Below are positions 1-64,000 of a stretch of DNA of 64,000 bases, piece by piece. Numbering within the stretch: position 1 is the first letter of the stretch; each line of letters starts with the position of its first letter. Under the pieces are notes generated by a model, which saw only the letters and a list, made by a program, of their open reading frames with translations, searched no databases and was not told the origin of the DNA. The position numbers were made by a program, and so were the translations under genes. Origin of the DNA: Alphaproteobacteria bacterium (GTDB taxonomy: Bacteria > Pseudomonadota > Alphaproteobacteria > JAAEOK01); assembly GCA_024244705.1 (NCBI GenBank), contig JAAEOK010000073.1:62001-126000 (forward strand), written 5' to 3'.

Positions 1-77
1 ACAATACGCCCCGACCGGGCGCCGGCGAAACCTCGAACGGTTTGAATGTTTGGGTCGACCAGGTCGCGCTCGCGGCG

Positions 78-824
78 TTAGACCGCCGCCGGCCGGCGCA
101 ATGCCTTGGTCATGGCGCCGAGGCTTGTCCGCTGGCGGCCGCTGTCATCGAAATTGTCCGGCGCCAGCCACGTCTCAAAAGCGGTCCTGAGTGCCGGCCA
201 CTGCCTGTCGATGATGGCGTACCACGCGGTATCCCGGTTCCGTCCTTTGTACATGGTCGCCTGGCGAAACACGCCCTCGAAGGTGAAGCCGAGGCGTTCT
301 GCGGCGCGTCGGGAGCCGGCGTTGAGGGCGTCGCACTTCCATTCGTAGCGTCTGTAGCCGAGCTCGTCGAAAACCCGCCGCATCATCAAATACATCGCCT
401 CGGTCGCCATCACGGTGCGCTGCAGCCGCGGCGCATAGTGGATATGCCCGACCTCGATGACGCCGATCGCGGGCGTTATGCGTAAGTAACTGGCGGCGCC
501 CACGGCGCCACCGGAGCGGCGGTCGACGATGGCGTGGAACAGCGGATCGTCGCCGAGGCAGCTGGCCTCCATCCATGACCGGAAATCGGCCACCGAACCG
601 AACGGCCCGTAAGGCATGTAGGTCCACATCCGGCCTTCCGAATCCTCGGCGTTGGCGGCATGGAGCGTCTCAGCGTGACGTGCGGGATCGATCGGCTCGA
701 CCGCGCACAGCCGGCCGGTCATTGCCGTGCGCGGCGGCGGCGGCACCGGTGCCCAATTGGGCACCGCCGCGCCGATTGGTTGGCCGAGGGCGTTTGTCGA
801 ACCGCCCCGATCGTCGTCCGCCAA
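78..824 (-). CDS. GNAT-family N-acetyltransferase (RimJ/RimL-like)
   Basis: Protein of 248 residues with the RimL-type acetyltransferase fold. The N-terminal lead 'NALGQPIG..VPNW' is typical of one proteobacterial GNAT subfamily. It is followed by a beta strand region, a segment GHIHYAPRLQRTVMATEA where the acetyl-CoA loop is expected, and the late motif 'NAGSRRAAERLGFTFEGVFRQ' common to RimJ/RimL enzymes. The family acetylates amino groups of ribosomal proteins, antibiotics or small molecules; the substrate cannot be told. The start is a TTG at 824; an ATG at 722 would remove the conserved N-terminal lead, so TTG is preferred. It follows the upstream coiled-coil gene by three bases and is probably co-transcribed with it. 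Confidence 0.85.
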   Translation of the reverse strand: MADDDRGGSTNALGQPIGAAVPNWAPVPPPPRTAMTGRLCAVEPIDPARHAETLHAANAEDSEGRMWTYMPYGPFGSVADFRSWMEASCLGDDPLFHAIVDRRSGGAVGAASYLRITPAIGVIEVGHIHYAPRLQRTVMATEAMYLMMRRVFDELGYRRYEWKCDALNAGSRRAAERLGFTFEGVFRQATMYKGRNRDTAWYAIIDRQWPALRTAFETWLAPDNFDDSGRQRTSLGAMTKALRRPAAV

Positions 825-827
825 CGC

Positions 828-2474
828 TCAGTGGTCGCGTTGGTCGGCCCGCGCCAACAACATATAAACCTTGCCCACGTCGGCGCTCAGCAGCGTCGCC
901 GTCAGGATGCGGTCGGGGTCGCAGTCGGCGGTTTGCGCCAACAAGGCCTCGTAGCGCTTCATGAAGGTTGAAACGCTATGCCGGAAATCCGAATTCTTCC
1001 GCATGGTTTCCCGAATCAACGGCACCGAATGTTCGTCGTTGGCGCGCGCGAGCCTTCGTACGAAGATGCCGTGGTCGCCGTCCTTGTAGAGCTTCATGAT
1101 GTTGTCGGGCAGCGACGGCTCGAACACCTGGTCGATGTCCACCGCAAGCTCGTTGAGTTCCCGGATGACGGTGGCGGACGCACGCAGAAATCCGTCGCGC
1201 CGGCCCTGCGCGACGGCTTCGCGCACGGCGTCGGTCTGCTCCGCCGCCTCGCGCGTCGCCTCAGACAATTCCTCGACCTGATTGCGGAACAGATTGACCG
1301 TTTGTTGCGCTTCCTCGGCCGTGGTCTTGACCACCGATTCGAGGTGATCCGTCGAGTGGCTCATGGTTTCGTTGAGGGTTCCGATGTCGTCATTGAGCTT
1401 GGCCGCCGTCCGCTCCATTTTCTGTAGCTGCTCCTTGAGCGCCACATCGAGCGTGCGGGCGATCTCATCGGCCACGTTCTTGATCTGCTTGCCGGCCTCA
1501 TCGGTGGCGGCGCCGACCCGAGACAGCTCGTTGTCGATCGTCTTGTCGACCAGCTTGCGCAACTCGGTGCCGATCGATTCGACCGTTCGGCCGGCGGCAA
1601 TACTCTTCTTATCCAGCGTTTCGATCTGGGTCACGACGCTGTCGCCCGAACGCTTCAGCAACGATATCTGCTTCTCCAGGGCCTCCTGAACCTGGGTGAT
1701 TCGCGTCGACATCAGCTCGGCGGTTTCACCCAGTTGCTGCGACTGCGCGCCGAATGCACTGCGGATCTCGCCGGCCTGGGCGGTCGCCCGCGCGGTCGCC
1801 TCGGCCAATTTCACGCGGTGGCCGTCGAACAGCGTTTCGACATCCTCGATTCTCTTGGCGAAATCGCGGGACGCCGTCGTGATCGTCGTCGATTCACCCT
1901 CGAGCTTGGCCACGGTCGTCTTGAGGTCGTCGGTAAACGTCGACTCGATCGACGTTTCGATCGTCTTGCGAATGCGACCGGCGGCGTCTTCCGCCATCTT
2001 CGACACGTTGCCGACATAGCCCTCGTAAGTGCGGCGAATTTCCGCGGCATCGGCCGACGTCCGTTCGGTCGCCGCGTTCAGCGCCTTTTCCGCCTCGGCG
2101 CCCAATTTCGCGATATCCCGGCGCGTCGACTCGGATGTCTTGGCGAGGTTGGCGAGGTTGGAGACCTGCTTGGCAATTTCTGCCGACAGCATCTTGGCCT
2201 CTTGCCGCGCCTCGGGGGTCGCATCGGCCATCTGCTGGGCCAACTCGAACAAGGCATCGCGATTGATTCGGCTGCGCTCGGCCAACTCGACAAAGGCGAC
2301 AATCAGCCAAATCAGCCCGACGGGCACGAGCACGGCGGCGCCAAAGACCAGGTTCTCCCACGGAAGCATGTAGGACATGTTTGTCCAGCCAACTTCCGAT
2401 TCGACGTAGAACCAGACCAGGAATAACCACAGCGCCGTGAGAACGGCACCGATCAGATAGGATCGACGGATCAT
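828..2474 (-). CDS. Membrane-anchored long coiled-coil protein of unknown function
   Basis: About 548 residues. Two hydrophobic segments lie at the N-terminus (roughly residues 5-25 and 38-62). A very long Ala/Glu/Lys/Thr-rich helical region to about residue 440 has heptad-like spacing, and a small globular C-terminal part follows. It resembles the cytoplasmic signalling rods of chemoreceptors and apolipoprotein-like coiled coils, but I see no HAMP domain and no clear receptor hairpin tip, so I do not call it a chemoreceptor. A structural, polarity or cell-envelope scaffold role is possible. ATG at 2474 is chosen because an AGGGAGG ribosome-binding site lies 8 bases upstream; a GTG at 2483 overlaps that site. 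Confidence 0.75.
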   Translation of the reverse strand: MIRRSYLIGAVLTALWLFLVWFYVESEVGWTNMSYMLPWENLVFGAAVLVPVGLIWLIVAFVELAERSRINRDALFELAQQMADATPEARQEAKMLSAEIAKQVSNLANLAKTSESTRRDIAKLGAEAEKALNAATERTSADAAEIRRTYEGYVGNVSKMAEDAAGRIRKTIETSIESTFTDDLKTTVAKLEGESTTITTASRDFAKRIEDVETLFDGHRVKLAEATARATAQAGEIRSAFGAQSQQLGETAELMSTRITQVQEALEKQISLLKRSGDSVVTQIETLDKKSIAAGRTVESIGTELRKLVDKTIDNELSRVGAATDEAGKQIKNVADEIARTLDVALKEQLQKMERTAAKLNDDIGTLNETMSHSTDHLESVVKTTAEEAQQTVNLFRNQVEELSEATREAAEQTDAVREAVAQGRRDGFLRASATVIRELNELAVDIDQVFEPSLPDNIMKLYKDGDHGIFVRRLARANDEHSVPLIRETMRKNSDFRHSVSTFMKRYEALLAQTADCDPDRILTATLLSADVGKVYMLLARADQRDH

Positions 2475-2509
2475 GCGGAACACCTCCCTTTCCGCTGACG
2501 GCTTGGCAC

Positions 2510-4660
2510 CTATGCCGCTTTTCTATGCCTTTCGATCAGGCTTAGTATTTCGCTCGCGGCATGTGGAATGTTCGTTCCCGGTCCATATATCGCATGGGCG
2601 CCGGAATCGAGTAGAAATTTGTAATCCTGTGGCGGAATGACGCCGCCGCAAATGACGACGATGTCGCCGCCGCCCTCGGCCCGGAGCGCATCGATCATCG
2701 CCGGGACCAGGGTCTTGTGGCCCGCCGCCTGGCTGGAAACGCCGACGACGTGGACATCGTTCTCTACCGCTTGGCGGGCCGCCTCTTCCGGGGTCTGGAA
2801 CAACGCACCGACATCGACGTCGAAACCGATATCGGCAAAGGCAGTGGCGATCACCTTGGCGCCACGGTCGTGACCGTCTTGGCCCATCTTGACCACCAGC
2901 ATACGCGGACGGCGGCCGTTGTCGGCGGCAAACGATTCGACCTCGGCCTGGATCCGCTTGAACCCGTCATCGGCCGAATAGACCGAACCATAGACACCGG
3001 ACACGCTGCGAATTACCGCCCGATGCCGTGTGAAAACCTTCTCCAGCGCGTCGGAGACCTCGCCGACCGTCGCGCGCGCCCGCATGGCATCGATCGATAA
3101 CTCGAGAAGATTGCCCTCGCCGCTCTTGGCCGCGGCGGACAAGGCGGCAAGCGCCGCGTCGCAGGCAGCGCCGTCGCGCCCAGCGCGGACCGCCTCGAGG
3201 CGCTTGATCTGCTGTTCCCGGACTTTGGCGTTGTCGATATTGAGGATCTCGACCTGATCGTCTTCCTCCGGTCGGTATTTGTTGACGCCGACGACGGTCT
3301 CCTCGCCGCGGTCGACCCGCGCCTGTCGCAGGGCCGCCGATTCCTCGATCGCCAGTTTCGGCATGCCGCTTTCCACCGCGCTGGTCATGCCGCCCAACTC
3401 ATCGACCTCGCCGATCAACTTGCGCGCCTCGGCGACCAAGCTGGCGGTCAGGCTCTCGACGTAATAGCTGCCGCCCAAGGGATCGATGACATGGGGGATG
3501 CCGCTCTCCTCGGCAATGATCAGTTGGGTGTTGCGGGCAATGCGGGCGGAGGATGGGGTCGGCAGCGCCACCGCCTCGTCGAGCGCATTGGTGTGCAGCG
3601 ATTGGGTCCCGCCGAGCACTGCAGCCAACGCCTCGATCGTAGTACGAACGACATTGTTGTAGGGATCCTGTTCGGTAAGGCTGACCCCCGAGGTCTGGCA
3701 GTGCGTGCGCAAGCTCAAGCTGCGCGGATCCTTGGGTTCGAACTCGCTCATCATCTCGGCCCACAGCAGACGGGCCGCGCGCAGCTTGGCGATCTCCATG
3801 AAGAAGTTCATGCCGATGCCGAAGAAGAAGGACAGCCGCGGGGCGAACTTATCGATCTCCAACCCGCGGTCCAGCGCCACGCGCACATATTCGAGCCCAT
3901 CCGCCAAGGTGAAGGCGAGCTCCTGCACCGCCGTCGCTCCCGCCTCCTGCATGTGGTAGCCGGAGATCGAGATCGAATTGAAGCGCGGCATGTTGTGGGC
4001 GGTGTATTCGATAATGTCGGCGACGATCCGCATCGACGGTTCGGGCGGATAGATATAGGTGTTGCGGACCATGAACTCCTTGAGGATGTCGTTCTGGATG
4101 GTCCCCGAGAGCTGAGCCTGGTGCACCCCCTGCTCTTCGGCGGCGGCGATGTAGCCCGCCATCACCGGCAGCACGGCGCCGTTCATCGTCATCGACACGC
4201 TCATCTTGTCGAGCGGAATGCCATCGAACAGGATTTTCATGTCTTCGATGGAATCGATCGCGACACCCGCCTTGCCGACATCGCCGATGACGCGCGGATG
4301 ATCCGAATCGTAACCGCGGTGGGTGGCCAGGTCGAAGGCCACCGACAATCCCATCTGACCGGCCGCCAGGTTGCGCCGGTAAAACTCGTTTGACTCCTCG
4401 GCGGTCGAAAAACCCGCATATTGGCGAATCGTCCACGGACGATTGGCATACATGGTGGCGCGCGGGCCGCGGACGAATGGCGCGAAGCCCGGGAGAGTCG
4501 CGACATGCTCGAGCTCGGCCAGGTCGTCGGCGGTGTAGAGTGGTTTGACCGCGATACCCTCGGGCGTGTCCCAGACCAGACCGTCGGGCGACGATCCCTT
4601 CAGTTCGCGACCAACCAGCTCGGACCAATCGGCGAGGGTTCGCTTTGCGAAATCAACCAT
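2510..4660 (-). CDS. scpA: Methylmalonyl-CoA mutase, large (catalytic, B12-binding) subunit type
   Basis: Adenosylcobalamin-dependent isomerase converting (R)-methylmalonyl-CoA to succinyl-CoA at the end of propionate, odd-chain fatty acid and branched-chain amino acid breakdown. The 716-residue length fits the family. The N-terminal TIM barrel carries '[20 protein letters not shown]' and '[10 protein letters not shown]'. The C-terminal Rossmann-like B12 domain has the base-off motif DGHDRGAKV, with the His ligand. The open frame runs 136 codons further upstream, but [12 protein letters not shown] is the family's usual start and has GGAAG eight bases before it; the upstream stretch is low-complexity and overlaps the cyclase. 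No small subunit (mutA) or MeaB gene is adjacent. Confidence 0.95.
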
Positions 4661-4862
4661 TTGCTTCTTCCACTCTCCCGCGCCAATTATAGCCAAGCTG
4701 GCAACCGCCCGTCTATGTGACAAAAAGGGGCCGGAGAAAGGCACGAATCCGGAGTTCAGGATACAAAATGACGGGCCAAAATTCGGTTGCCAGCGCGGCC
4801 ATTGGTTCCGGTCCGGCGGCTTTCGATGCGCCGATACGGTGACGACGATCGCGCCTGAATTC

Positions 4863-6662
4863 TCAAAGCACGAGCCGCAGAAACGGTACCGGCGCGTCGA
4901 ATCCTTTGAGATCGGCCGCCTCGCGCACCGGCTCGAAGCCGGCGAGCAGGGCCGCGACACCGGAATCCTCGGCGATCTCAGTCGATAGAACGATGTCGCC
5001 GCCTCGGCTGCAGTCCTGCAACCGGGCCGCCATGTTGACGGTGGTGCCGAAATAGTCGAGCCGGCCATTCAAAGTGACGGCGATGCAGGGTCCCTCGTGG
5101 AGCCCGATCTTGATCGCGATCGGCCCGGCGCCGGTCGTCGTCGCGGCGTTGAAAGCGGTGACCTTGCGTTGAATATCGAGCGCGGCGGCGACCGCATCGG
5201 CGGGCTCGACGAACGCCGCCATGACCGCGTCGCCGATGGTCTTGACCAGGGCGCCGTCGTGATTGCGGACGACTTCGGCGAGGAACGCGAAATGATCGCG
5301 CACCAATTGATAGGCCGGCGCGTCGCCGACCGCGCCGTAGAGCGCCGTCGAACCCCGAAGGTCGGTGAACATCAGCGCGACCCGGGCGATCGCCACCTCG
5401 TCGCCCGGCCGCAACACCTGGTCGGAGAACAGATCGCGAAAGCCCTGAAAGCTCGCAACGCGATCGGCGGTAAACGCGTCCCCCGCCCAGGCCCGGTCTT
5501 CGATGACGAAGGTCCGCGGCCGGATATCGTCGTTGCGCAGGAAAACCGTGCCCGGCGACGACGGTTCGCCGGCAGCGACCCCATCGGCGTCGATCACGAT
5601 TTCGGGAAAGGCGCTACCGTCGTGATCGTAGTCGGCCTCGGGGCCGGGCTCGAGCGTTCGCAGCCGATACGGTCCGGCCGGCAAGGACGCATCCACGACC
5701 CGCGACGCGCCCGGCTCGACCGTGACATGGACCTTGATATGCGGCGTACTCATCGGCCCGAACAGACAATACTCGCCGGTGGCCAGGGGCCGAATGGCCG
5801 GCGCCGGCCGAAAGCTCAATTCGACGTTCTTGGCGAAGTCCCGGTCGTAATCGATGTTGCAGGTGTCGCAGTGGGCGCCGGTCGGCAGCTGATCGAGCGC
5901 ATGGGTCGTCGCCTTGGCGATGCGACAACGCGGACACAGCACGTCCCACCTGAGATCGAGCAGTCCGTCGCGCGTCGCCCGCAGGCAGGCTTCGATTGCC
6001 TCCCGTTCCGGCGTTTCCCATTCCCGCGCCAGAGCGCGGGGCCGCAGGCGGATAAGGTCGACCTCCTGTGCGGTTTCGATCAAATCGGCGATCCGCGCAG
6101 CCAGGCCGTGACCGTAGGGCGTGTCCTCGATACGCGCGACGATCTGGGCCAGCCGGGCGCGCCGCGCCGCATCCAGGCGTGGCGCCTGGTAGTCGAAGGC
6201 GGTCCCGCGCGCGCCCTTGGCGAAATCCCGCGCGGCGGCAGCCAGGGCGCCGAAATTCTTGCCCGCGGCGATAAAGAAACCGGTGCGTAATATCAGCATG
6301 CCCAACAGGTTGGCGGGCGCCGCCTCGACGGTATATTCGCCGCGGCTGCCGGCGCCATCGGGATAGAGCGTGAAGGTGGCGCACAGATAGTCGAGCGGGC
6401 CTTGGCGGAACGAGCGGCAGTGCTCGAACCAGCGCTCCCACACCCAATTGACCGGTTTCTCCTCCCACACCAAATTGAAGGGACCCTTGCGCGCCCGCGC
6501 CACGTATTCGACCGAGCCGTCGGCGCGCGGCGTTTCTTCGATCTCGTGATTGGGCAAGCCGGCGGCCTCGTTGAACCGTGCGGTGTCGGCCAGAATCGGC
6601 CACACGGTTTCGGGCGGGGTATCGAAATGCCAGGTCCAGGTTTGCTTGAGGGCGCGCGCCAT
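4863..6662 (-). CDS. SRPBCC / zinc-ribbon / class III adenylate-guanylate cyclase fusion
   Basis: A 599-residue multidomain protein. Residues 1-150 look like an SRPBCC (START-like) ligand-binding domain ([23 protein letters not shown]). The middle resembles DUF5939 and includes a CPRCR...CDTCNIDYD zinc ribbon near residues 245-275. The last 190 residues are a class III nucleotide cyclase domain: FTDLRGST (first metal Asp), [11 protein letters not shown] (Lys and second Asp), and NMAARL (Asn and Arg that stabilise the transition state). All catalytic positions I can check are present, so it should be active. cAMP is likelier than cGMP. No membrane segment is seen; the SRPBCC domain may sense a lipid or other hydrophobic ligand. 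Confidence 0.88.
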
Positions 6663-6694
6663 GGCCCATTATAGGCGGCGGGCCGGCGGCCAGA

Positions 6695-7543
6695 CTACCA
6701 AATGAAGGCCGGCAGCGTGTAGCTGGGCGCGGCGCCGAGCTCGCCATAAAGGCCGCGCAGGCGCGCCGTATCGGCGTCCTGACCGGGCGAGATGCTGAGC
6801 GCCTCGGCGTGAATACCGCCCAGGATCAACACCGAATCGATTCCGATCCGATTGGCGCCGGCGATATCCGTGCGCAACGAATCGCCGACCGCGATAAGGC
6901 GCGAGCGGTCTTCGATGTCGAGCATTTGGAGCGCGATGTCATAGATCGGTGCGTGCGGCTTGCCATGGTAGATGACGGTGCCACCCTGCGCTTCGTAGCG
7001 CGCCGCCAGCGCGCCCGCACAGAGCTCGCGGAGCGGGCCGCGCAACACGACCAGATCCGGATTGGCGCAGATCATCGGCAAGCCCCTTGCGGCCGCCGCG
7101 TCGAGGACCGGCGCATAGTCGGCCACCGTTTCCTCCGGCTTGTCGAGCCCCGTATTGAGGACAAATTCAGCGCTTTCCAGGTCCTGCACGATGTCGAGAT
7201 CGAGCTCGGCATAGACGCTGCTGTCGCGGGACGGGCCAAGGTGGTAGCACGCCCGCCCGAGGGCGGCGTGATGCCGGTCGCCGCGATCGCGGATCGAGAC
7301 ATGAGCCGATTCGCCGGACGACAAGACCGCGTCGTAGAGATGGTCGGCGATCCCCATGGTTCGCATACGCTCGATGACCGCGGTGTTGCGTCGCGGCGCA
7401 TTCGATATGACGAGCAGCCGCTTGCCGCGCGCCTTGAGTTCGGTCAGCGCCGCCAGAACGCCGGGCAGCGGCTGCAGCCCGTCGTGGATCGTGCCCCACA
7501 AATCGAGCAAGTAGCCGTCGTAGCGATCGGCGATCTCGCTCAT
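6695..7543 (-). CDS. HAD-superfamily class IIA hydrolase (TIGR01459-like)
   Basis: About 282 residues with the class IIA HAD layout. Motif I is LLDLWGTIHDG near the N-terminus, motif II LLVISNAPRR, a large C2 cap, and motif IV GDSLRTDIAGANRIG. The first Asp of motif I (nucleophile) is present, but the usual second Asp two residues on is Trp, which is normal for this subfamily. Relatives are annotated as sugar or nucleotide phosphatases without a firm substrate. The start is ATG at 7543; the longer frame runs into pyrD. It lies 52 bases downstream of pyrD on the same strand, probably one operon with pyrD and the DUF952 gene. Confidence 0.85.
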   Translation of the reverse strand: MSEIADRYDGYLLDLWGTIHDGLQPLPGVLAALTELKARGKRLLVISNAPRRNTAVIERMRTMGIADHLYDAVLSSGESAHVSIRDRGDRHHAALGRACYHLGPSRDSSVYAELDLDIVQDLESAEFVLNTGLDKPEETVADYAPVLDAAAARGLPMICANPDLVVLRGPLRELCAGALAARYEAQGGTVIYHGKPHAPIYDIALQMLDIEDRSRLIAVGDSLRTDIAGANRIGIDSVLILGGIHAEALSISPGQDADTARLRGLYGELGAAPSYTLPAFIW

Positions 7544-7595
7544 GCCGGCGAGCTTTCGGGGCGATGTCGTATTCACGGCCGCGTCGGGAGCGCTA

Positions 7596-8645
7596 TCATC
7601 GGTGGTCGGCGCCGATCGCCTCATAGATCGTCGAAAAGCCGTCGGCGGCGAGCCGTTCCGCGAGAGCCTCCAAGATCGCCGGGACCAAATCGGGACCCTG
7701 ATAGACGAGGGCGGTATAGAGTTGGACCAGCGAAGCGCCGGCGCGAATCTTGACATAGGCGTCGCCGCCGCTGGCGACCCCGCCGAGGCCGATCAAGGGA
7801 ATCCGGCCCGCGGTGCGGACATACATGTCGGACAGCACCGCCGTCGACAAGGGCATCAGCGGCCGGCCACTCAATCCGCCTTCTTCACCGCGCGCCGGAT
7901 CGGTCAGGCCGGGCGGGCGCGAGACCGTCGTATTGCCGATGATGAGGCCATCGATCTCCGCCTCTTGGGTTACCGCCGCGACGGCGGCCCGATCGTCCGC
8001 TTCGAGATCGGGGGCGATCTTGACCACGACCGGTGGCGCCGGATCGCCGACCGCGTCGCGCACCGCGTCGACCAGGCGTGCGAGTTCGTCCTTGCCTTGA
8101 AGCGCGCGCAGCCCCGGCGTGTTGGGCGACGATACGTTGATCACCAGATAGGATGCATAGGGCGCCAACCGGCGGGCGACGGCGGCGTAATCGGCGGCCG
8201 CATCTTCGGTCTCCCGGTTCTTGCCGATATTGATGCCGACCAGCGCGGTCGCGTCGCGGCGGCGAAAGGCCGCCAACCGTTCGGCCGCCGCTTCCATGCC
8301 CCGGCCGCCGAATCCGAGCCGATTGATCACGGCCTGATCCGCGGTGAGGCGGAACATCCGCGGCTTCGGGTTCCCGGGCTGAGGTCGCGGCGTTATCGAG
8401 CCGGTCTCGACGAAGCCGAAGCCGAGGTCGAGGGCCGGCCCGACAACCTCCGCGTCCTTGTCGAACCCCGCCGCCAGACCCAGCGGATTGGGAAACTCGA
8501 GACCGAAGACCGTTGCGGATAGGCTCGTCGTGATTCGTCGCCGGCGAGGGCCCAGGCCCGCGGCGAGCGCCCGAATGGTCAGGCGATGCGCGGCTTCCGG
8601 TGGCAGCGCGCGAAGCAGACGTCCGATCAGCGCGAATGATTTCAT
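7596..8645 (-). CDS. pyrD: Dihydroorotate dehydrogenase (quinone), class 2
   Basis: Oxidises dihydroorotate to orotate in pyrimidine synthesis, passing electrons to membrane quinone. The 349-residue protein has the class 2 N-terminal amphipathic helix, 'NPLGLAAGFDKDAE', the catalytic-Ser segment NVSSPNTPGLR, 'VVVKIAPDL', and the FMN phosphate-binding 'LIGLGGVASGGDAY'. The start is ATG at 8645, matching the usual MKSFALIGRLLRALPPE lead. It overlaps the stop of the DUF952 gene (ATGA), so the two are translationally coupled. Confidence 0.96.
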   Translation of the reverse strand: MKSFALIGRLLRALPPEAAHRLTIRALAAGLGPRRRRITTSLSATVFGLEFPNPLGLAAGFDKDAEVVGPALDLGFGFVETGSITPRPQPGNPKPRMFRLTADQAVINRLGFGGRGMEAAAERLAAFRRRDATALVGINIGKNRETEDAAADYAAVARRLAPYASYLVINVSSPNTPGLRALQGKDELARLVDAVRDAVGDPAPPVVVKIAPDLEADDRAAVAAVTQEAEIDGLIIGNTTVSRPPGLTDPARGEEGGLSGRPLMPLSTAVLSDMYVRTAGRIPLIGLGGVASGGDAYVKIRAGASLVQLYTALVYQGPDLVPAILEALAERLAADGFSTIYEAIGADHR

Positions 8646-9007
8646 GTCGGGGCGTCGGGAAGCGGCAAGGCCGGGAACAGGTGCCGCCCTTCGCGGTCGA
8701 CGGGCAGATCGCGAACGGCGGTGACCGAGTCGACGGCCAGCACGCCGTATAGATGGGGGAACAGGGCACCGTCGCGCGCCGGCTCCCACCTGAGGGCGTC
8801 GCCGAGCCGGCTGGCATCGACCTCGATCAGAACCAAGCCGGATTGGCCGGCGCGGTGCTTGGCGGCGCTGGCGGCGATCTGGTCGGCGGTCGAGAAATGG
8901 ATGAACCCGTCGGCCTCGTCCTGAGACGATCCGCGATAGACCCCGGTCCCGCACGCGGCGTCCCACTCATCGCGCCGGCACATGTGGTAGATCAGGGACT
9001 CGGCCAT
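8642..9007 (-). CDS. DUF952 family protein
   Basis: Small (121 residues) cytoplasmic protein of the DUF952 family, with conserved 'DGFIHFSTADQI', 'LVLIEVDASRLG' and 'LFPHLYGVL'. The family has a glutathione-S-transferase-like or ADP-ribosyltransferase-like fold assignment but no proven function. ATG at 9007 is chosen because the conserved 'IYHMCRRDEWDAA' starts right after it. Its TGA overlaps the pyrD ATG, a coupling seen often between this family and pyrD in alphaproteobacteria. The 236 bases to the divergent aminotransferase gene should hold both promoters; no strong sigma-70 boxes are evident. Confidence 0.85.
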   Translation of the reverse strand: MAESLIYHMCRRDEWDAACGTGVYRGSSQDEADGFIHFSTADQIAASAAKHRAGQSGLVLIEVDASRLGDALRWEPARDGALFPHLYGVLAVDSVTAVRDLPVDREGRHLFPALPLPDAPT

Positions 9008-9243
9008 TCGGCAACTTTCCTCCGAGCCCGCGGACGCGCGGCGGGCTGCATTGACGGCGGCCGAACCCATATAAAGGTTGCGGGCCCGAATGGGAATTGT
9101 TGACCGCCGCAAGTCGGGCGTGAAACCGACAAGACACCAAACAACGATGGCCTTTTTCCGGCATTCGCTTGATCCGGTCGGGGCGCTGGTTTAAGGCTTG
9201 ACGAAACCCGCATCGCGCGGTGCGACCATCAGTGGAGTAGGTA

Positions 9244-10089
9244 ATGACATCGTGGACCTATGTTGACGGTGAATGGCAGGAGGGCAATGTGCCCTTGTTC
9301 GGATCGCTGACCCACGCGGTGTGGCTGTCCTCGGTCGTGTTCGACGGCGCCCGCGCATTCGACGGACTGGTGCCCGATCTCGACCGTCACTCCGAGCGGA
9401 CCATTCGTTCCGCCGAGACCATGGGCCTGAAACCGACCCATAAGGCGGAGGAGATCCACGCGCTGTCAAAGGAAGGGGTGAGGCGGTTTAGCCCAGGCGC
9501 CGAGCTTTACATCCGACCGATGTTCTTCGGCCAGGAGGGCTTCGTCGTTCCCGACCCCGACAGCACGAAATTCGCGCTCGTCCTGACCGAGCGGCCATTG
9601 CCGGAGGATAAGGGCTTCACGGCGTGCTTGTCTTCGTTTCGCCGGCCGGCCGCGGAATCGGCGCCGACCGACGCCAAGGCGTCGTGTTTGTACCCAAACG
9701 TCGCGCGTGCGTTGCGCGAAGCGACCGGACGCGGCTTCGACAATGCGGTCAAGTTGGACATGACCGGCAATGTGGCGGAATTCGCCACCGCCAACCTATT
9801 CATGGTCAAGGACGGCGTCGCCCACACGCCGAGTGCGAACGGGACTTTCCTCAACGGGATAACCCGTCAGCGGATCATCCGCCTGCTTCAGGATAGCGGA
9901 ACCGAGGTCGTCGAACGGACGATCACCTGGCCCGAGATCCTCGACGCCGACGAATTGTTCAGCACCGGCAACTACGCCAAGGTCACCGCCTGCAAGCAGA
10001 TCGAAGACCGCCCGCTGCAGCCGGGTCCGACCGCCAAGAAGGCGCGCGAGCTCTATTTCGAGTTCTCCCGTTCGCAACCTGTCGATTGA
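9244..10089 (+). CDS. ilvE: Branched-chain amino acid aminotransferase (class IV PLP enzyme)
   Basis: 281 residues of the D-amino acid/branched-chain aminotransferase fold. The motifs are YIRPMFFGQEG, the PLP-Lys region DAKASCLYPNVARALREA, 'KLDMTGNVAEFATANLFMVKDG' with the conserved Glu, and the phosphate-binding 'NGITRQRIIRLL'. It transfers the amino group between glutamate and Val/Leu/Ile or their keto acids; aminodeoxychorismate lyase is a related alternative, but the 'GNVAEFATANLF' and fold length favour BCAT. GGAG lies about 7 bases upstream of ATG. It stands alone, convergent with the phasin gene across a hairpin terminator. Confidence 0.88.
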   Translation: MTSWTYVDGEWQEGNVPLFGSLTHAVWLSSVVFDGARAFDGLVPDLDRHSERTIRSAETMGLKPTHKAEEIHALSKEGVRRFSPGAELYIRPMFFGQEGFVVPDPDSTKFALVLTERPLPEDKGFTACLSSFRRPAAESAPTDAKASCLYPNVARALREATGRGFDNAVKLDMTGNVAEFATANLFMVKDGVAHTPSANGTFLNGITRQRIIRLLQDSGTEVVERTITWPEILDADELFSTGNYAKVTACKQIEDRPLQPGPTAKKARELYFEFSRSQPVD

Positions 10090-10114
10090 TTGACGCCTAC
10101 CCGCGAACGAAAAA

Positions 10115-10139
10115 GGCCCAGCGTCGCTGACGCTGGGCC
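10115..10139 (-). terminator. Intrinsic terminator of the phasin gene
   Basis: A perfect 11-bp inverted repeat (GGCCCAGCGTC / GACGCTGGGCC) with a 3-base loop. On the minus strand it is followed by a TTTTT run, so it ends phasin transcription 25 bases past its stop. It may also stop ilvE read-through, although the plus side lacks a T tract. Confidence 0.9.
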
Positions 10140-10163
10140 CTGTCATAGTGCAAGACTGTTAGA

Positions 10164-10694
10164 TTAGGCAGCAGTCTTGGCGAAAGTTTCGAAAGTCTTC
10201 TGGACGCGCACCGAAATCGGCTTCGCCGCTTCGTTGGCGACCTGGCTCGTCAGCTCCGACAGCTTGGTGGTTTCGGCGACAACCTCGTCAAAGGTCTTAC
10301 GCGCGAAATCGTTCTGCAGATCGACCACCTCGTTGAAGGTCTTGGCCGACAGCACGGCCTTGGTGTTCGACAGGCCGGCTTCGACGGTGCGCCGGGCGGT
10401 CGAGATGAAGGCGGCGTTGATCGCCTCGACACCCCTCAAATAGACGTCGCCGGCGGCGACGAACGCGTCGAGGTTCTGCTTGTTGAAGGCATAGACCTCG
10501 TCGAACGCCTTGAGCGCCTGGGCGTTGGCCTTTTCGGCCTGATCCTGGGTCATCTTGACCGCCTTTTCGACGTTCTGGGCGGCGGCATCGGTGCCGGCCT
10601 TGACCGCGGTCTCGACGGCGGCGGCGCCGTTCTTGACAGCCGCTTCGACTTGCGTCGCGCGCGGCTTCGTCACTTTGGTCTTGCGAGTAGCCAT
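10164..10694 (-). CDS. Phasin family protein (polyhydroxyalkanoate granule-associated)
   Basis: 176 residues, almost entirely helical, Ala/Lys-rich, without a signal peptide. The N-terminal tail is basic (ATRKTKVTKPRA), and the phasin_2 domain spans about residues 55-165 with 'FNKQNLDAFVAAGDVYLRGVEAIN'. Phasins coat PHA granules and set their size and number. The start is ATG at 10694, with AGGAG seven bases upstream. Two TGC-N3-GCA elements lie upstream, as expected for control by the PHA-sensing repressor PhaR (not in this window). A strong hairpin terminator follows. Confidence 0.92.
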   Translation of the reverse strand: MATRKTKVTKPRATQVEAAVKNGAAAVETAVKAGTDAAAQNVEKAVKMTQDQAEKANAQALKAFDEVYAFNKQNLDAFVAAGDVYLRGVEAINAAFISTARRTVEAGLSNTKAVLSAKTFNEVVDLQNDFARKTFDEVVAETTKLSELTSQVANEAAKPISVRVQKTFETFAKTAA

Positions 10695-10764
10695 GGGAGT
10701 TTCTCCTGTCTGCCCTGGGCCGCGCGAATCCCGGCCGGTTGAGCATTGCTGTGAATGATTATGT

Positions 10765-10773
10765 TGCACTGCA
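10765..10773. promoter_or_regulatory. PhaR-type operator, proximal (TGC-N3-GCA)
   Basis: TGCACTGCA, a TGC-N3-GCA palindrome extended to TTGC-N3-GCAA, about 70 bases upstream of the phasin ATG and just upstream of a CATAAT that could be its -10. PhaR/AniA-type repressors bind CTGC-N3-GCAG-like sites at phasin promoters in Paracoccus and Rhodobacter. The role here is inferred from position and motif. Confidence 0.6.
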
Positions 10774-10821
10774 ACACTCCGTTAATTTAGGAAATCCCCG
10801 CCCGTTGTCAATGAGAAATTG

Positions 10822-10830
10822 TGCGTTGCA
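10822..10830. promoter_or_regulatory. PhaR-type operator, distal (TGC-N3-GCA)
   Basis: TGCGTTGCA, a second TGC-N3-GCA element 57 bases (about five helical turns) upstream of the first. Two such sites in a 60-base stretch next to a phasin gene support the operator reading. Spacing by whole turns could allow tetramer bridging. Confidence 0.55.
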
Positions 10831-10924
10831 GCAAAAATCCTACTGACCGAGTCTCGGGCCTCCGAATGGGCCGACCCGGCATGGTCTCCGGGCACTGCGT
10901 CAAATTGTCCCCGGTTAATATTAG

Positions 10925-10945
10925 GAATGCAAATCATTCTTAATC
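10925..10945. promoter_or_regulatory. Fur-like AT-rich palindrome upstream of the multicopper oxidase
   Basis: GAATG-CAAAT-CATTC is a perfect 5-bp inverted repeat with a 5-base spacer, continuing into TTAATC. The AAATCATT core and length resemble Fur/Mur-type boxes, and the stretch is unusually AT-rich for this genome. It lies about 50 bases upstream of the oxidase ATG. Iron or manganese control is plausible but unproven. Confidence 0.4.
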
Positions 10946-10991
10946 GCGGTATTTGTTCCCGTCTAGCGAAGTCAATGAGGGTAGGCAGAAC

Positions 10992-12125
10992 ATGAGGACT
11001 GCAATCGGTCGGCGCCTGGCCTTCGCGGCCGCCGGGATCACGCTGGCGCTCTTTACAATCCCGGGACCGGCGACCGCCGCCGAACGGGTCTACTACGTCG
11101 CCGCCGAAGAGACAGCTTGGGACTATGCACCGGCAGGGCGAAACGTGATGATGGGCCGGCCGTTCGACGACGACGAAAGCGTATTCGTGGAACGAACTCC
11201 GGCGACAGTCGGCGGCACCTACGTCAAGGCGCTCTATCGGCAATACGCCGACGCCGACTTCACGACGCCCCTGCCCCGCCCCGAGGCGTGGGCGCATCTT
11301 GGCTTTCTCGGTCCCGTTCTGCATGCCGAAGTCGGCGACACGATCCGGGTGCATTTCAAGAACAACGCGAGCCGGCCCTTTACCATGCACCCGCACGGGG
11401 TGTTCTACGACAAGGCGTCGGAGGGCGCACCCTATGCAGACGGCACCGCCGGCGCCGACAAAGCCGACGACGCGGTGCCGCCCGGCGCGACCCATACCTA
11501 TGTCTGGGAGGTCCCGGAGCGCGCCGGCCCCGGCCCCAACGACCCGAGCTCGATCGCCTGGCTCTACCATTCCCACGTCGATGCGGTCCGCGATTCCAAT
11601 GCCGGCCTGGTCGGTGCCATCGTCGTCACCGCCCAAGGCCAGGCCACGGCCGATGGTGCGCCGCGCGATATCGACCGCGAATTCGTCACCCTGTTTACCG
11701 TCACCGACGAAAACCAGAGCTGGTACCTGGACCGCAACATCGAGACGTTCGCCGACCCGGCCCACGTCGACCCGAACGACGAAGCATTCCAGGAAAGCAA
11801 CCTGATGCACGGCATCAACGGCTACATTTACGGCAATCTGCCGGGGCTGAAGATGAACGCCGGCGAGCGGACGCGCTGGTACACCCTCGCGCTCGGCACC
11901 GAGGTCGATTTGCACACGCCGCACTGGCACGGCAACACCGGCCTATCCGACGGCAGGCGGGTCGATGTCGTCGATCTGCTGCCGGCCTCGAGCCGGGTCG
12001 TCGACGTGACCCCGGACAGCCAGGGCGTCTGGATGTTCCACTGTCACGTCAACGATCATATCGCGGCCGGGATGACGGCGCTCTACGAGGTCGGCGCCGG
12101 AGACAGCGCCGAACCGGCCGACTGA
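10992..12125 (+). CDS. Exported multicopper oxidase (two-domain, ceruloplasmin/nitrite-reductase type)
   Basis: 377 residues with a cleavable signal peptide (RRLAFAAAGITLALF...ATAA), so periplasmic. The copper ligand sets of multicopper oxidases are complete: MHPHG and YHSHVDA in the first cupredoxin domain, HTPHWHG and HCHVNDHIAAGM (type 1 Cys, flanking type 3 His, and axial Met) in the second. Three-domain laccases are about 500 residues, so this is a two-domain or compact member. Likely substrates are Fe(II), Cu(I), Mn(II) or phenols; the Fur-like box upstream tips the balance to a metal oxidase. ATG at 10992 is chosen because the signal peptide begins there. It ends 7 bases from the convergent lysS stop. 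Confidence 0.87.
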   Translation: MRTAIGRRLAFAAAGITLALFTIPGPATAAERVYYVAAEETAWDYAPAGRNVMMGRPFDDDESVFVERTPATVGGTYVKALYRQYADADFTTPLPRPEAWAHLGFLGPVLHAEVGDTIRVHFKNNASRPFTMHPHGVFYDKASEGAPYADGTAGADKADDAVPPGATHTYVWEVPERAGPGPNDPSSIAWLYHSHVDAVRDSNAGLVGAIVVTAQGQATADGAPRDIDREFVTLFTVTDENQSWYLDRNIETFADPAHVDPNDEAFQESNLMHGINGYIYGNLPGLKMNAGERTRWYTLALGTEVDLHTPHWHGNTGLSDGRRVDVVDLLPASSRVVDVTPDSQGVWMFHCHVNDHIAAGMTALYEVGAGDSAEPAD

Positions 12126-12132
12126 TCGCCGA

Positions 12133-13719
12133 TCAGGCGGCGTCGAGGTCGTCGCCGGCGAGCACCCGGGCGACGAGTTCGCGCGTTTCCACGAGCCCGT
12201 AGAGGGCGACGAACGAGCCCATCCGCGGGCCCTGGCTTCGACCGAGCAGAACCTCGTAGAGGGCACGGAACCAGTCGCGCAGGTTCTCGAAATCGTGGCG
12301 CTTGCCGACCTCGTAGATTTCGGTCTGGATCGCCTCGCCGTCGGCATCGTCGGGCAGCGCCGCAAGCACCGCAAGCAGGTCTTCGAGCGCGCCCCGCTCG
12401 ACCTCGCTCGGCGGGCGGTGGCGAATCGTCGGCTTGACGAAATCCCTGTAGTAGCGGATGGCGTACTCGACCAGGGCGTCGAGCTGCGGCGACTCGGCGG
12501 CACTATGGACTTTCTCGTGGCGCGACAGGAATCCCCAGATGACGGCCTTGTCCTCGGAATGGCAGGCGCTGACTAGATTGAGTAGGAGCGCGAACGGGAT
12601 CGGCGGCACCTCGTCGGGCGGGGCGCCGCTATGGATGTGCCAGGCCGGGTTTTCGAGCCGCGCCGGCGGCGCTTCGTCGGCGTATTTGCGGACGAAGGTG
12701 TAATACTCGTCGACCGCCTTCGGGATGACGTCGAAATAGAGTCGTTTGGCCCGCCGCGGCTGCTGGTACATGAACAGCGCCAGGCTCTCCGGCGGCGCAT
12801 AGGCCAGCCATTCCTCGACGCTCAGCCCGTTGCCCTTGGATTTCGAGATCTTCTCGGCGTTCTCGTCGAGAAACAGCTCGTAATTGAAGCCGTCGGGGGG
12901 AGTGCCGCCGAGGATGCGGCAGATCTTGCTCGACAGCCGCACCGAGTCGATCAGGTCCTTGCCCGACATCTCGTAATCGACGCCGAGCGCGTACCAGCGC
13001 ATCGCCCAGTCGACTTTCCATTGCAGCTTGCAGGCGCCGCCGGTCACCGGAACCTCGACCCGGGCGCCGTCCTCGTCCTCGTAGGTCACCGTCCCGGCAT
13101 CGGCATCGTGGGCGACGATCGGGACTTGGAGCACCCGTCCGGTCCGCGGACAAAGCGGCAGGAACGGGCTATAGGTCGCCTGCCGCTCGGCGCCGAGCGA
13201 CGGCAGCATGACCGCCATGACCGCATCGTAAAGGCGCAACACCTGCAGCAGGGCGGCGTCGAAGCGGCCGTCGCGGTAGCACCCGGTTGAGCTGACGAAT
13301 GTGTAGTCGAAACCGAACGAATCGAGAAAACTGCGCAGCCGCGCATTGTTATGGTGGCCAAAGCTCTCGTGAGTGCCGAACGGATCCGGGATCTCGGTCA
13401 ACGGCTTGCCGAGGTGTTCGGCGACCATGTCTTGGTTGGGAATGTTGCCGGGCACCTTGCGCAACCCGTCCATGTCGTCGGAGAACGCGTACAGCCGGGT
13501 CGGCAACCCGGTCATGGTCTCGAAGGCGTGGCGCACCATGGTCGTCCGGGCGACCTCGCCGAAGGTGCCGATATGGGGCAGGCCCGAGGGCCCGTAGCCG
13601 GTCTCGAACAGCACGTAACCCTTCTCCGGCGCGGCGTCGCCGACCCGTTTGACCACATGCCGCGCCTCTTCGAACGGCCACGCCTTGGCCACGAGCGCGA
13701 GTTCGCGTTCGCTGGACAT
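12133..13719 (-). CDS. lysS: Lysine--tRNA ligase, class I
   Basis: 528 residues of the archaeal/alphaproteobacterial class I LysRS, unrelated to the usual class II enzyme. The HIGH-like motif is PHIGTFGE near residue 45 and the KMSKS-like motif is [11 protein letters not shown] near 280. It charges tRNA-Lys in the cytoplasm. ATG at 13719 is preferred; a longer frame adds 21 non-conserved codons. Class I LysRS is common in Alphaproteobacteria and supports the taxonomic reading. Confidence 0.95.
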
Positions 13720-14207
13720 GTTCCCGATCACACCTTGCCGTGAATGCGGCGCGAAGCTAGGCGCTACCAAAAGCAAGGTCAACCGCGACGCAGCGCGCTA
13801 GCGGGTGCGCCGGGCGGTCCATATACTCGCGCCATGCCGGCGACGACACCGACCCGCCGGCGCGGGCCGGCAACATCATATCGTACGTTGAGCACCCTCC
13901 CCCTCGAAGGGGGAGGGTCGGGGTGGGGGTGGTCCCGCAATCACCGGCGTGACATATCGAATTCTGTCGATGAGTTCCCCCTCCCCTCGATCCCCTCCCT
14001 CCAGGGGAGGGGAGGATTTCGTGCGGCACATGGTTTCGAAAGTCGCTCGATGGCCGACGCGGGATGCAACGAGTAACAATGTTCCCCAACTCGGAACATT
14101 GACCTAGCATTTCACAGCCCTTCCTTTGGGATAGTCCCGACTGTATCCACTCTCCTAGACGGAACAAACCAACACAAACTCTGCGGCGCCCAAGTAGGAA
14201 TCCGAGC
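13720..14207. other. Gene-free intergenic region with palindromic repeats
   Basis: Nearly 490 bases with no gene I can support. It holds the lysS promoter side, the GC-rich palindromic repeats described separately, and from about 14080 a clearly more AT-rich stretch leading into the small gene at 14208. The frames open here are low-complexity products of the repeats. Confidence 0.6.
13894..14016. repeat. Palindromic GC-rich intergenic repeat pair
   Basis: The left element is a perfect 11-bp stem with a CGA loop (13894-13918, ACCCTCCCCCT / AGGGGGAGGGT) followed by a G-rich tail. The right element (about 13978-14016) has CCTCCCCT...AGGGGAGG arms around an inner C-rich block. This matches the look of palindromic elements scattered between genes in many alphaproteobacteria, sometimes mobilised by REP-associated transposases. 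No other copy was noticed in the window. Confidence 0.5.
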
Positions 14208-14441
14208 ATGAAGTATTCTGACGGCGAGGAAATTAGATTGGGTGACCGTGTCGAGGTTTGGCACGGAAACCGGGGTGTCGTCGTGTGCGATATCGATTTA
14301 TCCAACTACACCAAAGAATACCCCGAAGCCGATTGGTCCTACCTCAAAACCGGAGTTTTGATCGAAACAGAAAAAGGCGGGTTGCTCTATTTGGACGAGG
14401 CAGACGAAGACCTTCGGTTGCTGGAGAGATCAAGACCCTGA
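14208..14441 (+). CDS. Small conserved hypothetical protein (possibly acquired)
   Basis: 77 residues, acidic, probably cytoplasmic, with a beta-rich SH3/KOW-like pattern: 'GEEIRLGDRVEVWHGNRGVVV' followed by 'DWSYLKTGVLIET' and 'EADEDLRLLER'. Similar short proteins occur scattered in Proteobacteria without a known role, some near toxin or immunity genes; I do not recognise a function. Base composition is visibly lower in GC than the neighbours, with AT-ending codons, and the palindromic repeats sit just upstream, so transfer is likely. Confidence 0.6.
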   Translation: MKYSDGEEIRLGDRVEVWHGNRGVVVCDIDLSNYTKEYPEADWSYLKTGVLIETEKGGLLYLDEADEDLRLLERSRP

Positions 14442-14486
14442 TATTGCCGTCCGCGGCGGAGCTGGTTTATTTCTATACTCCCGCCC

Positions 14487-17240
14487 ATGTCGTCCGCCCC
14501 GCCGCCCGCGCCCCGTCTCGAAGCCGATGCTCTCGTGGTCGGCCGCCGCGTCGCGAAACTGTTCACCACCGATGGCGAGCTCCGCGACATCGGCCACGAC
14601 GACGCCCGGGCGCTGGTTCGTGCCGGGCCGGTCCTGATCTGCCACCGGATGGCGACCGCGCGACGGCTCGGCATCGACCCCTTTCCCGCCTTCGACCTGC
14701 TCGAGCTGTTCGCCTTTGCCCGGCCGGCAACGTTCTGCCTGCCCACCGGGCGCGGGCTCGCCGCCGCCCTCGGCCTGCCGCTGCCGCTCAGCCTGGACGA
14801 CGAGCCGACGACACTCGCCACCGCCGCCGAACGCCTGCTCGCCGAACTCGCCGCCACTCCGGAGGCGGCGGCCGAACCGGCGGCCGGTATCGCCCGGGTG
14901 ATGGCGGCCGGCGGCTGGCCGTGGGGAGCGCCGGTCCTGGAGGCCCTGGCGGCGCCCGCCGGCGGCAGGGCGGAGACCCGCTCGCTGGCGGTGTGGGAAC
15001 GGCTGCCGGCATGGGAGGAACAGGCCCCGCCAGCACCGCCCGAGGACTATCCGGTATCGCCGGATGCCGCCCGCGCGCGCCTCGGCGACCTGCTCGGCGG
15101 GGATGCCGAGGCGCGACCGCAGCAGGTCGATTACGCGATGGCGGTGAGCGACGCCTTCCAGCCGCGGGCCGAGGCCGACGCGCCCAATTTCGTCCTCGCC
15201 GAGGCCGGCACCGGCGTCGGCAAGACGCTCGGCTATGTCGCCCCGGCCAGCTTGTGGGCGGAGCGCAACGGCGGCACCGTGTGGTTCAGCACCTACACCC
15301 GCAACCTCCAGCACCAGATCGACCGCGAGCTCGACCGCCTGTGCGCCGATCCGGAGGACAAGGCGCGGCGTATCGTCCTGCGCAAAGGCCGGGAGAACTA
15401 TTTCTGCCTGCTCAACATGGAAGATCGCGTGCGCAGCCTGGCGGCGCGGCCTGGCGACGCCGTCGCGCTCGGACTGATGGCGCGGTGGGCGGCGGCGAGC
15501 CATGACGGCGACATGACCGGCGGCGACTTCCCGGCCTGGCTCGGCGACCTCCTCGGCCCGGGCCTGACCACCGGGCTCGCCGACCGCCGCGGCGAATGCA
15601 TCTATTCGGCCTGCTCCCATTACGGCAAATGCTTCATCGAGCATACCGTCCGCCGCGCCCGCCGCGCCGACATCGTGGTCGCCAACCACGCCCTGGTGAT
15701 GATCCAGGCCGCGCTCGGCGGCGGCGAGGACATGCGGCGCACGACGCGCTTCGTGTTCGACGAGGGGCACCATTTGTTCGACGCCGCCGACAGCGCATTC
15801 TCGGCCCATTTGTCGGCCTCCGAGACCGCGGAATTGCGGCGCTGGCTGGTCGGCGGCGAAACCCGGCGGCGCTCCCGCGCGCGCGGCCTCGAACGCCGTA
15901 TCGGCGATATCGTCGCCGCCGACGACGATGGCCGCGAGGCACTCGAAAAAGTGGTCCGCGGGGCGCGCGCCTTACCCGCCGAAAGCTGGCGGCAGCGCCT
16001 GATCGACGGCCGCGCGGTCGGCCCGGCCGAGGCCTTCCTGGCCGAGGTCAGGCGCCTGGTCTATGCCCGCGTGCCAAACGATTCCTCGCCCTATGGGCTC
16101 GAGGCCGACGCGCGCCCGGCCGACGCGCCGCTGCTCGCCGCCGCGGCCGCCCTCGATGACGCGCTGGCGCACTTGCTGACCCCGGTCAAGGCGCTCGCCC
16201 AGTCGCTCGCCGACCGCCTCGACGGCGATGCGGCGCGTCTCGATTCGGCGACCCGGATGCGCATCGAGGCGGTGGTCCGCGGCCTCAAGCAGCGCGGCAT
16301 CCTGCAGATCGAGGCGTGGCGACGGATGCTGGCGGAACTGGCCGAGGAACCGGCGGATACGGTCGTCGATTGGCTCGCCGTCGACCGTTACGAAGGCCGC
16401 GATTTCGATGTCGGCATGCATCGCCATTGGGTCGATCCGATGGCGCCCTTCGCCGAATTCGTCGCCCGGCCGGCGCACGGCATCGTCGTCACCTCGGCGA
16501 CCTTGCGCGACGGCACCGGCGATGCCGACGCCGATTGGCAGGCCGCCGATCTGCGCAGCGGGGCCGCCCACCTCGGCGCGCCGACGGCGACCCGGATCGC
16601 CGTCCCCTCGCCTTTCAACTATATTGCCCACACCCGGATCTTCGTCGTCACCGACGTGCGCAAGGACGACATGGACCAGGTCGCCGCCGCCTACCGCACC
16701 CTGATCGAGGCCGCCCGCGGCGGCGCCCTCGGCCTGTTCACCGCGATTACCCGGCTGCGCGCGGTCCACAAACGCATCGCCGATCCGCTCGACGAAGCGG
16801 GGCTCACCCTGCTGGCCCAGCATGTCGATCCGCTGAACACGGCGACCCTGGTCGAGATGTTCCGCGCCGAACCCGACGCCTCGCTGCTCGGCACCGATGC
16901 CGTGCGCGACGGCGTCGATGTCCCCGGCGAGGCGCTGCGCTTGATCGTCTTCGACCGGGTTCCGTGGCCGCGGCCGACGATTCTGCACCGAGTGCGGCGC
17001 ACCGCCTTCGGCGGCCGCGGCTATGACGACATGACGACGCGGCTGCGTCTGAAACAAGCTTACGGCAGACTGATCCGCCGCAACCAGGACCGCGGCGTTT
17101 TCGTCTTGCTCGATCCGATGATGCCGTCGCGGCTCTACGGTGCGTTCCCCGAGGGCGTCGAGGTCCACCGCGTCGGCCTTGCCGCGGCGGCGGCCGAGAC
17201 CCGCATCTTTCTGGAGGGCGACGGACCCGTTACAGGCTGA
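14487..17240 (+). CDS. ATP-dependent DNA helicase, DinG/XPD type with Fe-S domain
   Basis: 917-residue superfamily 2 helicase. Walker A is AGTGVGKT near residue 240, the DEAH box is FDEGHH near 425, and the late helicase motifs include 'LLGTDAVRDGVDVPGEALRLIVFDRVPWPRP' and 'QAYGRLIRR'. The Cys set (YFCLLN near 305, then GECIYSACSHYGKC near 370-383) matches the 4Fe-4S cluster of the DinG/XPD family. These enzymes unwind 5'-to-3' and resolve R-loops, D-loops and forked DNA during repair. The first 230 residues are an N-terminal extension typical of the alphaproteobacterial form. It overlaps the convergent AEC gene by 11 bases. Confidence 0.92.
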   Translation: MSSAPPPAPRLEADALVVGRRVAKLFTTDGELRDIGHDDARALVRAGPVLICHRMATARRLGIDPFPAFDLLELFAFARPATFCLPTGRGLAAALGLPLPLSLDDEPTTLATAAERLLAELAATPEAAAEPAAGIARVMAAGGWPWGAPVLEALAAPAGGRAETRSLAVWERLPAWEEQAPPAPPEDYPVSPDAARARLGDLLGGDAEARPQQVDYAMAVSDAFQPRAEADAPNFVLAEAGTGVGKTLGYVAPASLWAERNGGTVWFSTYTRNLQHQIDRELDRLCADPEDKARRIVLRKGRENYFCLLNMEDRVRSLAARPGDAVALGLMARWAAASHDGDMTGGDFPAWLGDLLGPGLTTGLADRRGECIYSACSHYGKCFIEHTVRRARRADIVVANHALVMIQAALGGGEDMRRTTRFVFDEGHHLFDAADSAFSAHLSASETAELRRWLVGGETRRRSRARGLERRIGDIVAADDDGREALEKVVRGARALPAESWRQRLIDGRAVGPAEAFLAEVRRLVYARVPNDSSPYGLEADARPADAPLLAAAAALDDALAHLLTPVKALAQSLADRLDGDAARLDSATRMRIEAVVRGLKQRGILQIEAWRRMLAELAEEPADTVVDWLAVDRYEGRDFDVGMHRHWVDPMAPFAEFVARPAHGIVVTSATLRDGTGDADADWQAADLRSGAAHLGAPTATRIAVPSPFNYIAHTRIFVVTDVRKDDMDQVAAAYRTLIEAARGGALGLFTAITRLRAVHKRIADPLDEAGLTLLAQHVDPLNTATLVEMFRAEPDASLLGTDAVRDGVDVPGEALRLIVFDRVPWPRPTILHRVRRTAFGGRGYDDMTTRLRLKQAYGRLIRRNQDRGVFVLLDPMMPSRLYGAFPEGVEVHRVGLAAAAAETRIFLEGDGPVTG

Positions 17241-18162
17241 CCAGCAGCCACGACAGCGACAACACCGACAACACCGTCGTCGCGACGATCGCGGCCGATG
17301 CGCGCTGGACGTAGGAATCATAGGTCTGGGCGAGAACGAAAACCAAGGCGCCGGTCGGCATGGCGGCCAGGAGCACGGCCGATTTGGCCCAGAAGGGCTC
17401 GACGGCGACCACGTAGCTGATCAAACCGAGGGTCGCCAGCGGGTGCACCACTAGCTTGAGCGCAACCAGCCAGCCGAGTTCCTTGACGTCGACCTGGCGC
17501 CAGCGACCAACCAGCGAGAGGCCGAGGGCGAACAGCGCCCCGGGGCCGGCGGTAGCGCCGAGAAGCTCGAAGAAGTTGACCACCGGCTGGGGCGGGAAGA
17601 AGCCGATCGCCGAGGCCGCGATTCCGGCCACCGGCGCGAAGACCAGCGGGCTGCGGACGACGGCAAGGAAGGCGCGGCCGAGGGCGACCAGGATTCCGGA
17701 TTCGCGGTGGCGGCCGATTTCGATCGCCGCCGTCGCCGCGCCGATGAGGACCGTCGAAACCACCACCGTGGCGAGCACCGCCGGCAGCAGGCGGTCGGGA
17801 CCGAAGGCAGCGAGAAACAAGGGAATGCCGAGATACCCGGTGTTGCCGAACACCGCGGTCGTCGCATGGAGGACGATCATGTCGAGGTTTCGGTGGCCGA
17901 ACAGGAAGCGCGCGCCGACCAGCCCCAACAGCACCGTGAACACCAGCCCGCCGATGTAGACGGTAAGGAAGGGCCCGTGAAAAAGGTTGCCGATCGGTAC
18001 CCGCGCCATCGACAGAAAAAGCAGCGGCGGCAGGGCGAAATAGAATACGAAGCGGTTGAGCGCCTCGGCGCTGGCCGGGCCCAACAGGCGGAACCGCCCA
18101 GCCAGGTATCCGGTCAATATGATGGCGAAAACCGGTAGAACGATGTCGACGACAGACTGCAA
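17230..18162 (-). CDS. AEC-family (auxin efflux carrier type) transporter
   Basis: 310-residue integral membrane protein with about ten hydrophobic segments in two five-helix halves, typical of the AEC/bile-acid-sodium-symporter fold: 'FAIILTGYLAGRF' at the start, 'NTGYLGIPLFLAAFG' at the first crossover and 'MPTGALVFVLAQ' in the second half. Members export or import organic anions such as malate; the substrate is unknown. The start is TTG at 18162 with GGGGAA upstream. Its stop overlaps the end of the helicase gene. Confidence 0.85.
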   Translation of the reverse strand: MQSVVDIVLPVFAIILTGYLAGRFRLLGPASAEALNRFVFYFALPPLLFLSMARVPIGNLFHGPFLTVYIGGLVFTVLLGLVGARFLFGHRNLDMIVLHATTAVFGNTGYLGIPLFLAAFGPDRLLPAVLATVVVSTVLIGAATAAIEIGRHRESGILVALGRAFLAVVRSPLVFAPVAGIAASAIGFFPPQPVVNFFELLGATAGPGALFALGLSLVGRWRQVDVKELGWLVALKLVVHPLATLGLISYVVAVEPFWAKSAVLLAAMPTGALVFVLAQTYDSYVQRASAAIVATTVLSVLSLSWLLVSL

Positions 18163-18237
18163 CTTGAGATTCCCCGCCCGGCCCCTTACCTATGGGGCGC
18201 ACCGCGGCCGATTCCGGCGCCGACGACCCTGAACAGA

Positions 18238-18654
18238 ATGGATGTCATCATGATCAAACCCCACGACGCGCTCATCTACACGATGGTTATGGTCTCGGCC
18301 GCCGACCGCAACATGTCGGATGCCGAACTACAGGCCATCGGCCGGGTCGTCAACCATCTGCCGGTTTTCCGCGATTTCGACGCCGACACCTTGCCGCTGG
18401 TCGCCCAGGATTGCGCCAAGCTGCTGAGTCGCGACGACGGCCTCGATCGCACCCTGGACACGATCCTGGTCTCGCTGCCCGAGCATCTGCGCGAGACCGC
18501 CTATGCGATCGCCTGCGATGTCGCCGCCGCCGACGGCCGCGTCGTCAACGAGGAGGTCCGGCTGCTCCAATTGCTGCGCGACAAGCTCGAGGTCGACCGC
18601 CTGATCGCCGCCGCCATCGAACGCGGCGCGCGGGCCCGCCACCAGACCGCCTAG
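18238..18654 (+). CDS. TerB-family protein
   Basis: 138 residues (134 if the in-frame ATG at 18250 is used), all helical. It has the two acidic metal-binding-type repeats of TerB-like proteins: 'MVSAADRNMSDAELQAIGRVV' and 'DVAAADGRVVNEEVRLLQLL'. TerB domains occur in tellurite resistance and in stress or membrane-associated complexes; a lone TerB in a chromosome usually has no assigned role. It precedes the dehydrogenase gene by 17 bases and is probably co-transcribed. Confidence 0.75.
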   Translation: MDVIMIKPHDALIYTMVMVSAADRNMSDAELQAIGRVVNHLPVFRDFDADTLPLVAQDCAKLLSRDDGLDRTLDTILVSLPEHLRETAYAIACDVAAADGRVVNEEVRLLQLLRDKLEVDRLIAAAIERGARARHQTA

Positions 18655-18671
18655 CGCCGGCTCATTTCGCC

Positions 18672-19553
18672 ATGCCCGATCTAGCCGGATACCGCATCGG
18701 CGTCATCGGGCTCGGCCTGATGGGGCGGCCGGTGGCGGAACACCTGGCTGCCGCGGGCGCCGACCTGGTCATCCACAATCGCAGCCGCGCGGTGGTCGAG
18801 GCCCTGGCGGAAGCCGGCATGGCGCCGGCCGACAGCAGCCGTGAGGTGGCCGCGCGGTCGGACATCGTGATCCTCATGCTGCCCGATACGGAGACGGTCG
18901 ACGATCAATTGTTCGGCGCCGACGGCGTCGCCGCCAGCATTGGCGCGGGTTGCCTGGTCATCGACATGGGCACCACGGCGGTGATGGCGACCCGCGACTA
19001 CGCGGCCCGCATCGGGGCCACCGGCGCCGCCTATGTCGACGCCCCGGTCTCGGGCGGCCAGGTCGGCGCCGAGGCCGCCACCCTGACCATCATGGCCGGC
19101 GGCAGCGACGAGGATTTCGCGCGCGCGGCGCCACTGTTCGCCGTTCTCGGCCGCCACGTCACCCATGTCGGGGCGATCGGCGCCGGTCAGATCGCCAAGG
19201 CCGTCAATCAGGTCATCGTCGGCCTCTCCATCGGCGCCGTCGCGGAGGCGTTTGCGCTTGCCCGCGCGGCCGGCGTCGATCCCGAGAAGGTCCGCCAGGC
19301 GCTTGCCGGCGGCTTCGCCGAATCACGCGTCCTCGAGCTTCATGGCAAACGCATGACCGAGGGCGATTTCACCCCCGGTGGCCGCGCCGCGATCCAATGC
19401 AAGGACATGGCCCAGGCGCTCGATCTGGCCGCCGCCCTCGGCATCGAATTGCCGGCGACGGCGCTCAACCGCGAGCTTTACGAGCGCCTCATCGCGCAGG
19501 GCGACGGCGACCTCGACCACAGCGCGCTGATCCGCATCTACGGCGCGCGATAG
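18672..19553 (+). CDS. NAD(P)-dependent beta-hydroxyacid dehydrogenase (3-hydroxyisobutyrate dehydrogenase / tartronate semialdehyde reductase family)
   Basis: 293 residues. The Rossmann motif is IGVIGLGLMGRPVAEHL, the substrate-binding loop YVDAPVSGGQVGAEAATLTIMAGG, and the catalytic-Lys helix GAGQIAKAVNQVIVG. The substrate could be 3-hydroxyisobutyrate (valine breakdown), tartronate semialdehyde or a related acid; the sequence alone does not decide. Tartronate semialdehyde reductase would fit glyoxylate metabolism elsewhere in the genome. The start is ATG at 18672, just before the Rossmann strand; the frame upstream is an antisense-like shadow. Confidence 0.85.
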   Translation: MPDLAGYRIGVIGLGLMGRPVAEHLAAAGADLVIHNRSRAVVEALAEAGMAPADSSREVAARSDIVILMLPDTETVDDQLFGADGVAASIGAGCLVIDMGTTAVMATRDYAARIGATGAAYVDAPVSGGQVGAEAATLTIMAGGSDEDFARAAPLFAVLGRHVTHVGAIGAGQIAKAVNQVIVGLSIGAVAEAFALARAAGVDPEKVRQALAGGFAESRVLELHGKRMTEGDFTPGGRAAIQCKDMAQALDLAAALGIELPATALNRELYERLIAQGDGDLDHSALIRIYGAR

Positions 19554-19668
19554 TCGCGATAGGGGCGCTCGCCAGCGCCGCCGTCGCGACGCCGTCGTCA
19601 TAATCTCCATTGCAGTCGGCGCGGCGAACGCCATCTAAGAGGTCCCTCGACAAAGCGAGAATAAGGAC

Positions 19669-19860
19669 ATGCAAATTCAATCGAACACCGCTCAGCGGAT
19701 CGCGATCGTGATCGAGCAAAACAAATCGGGCAGTTGGAGCATCGCCGCCTACCTCGTCAAGGCCGATGGCAAGCGCGAGCGGCGTTCGCTGGGTGTGGTC
19801 GAGGATTATGGCCAGGCGGCCGACACGCTCGAGAAGGTTTGGGCCGAAATCACGCTTTAG
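19669..19860 (+). CDS. Small hypothetical protein
   Basis: 63 residues with no recognised family: 'IAIVIEQNKSGSWSIAAYLV' suggests an alternating strand pattern, then a charged turn and a C-terminal helix 'GQAADTLEKVWAEI'. It looks like a compact beta-alpha protein, possibly a DNA-binding or single-domain adaptor. GAATAAGGA lies upstream of the ATG. Moderately likely to be real, judging from codon use and the ribosome site. Confidence 0.5.
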   Translation: MQIQSNTAQRIAIVIEQNKSGSWSIAAYLVKADGKRERRSLGVVEDYGQAADTLEKVWAEITL

Positions 19861-19917
19861 CCCTGCGGGCGGCGACACGCGCCGGTCGCAATGCGGAGCG
19901 CCGGGCTTGGGCGGTCT

Positions 19918-21750
19918 TCAAACCCGTAGCCGACATTCGGCCGGATAAGTGTGGATCCGCGGCACGCGGCCGTCGCGCAGGCGCTCCTGAATGCGGGTCC
20001 AATAGGCCGACGTCATGAGGTCGCCGTGGACCTCCCGAAACAGCCGCCGCAGGTTGCGGTCGTCGATGCGGAGACCGACCTCCATCTCCTCCGGCAGAAA
20101 GACGAAGCCCTCCTCGAAGAACCAATCGGGCACGTCCTCCTCGCCGTCGATGCGGTCAAGGTTGGAGCGAATCTTGACCTCGGTCAGCGGCTCGATCGCG
20201 TCGTAATCGTAAAGATAGACTTTGAGGATCTTGCTGACCCCGTAATTGCGGCCGTCGAGGTCGCGGTTGAAAATATTCGCCGCCGCGTTGTTCTTGATGC
20301 ACTGGCCGAGGTTGCGGACAGCGGTTTCAGCGTCGGTCGGGGGCGCGGTTTCGAGGAATACCGGCAGCGGCGACATCTTCATCTGGACGATAAGATGGCG
20401 AAACACGACGTTGCCGAGATAGAGCGACACATTTTCGCTGGCCGCTACCAGCAGCTCTTCGAGCAGGGCGTCGGCGAAGAAGGCGCGCGGCAGGGTGACG
20501 TTGTAATAGACGATGTTGTCGAGCATGCTGCCGGTGCGGTTTATGTCGTGCACCCGCCGGTATTGACCAAGCACGGCATCGATCCCGGGGAATGTACCCC
20601 ACTTGTAGTTGGCGGTCGGTTTGTTGCGGATCACTTTGAGCACGAACTCCGACGACGGCGCCGAGAAACCGATGGCGACCGTGCCGGGAAAGCCGACGGC
20701 GCGGTCCATGCGTTCGTCCGCGCCGACGATCTGGCTTTCGATCTCGCGCATCACCGTCACCTTGCCGACATGGTTGAAGCCGATTGTCGAATAGTGAAGC
20801 CCAAGCGGACGCTTCGGCATCAGCCCATGCAGGAACCGCGACAATTCGTGATAGGCGTTGCAGGTGACATGGAAGTTGGCCAACGTCGAACTGAACAGGT
20901 ATTGCAGATGATCGCCGTCGAGGATGACGGCATCGACGAAGATGCCCTCGCCCTCGTTGAGCAGGGCGATCGCCAACGGCACCGGGTCGGCATTCTGACG
21001 GTCGATGCGGCCGACGATATAGGCGCCCCGGTTGCGGTAAAACCCCGCGTCGATGATGCGAATTGCCACGATCCCGACCCCGTCCGCCGCCGGCAGGCCG
21101 AGGGTCGCGTCGATACGCTCGGCGATACGCGCGGCGTCGCCGGCGAGATCGCCGTAGGGGACGGTGAAATCGGGCACTTGTAGAATGGCGGCCACGGTTT
21201 CGGGCAACACCGAAGGGCCGCCGGGAAACTCACGCAGAATCTCGGTTGGCGGGAGCGCCGCGTCGCCCGCCGCGCCATAGGTGTATTCCACCGCCTTCCA
21301 TTGATCCTGATAGATCTTTCGCCGCACCGAACTGAGGAAGGCAAAGGCGACGTCGGCCTGGTAGTGGCCGGCGATCAGCGCCAGGTAGGCGCGCTCGACC
21401 TCCTCCCAGAACGCGTCGCGGCTTTCGACCTCGCGGCAGAACAGTTTGAGCAGCGGCGCCAGGCGCGAGATGCTGCGGGTATAGATGATCAGCCGCTCGC
21501 GGCTGATATCGATGGAGCGCGTCCAGTCCATGTTTTCGAATGCCGCCTTGGCGGCCGCCGGCATGGCCCGCGAGCGGGCGTAGTAATCGCCGAAGACATC
21601 GAAGATGAGGGCCGCGATCAGCGCCACCTTCTCGGGTTCCGATCGCGCCTGCTCGAGCGCCCGCAGCCGTTCCGGATCGACGCCGACATCCCACAGGTCG
21701 GCCTCCTCGTCGGTGGGTGCGGCGGCATTGGGCGGCGGGGCTAGGTTCAT
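19918..21750 (-). CDS. aceK: Isocitrate dehydrogenase kinase/phosphatase
   Basis: 610-residue bifunctional enzyme that phosphorylates and dephosphorylates isocitrate dehydrogenase, steering carbon between the TCA cycle and the glyoxylate shunt. It has the family blocks 'YYARSRAMPAAAKAAFENMDW', 'YHELSRFLHGLMPKRPLG', 'LKVIRNKPTANYKWGTFPG' and 'DVPDWFFEEGFVFLPEE'. The start is ATG at 21750, matching the usual short acidic N-terminus. In enterics aceK follows aceBA; here it stands alone, 100 bases from a divergent membrane protein gene. Confidence 0.95.
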   Translation of the reverse strand: MNLAPPPNAAAPTDEEADLWDVGVDPERLRALEQARSEPEKVALIAALIFDVFGDYYARSRAMPAAAKAAFENMDWTRSIDISRERLIIYTRSISRLAPLLKLFCREVESRDAFWEEVERAYLALIAGHYQADVAFAFLSSVRRKIYQDQWKAVEYTYGAAGDAALPPTEILREFPGGPSVLPETVAAILQVPDFTVPYGDLAGDAARIAERIDATLGLPAADGVGIVAIRIIDAGFYRNRGAYIVGRIDRQNADPVPLAIALLNEGEGIFVDAVILDGDHLQYLFSSTLANFHVTCNAYHELSRFLHGLMPKRPLGLHYSTIGFNHVGKVTVMREIESQIVGADERMDRAVGFPGTVAIGFSAPSSEFVLKVIRNKPTANYKWGTFPGIDAVLGQYRRVHDINRTGSMLDNIVYYNVTLPRAFFADALLEELLVAASENVSLYLGNVVFRHLIVQMKMSPLPVFLETAPPTDAETAVRNLGQCIKNNAAANIFNRDLDGRNYGVSKILKVYLYDYDAIEPLTEVKIRSNLDRIDGEEDVPDWFFEEGFVFLPEEMEVGLRIDDRNLRRLFREVHGDLMTSAYWTRIQERLRDGRVPRIHTYPAECRLRV

Positions 21751-21850
21751 CGGCGCGACACCATTGGAGTTCGCACGTGGTCGGAACGCAGTATGGGTCA
21801 GGGGATGGCCGCTTGTCAGCACCCGCCGCTTGCCGTAAGACCCGCGCACC

Positions 21851-22936
21851 ATGGACACGGTCACCCAATTCGCGCTCGGCGCCGCGGTCGGCGCGGCGGT
21901 GCTGGGGCGCCGCCTCGGACCGCGCAAGGCGGTGGTGGTCGGCGGCATACTCGGCTCACTGCCCGATCTCGACGTGTTCTATCCGTTCGACGGTCCGATC
22001 GACGCCTTCGTCCTTCACCGTGGCCCGACACATTCGCTGGTCGTCCAGGCGGCGGCGACCCCGCTGCTCGGCGAGGCCCTGGTGCGACTGTTTCGCGGCC
22101 TCCGCGATGGGCGGCTGGTGACCTATGCCGCGGTCTATCTGTGCCTCGCCACCCACGCCCTGCTCGACGCGCTGACCGTTTATGGGACGCGCCTCTTTTG
22201 GCCTCTGTGGAACGAGCCGATCGGAACCGGCTCGGTTTTCATCATCGACCCGCTATATACCATCCCGCTTCTGGTCGCCGTCGTCTGGGCCCTCTGCCTG
22301 GGCGCGTGGACAGCGCGTTTCGGCCGCGTCCTGGTGGCGGCGCTCGTCGTGTCGACCGGATATCTCGCCTGGGGCCTCGCCGCCCAACGGATTTCCGCCG
22401 ATCGCGCCGCGGCCGAACTGCACGAGGCGGGGATCAGCACCGAACGTCTGCTGGCGACGGCAACGCCCTTCAATTCGCTCTTGTGGCGCGTGATTGCCGT
22501 CGACGAGGGCCGCTATTTCAATCTCTATGTCCCGATCCTGGCCGATAGCGATGACATTGCGATCTATGCCCATCGGCGCCTGGACGTCGGCACGCCCTGC
22601 CTCGACGCCAACGACGGCGCGACTCGTCTGGCCCGCTTCAGCAAGGGATTCTATCGGGCGGATATCGTCGACGGCGCCGTCGTCGTGTCGGACTTGCGCA
22701 TGGGGCTTACGCCGAATTACGCGTTCCGCTTCATGGTCGCGGAAATCCGCGGCGGCGTCATGCGATCGGTACCGCCCCAGCGCGTCGACGACGCGCGTCA
22801 GGCCGACGGCGATATCGAATGGCTTCTGGCGGGGCTCGCCGGGAACAGCATAGAGCGGCCTGCGGAGAGTGCGGCCATTGTCGCGAGGGGCATGCGGGTG
22901 GCCAGCACCGAGGTCGAATTCACCTCGAGTTGTTAG
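21851..22936 (+). CDS. YdjM-family membrane-bound metal-dependent hydrolase
   Basis: 361 residues. The N-terminal half is the YdjM-like domain with conserved 'MDTVTQFALGAAVG', 'GSLPDLDVFY', 'HRGPTHSLVV' and 'THALLDALTVYGTRLFWP': Asp and His residues for metal in four to five membrane helices. A soluble C-terminal half (from about 190) is variable. Relatives include an SOS-induced inner-membrane protein in E. coli and appear linked to lipid metabolism, but the reaction is unproven. The stop is followed 3 bases later by the methyltransferase gene. Confidence 0.82.
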   Translation: MDTVTQFALGAAVGAAVLGRRLGPRKAVVVGGILGSLPDLDVFYPFDGPIDAFVLHRGPTHSLVVQAAATPLLGEALVRLFRGLRDGRLVTYAAVYLCLATHALLDALTVYGTRLFWPLWNEPIGTGSVFIIDPLYTIPLLVAVVWALCLGAWTARFGRVLVAALVVSTGYLAWGLAAQRISADRAAAELHEAGISTERLLATATPFNSLLWRVIAVDEGRYFNLYVPILADSDDIAIYAHRRLDVGTPCLDANDGATRLARFSKGFYRADIVDGAVVVSDLRMGLTPNYAFRFMVAEIRGGVMRSVPPQRVDDARQADGDIEWLLAGLAGNSIERPAESAAIVARGMRVASTEVEFTSSC

Positions 22937-22939
22937 GCC

Positions 22940-23437
22940 TTGAGCCGCCCGGCCCAATTCAACGCGATCGTCGCCGGGCTCGAACTCAGGGGCCTCGATC
23001 TGCTGGATATCGGTTGCGGTAGCGGTGAGTTCGCGCCCGCCCTGATCCGCGATCACGGCGCCGGCCGCGTCGCCGGGGTCGACGAACGACGGGAACTGAT
23101 CGACCGCGCCCTCGCGCGTGCCGCCGAAAGCGGGCTCGAAGCACGGCTGTCGTTCCGACTTCTCGAAGGCGGCGGGTTGCCGTTCGCCGCGCTTTCCTTC
23201 GATGCCATTCTGGTCAGGGATCGCCCGATCGGTGCCGGCGAAGCCGCGGTATCGCTGGCCGAAATGCGGCGCGTCCTCAGGCCCGGCGGCATTGTGGCCG
23301 GATTCGGATGCCGTGGCACGACCGACCCGTCGTCAATCGTCAGCCAGTTGGAACAAGCCGGGTTCGCCGACGTCGAAGTACGCGGTCAGGACCCTGCGGG
23401 TCACAGCGTCGTCCGCGCCTACGCGCGGATGTATTGA
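22940..23437 (+). CDS. Small SAM-dependent methyltransferase (class I)
   Basis: 165 residues with the class I motif LLDIGCGSGEFAPALI, motif II acid 'AGVDERRELIDRA', and a post-motif 'MRRVLRPGGIVAGFG'. It has only a short C-terminal cap, so the target is likely small. The start is TTG at 22940, three bases after the upstream stop, which fits translational coupling with the YdjM-like gene; no better start lies nearby. Confidence 0.75.
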   Translation: MSRPAQFNAIVAGLELRGLDLLDIGCGSGEFAPALIRDHGAGRVAGVDERRELIDRALARAAESGLEARLSFRLLEGGGLPFAALSFDAILVRDRPIGAGEAAVSLAEMRRVLRPGGIVAGFGCRGTTDPSSIVSQLEQAGFADVEVRGQDPAGHSVVRAYARMY

Positions 23438-23486
23438 CCCACCGCGCTGCCGATTTCGCTCCAGCCGGCCGAACTCAGACAAAAAA

Positions 23487-23510
23487 GGGGCCGCCCCGAA
23501 GGACGGCCCC
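23487..23510 (-). terminator. Intrinsic terminator of groESL
   Basis: A GC-rich inverted repeat (GGGGCCGTCC / GGGCGGCCCC on the minus strand, TTC loop) followed by TTTTTT, 30 bases past the groEL stop. It also lies just after the convergent methyltransferase gene. Confidence 0.88.
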
Positions 23511-23539
23511 GATTTCCGTAGGCGCCGGATGGCTTGGAC

Positions 23540-25536
<1,997 letters not shown>

Positions 25537-25584
25537 GTTTTAACCTCCGTAACGACTTGGATTGTCGCAAATTTCAGGAATGTG

Positions 25585-25611
25585 CTAGCACTCTAGCAAC
25601 ATGAGTGCCAG
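25585..25611. promoter_or_regulatory. CIRCE element (HrcA operator)
   Basis: CTAGCACTC-N9-GAGTGCCAG, matching TTAGCACTC-N9-GAGTGCTAA with the exact 9-base spacer and one mismatch at the outer end of each arm plus one further change. It lies about 50-75 bases upstream of the groES ATG. HrcA binds here to repress groESL until heat or misfolding stress. Confidence 0.92.
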
Positions 25612-25612
25612 G

Positions 25613-25641
25613 CATGTAGGCAGACCACCAGTCTATGTCAA
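25613..25641 (-). promoter_or_regulatory. groESL promoter candidate
   Basis: On the minus strand a consensus TTGACA (25636-25641), a 17-base spacer, then TACATG as a weak -10. The CIRCE element begins right after it, so bound HrcA would cover the start of transcription. Confidence 0.55.
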
Positions 25642-25800
25642 GCGCAGCGGTCGGAAAAAAAGTGGCCGGGCCCGACCGAATTTGGCAGCAGCGCCAGTAG
25701 ATCGCTGCTAATACCTTGAATCATAACAATTTTTTATTGCGCGCAGCGATCGGGTCGAGGCAAACTCTGAGCATCGATAGGGAACAGAGGAGGTTTCTCG

Positions 25801-26064
25801 ATGGCCGATCTCGAACGCCAGTTGCGCGATTATCGCCTGACCACCGCCGAGATCCTTTATCACATGCCCGATTTCCCGACCGTGTTGCAAACCTTCGTTT
25901 GGCAGCACTACGACCTGGCGCCGCGCTTCCCGGTGCTCAGCCGCTTCCTCACCTACTGGACCGAAAACCTCGACGGACCCCTGCATTCGGTTCGAGTGGC
26001 CAGCGCGGATCTCATAACCCCGGCGGAAATGCGCTTCCTCGACGGCGAATTTCGATTGCATTGA
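25801..26064 (+). CDS. usg: Usg-family protein
   Basis: 87-residue protein of the Usg family, common in Alphaproteobacteria and often near trp genes. Conserved blocks are 'YRLTTAEILYHMPDFP', 'LQTFVWQHYDLAPRFPVL' and 'GPLHSVRVASADLITP'. No enzymatic or regulatory role is established. AGGAGG sits seven bases before the ATG. It is isolated here between groESL and the reductase gene. Confidence 0.85.
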   Translation: MADLERQLRDYRLTTAEILYHMPDFPTVLQTFVWQHYDLAPRFPVLSRFLTYWTENLDGPLHSVRVASADLITPAEMRFLDGEFRLH

Positions 26065-26104
26065 ACGCGACCAGGCGATTCGCCGACCGCGCGACGACCC
26101 CAGG

Positions 26105-27259
26105 TTAGATGTCGAGTTCGACGTGGGTCCTGGGGCGCGAACAACAGATCAGAACCTCGCCCGCCTTGGGCTCGTCCAGAGGCTCCTCGACATACTCGAC
26201 CTCGCCCGACACCAGCCGGCATTGACAGGTGTTGCAAACCCCGGCGCGACAGCTGAACTCCGGCTCCAAGGAATGGGATTCGGCCAATTCGAGCAACGTT
26301 CCGGCGGAGTCCTTCCACGACACCGTAATTCCGGCCCTGAGGAAGGTCACCAGGGGGCCGGACGCCGGGGGCTCGACCGCCGCCGCGGCGACCGCGGCGG
26401 CGACCGGTGTCGGCTGTTCTTCGCCCGGCGCCACTCGGTCATGACCATCGACCACCGCCGGTGCCGCGTCGGACCGCTCGTCGCGCTCGATTATCAGTGT
26501 CGCCGGGCCGAAGAACTCGAACCGGACGCGATCGTTGTGAACGCCCAGCGATCGCAGGATCTCGTAGATCGCTTTCATGAACGGAGACGGGCCGCAGATA
26601 TAGAACTCGTAATCGTCGAGCGGCAGCAATTTCTGGAGCAGGTCGCGGGTGACGATGCCTTCGCTGTCGAAGCGGCCTTCCGCGACGTCGGCCTGGTCGG
26701 GAAAGCGATAGCAGAAATGGGTATGGATCCGTGGCGAGCGCGCGGCGACGGCGCGGACTTCATCGGCCATGGCATGGACGCGGCCGTTGTCGCAGGCATG
26801 GACGAACCAGACATCGCGCTCGCCCTCATCGGCTAGCGCATGGAGCATGCTCACGGTCGGCGTCAAACCGACACCACCGCTCAACAGGACCACCGGCCGC
26901 GTGCTGTTCTCTTCAAGGACGAACTGGCCGCGCGGCGCATGGGCGACGAGGCCGGCGCCGGCATCGATCGCACCATGGAGGTGGTGGGAAACGAGCCCCG
27001 GCGGAAAGTGCGCCCGATCGAGCGGCGCGTCCTCGCGCTTGACGGTGATGCGATAGTGGTCGCGCTCATCGGGCGCGTTGGACAGGCTGTATTGGCGAAT
27101 CTCTGCGTCGTCGCGACCGTCGAACACGACTTCGAAAGTGAGGAACTGTCCGGCCTTGAACGGATCAAGTGGCCCGCCGTCTTCGGCTTCGAGGTAAAAC
27201 GAGGCGATAACCTCGCTCTCCTGAACCTTTCGGACGACCCTGTATCGCCGTGCGCTCAT
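26105..27259 (-). CDS. Ferredoxin-NAD(P)H reductase with C-terminal plant-type 2Fe-2S domain
   Basis: 384 residues in three parts. An FAD domain carries RQYSLSNAP, and an NAD-binding domain carries 'VVLLSGGVGLTPTVSML' and 'YICGPSPFMKAIYEIL'. After an Ala-rich linker near residues 285-300 comes a 2Fe-2S domain with CRAGVCNTCQ and a distal Cys. This is the electron-transfer module of Rieske oxygenases and of globin-less flavohaemoglobin-like reductases. AGGAGG lies just upstream of the ATG. No oxygenase is beside it; the only Rieske trace in the window is a broken tail at 43.8 kb. It faces the hut genes, on the same strand as hutH but about 90 bases after it. Confidence 0.88.
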   Translation of the reverse strand: MSARRYRVVRKVQESEVIASFYLEAEDGGPLDPFKAGQFLTFEVVFDGRDDAEIRQYSLSNAPDERDHYRITVKREDAPLDRAHFPPGLVSHHLHGAIDAGAGLVAHAPRGQFVLEENSTRPVVLLSGGVGLTPTVSMLHALADEGERDVWFVHACDNGRVHAMADEVRAVAARSPRIHTHFCYRFPDQADVAEGRFDSEGIVTRDLLQKLLPLDDYEFYICGPSPFMKAIYEILRSLGVHNDRVRFEFFGPATLIIERDERSDAAPAVVDGHDRVAPGEEQPTPVAAAVAAAAVEPPASGPLVTFLRAGITVSWKDSAGTLLELAESHSLEPEFSCRAGVCNTCQCRLVSGEVEYVEEPLDEPKAGEVLICCSRPRTHVELDI

Positions 27260-27348
27260 TTGCCTCCTCCCGCCACCCGGCGGCTGGTCACCGCCGCGGT
27301 CCCGCGGAATGTGCTTTTATGAGCCCGCGCGGCGCACTGCAAGAGGTT

Positions 27349-28884
27349 CTATGCGGCGCCCTCGATATAGGCGGCCACGCGCGCGCCGAAGGCGCCGGCG
27401 GCGATCAGCGCGGCGACCGCTTCGAGGTCGGGCTGGAAGTAGCGGTCGCGGTCCCACATCGAGACCGCCTTGCGAATGGTGGCGTGGGCTTCCTCCAGGA
27501 CCGCGTTCGACCGCATCGGGCGGCGCAGATCGATGCCCTGGGCGGCGGCCAGCATTTCCACCGCCAGCACATATCGCGTGTTGTCGTTCATCTCGGTCAG
27601 GCGGCGGGCGGCGAAAGTCGCCATGCTGACATGGTCCTCCTGATTGGCCGAGGTCGGCAGGCTATCGACGCTGGCCGGATGGGCGAGCGACTTGTTCTCG
27701 CTGGCGAGCGCGGCCGCCGTGACCTGGGCGATCATGAAGCCGGAGTTCAATCCGGCATCCTCGACCAAGAAGGCGGGCAACTCGCTGAGGCTCGAATCGA
27801 TGAGCAGCGCCATCCGCCGTTCGGACAGAGCACCGATCTCGGCGATCGCCAGGGCCAAATTGTCGGCCGCCATCGCCACCGGTTCGGCATGAAAATTTCC
27901 AGCCGATAGAATCAGATCGCGGTCGGCGAAGACGAGCGGATTGTCGGACACCGCGTTGGCCTCGATTTCGAGGCCGGCGGCGACCCGGCGCATCTGGTCG
28001 AAACAGGCGCCCATGACCTGGGGCTGGCAGCGCAGCGAGTAGGGATCCTGGACGCGGTCGCAATCGGCATGCGACTTGTGGATCTCGCTGTCGCCGAGAA
28101 GCTCGCGGTAGATTCGGGCGGCCTCGATCTGGCCCTTCTGCCCACGGATGAGGTGGATCTCCGCATCGAACGGGACGCGGCTGCCGAGGGCGGCCTCGAC
28201 GGTCATGCTACCGGCAACGAAGGCGGCGTCCAGATTGCGCGTGGCATCGAACAAAGCCTTGAGCGCCAGCGCGGTCGAGACCTGGGTGCCGTTGATCAGC
28301 GCGAGGCCTTCCTTGGCCTCGAGGACGAGCGGCGACAATCCGGCCGCTTCCAGCGCCGGCCGGCTGTCCAACAGAGCGCCGTCGACGCGGACCCGGCCCT
28401 CGCCGATCAACGGCAGGGAGAGGTGGGCCAGCGGCGCGAGATCGCCCGAGGCGCCGACCGAGCCCTTGGCCGGCACCGCCGGATAAATGCCCCTCTCGAC
28501 CATCGCCATCAGCAGCGCGACGATTTCCGGGCGCATGCCGGAATAGCCACGGGCAAGCGAATTGACCTTGAGCACCATGATCAGACGGACAACGGCGTCA
28601 TCCAACAGCGGTCCCACTCCGGTCGCATGGGACAATAGGAGGTTGCGCTGCAATTCACGGAGCTGGCTGGTGTCGATCCGCGTCTTGGCGAGGCGGCCGA
28701 AACCGGTGTTGACGCCGTAGGCGACGCCGCCGCTCTCGATGACGCCGGTGACGATCGCCCGCGCTGCCCGGATCGCGTCCCAGGCGGTTTCGGCCAAATC
28801 GATCGCATGCGGGCCATCGTAGACTGCGCGAAGTTGGGCCAGGGTGAGGTCTCCGGGCGCGAGGTAAAGAGTGGGTTTCGCCAT
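27349..28884 (-). CDS. hutH: Histidine ammonia-lyase
   Basis: First step of histidine breakdown: histidine to urocanate and ammonia. The 511-residue protein has the MIO cofactor-forming Ala-Ser-Gly in '[14 protein letters not shown]', the upstream '[11 protein letters not shown]' with the catalytic Tyr, and '[26 protein letters not shown]'. It lies four bases after hutF on the minus strand, so the two are co-transcribed from the hutF-hutI divergent promoter. Confidence 0.97.
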
Positions 28885-28888
28885 GTCG

Positions 28889-30253
28889 TTATCCTGCCAA
28901 TTGATCGAGCGTCCGCCGAAAGCGGTCCGCTATCTTCGCTTCGTCGTGGTGGCATCCGTCACGGATGACCTGTTTGCCGCCGACAAAGACATCGCGCACC
29001 AAATTGCGATTGCCGGAAAATATCCAGCTGTCGAGCAGCGCATTGTCGGTGCGGCCATAGAGCAGCGGGTCGCCGCTATCGACGACGATCAAATCGGCGC
29101 GATAGCCGGAAGCGATGGCGCCGACCTTGCGGCCGCAGGCCTGTGCGCCGCCCGCTATGGCGCCGGTAAAGATCGTGGATCCGGTACTCCGACGCGGCCC
29201 TCCGGCGAGCACATTGCGGGCATGGAGAGCGAGCCGCTGGCCATATTCGAGCCATCGCAGCTCCTCGACCGGGCTGACCGAGATCTGGCTGTCGGAGCCG
29301 ATGCCAAAGCGACCGCCTGATTCCAAGAACGGGCGCGCGTTGAAAAAGCCGTCGCCGAGATTGGCTTCGGTGGTCGGGCAGAGGCCGGCGACGGCGCCGC
29401 TCTGCGCGAGACCCCTGGTCTCATCATCGGTCATGTGGGTGGCGTGGACCAGGCACCACCGCCGGTCGATCGCGAAATGATTGAGCAGCCAGTCGACCGG
29501 CCATTGTCCCGACCAGTCGAGACAATCGGCGACTTCCTTCTTCTGTTCGGCGATGTGGATATGGACCGGGCCGCTGCCGTCGGCGTCGAACCCGGCCAGG
29601 ACATCGTCGAGCAGCTCAGCGGTGATGGCGCGGAGCGAATGGAGCGCGATGCCGACCGCCGTATTCGCGTCGTCCGCGCTTGCCGCGCGCAGCCGCCTGA
29701 CAATGTCGAGGAACCGCGACGCGTCGTTGAGGAACCGCCGCTGACCGGGCTGCGCCGCCGCCGCGCCGAAACCGCCGTACTGATAGAGCACCGGAAGTGC
29801 GGTAAAGCCGATCCCCACCATGCGTGCCGCGCTCAACGTCCGCAGCGACATCTCCGCCACGTCGTCATAGGGCTCGCCGTCCGGACCGTGGTGCAAATAC
29901 TGGAACTCGGCGACGCTGGTATATCCGGATTTCAACATCTCGAGGTAGAGCTGGGCCGCGATCGCTTCGAGCTGATCGGGCGTGAGCCGTTCGAGCATGC
30001 CGTACATGACCTCGCGCCAGGTCCAAAAACTGTCGGCGCTGTCGCCCGAGCGCTCGGCCAGACCGGCCATCGCGCGCTGGTGGGCGTGGGAGTGAAGATT
30101 GGGGACGCCGGGCAGGGCCGCGCCGGCGATCCGTTCGCCGCCACTCGCGCCGGGCTGCACCGTCGCAATATCGCCGTCGTCGTCGAAGGTCACGGCGACA
30201 TCGTCAGCCCAGCCGTCGGGCAACAACGCGCGCGCGCAGAGGATCGTGGTCAC
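28889..30253 (-). CDS. hutF: Formimidoylglutamate deiminase
   Basis: Hydrolyses N-formimino-glutamate to N-formyl-glutamate and ammonia, the two-step branch of the histidine pathway that needs HutG afterwards. About 454 residues of the amidohydrolase superfamily, with the metal-binding HSHAHQRAM, 'HIAEQKKEV', '[11 protein letters not shown]' and '[25 protein letters not shown]'. A GTG at 30253 with GGGAGG a few bases before it is preferred over the GTG at 30265. No hutG is visible, so N-formylglutamate amidohydrolase must lie elsewhere. Confidence 0.95.
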
Positions 30254-30329
30254 ATTCCCTCCCACCCGGTGGCGGCCGGGCGGCCGCGACCGAAAGTCAG
30301 CAAAAGTGCGCCCTGTTTACACCTCATTA

Positions 30330-30343
30330 CATGTATAGACAAG
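30330..30343. promoter_or_regulatory. HutC operator candidate
   Basis: CATGTATAGACAAG, an imperfect palindrome (5 of 7 paired positions) of the TGTAT-ACA class bound by HutC. It lies in the AT-rich centre of the 155-base divergent hutF-hutI region. HutC releases such sites when urocanate binds, which would control both arms of the cluster together. Confidence 0.5.
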
Positions 30344-30408
30344 TCGGAACCAGTGCGCTATTCATTGAGCTTGCCCGATACCGCGCCAACCCGAACCCGA
30401 GATACCAC

Positions 30409-31644
30409 ATGACCGAAAGCTGGGACATTCTTTGGCTGAACGCGCGGGTCGCGACGATGAAAGCGGGCGCACCGGCCTACGGATTGATCGCGGATGGCGC
30501 CGTCGGGGTGTCGCGTGGCGCCATCGTTTGGGTCGGACCGGTCGCCGACGTCCCGGTCGAGCAGAGGCAGAACGCCCAGCACGTCATCGATTGCCGCGGC
30601 GACCTCGTGACCCCCGGCATGATCGACTGCCACACCCATCTCGTCTATGGCGGCAACCGGGCGCGCGAATTCGAAATGCGCCTGGAAGGCGCGACCTACG
30701 CTGACATCGCGCGCGCCGGCGGCGGCATCAATTCGACCGTCCGCGAGACCCGGGCCGCCGACGAAAACGCGCTCTTCGCCACCGCCCGGACCCGGTTGCA
30801 GCGGCTGATGGCGGAGGGTGTGACGACGATCGAGATAAAATCGGGCTATGGCCTCGACCGCCAGAACGAAATGAAGATGCTCGCCGTGGCCCGCCGCCTC
30901 GGCGAGCAAGCCAACGTGTCGGTCCACGCGACGTTCCTCGGCGCCCACGCCTTGCCGCCCGAGTTCGAGGACCGCGCCGACGCCTATATCGACCTCGTTT
31001 GTCAGGACATGCTGCCGGCCGTCGCCGAGGCCGACCTGGCCGATGCGGTCGACGCGTTCTGTGAAAACATCGCTTTTTCGACGGACCAGGTACGCCGGGT
31101 CTTCGAAGCGGCGACGGCGCTCGGCTTGCCGGTCAAGATCCATGCCGAGCAACTGAGCAACCAGGGCGGCGCCGAACTCGCCGCCAGCTTCGGCGCCCTC
31201 TCCGCCGATCACCTGGAATATCTCGACGAGACCGGCGCCCGCGCCATGGCCGAGGCGGCGACGGTGGCGGTCCTGCTGCCCGGCGCGTTCTATTTCCTCC
31301 GCGAGACTCAATTGCCGCCGATCGAGATGTTGCGCGATCAGGGTGTGCGCCTCGCGCTCGCCAGCGACAGCAACCCGGGCAGTTCGCCCGTGGTGTCGCT
31401 GCTGCTGATGCTCAACATGGGCTGCACCCTGTTCGGCATGACGCCGGAGGAAGCCCTCGCCGGCGTTACCCGCAACGCCGCGGCGGCGCTCGGCATCGAC
31501 GACCAGGTCGGCACCATCGAACGGGGCAAGCGGGCGGATTTGGTGTTGTGGCGCCTGCAGGATCCGGCCGAACTTGCCTACCGCATCGGCGACAATCCGG
31601 TCGCGGCGGTGGTGCGCGGCGGTGTCGAGGCGAGATTGTCGTGA
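30409..31644 (+). CDS. hutI: Imidazolonepropionase
   Basis: Third step of histidine breakdown: opens imidazolone propionate to formimino-glutamate. 411 residues of the amidohydrolase superfamily: metal ligands in '[15 protein letters not shown]', '[14 protein letters not shown]', '[13 protein letters not shown]', 'ADHLEYLDE' and '[10 protein letters not shown]'. The start is ATG at 30409; the frame upstream crosses the operator region and is not conserved. Its TGA overlaps the hutC GTG (GTGA). Confidence 0.97.
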
Positions 31645-32396
31645 AGGCCGCCCCGACCTCGATCGGCGCCTTGCCGCAAAACGCCGCGGCGCCGATATAT
31701 CAACGCCTCAAGGATACCGTCGTCGCCAAGATTCGCTCCGGCGAATGGGGGCCGGGCACCCGGGTACCGTCGGAAAACGCCCTGTCGGAGGACCTCGGGA
31801 TCAGCCGGATGACGGCGCATCGGGCGCTCCGGGAGCTGACCCAAGACGGCCATCTGACCCGCGTTCACGGCGTCGGCACGTTCGTCGCCGAGCAGCCGCT
31901 CCATGCCAGCTTGATCGAAGTCCAGGACATCGCCGACGAGATCGCCGCGCGCGGCCGGCGGCACAGCGCCGTCGTTCATCTGCAAAGAGAGGAACCGGCG
32001 AAGGGGGAGATCGCGGCGGCCATGGAAATCGCGCCGGGTTGCCCGGTCTTCCACGTCGCGCTGATCCACCATCAGGACGATATGCCGGTTCAGCTCGAAG
32101 ACCGTATCGTCAATCCGGAGGTCGGGCGGGATTTCCTGCACCAGGATTTCACCGCAATGACGCCGACACGGTTTCTGCTCGATCGCGTCCACCCGGACGA
32201 ACTCGAACATATCGTGCGCGCGATCATGCCCGATGCCGATGCCTGCGACCGTCTCGCCATCGGCCCCGATGAGCCGTGCCTGCGCCTGCGGCGCCGGACC
32301 TGGAGCGACGGCCACGTGGTGACTGCGGCGACCCTGCTTTATCCCGGCAGCCGCTACGACCTCGGCGCGCGCTATGCCGCCGACCGCTACAGATAG
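31641..32396 (+). CDS. hutC: Histidine utilisation repressor (GntR/HutC family)
   Basis: 251-residue regulator with an N-terminal GntR winged helix ('[19 protein letters not shown]', '[20 protein letters not shown]', '[10 protein letters not shown]') and a C-terminal UTRA effector domain ('VHLQREEP', '[15 protein letters not shown]'). The usual effector is urocanate. The start is the GTG at 31641 that overlaps the hutI stop, which ties repressor level to hutI translation. It lies inside the operon it should repress. Confidence 0.93.
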
Positions 32397-32425
32397 ATTA
32401 ATGGAATGACCCGAAGGAACCCGTC

Positions 32426-34111
32426 ATGACCGACACCCATGCCCCGTCGCGCTACGACAACAGCCGCATCATCCGGTCGCCCCACGGCACCGAACTGAGC
32501 TGCAAGAGCTGGCTCACCGAGGCCCCCTATCGGATGCTGCACAACAATCTCGATCCCGACGTCGCCGAGCGCCCCGAGGAATTGGTCGTCTATGGCGGTA
32601 TCGGCCGCGCGGCGCGCAATTGGGAGGCCTTCGACGCCTTGTGCCGGGCGCTCAAGGACCTCGAAGACGATCAGAGCCTGCTCGTCCAATCGGGCAAGCC
32701 GGTCGGTGTGTTCCGCACCCACAAGGACGCGCCGCGGGTGCTGATCGCCAATTCGAACCTGGTGCCGAAATGGGCGACCTGGGAACACTTCAATGAATTG
32801 GACCGCAAGGGACTGATGATGTACGGCCAGATGACCGCCGGGTCGTGGATCTATATCGGCAGCCAGGGCATCGTCCAGGGCACCTATGAGACCTTTGTCG
32901 AGCTGGCGCGCCAGCACTATGACGGCGATCCCAAGGGACGCTGGATTCTGACCGCCGGCCTCGGCGGCATGGGCGGCGCGCAGCCGCTGGCGGCGACCAT
33001 GGCTGGCTTCAGCATGATCGCGGTCGAATGCGATGAGACGCGGATCGATTTCCGCCTGCGCACCCGCTACATCGACACCAAGGCGACGACCATCGAGGAG
33101 GCGCTACAGATGATCGACGAGGCGCATGGGCGCGGCGCGGCGATCTCGGTCGGCCTGCTCGGCAACGCCGCCGAAATCCTGCCCGAGCTGGTGCGCCGCG
33201 GCGTCAAGCCGGACGTGGTTACCGACCAGACCTCGGCTCACGACCCGGTCAACGGCTACCTGCCGATCGGCTGGACCGTCGCCCAGTGGCGCGAAGAGGC
33301 CGAGACCCACCCCGACAAGGTCGCCCAGGCGGCCCGCGAATCGATGGCCGTGCATGTCCGCGCCATGCTCGATTTTCACCACCAGGGGATCCCGACCATC
33401 GACTACGGCAACAATATCCGCCAGGAAGCCAAGGACATGGGGGTCGAGAACGCCTTCGACTTCCCCGGCTTCGTGCCGGCCTGCATCCGCCCCCTGTTCT
33501 GCCGCGGCAAGGGGCCGTTCCGCTGGGTCGCATTGTCCGGCGATCCGGAGGACATCTATAAGACCGACGCCAAGGTCAAGGAGATGATCCCCGACGACCC
33601 GCACCTCCACACCTGGCTCGACATGGCGCGCGAGCGCATCGCCTTCCAGGGCCTGCCGGCGCGGATCTGCTGGGTCGGATTGGGCCAGCGCCACCGTCTC
33701 GGCCTCGCCTTCAACGAAATGGTGCGCAACGGCGAGCTCGCGGCGCCGGTGGTGATCGGCCGCGACCATCTCGATTCGGGCTCGGTCGCCAGCCCCAACC
33801 GCGAGACCGAAGCGATGCGCGACGGCTCCGACGCGGTCGCCGATTGGCCGCTTCTGAACGCCCTCTTGAACACCGCGGGCGGGGCGACCTGGGTGTCGAT
33901 CCATCATGGCGGCGGCGTCGGCATGGGCTATTCGATACACGCCGGCGTGGTCATCGTCTGCGACGGCAGCGAGGATGCCGACCGCCGCCTCGAACGCGTG
34001 TTGTGGAACGACCCGGCGACGGGGGTCATGCGCCACGCCGACGCCGGTTACGACATCGCCAAGGAGTGCGCCCGCGAGCAGGGGCTCGATTTGCCGGGTA
34101 TTGCCCTATAG
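32426..34111 (+). CDS. hutU: Urocanate hydratase
   Basis: Second step of histidine breakdown, urocanate to imidazolone propionate, using tightly bound NAD+ as an electrophile. 561 residues matching the family: '[25 protein letters not shown]', the NAD-binding '[14 protein letters not shown]', '[17 protein letters not shown]', '[15 protein letters not shown]' and '[17 protein letters not shown]'. A 29-base gap after hutC and an AAGGAA site upstream fit one rightward hutI-hutC-hutU operon. Confidence 0.98.
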
Positions 34112-34261
34112 CTCGTTACAGCGGCCGGCGTTGCGGCCGACGCCGCTTGTCAACGGCGCGCAACCTACGCACTATTGGCGTGGGTGTTCCCCGGCGATTG
34201 CCGGTTGTCGACGGGTGTTCGACTTCGCCGCGCGAGAGCGTGAACCGCGAAGGAAAACGCC

Positions 34262-35413
34262 ATGACCAAACGACTCGTGATCTGCCTCGACGGCACCTGG
34301 AACAATGCCGACGACCACCAGCGGTCGACCAACGTCGTCCGCATCATGCGCGCCATCCGCCACGCCGATGACGCCGGTACCCGCCAGATCACGTTCTACG
34401 ACAAGGGCGTCGGCACCGGCGGTCCGCTCGACCGGATCCGCGGCGGCGCCTTCGGCCGCGGCCTCGGCGAGAACGTGCGCGACGGCTACCGCTTCCTGGC
34501 CAACAATTACGAGCCCAGAGACGAGATCTATATTTTCGGCTTCTCCCGCGGCGCCTTCACCGCGCGCAGCCTGGCCGGGTTCATCGGCGCCTGCGGGCTG
34601 TTGTCAAAGCGCTCGATGGGCCGAATCAGCGATGCCTGGAACCATTACCGCACGCCCCCGCGGGAGCGCGACCCGGCGGCGCTGAGCGACATGCCTGCCG
34701 AGGATCGGCGGACGGCGCAAATCCGTTGCGTCGGGGTCTGGGACACGGTGGGCGCGCTCGGCATCCCGGTCCGCGGCCTCAATCGCATCCGCCGCAGCGA
34801 GTTCGAGTTTCATGACGCCGAGTTGGGCGGCAATGTCGACGTCGCGCTCCATGCCGTCTCCATCGACGAGAAGCGGGGGCCCTTCGCGCCCACCCTGTGG
34901 ACCCGGAAACCGGCGGAGAGCGACCAGACGGTCGAGCAGGTTTGGTTCCCCGGCGTCCATTCCGATGTCGGCGGCGGCTACCCGGCGAAGGACCTGTCCG
35001 ACCTCGCCCTGGACTGGATGATCAAACGGGTCGATGCGCTGACCGACCTCGCCTTCGACGCGCCACGGATCGGTGACGACGTCGCCGGTGACGCGCTCGG
35101 TATCATGCATGAATCGCGCAATGGCCTGTTTCGTATCAATCGGCTGAGCCCAAAACATCGAATCGTCGGCGGGATCCGCGACTGGCCGCGCGGCATCCTC
35201 GACCGGATCGTCGATACCAAGATACCGGGAGCGGCGGTCAACGAGAGCATCCACCACAGCGCGATAGACCGCTTCGGTCGGTCCGCGACAGTCGACGACG
35301 GTAAATCGAAATCGGACCAAATCTACCAGCCGGCGAACCTGGCCGCGGCCAAGGCCGGCTTGCCGGTGGTCGACGCGGATGGCGAGATCGTGTCGGTCCC
35401 CGGAGCGCTCTAG
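34262..35413 (+). CDS. DUF2235 alpha/beta-hydrolase-like protein (Tle1-type domain)
   Basis: 383 residues with 'LVICLDGTWNNAD', 'YDKGVGTGG', the nucleophile elbow FGFSRGAFTARSLAG (GxSxG), 'CVGVWDTVGALG' and 'WFPGVHSDVGGGY', the hallmarks of the DUF2235 family. This includes the Tle1 phospholipase effectors of type VI secretion and also many cytoplasmic housekeeping members. No T6SS genes, PAAR or immunity gene are seen, and there is no signal peptide, so I do not call it an effector. GAAGG lies upstream of the ATG. Its TAG stop shares a CTAG with the convergent stop of the VOC gene. Confidence 0.85.
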   Translation: MTKRLVICLDGTWNNADDHQRSTNVVRIMRAIRHADDAGTRQITFYDKGVGTGGPLDRIRGGAFGRGLGENVRDGYRFLANNYEPRDEIYIFGFSRGAFTARSLAGFIGACGLLSKRSMGRISDAWNHYRTPPRERDPAALSDMPAEDRRTAQIRCVGVWDTVGALGIPVRGLNRIRRSEFEFHDAELGGNVDVALHAVSIDEKRGPFAPTLWTRKPAESDQTVEQVWFPGVHSDVGGGYPAKDLSDLALDWMIKRVDALTDLAFDAPRIGDDVAGDALGIMHESRNGLFRINRLSPKHRIVGGIRDWPRGILDRIVDTKIPGAAVNESIHHSAIDRFGRSATVDDGKSKSDQIYQPANLAAAKAGLPVVDADGEIVSVPGAL

Positions 35414-36294
35414 CCCAGCGGGACGAATTCCAGCGCCATTTCGAAACAATGGCTGGCCGCAATCACGATGCCGTCGCCCCAATCCTGGTAGGGAACGCCC
35501 GCCGCCGCCAGGCAGGTCGCGACGGCGGCCGGATCGGCGACCGCGATGGTCGATGCCACGAAGGACGGCGTCGCCGATTCGCGCGGCACGATAGCGGCCG
35601 GAAATCGCTCCGCAAGACGCGGTCGATCCAAAACTTCGATCCGGCCGCGTGGCAATTCCACGATGAGCCGCCCTGCGGTTTGCGACAGCTCGGCCTCGGG
35701 CACGAAGGCGCGGAAAAAGTCGGCATGCCGGGCGGGCTCCGGCGCGGTCATGGTGACGCCGACGATCTGGTTGGCGCCGTTGCGGTGGTCTTGGTAGACA
35801 GGCTGCCAGAAGTTTTCCGGCCGGTGTTGCTGGCAGACGAAGAACCCGGCCTCGGGCATGGTGGGGTCGATCGCGAAGGCGAGGGTGAACGCGACCTCGG
35901 CCTTGGTGCCGTCGGCGCGGGTCGCCAGCCTGGAAAAATCGACCGGCTCGTAGGTCCGCAGGCCGCGCTCGCGCCAGGCATCGTTGTCGGCACGCGCGTC
36001 ACCGCTGATCAGCACGAGCATGACCATGCCTTCCCGCCGCTCGAGGAAATCGGCGCTGTAGCGGCTGAAACTGAAGTGATCGGCGGCCATCGGAACGATG
36101 TTCTCCGGCGCGACGACGGTCAACAGCTCGACGAACGAGCTCGACAGTTGGACCAGGCTGTTACCGGTACCGAAGGGATGGACGGCCGGCGGCGTTACCG
36201 TGAAACCAAACGAGGCGAATCGCGCCCGCGCCGTTTCCAGGTCACGTACGGCAAGGACGATGTGGTCGATACCTCGGCCCCGTTGCTCGGTCAT
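35410..36294 (-). CDS. VOC-family (glyoxalase-like) protein
   Basis: 294 residues containing a glyoxalase-like fold duplicated over two halves. 'GIDHIVLAVRDLETARARFASFGFTVTP' leads the first, with a His ligand, and 'NQIVGVTMTAPEPARHADFFRAF' leads the second. Similar proteins are annotated as lyases, dioxygenases or simply VOC. The substrate is unknown. The C-terminus overlaps the DUF2235 stop by four bases. Confidence 0.8.
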   Translation of the reverse strand: MTEQRGRGIDHIVLAVRDLETARARFASFGFTVTPPAVHPFGTGNSLVQLSSSFVELLTVVAPENIVPMAADHFSFSRYSADFLERREGMVMLVLISGDARADNDAWRERGLRTYEPVDFSRLATRADGTKAEVAFTLAFAIDPTMPEAGFFVCQQHRPENFWQPVYQDHRNGANQIVGVTMTAPEPARHADFFRAFVPEAELSQTAGRLIVELPRGRIEVLDRPRLAERFPAAIVPRESATPSFVASTIAVADPAAVATCLAAAGVPYQDWGDGIVIAASHCFEMALEFVPLG

Positions 36295-36621
36295 CGCGGA
36301 CTCCTTTATTCGCCAAGGATAGGGCCGGGCAGTGGGTGTCGGTCAACCGTTGGCCCGAGATTTCGAACTTAAGCCATCGTGGAGCGACCCCGCCATCAAG
36401 CGCGATAGAGCGCTCGCCGCCGGATCGGACCCTCGGTCCTTCGTTTCAGGACCCGATGAGGCGGCTGACGCATTTTGACCAGATTCTGTCCTATGAGAAC
36501 AAGAATGGGGCCGTTACGGACAATTTCAACGGTCACGGGCACGCCATATTCGGTCGCGAAACATCGATGTTGCGATTGACCGTGCCGGCTTTCCGAATGG
36601 TCTTATTTCGGCCCGATTAGT

Positions 36622-36650
36622 TTGACAGCCTGCGGTGGCTCACTCATCAT
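36622..36650 (+). promoter_or_regulatory. Sigma-70 promoter candidate of the oligopeptide-type ABC operon
   Basis: Consensus TTGACA (36622-36627), a 17-base spacer and CATCAT (36645-36650, 4 of 6 to TATAAT), 64 bases before the ATG of the binding-protein gene. The rest of the 36295-36713 gap, about 420 bases, shows no gene or other element I can support. Confidence 0.6.
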
Positions 36651-36713
36651 GTGACCAGAATAACGCGCATGACGGCTTCGAACATGCGTGGGACCTAAAA
36701 CAGGGAGATTTTC

Positions 36714-38402
36714 ATGGACAGCAAAGACCTCGGCAGGGTCCATTCGTACCTGCCAAAGCTTCTCGAACAGTTGCAGGACGGCGTTTGCAGCCGCCGCGAA
36801 TTCATTTGGACGGCCACCATGCTCGGCTTGGCCTCATCGACCGCCTACGGCTTGGCCGGGCTGGTCGAACCCAAGCCCGCCCTCGCCCAGGGCAAAAAGG
36901 GTGGGACATTCCGCATCGCCATGCAGGTGCAGGAAATGACCGATCCGGCGACCTTCGACTGGGTCGAAAAGTCGAATATCGCGCGCCATGTGGTCGAGCA
37001 TCTGACGATCACCGGCCCCGACAATATCACCCGGCCCTATTTGGCCGATAGCTGGACCGCGTCGGACGACCTGACCTCGTGGACCTTCAAGCTGCGTCAG
37101 GGCGTCAAATGGTCGAACGGCGACGACTTCAACGCCGACGACGTGGTGTTCAACGTCACCCGGTGGATGGATCCGGCGGTTGGATCGTCGAATTATGGGT
37201 TGTTCGATGCCTTGCTCGAAGACAGCGGCGAAAAGGACGACAAGGGCAACCCGATCAAACGGCTGCGCCCCGACGGCGTCAAAAAAATCGACGATCATAC
37301 GGTGCAGGTGAATCTTGGCGCGCCGGTACTGTCGATCCCGGAGAACCTCTACAACTATCCGACCGCGATCGTGAACCGCAACTTCACCAAGGACGGCGGC
37401 AACCTCACGAAAAACCCGGTCGGAACCGGTCCCTACGATTTGGTCGAGCACAAGGTCGGCGAGATCGCCGTCCTGCGCCGCCGAGAGGAACCCTATTGGT
37501 TTGCCGACGTGCCGGGCGAAACGCCTTATATCGATCAGCTTCAATACATCGATGTCGGCGAGGACCCGGGCGCATCGATCGCGGCCTTGGCGGCGCAACA
37601 AGTCGACGCGGTCTACCGCCTCGACCTGACCACCATCGAAGTGGCCGAGACGCTTCCGGGGGTCAACGTGTACCCGGCGAAGACGGCCCAGACCGGCGTC
37701 ATCCGCATGAAGGTCACCGAGCCGCCGTTCGACGACGTTCGCGTGCGTCGCGCCATCCAGCTTGCTTCCGACAATCAGCAAAACTTCGAGCAAGCGCACC
37801 GTGGGCTGGGTTCCGTCGCGGCCAACTTCCATGTCGCCGACATCCATCCCGAGTACTTCAACCTCGGCGCATTCGAACGCAACGTCGAAGAATCCAAGAA
37901 ACTGCTGAAGGAAGCGGGCAAGGAAGGTCTCGAGGTCGATTGCAATGTCGGCAACACCCAGGGCACCTGGGAACAGGATTCGGTTGCGGTCTTGAAGCAG
38001 AACCTCGCCGACGCCGGCATCACCGTGAACATCAACGTCATGCCGTCGGCCCAGTATTGGGAGCAATGGGACAGCGCACCTTTCAGCCTGACCTCGTGGA
38101 CCCATCGCCCGTTGGGCACGATGGTGCTGGCGCTGGCATACCGTTCGGGCGTGCCGTGGAACGAATGCAGCTACAGCAGTCCGGCGTTCGACGCGGCGCT
38201 CGCCAATGCCGAGTCCAAGCTCGACGTCGAGGAGCGGCGGGCGGCGATGGAAGCTGTCGAAAAGACACTCCAGGACGACGCCATCATGGTGCAGCCGTTC
38301 TTCCGAGCGGTGCTCACGGCGGCGTCGGACAAGGTCAAGAACTACCAGACCCATCCGACCCTGTACCATCAGTTCAACGACGTGTGGATCGAAGGCGCCT
38401 AG
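36714..38402 (+). CDS. ABC transporter substrate-binding protein, oligopeptide/dipeptide type (SBP_bac_5)
   Basis: 562-residue periplasmic binding protein with a twin-arginine signal ([17 protein letters not shown] near residues 26-42, cleavage after ALAQ). It has the family 5 blocks '[26 protein letters not shown]', '[17 protein letters not shown]' and '[15 protein letters not shown]'. Tat export implies it folds in the cytoplasm first. Peptides, opines or glutathione are typical ligands; the asparaginase downstream hints at amino acid or peptide nitrogen. It is the first gene of a four-gene operon. Confidence 0.9.
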
Positions 38403-38409
38403 CGCCGAA

Positions 38410-38448
38410 GGGACCGGCGCGGCCTTCACCGGCCGCGCCGCCCGTCCC
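38410..38448 (+). other. Stem-loop between binding-protein and permease genes
   Basis: A perfect 10-bp GC stem (CGGCGCGGCC / GGCCGCGCCG, 38415-38440) extended outward by GGGAC / GTCCC across a bulge. No T run follows. It is placed right after the binding-protein stop, where such hairpins usually protect the upstream mRNA or attenuate expression of the membrane genes. Confidence 0.6.
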
Positions 38449-38501
38449 GCCTTCGATAGGATTGGTGCCGAGCCGCCCCACCACCATACGGCGATTGAAC
38501 C

Positions 38502-39434
38502 ATGTTGATATTCATAGCCAAGCGCATCGCCCTGATGATCCTGACCATGATCGTCGTGTCGATCCTGGTTTTCTTGCTCCTCGAGGTCGACGTCACGAGC
38601 ATTGCCCGGAAGGTCCTGGGACCCTATACGGCGCCGGAACAGCTCAATCTCTGGCTTGAGAAGAACGGATTCCTCGAACCCTTCTACGTCCGTTATTTCA
38701 CCTGGTTGGGTGATTTCCTGTCGGGCGATTTCGGCGAATCGATCCGCTTCAAGGTTCCGGTCGCCGAAGTGATGTGGCCGCGGCTGCGTAACACGGCGGT
38801 GCTCGGCGGCCTAACCTATTTGTTCATGATCCCGTTGGCGCTCATCCTCGGCATCCTGGCCGGCATGAAAGAAGGCTCGGCACTCGACCGGACGATCTCG
38901 GTCGCCAGTATCGTCACCACCTCGGTCCCCGAATTCGCCAGTGCGGTGCTGTTTTCCGCGCTGTTCGTGTTCTACCTCGGCTGGCTGCCGGGAACCAGCG
39001 GCATGGTCGGCGGATGGGATTGGAAGCAGATGGTCCTGCCGGTGCTCGTGCTCACGGTCTATGGGTTCGGCTATGTCGCGCGCATGACCCGGGCATCGAT
39101 GGCCGAGGTCATGCAGACCCATTACATCCGTACCGCGCGCCTCAAGGGCCTGCCCAATCGCGAAGTGATCATGAAGCACGCCTTGCGCAACGCGCTGATC
39201 GCGCCGTTCACGGTCATCATGCTGCAGATCAATTGGCTGCTGTCGGGCGTCATCGTGGTCGAATTCTTCTTCGCCTATAAGGGGTTCGGCGCCCTGCTTC
39301 TCGAGGCCTCGCTGAATTCCGACATCTTCGTCATCGAAGCCTGCGCCATGGTCGCCGTCTTTGTCGCCGTCACCACCCAGTTGATCGCGGATATCGGGTA
39401 CACCTACCTGAACCCGCGCATCCGGTTCAAATAG
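38502..39434 (+). CDS. ABC transporter permease, DppB type
   Basis: 310-residue inner membrane permease with six helices. The N-terminal 'IAKRIALMILTMIVVSILVFLL' is typical of DppB/OppB. The cytoplasmic EAA coupling loop is 'TARLKGLPNREVIMKHALRNALI', followed by 'AYKGFGALLLEA'. It partners the next gene to form the channel of the oligopeptide-type importer. The product starts 98 bases after the binding-protein gene, beyond a stem-loop. Confidence 0.92.
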   Translation: MLIFIAKRIALMILTMIVVSILVFLLLEVDVTSIARKVLGPYTAPEQLNLWLEKNGFLEPFYVRYFTWLGDFLSGDFGESIRFKVPVAEVMWPRLRNTAVLGGLTYLFMIPLALILGILAGMKEGSALDRTISVASIVTTSVPEFASAVLFSALFVFYLGWLPGTSGMVGGWDWKQMVLPVLVLTVYGFGYVARMTRASMAEVMQTHYIRTARLKGLPNREVIMKHALRNALIAPFTVIMLQINWLLSGVIVVEFFFAYKGFGALLLEASLNSDIFVIEACAMVAVFVAVTTQLIADIGYTYLNPRIRFK

Positions 39435-39445
39435 GGGAGCTAGCG

Positions 39446-40333
39446 ATGACCGATACCACGCTCCCCACCCCCACAATCGGCGGCGCCCTGCTGCGGGCGC
39501 TCAAATCCTTCGCCCTGCTGCGCGAAAGCTGGGTCGGCATGATCGGCGCCGGCATCGTCGCCTTTTGGGTCCTGGTCGCCATTTTCGCACCTCTTTTGGC
39601 GCCCTTCGATCCGCTCGCGACCCTGCAGCCCTTCGCCTGGCCGGGGACGGAATACACCAAGGGCGAGGGCACGTTCTGGCTCGGCACCGACCAGCTCGGG
39701 CGGGACATTCTGTCGCGTCTGATCTACGGCTCCCGCACGGTCCTGTTCTATGGTCCGTTGGCGACGATCTGCGCCTATGTCGTCGGCATCCTGATGGGCC
39801 TTATGGCGGGTTACCGGCGGGGATGGGTCGACGACGTGCTGTCGCGCATCGCCGATATTATCCTGTCGTTCCCGGTGCTGGTGCTCTACGTCGTCATCAT
39901 CGCCACCATCGGCGCCTCCGGAATCAACATCATCATCGCCATCACCTTCGCCAGCGGACCCGGCATCATGCGTATCGTGCGCGGGCTGGTCCTCGATTTG
40001 CGCAACCGCGAATATGTCGCGGCGGCGCAAACGCGGGGTGAGACGCCGTGGCATATCATGCTGATCGAGATCCTGCCCAATGCGCGCGGACCGCTCATCG
40101 TCGATGCCTGCCTGCGCCTGGGCTACGTGATCATTACCATCGGCGTGCTCGGTTTTCTTGGTCTCGGCCTGCCGCCACCCCAGCCCGATTGGGGCGGCAT
40201 GATCAACGAAACGCGGCAAATGGCGATGGCCTTTCCGTTCATGACCATTTTCCCATGCATCGCGATCTCTTCGCTGGTTCTCGGCTTCAATCTGCTCGCC
40301 GACGGCCTGCGCGAGATCTCGATCCGGGACTAG
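39446..40333 (+). CDS. ABC transporter permease, DppC type
   Basis: 295 residues. An N-terminal extension with 'SWVGMIGAGIVAFWVLVAIFAPLLAP' is followed by 'WLGTDQLGRDILSRLIYGSRTVLF' (the DppC signature) and the coupling loop 'AAAQTRGETPWHIMLIEILPNARGPLI'. It pairs with the upstream DppB-like permease, 11 bases before. Confidence 0.92.
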   Translation: MTDTTLPTPTIGGALLRALKSFALLRESWVGMIGAGIVAFWVLVAIFAPLLAPFDPLATLQPFAWPGTEYTKGEGTFWLGTDQLGRDILSRLIYGSRTVLFYGPLATICAYVVGILMGLMAGYRRGWVDDVLSRIADIILSFPVLVLYVVIIATIGASGINIIIAITFASGPGIMRIVRGLVLDLRNREYVAAAQTRGETPWHIMLIEILPNARGPLIVDACLRLGYVIITIGVLGFLGLGLPPPQPDWGGMINETRQMAMAFPFMTIFPCIAISSLVLGFNLLADGLREISIRD

Positions 40334-40342
40334 GAGGACTCC

Positions 40343-42475
40343 ATGGTCGATCGCAGCGGACCCCCGATTCTCGATATCGAAGACCTGTGTATCTCCTACT
40401 ACACGCGCGCCGGCGAAATCCCCGCCGTCGTCGATTTCTCACTCAAGATGTGGCCCGGCGAAAGCGTCGGCCTGGTCGGCGAATCGGGTTGCGGCAAGTC
40501 GACCGTGGCCATGGCGATCATGCAGTACATGGGATCGAACGGCGGCATCGTCGGCGGCACCATGAACTTCAAGGGCCGCGAGTTGACCGACATCAGCGGT
40601 GAAGAGCTGCGCAAGCTGCGTGGCTCCGAGATCGCCATGGTCTACCAGGAGCCGATGGCGGCGCTGAACCCGAGCCTGACCCTCGGCAATCAGCTGATGG
40701 AAGTCCCGATCGTCCACGAGGGCGTATCCAGGCAGGAAGCCTACCAGCGCGCGGTCGACATGCTGAGCAGCGTGCGCCTGCCCGACGCCGAACGCGTGAT
40801 GGCGGCCTATCCGCACCAGATCTCGGGCGGCCAGCAACAGCGTGTGGTTATCGCGATGGCGCTGCTGTCCAGCCCCGCGCTGCTGCTGCTCGACGAGCCG
40901 ACTACGGCACTCGATGTCACCGTCGAAGCCGGGATCGTCAAACTGATCGCCGAATTGGCCAGCGAGTTCAATACCGCGCTGCTCTATATCTCGCACAATC
41001 TCGGATTGATCCTCGAGACCTGCGACCGCGTCTGCGTCATGTATTCCGGCGAGGTGGTCGAGGAAGGGACCATCAATTCGGTCTTCACCTGGCCCAAGCA
41101 CCCCTACACCCATGGCTTGTTCGGGTGCATCCCGCTGCCCCACGCCGACAAGAACGCGTCGCCCCTGGTGCCGATCCGGGGTCAATTGCCGCTGCCCCAT
41201 CTCCGCCCCAAGGGGTGCAATTACGGCCCGAGGTGCGACTTCTTCGAGGCCGGAACCTGCGATGTCGGACAAGTCCCGTTCGAGGCCGTCGAAAGCGATT
41301 CCGCCGACCACACGCATAACATCCGCTGTATGCGCTATCGCGACATCGACCATACGGCGGCGATCCCCCACGGCATCGTGCGCGAAAAGATGGAAGTCGG
41401 CGAGACGGTTCTCGAAGTCGACGACATGAAAAAATACTACGAGATCCACGACCGCTCGATCGGTGCCATGATCTCGGGCCAAGGCGTGAAATACGTGAAG
41501 GCCAACGAGACGTTGAGTTTTTCCGCCAAGCGCGGCGAGATCGTCGCCATCGTCGGCGAATCGGGATGCGGCAAATCGACCTTTGCCAAGGTCCTGATGG
41601 GGCTCGAAAAGGTGACCGAGGGCCACATCAAATACGAAGGCGACGATATTGGCGACCTCGGCGTCGAAAAGCGAACGCCGGACCAGCTCGGCTCGCTGCA
41701 GATGGTGTTCCAGAACCCCAACGACACGCTCAATCCGAGCCACACCATCGGCGGCCAGATCACCCGCGTGATCCGCAAATTCGGTGTTACCAAGGACCGC
41801 GGCGAGGCCAACAACATCATGCTCAAGCTGCTCGACACGGTGAAGCTGCCGCGTGATTTCGCGATCCGCCGTCCGCGCCAGCTTTCCGGCGGGCAGAAGC
41901 AGCGCATCGGCATCGCGCGCGCCTTCGCCGGCAACCCCGACATGGTGATCGCCGACGAACCGGTCTCCGCGCTCGACGTCTCGGTGGCCGCCGCGGTGAC
42001 CGAATTGCTGATGGACATCCAACGCGACAACCAGACCACGCTGCTGTTCATCAGCCATGACTTGTCCGTGGTCCGCTACCTTTCCGACCGCGTCGTCGTC
42101 ATGTATCTCGGCCAGATCATGGAGAGCGGCACCACCGATGAAATTTTCTCGCCGCCCTATCACCCATATACGGAGGCGCTGTTGTCGGCGGTCCCGATCG
42201 CCGACCCCGAGGTGACCAAGCGTGAAATCGTTCTCGAAGGCGCCCTACCCAGCGTGCTCAATCCGCCCAAGGGCTGCCCGTTCACCACCCGCTGCCAGCA
42301 CCGTATCGGCGAGATCTGCGACAACGAGCGGCCGCCGGTGCACAAGACCGCGACCGGCCACAGCATCGCCTGCCATATCCCGATCGAGGAGTTGGCCAAG
42401 GCCGAGCCGGTGATCAAGGTGCCGGACCGTGATATCCCGGTCGCGGCGGCGCCAGCGCCGGCGCCCGCGGAGTAG
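40343..42475 (+). CDS. Fused dual ABC ATPase (DppD-DppF type)
   Basis: 710 residues with two complete nucleotide-binding domains in one chain. The first has Walker [10 protein letters not shown] near 48, signature ISGGQQQRV near 160 and [12 protein letters not shown]. The second has GESGCGKST near 405, [15 protein letters not shown] near 514 and [11 protein letters not shown]. Each is followed by an oligopeptide-transporter C-terminal Cys segment (GCNYGPRC...; GCPFTTRC...EIC) that in some homologues holds an Fe-S cluster. An Ala-Pro-rich tail ends the protein. Fusion of the two ATPases is known in this class. Confidence 0.93.
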
Positions 42476-42501
42476 TCCCCGGGCTCATCGATGGCTGGTG
42501 G

Positions 42502-43566
42502 TTATCGGGGCGGCGTGATTTCGCCCCTGAGATCGCGCTGTATCTCCGCTCGAATGCGGGGCGGATCGAGGCCAAGCGCGAACAGGTAGCAGAGCTTGGC
42601 CAGCGCGGCCTCCACCGTCAGATCATGGCCGCCGACCACACCCGTCGAGCCAAGAACGGAACCGGCCTCATAGCCGCCGAGGTCGACCCGTCCCTTGACG
42701 CATTGGGTGACGGCGACGACGACGACCCCGCGCGCGCAGGCCTCGCGAAGGGCGTCGAGGAATCCGCCGTCGAGCGACGGCGCGGTACCCCTGCCGTAGG
42801 ACCCCAGCACCAACCCCTTCAGCGGCGGCCGCAATATGTTGGCCACGACATCGCCGGTGATACCCGGAAAGAGGCGCATGGCGGCGACCGAGGCGTCGCC
42901 GCAATCCTGCACGCGGAAGGGCCGTCCGTCGGGTGTCCGCAAGTATTCCCGGGCGACGGCGATATCGACCCCGACCACACCCAGCGGCGGATGGTTCGGC
43001 GAATCGAAGGCGCCGAAGCCGGCGGAATCCATCTTGATCGCGCGGTTGCCGCGCAGCAGCTTGCCGTGGAAATAGAGGCAAACCTCGGCGATGTCGTAGG
43101 TCCCCGCGATGATCAGCGAGGTGATCAGGTTGTCGAGCGCATCGCTGCGCACCTCGCACAGCGGGATCTGTGAACCGGTCACGACGACGGGCTTGGTCAA
43201 GCCTTCGATCATGAAACTGAGCGCCGAGGCCGTATAGGCCATGGTGTCGGTGCCGTGGAGCACGACAAAACCGTCATAGCGGTCGTAGTTGGCCGCGATA
43301 TCACCGGCAATCAGATTCCAACTCGACGGCGTCATATTGGAACTGTCGAGCAGGGTCTCGTATTCGTGGATGACAAAATCAGGAACGTCGTCGCTGCGCA
43401 ATTGCGGCAATTCGCCCATCAGCTCTTCGAGATAGCCGGGTGCCGGCGCGTATCCCTGCGGCGTTCGTTTCATGCCGATGGTACCGCCGGTGTGGGCGAC
43501 ATAGACCGACGCCGCGCGGCGCCGCGCGGTGGACGATCCTTGGTCTTCGATCTCTGCCATCGGCAA
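42502..43566 (-). CDS. Type I (cytoplasmic) L-asparaginase
   Basis: 354 residues without a signal peptide. It shows the first threonine motif in 'YVAHTGGTIGMKRT' and the second in 'VLHGTDTMAYTASAL', with 'VVVTGSQIPLCEVRSDA' matching AnsA-type enzymes. It hydrolyses asparagine to aspartate and ammonia; glutaminase or a D-amino acid amidase activity is possible. It is convergent with the ABC transporter operon, 26 bases from its end. The ammonia theme continues in the following genes. Confidence 0.88.
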   Translation of the reverse strand: MPMAEIEDQGSSTARRRAASVYVAHTGGTIGMKRTPQGYAPAPGYLEELMGELPQLRSDDVPDFVIHEYETLLDSSNMTPSSWNLIAGDIAANYDRYDGFVVLHGTDTMAYTASALSFMIEGLTKPVVVTGSQIPLCEVRSDALDNLITSLIIAGTYDIAEVCLYFHGKLLRGNRAIKMDSAGFGAFDSPNHPPLGVVGVDIAVAREYLRTPDGRPFRVQDCGDASVAAMRLFPGITGDVVANILRPPLKGLVLGSYGRGTAPSLDGGFLDALREACARGVVVVAVTQCVKGRVDLGGYEAGSVLGSTGVVGGHDLTVEAALAKLCYLFALGLDPPRIRAEIQRDLRGEITPPR

Positions 43567-43641
43567 CTCCCGGTATTTTGGCGGCCGCCAGCGTCGAGAC
43601 GCCTTAGCTCAGGATCATAGCGTGGACAGTGGGCCCGGTCG

Positions 43642-43782
43642 CTATTCGGTGTTGGTCTTGGCGTCGGCCAAGGCCTCGCGGATCGCGGCGCCATGGTCGA
43701 TCACCTTGCCGATGCCGATCAGGGCGGCGCCGAGCAGCAGGATGATGGCGCTGTAGCCGATCACGCCGACGACCATCGACAT
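43642..43782 (-). CDS. Possible small single-pass membrane protein
   Basis: 46 residues (starting MSMVVG): one strong hydrophobic segment VVGVIGYSAIILLLGAALIG, then a charged tail ending ADAKTNTE. It lies just outside the Rieske remnant on the other strand. No clear ribosome-binding site is seen, so it could be chance. Confidence 0.3.
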   Translation of the reverse strand: MSMVVGVIGYSAIILLLGAALIGIGKVIDHGAAIREALADAKTNTE

Positions 43783-43813
43783 CGGCTTGCGCAACGAAGC
43801 CGGGGCGGCGCGA

Positions 43814-44101
43814 ATGGAGGCGATCGTCTTGACCATCACACCGGTCGAACCAGAGCAGAGCATCGGCTGGATATTGTTGGCCTCCAACTACGACGAGGTC
43901 TACAGCGCGGCCGAAGTGGCCGAGTTCACCGAACTGATCATCGGCCAGGACATCCGTATCGTCGAATCCCAGCGACCCAAGAGCCTGCCCCTGGACTCGG
44001 ACGCCGAATTCCACTTGCGCTGTGACCGCACGTCGCTGCAGTACCGCAAATGGCTGGCGGATCTCGGTCTAACTTACGGCACGATCGCCGCCCATCACTG
44101 A
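43814..44101 (+). pseudogene. C-terminal remnant of a Rieske-type ring-hydroxylating oxygenase alpha subunit
   Basis: Only about 96 residues remain. The parts 'TPVEPEQSIGWILLASNYD', 'IIGQDIRIVESQRPKSLPLD', 'AEFHLRCDRTSLQYRKWLADLG' match the last helices of VanA-type/Rieske oxygenase alpha subunits, where the same 'QD..IVESQRP..LPLD....LR.DR.S..YR.WL' pattern recurs. The whole Rieske cluster domain (CxH...CxxH) and the iron-binding core are missing upstream, so it cannot be active. The stop overlaps the convergent DUF1116 stop by seven bases. A short start at 43814 would give a stray peptide. Confidence 0.65.
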
Positions 44102-45354
44102 TCGCCGTAGCGATCCGTCCAGGCAGCGCAGGCAGCCTCGAAACAGGCGATCGGCGCGCGCAGGATCCCGGCCCCGATCTGGCCGCCGTCCTTGCCCGCC
44201 AGGCCGCCGTCGATCATCGGCGTGATGCCGGTGTCGACGACCTTGAAGATGTCGATGCCGGTCGGCGTGCCACGATAGCCGAGAAACGGGATCTGGAAGC
44301 AGTCGTTTTCGCCGACGGTGATGTCGTACATCTGCAGATTGTTGGCGACCATAGCCTCGGCGGAGCCGCCCTGGTAGGCCTGGAGCGCAAAAGCCGCGGC
44401 CTGCGCGAACCCGCCAAGCCCGACGGTTTCGGCGATCAGGCTCTCGCCGCCGATCCACTCAATATCGTCCGCGCTGTAGCCGTCGAACAGCTTGGCCTCG
44501 ACCACCGCATGGGGGCCGTCGAACCAGCTTCCATCGAGGCCGCTGATGCGCAAGGCGAAGCCGCGGCAGCTGATCGTCATTGCGGTTACCACGCTCGACC
44601 CCTCGACGCCGTGGGCGGCATCGGCGATGGCCTTGGCGGCGGCCATCGACAGGCGCAGGAACGAATATTCGTTTTCGGTCAGGAATTCGTGGGTCTGCCG
44701 CACCCGCTCCGGCGCCGCGCCGTATTGCTCCATCAGAGAGGGCACAAGGGCGCGGGCGAAGAGCACGGTGGCAGCGGTGTTGCGGCTATGGAGCTCGTCG
44801 CCCATGTGGATGGCGCGCCGCATCATCGGTTTCAGGGGAACGCCGCCGGCGCACCGCACCGCTTCGCCGATCACCGGCGCGATCACCTCCTCGATCAATT
44901 TGAGGCCGTTGCGAACCTCATCGTCGTAGGCCCCGTAATTGAGCCGCCGCGGCGAGGCGCCCTCGTAGAAATTGCAGAATCCCTTGGTGCCGAAGACGGG
45001 ATCCTCGACCACGAAGACGGGCATCGATGCGGTATAGATCCCCGCCACGGAACCGACGCAGCCGTGGTCATGGCACGCGCCGACGCGGATCTCTCCGCTT
45101 TCGAACTTGGCCGCGGCGTCCTCATCGCTGTTGGCGAGACCTTCGTAGATAGCGCCATAAATCAGCGAACGCCGCTGGCCACCGAGATATTGCCGCCACG
45201 GCATCGGCCGGCCGCTGGTCAGCACCAGATTGGGCGTCATGTCCGGCACGACTTCGCCCGCCGGACGGACGTCGACCAGTACCGGATCGCATGCGTTCAT
45301 CCGGCGCAGGCTCTCGGCGTTGGCATCGTCTCGGCGTTGCGCCGCGTTCGCCAT
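44095..45354 (-). CDS. DUF1116 family protein (AllG/YlbE-like paralogue 1)
   Basis: 419 residues. It aligns along its length with the DUF1116 protein at 56.5-57.8 kb: 'DPVLVDVRPAGE', 'VFVVEDPVFGTKGFCNFYEG', 'GGVPLKPMMRRAIHMGDELHSRN' and 'GTPTGIDIFKVVDTGITPMIDGGLAGKDGGQIGAG'. In E. coli the family member AllG (YlbE) is one of three subunits of oxamate carbamoyltransferase. No FdrA or DUF2877 partner is adjacent to this copy; instead it sits 46 bases after a GlnT-like ligase. It may use the partners of the other cluster or have a separate job. Confidence 0.85.
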   Translation of the reverse strand: MANAAQRRDDANAESLRRMNACDPVLVDVRPAGEVVPDMTPNLVLTSGRPMPWRQYLGGQRRSLIYGAIYEGLANSDEDAAAKFESGEIRVGACHDHGCVGSVAGIYTASMPVFVVEDPVFGTKGFCNFYEGASPRRLNYGAYDDEVRNGLKLIEEVIAPVIGEAVRCAGGVPLKPMMRRAIHMGDELHSRNTAATVLFARALVPSLMEQYGAAPERVRQTHEFLTENEYSFLRLSMAAAKAIADAAHGVEGSSVVTAMTISCRGFALRISGLDGSWFDGPHAVVEAKLFDGYSADDIEWIGGESLIAETVGLGGFAQAAAFALQAYQGGSAEAMVANNLQMYDITVGENDCFQIPFLGYRGTPTGIDIFKVVDTGITPMIDGGLAGKDGGQIGAGILRAPIACFEAACAAWTDRYGDQ

Positions 45355-45400
45355 CGATCACCTCCCCGTCATTCCGTCGCGTAGGGCGACTCCCGTCGAC

Positions 45401-46765
45401 TTACCAGATCTGCATGTAGCGCTTGCGTTCCCACTCACCGACGATGAGGCAATATTCCTCCCACTCCGCCCGCTTGTAGGCGGCAAAGGTCTTGTGGAAG
45501 GCGTCGCCAAGTACAGCGCGGGCCAAGTCGTCGGCGGCGAAAGCCTCGATCGCCTGACCCAACGTACGCGGCAAACGCCGGACACCCTTGTCGGCCAGTT
45601 CGTCTTCGCCGAACGCGTAGGTGTTGTAGTCGACCGGCTCGCCGGCATCGAGCCCGTCGCGAATCCCTTCGAGCCCGGCGGCGAGGGTGAGCGCGGCACC
45701 GAGATGGAAATTCACCGCACTGTCGGCATGGCGCAGTTCCAGGCAGCGACGGTTCATCGGCAGGCGGCAGACCAAGGTACGGTTGTTGTGGCCATAGGCC
45801 TCGTAGACCGGAGCCCAAGACATCTCGTTCATCAACCCGCGCGGATTGAGACGCTTGTAGGAATTGACCGTCGGACAGACGACCGCGGTGATCGCTCGCA
45901 CGTGGCGAAGTACGCCGGCGGTGAATTGATAGGCGATGTCGCTGTAGCCGCGCCCGCCCGGGCTGCCGGCTGCGTCGAGCGCCTCGAACGCGTTGCGTCC
46001 GGCCGAGCGGTCGAACAGGCTCATATTGAAGTGGGCGCCGGAGCCGAAGGCTTCGGACCACGGCTTCGGCATGAAGGTCGCGATACAGCCGAGTTCGCGC
46101 GCGACATGCTTGGCCATCAGGCGAAACAGGACCATACGGTCGGCCATGGTCACGACATCGGTGTAGTCGAAATCGAACTCGTACTGGCCGTCGCCGCCTT
46201 CATGATCGAAGGAATAGACGTCCCAGCCGAGCTTGGTCATGTGATCGATCATCGGCTCCAGGAACGGGTCCGCCATCATCGTCGTTTCGAGGTCGTAGCC
46301 GCGGGTCGGCAGGTTGACCTCGTCCTCGGCGACGAACGGGCGCCAGCCGCGCTCTTCGTCGGCGCGCAAGACATAGACTTCCGGCTCGACGCCGAGATTG
46401 ACGTCGAACCCCATCTCGGCGGCGGCGGCGACCTGCCGTTTGAGGACGGTACGCGAGCAGTGGCTATAGGGCTCGCCATGAAGCTGAAGGTCGGCGAACG
46501 CCAGCGCATACCGGCGATCCCAGGGCAGTATGACCGTCGTATCGAGATCGGGAACGCCGACGCACTCGTCTTCGTTCGGACCGAGCTCGCCCATCGCCTC
46601 GAGCGCGCCCACTGTATAGAGCTCGGATCCTTCGGCGGCATCGGCGAAATGGGCGAGTGGGACGCATTTCGACTTCGGCACGCCTAGTCCGTCGACATAG
46701 GCACCAAAGAAGTACCGCACGCCGTCGGTGCGCAGCTTTTGCTCAAGCTCCCGAATATCCGTCAT
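45401..46765 (-). CDS. glnT: Glutamine synthetase family protein, GlnT (type III) like
   Basis: 454 residues of the glutamine synthetase fold: 'FFGAYVDGLGVPKSKCVPLAHF' at the N-terminus, metal/ATP residues in 'NLGVEPEVYVL' and 'YSFDHEGGDGQYEFDF', then 'GSGAHFNMSLFD', 'NSYKRLNPR' and 'CLELRHADSAVNFHLGAALTLAAGLEGI'. The divergent GlnT class covers glutamate-ammonia ligase of rhizobia and gamma-glutamylmethylamide synthetase of methylamine users. The adjacent C1-type remnants make an amine ligase a real alternative. It is the first gene of a two-gene operon with DUF1116. Confidence 0.82.
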   Translation of the reverse strand: MTDIRELEQKLRTDGVRYFFGAYVDGLGVPKSKCVPLAHFADAAEGSELYTVGALEAMGELGPNEDECVGVPDLDTTVILPWDRRYALAFADLQLHGEPYSHCSRTVLKRQVAAAAEMGFDVNLGVEPEVYVLRADEERGWRPFVAEDEVNLPTRGYDLETTMMADPFLEPMIDHMTKLGWDVYSFDHEGGDGQYEFDFDYTDVVTMADRMVLFRLMAKHVARELGCIATFMPKPWSEAFGSGAHFNMSLFDRSAGRNAFEALDAAGSPGGRGYSDIAYQFTAGVLRHVRAITAVVCPTVNSYKRLNPRGLMNEMSWAPVYEAYGHNNRTLVCRLPMNRRCLELRHADSAVNFHLGAALTLAAGLEGIRDGLDAGEPVDYNTYAFGEDELADKGVRRLPRTLGQAIEAFAADDLARAVLGDAFHKTFAAYKRAEWEEYCLIVGEWERKRYMQIW

Positions 46766-46937
46766 ACCCGCTTATCCCCCAAATACAGGCGTCCCATCGA
46801 TGGCGCGCCGTAGCCGATAGTAGTGGATCATCGACGCGGCCATTGCGCTACGCAAGAGCGAAGCCGGGCGGCCGATGATCGTCGATTGTCCTCTTTGTGC
46901 TATCACCGATCTGACAAGCGCGACCGGTGAATTGCCG

Positions 46938-48044
46938 TTATCCGCCGTAAACCGCGACCGGCTCGCCCAGGACCTCCATTTCGGGTTCGATACCGAGACC
47001 CGGCAGAGACCCGGCAGACATGCGGCCGTTTTCGCGTTCCGGCGCGTTGCGGGCATTGCGCACCGTCACATAGCTGTTGAAATCAGTGGCGGAAAACCGG
47101 AACGGCTCGGGCGTCGAATGGGCGAGATGGGCGATCGCCGCGGTGACGATGTCGCCGCCCCAGCTGTCCTCGATGGTCATCGGTATGCCGAGCGAGACGC
47201 AGAGATCACGAATTTGACGGGCCTTGGTCAGCCCGCCGACTTTCGAGATCTTGAGGTTGATCACGTCCATCGCCCGGTCGGCGTGGGCGCGCAGGAGGAT
47301 GTCGAGGCCGTCGATCGATTCGTCGAGGATGAAGGGCAACGACGTACGTTCGCGCACCGAGAGACACTTCTCATAGGACCGGCAGGGCTGCTCGATATAG
47401 ACGTCGAGCCCGGCCACCGCATTGGCGACGCGGACGGCGTCGGGCGCCAACCAGCCGGTATTGGCGTCGGCGATCAAGGTGTCGCCGGCGGCGAGCACTT
47501 CGGCCACGGCGCGGATCCGCGCGATGTCGTCGAGCGGGTCGGCGCCCACCTTGAGTTGGAACTTGCGATAACCTTCGTCCCGGTAGCCGGCCACCTTGCG
47601 CGCCATGTCCTCGGACGATTCCTGGCTGATCGCCCGGTAGAGCGCGACCGCTTCGCCATAGCGCCCGCCGAGAAGGGTGCAGATCGGCTTGCCCGTATCC
47701 TGGCCGAGCAGGTCCCAGCACGCCATGTCGAGCGGCGACTTGGCATAGGGATGGCCGAGCAACGCTGTGTCCATGATGCCGTTGATGCGTCCGATTTCGG
47801 TCGGATCGTGATCGAGGAGGTGGGGAGCAATCTCGCCGATCGCCGCCCGCGCGCCGGGTCCAAAGGCCGGCAGATAGAACGGGCCGAGCGGACAAACCTC
47901 GCCGTAGCCGCGGCGGCCGTCGCTGGTCTCGATTTCGACCACGGTGCTGTCGAAGACCTCGACATACTTGCCGTCGGCCCAGGAATAGCGCCCTTCCTTC
48001 AGCGGCAATTCGACACGATAGACGCGGATCGCGGCAATCTTCAT
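46938..48044 (-). CDS. Enolase-superfamily dehydratase/racemase, probably cis-3-hydroxy-L-proline dehydratase
   Basis: 368-residue mandelate racemase/muconate-lactonising type enzyme. The barrel shows 'YRKFQLKVG' (catalytic Lys), metal ligands in 'LIADANTGW', 'DVYIEQPC' and 'FILDESIDG', and '[21 protein letters not shown]'. The whole pattern '[17 protein letters not shown]', '[19 protein letters not shown]' and '[13 protein letters not shown]' fits my memory of the cis-3-hydroxyproline dehydratase branch; proline-betaine-type epimerases are the alternative. ATG at 48044 is preferred over an upstream frame, with AGAAGG before it. It points toward the glnT gene and is 166 bases from the TetR gene. 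Confidence 0.75.
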
Positions 48045-48210
48045 GGCAGCCCCTTCTTCAAGCTCCGTCGCCCCGAGAGAGCAACGCACGGCAATGCAGC
48101 CTAGGTGCCCCGACGTAGGATGCCAACTGCCGTCGGGCGAAACGAGGACAGTAGATGGCAAAGCTACTCAGGTGAATCACCGCGCCAAGAACCGCTCGAC
48201 GGCCCGCCTA

Positions 48211-48945
48211 TCACTCGGAAACGGGTCGCAAATAGGCAATGATCACATCCTGGGCGTGGCGCCGCCGCCGGTCGAGCCAGGCCGTATCGGTGAGATCGGT
48301 CTGGAACATGACCGACAGGGTGAACCGGTTCGAGATGTGGATGTAGCAGAGGGACAGCACGGTGATATACAGCTGTACCGGGTCGACCCCGGCGCGGAAG
48401 ACGCCGGCATGCTCGCCGCGCACGAGAAGATCGCGAATCGCCTCGACCAGCGGCGGCGTCATCTGCGGCACCGCCTGCGATCTCTTCAAGTATCGCCCCT
48501 CGAGCAAATTCTCGTTCGACACCAATCCGATGAACTCGGGGTTCTCGGCGAGGTGCCAAAAGGTGAAATCGATCAGCCGAACCATGCCCTCGACCGGGGC
48601 CTGGTCGCGCAGGCTGAGCTTCTCTTCCTGGCTGCGGACACGCTGATAGACGCGCTCGAGGACGGCGAGATAGAGATCCTCCTTGTTGCCGAAGTAGTGA
48701 TAGATCATGCGGATATTGGCGCCCGCCTGTTTGGCGATACGCTCGGTACGTGCCCCGTTGTAGCCATGAGCGCAAAACTCGGCGATACCGGCAGCGAGGA
48801 TATTCTCCCGCGTCGCCGCCGCGTTCCGCTTGGGGGCGATGCGGCACTTGGACACGCGGCGTCCGGTCGGGACGGTGTGCGCCGCGGGTTTGGCCGCGAC
48901 CATCTTGGATGTTTTCATCGCCGGATTGCCGCTCTTTGATGCCAT
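48211..48945 (-). CDS. TetR/AcrR-family transcriptional regulator
   Basis: 244 residues. A basic, Lys/Ala-rich N-terminal arm of about 35 residues precedes the helix-turn-helix domain (ATRENILAAGIAEFCAHGY, 'TERIAKQAGANIRMIYHYFGNKEDLYLAVL'). The C-terminal ligand domain has 'WHLAENPEFIGLVSNENLLEG' and 'QLYITVLSLCYIHISNRFTL', of a type often seen in regulators of amine, pyrimidine or aromatic catabolism. It is divergent from the Liv-type operon, with a 16-bp palindrome in the shared promoter. It most likely represses that operon until its substrate or an intermediate binds. Confidence 0.88.
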   Translation of the reverse strand: MASKSGNPAMKTSKMVAAKPAAHTVPTGRRVSKCRIAPKRNAAATRENILAAGIAEFCAHGYNGARTERIAKQAGANIRMIYHYFGNKEDLYLAVLERVYQRVRSQEEKLSLRDQAPVEGMVRLIDFTFWHLAENPEFIGLVSNENLLEGRYLKRSQAVPQMTPPLVEAIRDLLVRGEHAGVFRAGVDPVQLYITVLSLCYIHISNRFTLSVMFQTDLTDTAWLDRRRRHAQDVIIAYLRPVSE

Positions 48946-48990
48946 ACTGTCCTCGCCTCGGTGCTGTTCGCTTGACACTCGCCGCCTTTT

Positions 48991-49006
48991 GTAAAAATAT
49001 TATTAC
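48991..49006. promoter_or_regulatory. Palindromic operator candidate of the TetR regulator
   Basis: GTAAAAAT-ATTATTAC, a 16-bp inverted repeat with 7 of 8 paired positions, in a sharply AT-rich patch between the divergent tetR and liv-type operons. A consensus TTGACA (48972-48977) lies 13 bases to the left, so the operator would cover the -10 region of the rightward promoter. Direct evidence is only the symmetry and position. Confidence 0.55.
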
Positions 49007-49062
49007 TTAGCGAATTTCATGGTCGCAAGGAACAATAAATTTCCACACAGGGAGAGAACATC

Positions 49063-50259
49063 ATGCCGTATCGAAAAGTCTTAGGAGAATCACGGCGTCG
49101 CCTGATGTTGGCCGCCGCAAGTCTTGCATTGGGCGCATTCGTCGTCCACCCGGCCACTGCCGCCGACCCGGTCAAGATCGGACTCGTCGCCGCCTTGTCC
49201 GGGCCATCGGCGCAATCGGGCGAAGCGATCACCCGCGGCCTCACGGTCGCGATGGACGAGATCAATGGCGCCGGCGGAATCTTGGGCGGTCGCATGATCG
49301 AGCTGATCCGCCGCGACGACGAGTCCAATCCGCCCAAGGGCGTCATCGCCGCCCGCGAGCTGATCTTCAAGGAGAAGGTCGCGGCCTTCTTCGGCGGCAT
49401 CGATTCGCCGGTTTCGCTGGCCATCGTTCCGCTGGCCAATAAGTCGAAGGTGCCGTTCATGGGCGACTGGGCTGCCGCCACACCGATCACCCGCAATGGC
49501 GCCGACCCCAACTACGTCTTCCGCGTGTCGGCCGTCGACGCCATCGTCGACATCAAGCTCCTGCAATATGCCGACGCCACATTCGGCGCCAAGAAGGTCG
49601 GCCTCATGCTGATCAACAATCCGTGGGGCGAATCGAACGAGAAAGGCCTGAAGGCCGCCGATGCGAGCAACAACAGCGTCGAGATTGTCGGCGTCGAGAA
49701 GTTCGAGAACAACGACGTCGACATGGTGCCCCAACTGACCCGCCTCAAGGACGCGGGCGCCGAGGCGATCATTCTCGTCACCAATGCCCCGCCCGGCGCA
49801 CAAATGATGAAGTCGCGCGAGCGCATGGGCTGGAACGTACCGGTGGTCTCCCACTGGGGCATCTCGGGCGGTCGGTTCCCCGAGCTTGCCGGCCCGACCG
49901 CGGGCGATGCCCATTTCGTCCAGACCTACAGCTTTTACGGTGACCAGGGCGACACCGGCAAACGCGTGCTGCAGGCCTTGATCGACAAGTTTCCCGAGAT
50001 CAAGGGAGCGGACGATATTTTTTCGCCGGTCGGTACCGCGAACGCCTACGACGCCATGCACATCCTCGCCCGGGCGATCAACCAGGCCGGAAGCACGGAC
50101 GGCGATGCCATCCGCGAGGCGTTGGAAAACATGGATTCGTATGCCGGTCTGATCAAAGTGTACGACCCGCCGTTTTCCAAGGACAATCATGATGCGTTGA
50201 ACGAGAACGACTACATCATGGTTCGTTTCGAGGGCACCACGATCACGCCGGTCGAGTAG
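49063..50259 (+). CDS. ABC transporter substrate-binding protein, LivK/amide type
   Basis: 398-residue periplasmic binding protein of the type I (leucine/amide) fold. The signal peptide is RRRLMLAAASLALGAFVVHPATAA, then 'VKIGLVAALSGPSAQSGEAITRGLTVAMDEINGAGGILG' and 'PLANKSKVPFMGDWAAATPITRNG'. CAGGGAGAG precedes the ATG. The ligand could be a branched-chain amino acid, amide or ureide; its operon partners speak for an amide or ureide. It is the first gene of the long operon and sits directly across the TetR operator. Confidence 0.9.
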   Translation: MPYRKVLGESRRRLMLAAASLALGAFVVHPATAADPVKIGLVAALSGPSAQSGEAITRGLTVAMDEINGAGGILGGRMIELIRRDDESNPPKGVIAARELIFKEKVAAFFGGIDSPVSLAIVPLANKSKVPFMGDWAAATPITRNGADPNYVFRVSAVDAIVDIKLLQYADATFGAKKVGLMLINNPWGESNEKGLKAADASNNSVEIVGVEKFENNDVDMVPQLTRLKDAGAEAIILVTNAPPGAQMMKSRERMGWNVPVVSHWGISGGRFPELAGPTAGDAHFVQTYSFYGDQGDTGKRVLQALIDKFPEIKGADDIFSPVGTANAYDAMHILARAINQAGSTDGDAIREALENMDSYAGLIKVYDPPFSKDNHDALNENDYIMVRFEGTTITPVE

Positions 50260-50273
50260 TACCGCGGTGAAGC

Positions 50274-50330
50274 GGGCGGCTCGGCCCCTGAAAGGGGATT
50301 TGGGCCGCCCGGTCGCCGGCTGCGGCCGGC
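50274..50330 (+). other. Tandem stem-loops between binding-protein and permease genes
   Basis: The first is GGGCGGC / GCCGCCC (50274-50310) with an inner CCCCT-gaa-AGGGG stem. The second is GCCGGC-TGCG-GCCGGC (50315-50330). No T tract follows. As with the 38.4 kb hairpin, the position after the binding-protein gene suggests mRNA stabilisation or partial attenuation before the membrane genes. Confidence 0.55.
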
Positions 50331-50369
50331 GCCGGATAGCGGCCTAATGCGGCACGGTTCCATGGCGCC

Positions 50370-51256
50370 GTGCGATCCCGAACGATGCTGATACCATCCG
50401 CCATCATCACTGGATTCGGCCTCGGCAGCATGTATGGGCTGCTGGCGCTCGGTTTCTACGTCACCTACGCGGTTTCCAACACGGTGAATTTCGCCCAGGG
50501 CAGCGCGATGATGCTCGGCGCCGTGCTGACCTTCAGCTTCGCCGTGACCTTCGGCTGGCCGATGTGGCTGGCCGTCATCTTCGCGCTCATCCTGTGCGCC
50601 ATGTGGGGCATTGTCGTCGAGCGGGTCGGCGTCCGCCCGTTCGTGAAGCGCGGCTCCGACGCTTGGTTGATGGCCACGGTCGCCATCGGCATTATCCTCG
50701 AGAACGTCGTCCTGTTTACCTTCGGCAAGGACCCGAGGGGCATGCCGCCGTCGCCGCTGACGACGGAATATTTTTACATCGCGGACCTCAAGGTACAGCC
50801 GCTGCAAGTCATGATCCCGGTGGTCGGTCTTGGCATCGCGGTCGCGCTTCACTTTTTCTCGCACCGGACCAAGCACGGCAAGGCACTGCTCGCGGTTGTA
50901 CAGAATCCGGATGCGGCGCGCCTCATGGGCATCAATGTCACCGCCGCCGTCATCACGACATTCGCGCTCTCCGGCCTGTTCGCGGGCATCGCCGGAGTCT
51001 TGATCGCGCCGCTGTTCATCATTTCTTCGACCATGGGCACGCTGTTCGGGATCAAGGCGTTCGCAGTGGCGATCCTGGGCGGCATCACCAACGCCTGGGG
51101 GGTCATGGTCGCCGGCCTCGTCTACGGCATGGTCGAGGCGTTGATCACCGCCGTGCTGGGTTCAACCTATACCCAGATCGTCACCTTCGCGCTGATCATT
51201 GTGGCGCTGGCGCTACGCCCCCATGGCCTGTTTGGCCGCGCCGCGGTGAAGAAGGT

Positions 51257-51260
<4 letters not shown>
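50370..51260 (+). CDS. ABC transporter permease, LivH type
   Basis: 296-residue inner membrane permease of the branched-chain amino acid/urea class, about eight helices: 'ITGFGLGSMYGLLALGFYVTYAVSNTVNFAQG' is the LivH N-terminal signature, and 'VVQNPDAARLMGINV' is the coupling loop. The listed GTG start is uncertain; ATG at 50385 gives MLIPSAIITG. The TGA overlaps the ATG of the next gene (ATGA). Confidence 0.9.
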
Positions 51261-53797
<2,537 letters not shown>

Positions 53798-53800
53798 GCC

Positions 53801-55030
53801 ATGGATCTAATCTTGCGAAACGCGCGGGTTGCCGTAGTCAATGACGGCAACCCCGTCGACATCGGCATCGATGGCGGCAGGATCGCCGTCATCGAGCCCC
53901 ACTTGATCGCCGAAGGCGAAGAGCTCGACGTTGGCGGTCGGTTGGTCGGCCCGGGGTTCATCGAGACCCACATCCATCTCGATAAGTCCTGCATCCTCGA
54001 ACGCTGCAAATCGGAAAAGGGACACCTCGACGAGGCAATCGAACAAGTCGCGCTCGCGAAAAAGGGCTTCACCGCCGAGGATTGCCACGACCGCGCCGTG
54101 CGTACGCTGGAAAAAAGCCTGCTCCACGGCACCACCCATATGCGGACCCATCTAGAGGTCGATCCGGTCGTCGGCCTGCGTAGTCTCGAGGGCCTAATGC
54201 CGCTGATCGATGAATACAAATGGGCGATCGACCTGGAGATCTGCGTCTTCCCCCAAGAGGGCCTGCTCAACAATCCGGGCACCGACGAGTTGATGGTCGA
54301 ATCGCTGAAGCGCGGCTGCCGCGTCGTCGGGGCCGCGCCCTATACCGACAGTGACCCCAGGGGGCAGATCGATCGTGTGTTCGAGATGGCGCGCGAGTTC
54401 GACGTCGACATCGACATGCATCTGGATTTCGGCCCCACTCATGACGAGCTGGACATCCCCTATGTCTGCGAGTTGACCGACAAGTTCGACTATGGCGGGC
54501 GGGTCGCGGTCGGCCATGTCACCAAGCTGTCGACGATGCCGCCGGAGAAGTTTCAACGGCTTCTGAAGCCGCTGGCCGATTCTGGCGTCGCCGTCACCGT
54601 GTTGCCGTCGACCGATCTTTTTCTCATGGGCCGGCACATGGATCACAACATCATGCGCGGCGTCGTCCCAGTCCACACCATGCTGGATTCGGGCGTCAAT
54701 TGCTCCCTGTCCTCGAACAACGTGCTGAACCCGTTCACCCCGTTCGGCGACTGCTCGCTGATCCGAATGGCCAATCTCTATGCGAATATCTGCCATGTCG
54801 GGAAACGCGATGATGTGCTCGAGTGCTTCAATATGGTGACCGAGCGTTCCGCCCGATTGATCCGCCTCGACGATTATGGCGTCGCGGTGGGCAATTCGGC
54901 CGACATGGTCGTCCACGACTGCACCGACGCGGCGACCGCGGTGGCCGAACTCATACCGCCGATCTACGGCTTCAAGCGGGGCCGGCGGACATTTACCCGC
55001 GAGCCGGCGGCACTGCACCGGCCCCATTGA
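53801..55030 (+). CDS. Amidohydrolase of the cytosine deaminase / AtzC class with altered active site
   Basis: 409 residues, full-length TIM-barrel amidohydrolase. The HxH motif is THIHLDKS near residue 56, with further His in 'DMHLDFG' and 'VAVGHVTKLS'. The C-terminal end 'RLDDYGVAVGNSADMVVHDC' matches E. coli CodA closely. Compared with CodA from memory, two catalytic acids are replaced: the Glu after HxD is Phe (HLDF), and the late 'DD.FDP' segment is 'NNVLNP', with every acid changed to Asn. So this is probably not an ordinary deaminase, and it may hydrolyse a different C-N bond or act as a binding protein. It follows livMGF by 3 bases. Confidence 0.82.
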   Translation: MDLILRNARVAVVNDGNPVDIGIDGGRIAVIEPHLIAEGEELDVGGRLVGPGFIETHIHLDKSCILERCKSEKGHLDEAIEQVALAKKGFTAEDCHDRAVRTLEKSLLHGTTHMRTHLEVDPVVGLRSLEGLMPLIDEYKWAIDLEICVFPQEGLLNNPGTDELMVESLKRGCRVVGAAPYTDSDPRGQIDRVFEMAREFDVDIDMHLDFGPTHDELDIPYVCELTDKFDYGGRVAVGHVTKLSTMPPEKFQRLLKPLADSGVAVTVLPSTDLFLMGRHMDHNIMRGVVPVHTMLDSGVNCSLSSNNVLNPFTPFGDCSLIRMANLYANICHVGKRDDVLECFNMVTERSARLIRLDDYGVAVGNSADMVVHDCTDAATAVAELIPPIYGFKRGRRTFTREPAALHRPH

Positions 55031-56251
55031 ATGGCGGTTGGGCTCGAGATCGCAGGCAGCCAAATGGACGATCCCCACGGCGCGTTCTGCCGCGGCACCG
55101 ATGTCGCCCTCGATGGCGCAGCGGAGGGCCCGCTCAAGGGTCTGCGATTCGGCGTCAAGGACATCATCGACATTGCCGGTCACCGAACCGGGTTCGGCAA
55201 TCCGACCTGGCTGCAGACCCATTCCGAAGCCACGCATACCGCCTCGGCGGTGCAGCGCCTGTTGGATGCCGGCGCCGATATGGTCGGCAAGACCCTGACC
55301 GACGAGATGGCCTACAGCCTGACCGGCGAGAACAAGCATTACGGCACGCCGCTCAACCCGGCGGCGCCGGACCGGATCCCCGGCGGTTCGTCCAACGGCT
55401 CGGCATCGGCGGTCGCGACGGAACTGGTCGACTTCGCGCTCGGCACCGATTGCGGCGGATCGGTCCGGCTGCCGGCGAGCTATTGCGGCATACTCGGCAT
55501 GCGCCCGACACTGGAACGGATCGCCACCGACGGGATTATCCCGTTCAGTGCCAGTTTCGACGTGGTCGGGTGGTTTGCGCGCGAGGGTGACCTGTTCGAC
55601 CGCGTCGGCCGCGTGCTGTTGGCCGAAAATGGGCCGGCACCGGCGCCTCGGCGCCTGCGGGTGGCCGAGGATGCCTTCTCTCTCGTCGATCCGGACGTGC
55701 GCGACGCGCTGGCACCCGCCGTCGAGCGGGTTGCCGCCACGATCGGCGCGGCCGATCGCATAACCGTCAGCGAGGACGGTTTGGCGCAATGGTTCGAGGT
55801 GTTTCGCGTCATCCAGGCGTCCGAGGTTTGGGCCAACCATGGCTCGTGGATCGAATCCGCCAAACCCGATTTGGGTCGCGGTGTTCGCGAGCGTATGGAA
55901 TGGGCCAGCAAGGTCGACCGCGACGTGGTGGCGCGGTGCCGGCGCGACCACGACCGTATTCGCGCCCGTCTCGCCGCTGTGCTGGAGGATGGCGACGTCA
56001 TCTGCATGCCGACCTCGCCGCGCGTCGCACCGCTCAAGAACACGCCGACCGACGATGTCGAGGTCCGGTTTCGCCACCACGCGATGTGCCTGTTGTGCGT
56101 CTCGGGGCTCGGCGGGCTGCCGCAGATCAGCCTCCCGCTGGCGCGCTTGGGAGGGCTTCCGCTGGGCCTGTCGATTATTGCCCGGCCCGGCGCCGATCTC
56201 ATGCTGCTCGGCCTGGCGAAGCAAATCATGGCCGGCGCGGGTGCGGCCTGA
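55031..56251 (+). CDS. Amidase-signature family hydrolase
   Basis: 406 residues of the amidase signature family with the complete Ser-cisSer-Lys triad: Lys in 'RFGVKDIIDIAG', cis-Ser in 'GGSSNGSASAVA', nucleophile Ser in 'GTDCGGSVRLPAS'. The short form resembles indole-acetamide-type (AMI1) amidases. Given the operon it may cleave an amide such as oxamate, or a ring-opened ureide; allophanate and biuret hydrolases belong to the same family, but their usual C-terminal extension is absent. The ATG follows the previous stop directly (TGAATG), so coupling is tight. Confidence 0.88.
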   Translation: MAVGLEIAGSQMDDPHGAFCRGTDVALDGAAEGPLKGLRFGVKDIIDIAGHRTGFGNPTWLQTHSEATHTASAVQRLLDAGADMVGKTLTDEMAYSLTGENKHYGTPLNPAAPDRIPGGSSNGSASAVATELVDFALGTDCGGSVRLPASYCGILGMRPTLERIATDGIIPFSASFDVVGWFAREGDLFDRVGRVLLAENGPAPAPRRLRVAEDAFSLVDPDVRDALAPAVERVAATIGAADRITVSEDGLAQWFEVFRVIQASEVWANHGSWIESAKPDLGRGVRERMEWASKVDRDVVARCRRDHDRIRARLAAVLEDGDVICMPTSPRVAPLKNTPTDDVEVRFRHHAMCLLCVSGLGGLPQISLPLARLGGLPLGLSIIARPGADLMLLGLAKQIMAGAGAA

Positions 56252-56337
56252 ACGGATGGTTATTGTGCCGCCGCCGGCCACGGTGACGTATAGTCAACGC
56301 ATGGCAAATGGGGCGGACAAAGAATGCTGGGATTGAG

Positions 56338-56529
56338 ATGAGCGACGCCGAGGGATCCAACAACATCGCGAGCCTGCTGCGTGACAAACCCCATGTCGTC
56401 AATGTGGGTCTGTCGTTTTTTGCGGATGATCTGAAAAACCAGGGCATTGCCGTGATCGATATCGACTGGTCGCCACCGGCCGGCGGCGACCCGGTGTTGG
56501 CCGACCTGCTGTCCAAGCTGGGCACCTGA
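56338..56529 (+). CDS. Stand-alone FdrA C-terminal domain protein
   Basis: 63 residues. The pattern 'IASLLRDKPHVVNVGLSFFADDL' and 'DIDWSPPAGGDPVLADLLSKL' matches the end of E. coli FdrA ('LLENVAVINIGLRSFAL', 'YQWSPVAGGNKKLARLLERL') as I recall it. The FdrA encoded 1.3 kb downstream lacks exactly this part. So the domain is supplied in trans, by a gene placed before DUF1116. The start is taken at 56338 (MSDAEG); an ATG at 56308 adds ten unsupported residues. Too short to have obvious function alone. Confidence 0.78.
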   Translation: MSDAEGSNNIASLLRDKPHVVNVGLSFFADDLKNQGIAVIDIDWSPPAGGDPVLADLLSKLGT

Positions 56530-56546
56530 GGAAGGCGGCCAAAACC

Positions 56547-57797
56547 TTGGAGAAGATCGAACAAGCCAATCAGGAGGCGGTCCGCCGCATGCTGGCGGCC
56601 GATCCGGTCCTGGTCGACGTGGTTCCGGCACGCGAAGCGATCCCGACCTTAGGCGATCACATGATCCTCCATGCCGGCCCGCCCATCGAATGGGACCGGA
56701 TGTGCGGCCCGATGCGCGGTGCGGTGACCGGGATCGCCGTCTTCGAGGGCTGGGCCGACGAACTCGAGACGGCCGCGTCAATGGCGGCGGCCGGAGATTT
56801 CGCGTTCCACCCCAACCACGATTTCGATGCCGTCGGCCCGATGACCGGCATGACGACTCTGAACCAGCCGGTCATGGTGGTCGAGAACCGGGCCTTCGGC
56901 AATCGCGCCTACTGCACGATCAACGAGGGGCTGGGCAAGGTCATGCGGTTCGGCGGCAACGACGACGAGGTCCTGAACCGCCTGCGCTGGCTGCGGGACG
57001 TGCTCGGCCCGGCGTTGAAGGCGGCGATCCTCGATTGCGGCGGTATTCCGCTCAAGAACATCGTCGCCCGCGGCTTGGCCATGGGCGATGAGATGCACCA
57101 GCGCAACGTCGCCTGTTCCGGGCTCACGCTGCGCGAATTGGCGCCACCGCTGGCCCGTACGCTGCGTGACGGCGACAAGCTGGCAGAGACCCTCGCCTTC
57201 ATCGGTGGCAACGACCAGTTCTTTCTCAATATCGCGATGGCCATGGGCAAGGCGATCACGGATCCGGTCCGCGATATCGACGGATCGAGTGTCGTCACCG
57301 CGATGTGCCGCAACGGAACCGATTTCGGCATCCGCGTCAGCGGCACCGGCGATAGTTGGTTCACGGCCCCGGTCGAGATGCCGGAAGGGCTGTATTTTCC
57401 GGGCTTTACGGAAGCCGATGCCAACCCCGACATGGGCGATTCGACAATTGTCGAGACCATGGGACTCGGCGGTTTCGCGATGGGTGCGTCACCGGCAGTG
57501 GCGGGGTTCGTCGGCGCCGGCGCGGCCTCGGACGCGGCCAACTTTACCCGAAACATGTCGGAGATCACGGTCGCCGAAAACCCGGAATGGACAATCCCGG
57601 CCATGGACTATGCGGGCGTGCCGACCGGCATCGATATTCGCCTGGTCGTCGATACCGACATGGCGCCGACGATCAATACCGGGATCGCCCACAAGGACGC
57701 CGGCGTCGGTCAGGTCGGCGCCGGCGTGGTCCGCGCGCCAATGGCCTGCTTCAAGCAGGCACTGGTCGCGCTGGCGGATCGGCTGGGTGTCGCATGA
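56547..57797 (+). CDS. DUF1116 family protein (AllG-like carbamoyltransferase subunit)
   Basis: 416 residues, close in length to E. coli AllG (YlbE). It has 'DPVLVDVVPAREAIP', 'VMVVENRAFGNRAYCTINEG', 'CGGIPLKNIVARGLAMGDEMHQRN' and 'AGVPTGIDIRLVVDTDMAPTINTGIAHKDAG'. With FdrA and DUF2877 it should form the ATP-independent carbamoyl-transfer complex known as oxamate carbamoyltransferase. The start is TTG at 56547; GAGGAAGG lies 14 bases before, a wide but usable spacing. The stop overlaps the fdrA ATG (ATGA). Confidence 0.88.
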   Translation: MEKIEQANQEAVRRMLAADPVLVDVVPAREAIPTLGDHMILHAGPPIEWDRMCGPMRGAVTGIAVFEGWADELETAASMAAAGDFAFHPNHDFDAVGPMTGMTTLNQPVMVVENRAFGNRAYCTINEGLGKVMRFGGNDDEVLNRLRWLRDVLGPALKAAILDCGGIPLKNIVARGLAMGDEMHQRNVACSGLTLRELAPPLARTLRDGDKLAETLAFIGGNDQFFLNIAMAMGKAITDPVRDIDGSSVVTAMCRNGTDFGIRVSGTGDSWFTAPVEMPEGLYFPGFTEADANPDMGDSTIVETMGLGGFAMGASPAVAGFVGAGAASDAANFTRNMSEITVAENPEWTIPAMDYAGVPTGIDIRLVVDTDMAPTINTGIAHKDAGVGQVGAGVVRAPMACFKQALVALADRLGVA

Positions 57798-59296
57798 GCG
57801 CGGTGATCCACAACGAGATCCGCCGCGGCGTCTATCTCGATTCGGTGGCCTTGATGCGCTTTTCTCGAGAAATCGCCGGCCTGCCGGGTATCGAAGAGGC
57901 GGCGCTGATGATGGGGACACCGGCCAACAAGCGGATCATGGCCGATGCCAATCTGTTGACCGAGGACGGCGATACGGCGGAAGGCGGCGATCTGATCATC
58001 GGCATCCGCGCCGCCACCGCCGCCGCCGCCACCGCGGCCAAAGTCGAAGCTGCCCGGTTGCTCGAACGTCCGACAGGGATGAGCGAAGCCGGCGAGAGCT
58101 GGCGGCCGCGCTCGCTGCGCGCAGCGGTCAAGGCGGCCCCGGACTCGAATATCGCGCTGATCTCGGTGCCCGGTGATTTCGCCGCCGCCGAGGGCCGCAA
58201 GGCATTGCGGCGCGGCCTCCATGTCATGATGTTCAGCGATAACGTCGCCATCGCCGACGAGGCCGCGCTCAAGCAAGAAGCCCAAGCGCTCGGCCTGTTG
58301 TTCATGGGTCCCGATTGCGGCACCTCGATCATCAACGGCGCCGCGCTCGGATTCGCCAACAAACTGCCGCGCGGCGATATCGGCATCGTTGGCGCATCGG
58401 GGACCGGCATTCAGGAGGTCTCCTGCCTCATCGCCCGAGGCGGCGGGGGCATTTCCCACGCCATCGGCGTCGGCGGCCGCGACCTCAAGGAGGACGTCGG
58501 CGGCATCACCACCCTGATGGCGCTCGACTTGCTCGATGCCGATCCGGAGACCAGGCATATCGTCCTGATATCGAAGCCCCCCGCGGCGGCGGTGGCGAAA
58601 CGGGTGACGGATCGAATCGCCGGCAGCGACAAGACCTTCACCCTGTGCTTCATCGGCGGCGACGAATCGGAGGCGCCGGCCAACGCGGCGGTGGCGCTGA
58701 CGCTGAAGGCCGGCGCGACCCATGCGCTCGGCAACAAGAGCGCCAGCACGCTGCTCGACGTGCCGCGCGATATCGCGCACGCGCCGGCGTCGCGGTGGCG
58801 GGTCCACGGATTATTCGCCGGTGGCACGCTATGCGCGGAGGCTCAGGTCGTTTTCCGCATGGCCGGGGAGGCGATCGAGTCGAACGCGCCGATACCCGGC
58901 GTGCCGACCCTCGCCGGCGAGGAACCCGCGCATCCGTTGATCGACCTCGGCGACGATGAATATACCCGTGGCAAACCGCACCCGATGATCGACCCATCGG
59001 TGCGCGACGACGCCCTCGCGACCGCGCTCGCCGACCCGGAAGCGGCGGTGATCCTGCTCGATCTGGTCCTGGGTTATGGCGCTCATACCGATCCTGCCGG
59101 TCACCTCGCCGCCACCCTGGCCTCGCACGCCGGGCAGAAATGGCCAATCGTCGTAGCATCGGTCACCGGCACCGATGGCGATCCGCAGGGATTGACTTTG
59201 CAGATCGCGAAACTCGAAGCCGCAGGCGTTCACGTCGCGCCATCCAACGCCGATGCCGCCGCATTTGCATTGGCTTGTACCCGGGGCGAGGCCTGA
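57794..59296 (+). CDS. fdrA: FdrA family protein (AllF-like carbamoyltransferase subunit), lacking the C-terminal domain
   Basis: 500 residues. It follows E. coli FdrA block by block: 'LDSVALMRFSREI', 'AALMMGTPANKRIM', 'HVMMFSDNVAI', 'LFMGPDCGTSIINGAALGFAN', 'IGIVGASGTGIQEV', 'GISHAIGVGGRDL' and 'LIDLGDDEYTRGKPHPMIDPSVR'. The fold is of the succinyl-CoA ligase alpha type, with the two CoA-ligase-like halves. It ends at 'AAAFALACTRGEA', about 55 residues short of the E. coli protein; that end is encoded separately at 56338. It is coupled to DUF1116 by ATGA and precedes carbamate kinase by 13 bases. Confidence 0.92.
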   Translation: MSAVIHNEIRRGVYLDSVALMRFSREIAGLPGIEEAALMMGTPANKRIMADANLLTEDGDTAEGGDLIIGIRAATAAAATAAKVEAARLLERPTGMSEAGESWRPRSLRAAVKAAPDSNIALISVPGDFAAAEGRKALRRGLHVMMFSDNVAIADEAALKQEAQALGLLFMGPDCGTSIINGAALGFANKLPRGDIGIVGASGTGIQEVSCLIARGGGGISHAIGVGGRDLKEDVGGITTLMALDLLDADPETRHIVLISKPPAAAVAKRVTDRIAGSDKTFTLCFIGGDESEAPANAAVALTLKAGATHALGNKSASTLLDVPRDIAHAPASRWRVHGLFAGGTLCAEAQVVFRMAGEAIESNAPIPGVPTLAGEEPAHPLIDLGDDEYTRGKPHPMIDPSVRDDALATALADPEAAVILLDLVLGYGAHTDPAGHLAATLASHAGQKWPIVVASVTGTDGDPQGLTLQIAKLEAAGVHVAPSNADAAAFALACTRGEA

Positions 59297-59309
59297 GGAG
59301 GCGGGGAAC

Positions 59310-60278
59310 ATGGCACCCAACGTCGAAATCCCCGGCCGGTTGCTTGTCGCCATTGGCGGCAACGCGACCCATCCCGAGAACATCGAAGGCACATCCGCCG
59401 AACAGGAGGCGATCGCCGCCAAGACCGCGCAGTCACTGCTGCCCCTCACCCTGCTCGACAACGAGTTGGTCGTGACCCACGGCAATGGCCCGGTCGTCGG
59501 CAAGATTCTGATGCGTCAGGTGCTGACCCGCGACCGCGTGGCGCCGATGTCGCTCGACATCTGTGTCGCCCACAGCCAGGGCGGCATCGCCTATCTCTTG
59601 ATGCAGGCGATGGAGAACGCGCTCCGTGACGCGGACAGCGACCGTCATGTCGCCTGCCTGCTAACCCAAGTCGAGGTCGACCCCGACGACCCAGCGTTCG
59701 ACAACCCGACGAAACCGGTCGGACCGTTCTTCGGCGAGGATGAGTGGGAGGCTGTCAGCAAGGAGCTCGGCTGGCCGATGATGGAGGATTCCGGCCGCGG
59801 TTGGCGCCACGTCGTGCCGTCGCCGAAGCCGCGTCACGTCTGCGACATCTCCCTGGTCCAGGTGCTCGCGCGCCGCGGGACCGTGGTCATCGCCGGCGGC
59901 GGTGGCGGTATCCCGGTCATCCGCGGTCCGAAGGGCGTCCGCCATGGAGTCGCCGCGGTCATCGACAAGGACCTGACCTCGGCTCATATGGCGAATGTTC
60001 TGGGCATGGAAACCTTGATGATCCTGACCGCCGTCTCGAAGGTCGCCATCCACTACGGGACACCCCAGCAACGCGATCTCGAAACGGTGACCCTGCGCGA
60101 GCTGCGGGCGCTCGACGCCGAGGGCCACTTCCCCTCGGGCAGCATGGGTCCCAAGATCGAAGCAGCGGTCCGCTTCCTCGAAGGCGGCGGCGAGCGCGTC
60201 ATCATCGGCCATCTCGAGGAAGCCATGTCCGCCCTGCACGGCGAGACCGGAACGCACGTCGTCGCCGACGACGAATAG
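59310..60278 (+). CDS. arcC: Carbamate kinase
   Basis: 322 residues of the carbamate kinase fold: 'LLVAIGGNATHPENIEGT', 'LVVTHGNGPVVGKILMRQ', 'TQVEVDPDDPAFDNPTKPVGPFF', 'SPKPRHVCDISLVQVLARRGTVVIAGGGGGIPV' and 'AVIDKDLTSAHMANVLGMETLMILTAV'. It turns carbamoyl phosphate and ADP into ATP, CO2 and ammonia. In this operon it would harvest the carbamoyl phosphate made by FdrA/DUF1116/DUF2877, as the YbcF (AllK) enzyme does in E. coli. GAGGAGG lies nine bases upstream of the ATG. Confidence 0.96.
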   Translation: MAPNVEIPGRLLVAIGGNATHPENIEGTSAEQEAIAAKTAQSLLPLTLLDNELVVTHGNGPVVGKILMRQVLTRDRVAPMSLDICVAHSQGGIAYLLMQAMENALRDADSDRHVACLLTQVEVDPDDPAFDNPTKPVGPFFGEDEWEAVSKELGWPMMEDSGRGWRHVVPSPKPRHVCDISLVQVLARRGTVVIAGGGGGIPVIRGPKGVRHGVAAVIDKDLTSAHMANVLGMETLMILTAVSKVAIHYGTPQQRDLETVTLRELRALDAEGHFPSGSMGPKIEAAVRFLEGGGERVIIGHLEEAMSALHGETGTHVVADDE

Positions 60279-60285
60279 GCAGAAG

Positions 60286-61245
60286 GTGTCCCATCACTTC
60301 CGACTGCTGAGTTGCGGCACCATCGGCGGACGTGTCCTGCGCGCCGGCACGACCGGCACCGTCGCCGCCGTCTTTTCCAGCAGTTTCTATCTCGAATCGG
60401 AGGGAAGGTTCGTCTGTATCGGCACCGAGACGCTCGGCCTCGGCCCCCTCAATGCGATCTGCGACGCACCCGGCAAGACGGATTGGCTGGCCAGCGGGCT
60501 CCGCGACGGAACCCCGTTCATCGCGATCGACCGGAGCGTTCGTATCCGCGGCAGCTTCGCCTTCGAGACCGCTGCCATGGAAAGCTGGCATCCGCGACCC
60601 TATCCCGAGGCGCCCCACCCCGCCGACCTGAGGCGGAATTTGCAGGAATTGCGGCGCGTCATGGCCGCCCGCCTGCCCGACCAAGGCCTCGCGCATTGCG
60701 TCCTCGGCGGCCAAAACCGCCGCCCGACGACACCCTTGGCGAAGGCTGCCCGCGGCCCCATCGAAGAGCTTCGGACTTGGCTCGAAATGGCACTCGCGAG
60801 AAGTCCCAATCATGACCCTTACCCGCCGCCGGCGATGGACGCCTTGGCCGGGCTCGGGCCCGGATTGACGCCCTCGGGTGACGATTTCCTCGGCGGGACG
60901 ATATTGGCTCTCGATGCGGTCGGCGCGGACGCAGCCCGGACTCGCCTGGCAGCCAGTGCCTGTGACGACGTGCACCGGGCCGGCAACCGGATCAGCACCG
61001 CCCACGTGAGGGCAGCCGCCGAAGGCTATGGCAGCGCCGCCATTCACGAATTACTGGGGGAACTCCGGGCCGGCCGTACGGTTACCTATCCCGAACGCCT
61101 CGACGCCATCGACCGCATCGGCCATTGCTCGGGCTGGGATACCTTGTGCGGAGTCATCACCGCGTTGGACGCCGTTGTCGCCGTCTCGGAGCGCGACGGG
61201 ATTCCGGCGCGCCCCGCCAGCACCCCGCCAATAGTCAGGCCCTGA
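60286..61245 (+). CDS. DUF2877 family protein (AllH-like carbamoyltransferase subunit)
   Basis: 319 residues. The family signature 'LAGLGPGLTPSGDDFLGG' sits near residue 190, with an N-terminal beta-rich half and 'RISTAHVRAAAEG' after it. E. coli AllH (YlbF) is the third subunit of oxamate carbamoyltransferase, and its presence completes the set AllF-AllG-AllH here. The start is GTG at 60286, 7 bases after the kinase stop, with AGAAGG upstream. It ends 11 bases into the convergent GcvT pseudogene. Confidence 0.87.
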   Translation: MSHHFRLLSCGTIGGRVLRAGTTGTVAAVFSSSFYLESEGRFVCIGTETLGLGPLNAICDAPGKTDWLASGLRDGTPFIAIDRSVRIRGSFAFETAAMESWHPRPYPEAPHPADLRRNLQELRRVMAARLPDQGLAHCVLGGQNRRPTTPLAKAARGPIEELRTWLEMALARSPNHDPYPPPAMDALAGLGPGLTPSGDDFLGGTILALDAVGADAARTRLAASACDDVHRAGNRISTAHVRAAAEGYGSAAIHELLGELRAGRTVTYPERLDAIDRIGHCSGWDTLCGVITALDAVVAVSERDGIPARPASTPPIVRP

Positions 61246-61850
61246 CCCGTTCCTTCTTCGGATCGTAAAGGGGAAACGGTACCACCCGCGCCGGCAAGCG
61301 TTTCTGTTGACCGTCGAGCTTACCGACCTCGACCTCTGTCCCGACGTCGCCATGCTCGACCGCGATCCGGCACAAAGCGATGTTCTTGGCCAGAATCGGC
61401 GACCGCGTTGCGCTGGTAACGGTGCCGACCTGGAGCCGTCCGACATGAACGCAATCGCCGTGGGCGGCCGGCTCTCCGCCTTCGAGTTCGAGGCCGACGA
61501 GGCGCCGCTGCGGATGGTCCTTGCGCTTGAGCAAGGCGTCGCGGCCGATGGAATCCTCGTTCTTGGATTTGAGCGGCACGGTAAATCCGATCCCCGCCTC
61601 GAACGGGTCGATCTGGTCGTCATACTCGGAGCCGGGCGGTATTAGTCCGGCTTCGATCCGCAACATGTCCAGAGTCTCGAAACCCAGCCATCGGCGCCGA
61701 AGGCGATCAATTCGCACGGTTGCAGACCCTCGGCGTCAATCACCTGCAGCCTGTCGTTCCCGGCCAAGTGGACGGCGAGGGCAGAACCGCCGCGAACCCG
61801 ATAGCGCTCCTGCCCCGGAATCGGCGGCCGGATTCCGGGACGGAGGTTCG
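61235..61850 (-). pseudogene. GcvT-family (aminomethyltransferase-like) pseudogene with internal deletion
   Basis: Two pieces of one protein lie head to tail in different frames. The larger C-terminal piece (to about 61687) reads 'LGFETLDMLRIEAGLIPPGSE', 'DQIDPFEAGIGFTVPL', 'IGRDALLKRKDHPQRRLVGLEL' and 'VPFPLYDPKKERVRA', which is the end of GcvT/dimethylglycine-oxidase-type folate proteins. Upstream of about 61690 another frame gives an N-terminal piece, 'GSALAVHLAGNDRLQVIDAEG' and 'LQPCELIAFGADG', with no start codon before a stop at about 61923. The middle of the folate-binding domain is missing. So a deletion plus a frame change destroyed it. Confidence 0.72.
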
Positions 61851-61923
61851 TCCGGCGTTCGCAAAGGCGGCGGCGGGCACATTCATCGCCACCCCGCCCC
61901 TGGCGGTTGGGAAAACCGAATCA

Positions 61924-62225
61924 GACCAATTATGAGCCAATTCGACACGACCGTCTCAGTTTGATACGCAGCACAAATCTGACGTTTTCAGCTACTCGCA
62001 AGGCAGCAGCGATCGCCCTGCCCTGTCAAAGCGGTATCCAATTAACAGGTTCGGTACTATTTGGTAGCATTTGGTTGAACCTCTTCCGCACGCGGTCTAG
62101 ACTTGCTCGCAACGGTCGAAGGCAACGACCCCCATTCCAACCTTGGCCGGTCGGCCGTTACCCGATTCCTTGTTTCCGTTGGGCCCGTCAATCATAGATA
62201 CACAAATCTCGGAGCCGGACAATCC
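61924..62225. other. Gene-free stretch between two pseudogenes
   Basis: About 300 bases with lower GC than the surroundings and no supported gene. It may hold the former promoter of the liv remnant. I see no inverted repeats or duplication that would mark an insertion element. Confidence 0.5.
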
Positions 62226-62743
62226 ATGCCCATCCTGTCGGTCGAATCCCTGAAAATGCAGTTCGGCGGGCTGGTCGCGGTCGATGCTCTGAGTTTCTCG
62301 ATCGAGCGCGGCGAGATCCGCAGCCTGATCGGACCGGCGCCTTTCTGCGCGCCGACACGGCAGCGATCGAAAAGAACCTTGAGGAAACCTTCACGCGCTT
62401 TCCCCAGCTCCGCGAGCGGCGCAGGCAACGGGCCAGGACGATGTCGCGCGGCGAGCAGCAGATGCTGGCGATCGGGCGGGCTCTGATGGCCGATCCGCGC
62501 CTGCTGTCGCTCGGCGCGCCGTCGACGGGACTGGCGCCGGTCATCGTCCAGGAAATCGCTCATATCATCGGCGAGATCAGCGCTCACGGCGTGCCCGTGG
62601 TCCTGGTCGAACAGAATGCGGAGTTGGCGCTGCAACTCGCCGATCATGCCCATGTCCTCGAAATCGGCCGCTTGGCGCTGGAAGGGCCGGCCGCGGAATT
62701 GAATGAGAACGACCATGTCCGAAAAGCCTACCTCGGCGGGTAA
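62226..62743 (+). pseudogene. livG-livF deletion fusion remnant
   Basis: The first 36 or so codons are a LivG N-terminus ('LSVESLKMQFGGLVAVDALSF', 'SIERGEIRSLIGP') that stops exactly before Walker A. The sequence then jumps, with a frame shift, into LivF: 'AFLRADTAAIEKNLEETFTRF', 'MSRGEQQMLAIGRALM', 'VVLVEQNAELALQLADHAHVLE' and 'NDHVRKAYLGG'. About 1 kb between them (Walker A of both ATPases) is gone. Walker B has also decayed, with SLGAPSTGLAP where LLDEPSLGLAP is expected. It cannot hydrolyse ATP. It is a relic of another Liv-type operon, not a copy of the intact fusion. Confidence 0.8.
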
Positions 62744-63299
62744 TGATTTCGACTATGCCGCGGCTCGCGCCGCCGGATGGTCGACGGCCGACATCGAGTG
62801 GGAAACCAAGTCCGAGCAGGCGGCCCAACTCGCCGTTGACGGCAATATCGAGGCGGCGGCACCGCTGTGGCGCGAGACGCTCCTGGTAGCGCGCGATTCG
62901 TTCGAGAATCCCGATCCCCGCATCGGCACCAGCCTGGCCAACGCGGCCTTCGCACTGCGTCACGAGGGCAGCGAGGCCGCCGCCGCCCTATTCTCCGAAG
63001 CACGGCGGGTGTGGGACGCGAGCGGCCTTTGGGTTGTCGGCATGAAGGTCGATTTTCGGGCCCGCAGCTCGCTGTTCCACCTGCGCATGGAAGCACTCCA
63101 TCGCGATCAATACGAGGCAACGATCCGCGAACGGCATGGGCGCTTCGCCGCCGAGGCGCGTCAGGCGGTGCGCGCACTCGCCGAGGGCGGTGACCCGCCG
63201 GCGCGCGGGCTCGCCCGCTGGCGCGGCGAGAAGTCGCCGATTTTCGGCGACAGCCGTAAATTGCTGGCGGCCTGTCTGTTGCTGGTTTCTCGGTCTTAG
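62715..63299 (+). CDS. Helical, TPR-like hypothetical protein
   Basis: 194 residues (MSEKPTSAG start), starting inside the last codons of the livF remnant. It is all helical with a TPR-like pair: 'AAQLAVDGNIEAAAPLWRETLLVARDSF' and 'RIGTSLANAAFALRHEGSEAAAALFSEARRVW'. I do not recognise a function. It would have been co-transcribed with the lost liv genes and may now be orphaned; whether it is still expressed is unclear. Confidence 0.6.
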   Translation: MSEKPTSAGNDFDYAAARAAGWSTADIEWETKSEQAAQLAVDGNIEAAAPLWRETLLVARDSFENPDPRIGTSLANAAFALRHEGSEAAAALFSEARRVWDASGLWVVGMKVDFRARSSLFHLRMEALHRDQYEATIRERHGRFAAEARQAVRALAEGGDPPARGLARWRGEKSPIFGDSRKLLAACLLLVSRS

Positions 63300-63330
63300 A
63301 TCGTATTCAAATTTCGCGGCACCGGCCCAT

Positions 63331-64000
63331 TTATTTCTTGGCCAACACGATATGGGTTCCCTGGGGAATGGCCATCCCCTCGGCATTGCGATAGGCCGCG
63401 AGGGCGTCGCCGATCTCGGCGATCATCCTCTCCCGCGCAGGCTCCTCGAGCGCGGTGATGTCGGGGCCGACCGGGGTGCTGGCGAGGAAACCGGGAATTG
63501 ATTCCGCCGGCGGAAGCATGCGTCGGGTCAGGACCGCCGCGGTGATGTCGATGTCTCGGAATCCGGCGGCCGCGACAAGCGCCCGCAGCGTGGCGGCATC
63601 GCCGAGAACGAAGGGTGCGCCGATCCGGGTCGCCGCCTCAACGCCGATATGGTGCCGTAGGCCGTCGGCGGCAGCAGTGGCGCACGGACTGTGATCGATC
63701 GACCGCCAGACGCAAAGCGCGAGCCACCCGCCCGGGCACAAGACGCGATACATCTCCGCCAGCGCCGCCGCCTTGTCGGGGAAGAACTGAAGACCCTGCT
63801 GGCACAACGCGACGTCGCACGCGGACTCCGGCATCGGGAGTGCGGCGACGTCGCCCCGGTGCCACTCGATCGGAGCGGCGCCCTCCGGCGAATGGCGGCG
63901 CGCGACCTCGAGCATGCCTTCGTTGAGGTCGATACCGACGACGCGACCCTCGGGCCCGACGATGGAAGCGGCGAGGCGCGCCACGATCCCGGTGCCGCAG
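63331..64000 (-). CDS. Class I SAM-dependent methyltransferase (N-terminus beyond the window)
   Basis: At least 220 residues, cut at the window edge. The frame continues through the glycine-rich motif CGTGIVARLAA at the edge, so the true start lies beyond 64000. Then come 'VVGIDLNEGMLEVARR' (motif II acid), 'WHRGDVAALPMPESACDVALCQQGLQFF' and 'MYRVLCPGGWLALCVW'. This is the UbiE/methyltransf_11 type. The substrate is unknown; the short C-terminal domain includes 'FLASTPVGPDITALEEPARERMIAEI'. Confidence 0.85.
   Translation of the reverse strand, partial: CGTGIVARLAASIVGPEGRVVGIDLNEGMLEVARRHSPEGAAPIEWHRGDVAALPMPESACDVALCQQGLQFFPDKAAALAEMYRVLCPGGWLALCVWRSIDHSPCATAAADGLRHHIGVEAATRIGAPFVLGDAATLRALVAAAGFRDIDITAAVLTRRMLPPAESIPGFLASTPVGPDITALEEPARERMIAEIGDALAAYRNAEGMAIPQGTHIVLAKK

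Follow-up and report, generated by a model that had tools for sequence, protein, structure and literature searches.

A CodA/AtzC-type amidohydrolase clade with asparagine at the strand-8 aspartate position and a possible role in cyclic ureide catabolism

The window, a 64,000-nucleotide stretch of an alphaproteobacterial contig, encodes a cytosine-deaminase-like protein that keeps the histidines of its barrel but lacks the usual catalytic acids, which raises the question of whether such a protein is still an enzyme and, if so, what it acts on. A sequence-only reading had described the gene as intact and tightly coupled, and this holds: it is a complete open reading frame at 53801-55030 on the forward strand (409 amino acids, ATG to TGA) without stop or frameshift, which starts 3 bp after the end of livF and whose stop codon is directly followed by the ATG of an amidase gene.

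Fold and active-site columns

The closest solved relative was E. coli CodA (phmmer E 9e-52; 29% identity; 252 bits with a profile built from 49 relatives), with AtzC second. An AlphaFold2 model predicted on the family alignment (mean pLDDT 94.5, pTM 0.93) was matched by Foldseek to CodA with phosphonocytosine (3o7u; TM 0.93, rmsd 2.0), followed by 5-methylcytosine deaminase and AtzC. The (beta/alpha)8 barrel of subtype III amidohydrolases (CodA and GuaD clusters), with its strand-1 HxH and the His of strands 5 and 6, is present, and the protein is a member of the CodA/AtzC group by fold and sequence. The strand-8 catalytic Asp of that subtype is replaced by N306 in 98/98 relatives, and the Glu that protonates the substrate ring nitrogen is likewise missing, position 210 being F, S, L, V, M or I. 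Scores fell below the cut-off of every NCBIfam subfamily given here, both for the cytosine deaminase models NF006685 (191 bits, cut-off 483), NF005748 (197, cut-off 438) and NF005759 (180, cut-off 403) and for the best-scoring model, NF004636 of the PRK05985 amidohydrolase subfamily (240 bits, cut-off 408). The gene and its predicted active-site segments are as follows.

53801..55030, forward: CodA/AtzC-type amidohydrolase with beta-8 Asp to Asn (N306), Glu217 to Phe (F210) and beta-7 Asn to Asp (D272); from ORF, alignment, fold and conservation
53969..53986, forward: HIHLDK, with predicted metal ligands H57 and H59, and K62 (AtzC K65); from alignment, invariant in 98/98
54419..54430, forward: HLDF, with predicted metal ligand H207, and F210 where CodA has its catalytic Glu217; from alignment and conservation
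54515..54517, forward: codon of H239 (CodA H246, AtzC H249), the likely base; from alignment, AtzC H249A being without detectable activity
54611..54616, forward: T271-D272, clade-specific acid, Val278-Asn279 in CodA; present in 98/98 clade members, with Asn in 43/52 of the outgroup
54716..54730, forward: NNVLN, with N306, N307 and N310 at CodA D313, D314 and D317; 98/98 in the clade

Columns were assigned against CodA from MG1655 and AtzC from its plasmid record, a comparison that the sequence-only reading had suggested. Its statement that the histidine ligands of the barrel are retained was borne out: H57, H59, H207 and H239 are all present, and CodA H61, H63, Q156, H214 and H246 align with H57, H59, Q152, H207 and H239, while AtzC K65 aligns with K62. 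It had also read the HLDF segment as lacking the catalytic Glu of CodA, and E217 indeed aligns with F210. The three Asp-to-Asn changes that it had listed were found at all three columns, CodA D313, D314 and D317 corresponding to N306, N307 and N310, where D313 is the beta-8 metal and base Asp. The changes at D313 and D317, like that at E217, are striking; that at D314 is ordinary, as Asn occupies this column in 10/52 outgroup proteins, including AtzC. The segment is 14 residues long in both proteins (GINVCFGHDDVFDP versus GVNCSLSSNNVLNP), and given these equal lengths and an alignment with no gap there, a shift of the acids by one residue was rejected.

The acids are thus absent from their columns, and the shift to neighbouring residues that would have spoken against the earlier claim did not, strictly, take place; yet an invariant acid that the claim had missed, D272, stands on the neighbouring beta-7 loop where CodA has Asn279, and is a possible compensating acid. 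Part of the change may therefore be a relocation, and aligned sequences make Asp and Asn appear to have been exchanged between two active-site loops. In the AlphaFold2 model D272 lies just after strand 7, and the adjacent T271 aligns with CodA Val278, which is among the differing active-site residues listed for AtzC (PMC4577212); from these two observations we infer that D272 may be near the pocket.

Conservation among relatives

A contig scan gave 61 loci with relatives at 53-81% identity, and genome searches at class and phylum level added further relatives down to 37% identity. The combined alignment compared 98 proteins carrying Asn at 306 and 307 (hereafter NN proteins; 37-81% identity) with 52 outgroup proteins. 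Since N306 and N307 defined the NN set, those two columns are 98/98 by construction and the other columns are independent; in the 61 loci, which were found by similarity alone, N306, N307 and N310 were invariant in all intact genes. Also conserved in 98/98 NN proteins were N310, D272, T271, R68, G238, T313 and N325, as well as H57, H59, H207, H239, Gln152 and Lys62. Position 210 was F in 75/98 and otherwise S, L, V, M or I, with Glu or Asp in 0/98, such that the conserved trait is, from the alignment, the absence of an acid and not Phe; of the residues whose conservation within the clade the earlier reading had proposed to examine, Asn was therefore invariant and Phe was not. Outgroup proteins had Asp at 306 (51/52) and at 310 (51/52), Glu or Asp at 210 (49/52) and Asn at 272 (43/52), whereas position 307 was non-diagnostic (Cys 25, Asp 10, Asn 10 including AtzC, Ser 6).

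These patterns agree with the earlier view of a coordinated change, seen in 98/98 relatives, and the clade does not retain the acids in any of its 98 members. Decay or an assembly error in this particular genome has almost no chance of being the explanation, because the same residues recur in relatives whose assemblies are many and unrelated, isolate genomes among them; nothing was found in its favour. The 98/98 conservation also led to the rejection of random decay or sequencing error, and among the 61 loci only L044 is frameshifted and L035 has a single stop.

In the tree, the main NN group (59/61 sampled rows) formed a supported clade (SH-aLRT 99), and a distant pair, L142 and L143, fell outside it with weak support (35). 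The signature may have arisen once, though the separate, weakly supported placement of that pair leaves this unproven. An NN protein was present in 18/289 sampled genomes of the window's class, and cultured carriers of the gene include Xanthobacter tagetidis and Ancylobacter vacuolatus. We also observed a protein on Arthrobacter plasmid pNicSoilB8 (L122, 8947-10332) that has Phe at the Glu217 column and still has Asp on strand 8; its gene lies beside those for a PLP aldolase and a dihydropyrimidinase, and the protein is a possible evolutionary intermediate. Searches of open-licence literature found no description of such a clade, and a search for the beta-8 Asp-to-Asn change in the superfamily gave no relevant match.

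Operon and gene neighbourhoods

The amidohydrolase gene lies between transporter genes and a set of oxamate carbamoyltransferase and carbamate kinase genes, as listed below.

49063..50259, forward: periplasmic binding protein of a branched-chain-amino-acid/urea-type ABC transporter; profile matches
50370..51260, forward: livH-type permease; ORF and similarity to homologous loci
51257..53797, forward: livM, livG and livF parts in one reading frame, no internal stop; ORF and similarity to homologous loci
55031..56251, forward: amidase-signature hydrolase (NF006169), abutting the amidohydrolase gene; profile matches
56338..56529, forward: 63-aa ORF, a separate C-terminal domain of FdrA/AllF; NF004760 positions 500-554 of 555
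56547..57797, forward: allG, oxamate carbamoyltransferase subunit; PF06545
57794..59296, forward: allF/fdrA, ending 60 residues short of the family model; NF004760
59310..60278, forward: allK, carbamate kinase; NF009007 above cut-off, TIGR00746 just below
60286..61245, forward: allH, oxamate carbamoyltransferase subunit; PF11392

allF, allG, allH and allK thus occur together, with PF06545, PF11392, NF004760 and NF009007 all above cut-off. The amidase is similar to malonamidase E2 and to hydrolases of allophanate or biuret, and has the GGSSNGS serine motif. Profile searches of the operon found neither a cytosine transporter nor a pyrimidine gene. A stretch similar to the detached FdrA domain also lies upstream of allG in L012, and in L157 the last FdrA domain is in the AllG frame or next to AllG; long livM-livG-livF-like frames were also seen in L016 and L062.

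Elsewhere in the window, another AllG paralogue, 41% to the first, is encoded at 44095-45354 on the reverse strand. Its divergent cluster also includes a glutamine-synthetase-like gene and genes for a TetR regulator and an enolase like cis-3-hydroxy-L-proline dehydratase (605 bits, above cut-off), while neither allF nor allH was seen next to it; a third AllG copy is on contig C53 of the same genome. A histidine-utilisation set occupies 27349-34111 (hutH and hutF reverse; hutI, a GntR-like regulator and hutU forward). These hut genes, 15-22 kb upstream, were considered as a source of hydantoin, which neighbours in other genomes did not support.

Across other genomes, the common thread of the neighbourhoods is the disposal of ureido groups. 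AllFGHK genes were linked to the amidohydrolase gene in the window, L012, L052, L054 and L062, as were AllG/AllH in L157. The gene directly followed urease ureAB-ureC in eight alphaproteobacterial loci (L025, L030, L031, L033, L037, L039, L040 and L041), with the ureC stop overlapping its start in L025. Carbamoylase, hydantoin racemase and dihydropyrimidinase genes were its neighbours in 5 loci, and hyuA/hyuB in other lineages. An amidase lay nearby in 22 loci, and many NN members have no adjacent amidase. A gamma-glutamyltransferase-like gene was adjacent in L018, L157, L158 and L153. The best match of this gene in L018 and L157 was chain 5hft, named gamma-glutamyltranspeptidase, which we take to be HpxW, the oxamate hydrolase of Klebsiella; the L158 and L153 homologues have 58% and 41% identity to the L018 gene, another contig of the genome to which the window belongs carries an HpxW-like gene (57% identity to that of L018), and the neighbouring gene of this kind in L152 is more generic. 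Neighbourhoods varied in the more distant members, so several substrates are possible.

Co-occurrence was assessed across the 289 genomes, 18 of them with an NN protein, using Fisher tests that ignore relatedness among genomes. With relatedness ignored, NN proteins co-occurred with HpxW-like genes in 7/18 genomes (1.4 expected, p = 1.4e-4) and with the amidase in 11/18 (2.6 expected, p = 2e-6), and HpxW-like genes co-occurred with AllG in 8 (1.8 expected, p = 7e-5). Co-occurrence of NN proteins with AllG was not significant across the 289 genomes (3 versus 1.4 expected, p = 0.15), and the AllG link is therefore founded on genes lying together in a few lineages.

Two further observations concern these neighbourhoods. 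On a Rhizobium leguminosarum plasmid (L120, 3897-10227), a flavin oxidoreductase, a questin-oxidase-like protein, a PRK05985 amidohydrolase, an 8-oxoguanine deaminase and the NN amidohydrolase are encoded in a row that is possibly an oxidised-purine catabolic cluster. A protein of about 145-155 aa, often divergently encoded, recurs near the amidohydrolase (L065, L154, L155, L057, L062 and L157); it looks SnoaL/NTF2-like, and the L065 copy had no NCBIfam match.

Catalytic capacity, proposed reaction and known systems

According to a 2025 study, the highly conserved machinery of these enzymes consists of Asp, His and Glu, and in the CodA cluster Asp deprotonates water, His shuttles protons and Glu protonates ring N3 (PMC12828455). 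In AtzC, assayed on ammelide and not on a ureide, kcat was 26.2 s-1 for the wild type, 35.8 s-1 for D303A, 90.4 s-1 for D303N and 16.8 s-1 for H219A, and H249A had no detectable activity (PMC4577212). AtzC D303 is at the position of N306, and H249 corresponds to H239, which is invariant in the clade. Because the D303 mutants were active and H249 was indispensable, the missing acids do not prove the enzyme dead; equally, they do not prove it live. On balance, an active metal hydrolase of altered chemistry is likely.

Of the two outcomes that the sequence-only reading had offered, a new reaction is plausible and favoured, and a non-catalytic role is not, given the invariant His, Gln and Lys and the activity of AtzC with the same Asp-to-Asn or Asp-to-Ala change. 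That the protein is a pseudoenzyme, for instance a scaffold or regulatory subunit of the coupled amidase, would suit the loss of both carboxylates of the classical Asp-His-Glu machinery and the stop codon that abuts the amidase start; we consider it improbable, as none of the 98 proteins varies in the metal and shuttle histidines, Gln152 or Lys62, many members lack an amidase next door and the Asp is dispensable in AtzC (PMC4577212). More improbable still is an ordinary cytosine-like deaminase in which Asn306 and Asp272 merely replace the usual acids: CodA is the closest solved structure, but position 210 is never Glu or Asp, the operon has no cytosine transporter or pyrimidine gene, and the two best cytosine deaminase scores are far below their cut-offs. 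A stronger contender, though on the whole unlikely, is an active metal hydrolase of the same design that, as in AtzC, removes ammonia or another exocyclic substituent from an acylguanidine, aminohydantoin or triazine-like ring without opening it. K65, Q160 and N304 of AtzC are shared (K62, Q152 and N307), AtzC is among the closest structures, and a gene for an 8-oxoguanine deaminase (620 bits, above cut-off) precedes the NN gene in Rhizobium. Most neighbours, however, act on ureido or carbamoyl groups; this is in keeping with a ureide product, though still compatible with a prior deamination.

We therefore prefer, as a tentative proposal that falls a little short of probable, an active mononuclear-metal amidohydrolase with rebuilt acid/base machinery that opens a cyclic ureide ring to give oxalurate in the window operon. 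This draws on the sequence changes, their conservation, the predicted fold and the operon, and on published work on AtzC mutants and AllFGH/AllK. In the geometry we predict, three histidines (H57, H59 and H207) would hold the metal, probably together with the N306 amide oxygen; H239 would form the metal hydroxide, like H249 in AtzC, and serve as proton shuttle; Q152, K62, N307 and the T271-D272 pair may bind and polarise the substrate, with D272 putatively supplying the negative charge lost from the beta-8 loop. Since Glu217 is absent, protonation of an aromatic ring nitrogen is unlikely, and the substrate is thus probably a non-aromatic ureide or imide ring and not a pyrimidine. The transporter would import the compound, the amidohydrolase would open it to a ureido acid, AllFGH would phosphorolyse this to oxamate and carbamoyl phosphate, AllK would then yield ATP, and the last ammonia may be freed by the amidase in the window or, at other loci, by an HpxW-like hydrolase.

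The simplest inferred source of oxalurate is a parabanate-like ring; parabanate itself is a less likely substrate than a cyclic ureide in general. At alkaline pH parabanate opens on its own, which may make an enzyme unnecessary. No parabanate hydrolase was found in the open-licence literature, and the literature search gave no usable match for thiohydantoin desulfhydrase (ergothioneine catabolism) as a known homologue. The title of a 1965 paper names parabanic acid as an inducer of oxamate transcarbamylase (Tigier and Grisolia). A broader claim, which we regard as possible if doubtful, is that NN proteins are an unrecognised amidohydrolase branch that works without the Glu and without the beta-8 Asp, a residue supposed to be essential, with an Asn metal ligand paired with a beta-7 Asp, and catalyse a reaction that has no assigned gene, such as opening of parabanate or an oxidised-purine ureide towards oxalurate catabolism.

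A sizeable clade that lacks both carboxylates, keeps the rest and gained an acid next door is a natural test of the purpose of those residues. The NN amidohydrolase could be the missing first step of oxalurate/oxamate operons without allantoin genes, and the clade is a caution against automatic annotation as cytosine deaminase.

Compared with CodA (PDB 1k6w, 3o7u), the protein shares the fold (TM 0.93), the metal histidines, H246 and Q156, and differs in E217 to F, D313 to N, D317 to N and N279 to D and in its gene neighbourhood; of the Asp-His-Glu set of the CodA cluster, the NN clade retains only His. With AtzC (PDB 2qt3, 4cqb) it shares the fold (TM 0.86-0.88), the equivalents of Lys65, Gln160, Asn304 and His249 and the lack of Glu at the CodA Glu217 column, whereas in AtzC Asp303 of beta-8 is retained and the stretch of beta-7 loop bearing D272 is missing. 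The AtzC pocket (beta-8 Asp ligand, His219, Asn304 and Lys65) is accordingly matched in part, Lys and Asn being present and N306 and D209 standing in place of Asp and His219. A true member of the NF004636/PRK05985 subfamily (480 bits) is encoded beside the homologue in Rhizobium (L120). In E. coli, AllFGH is the oxamate carbamoyltransferase and AllK the carbamate kinase (PMC11326118), and the window operon shares AllG, AllF, AllK and AllH with this allantoin oxamate branch; E. coli, in contrast, derives oxalurate from allantoin via AllE, AllC and AllD, none of whose genes was seen in the operon, and has no amidohydrolase of the NN kind in the pathway.
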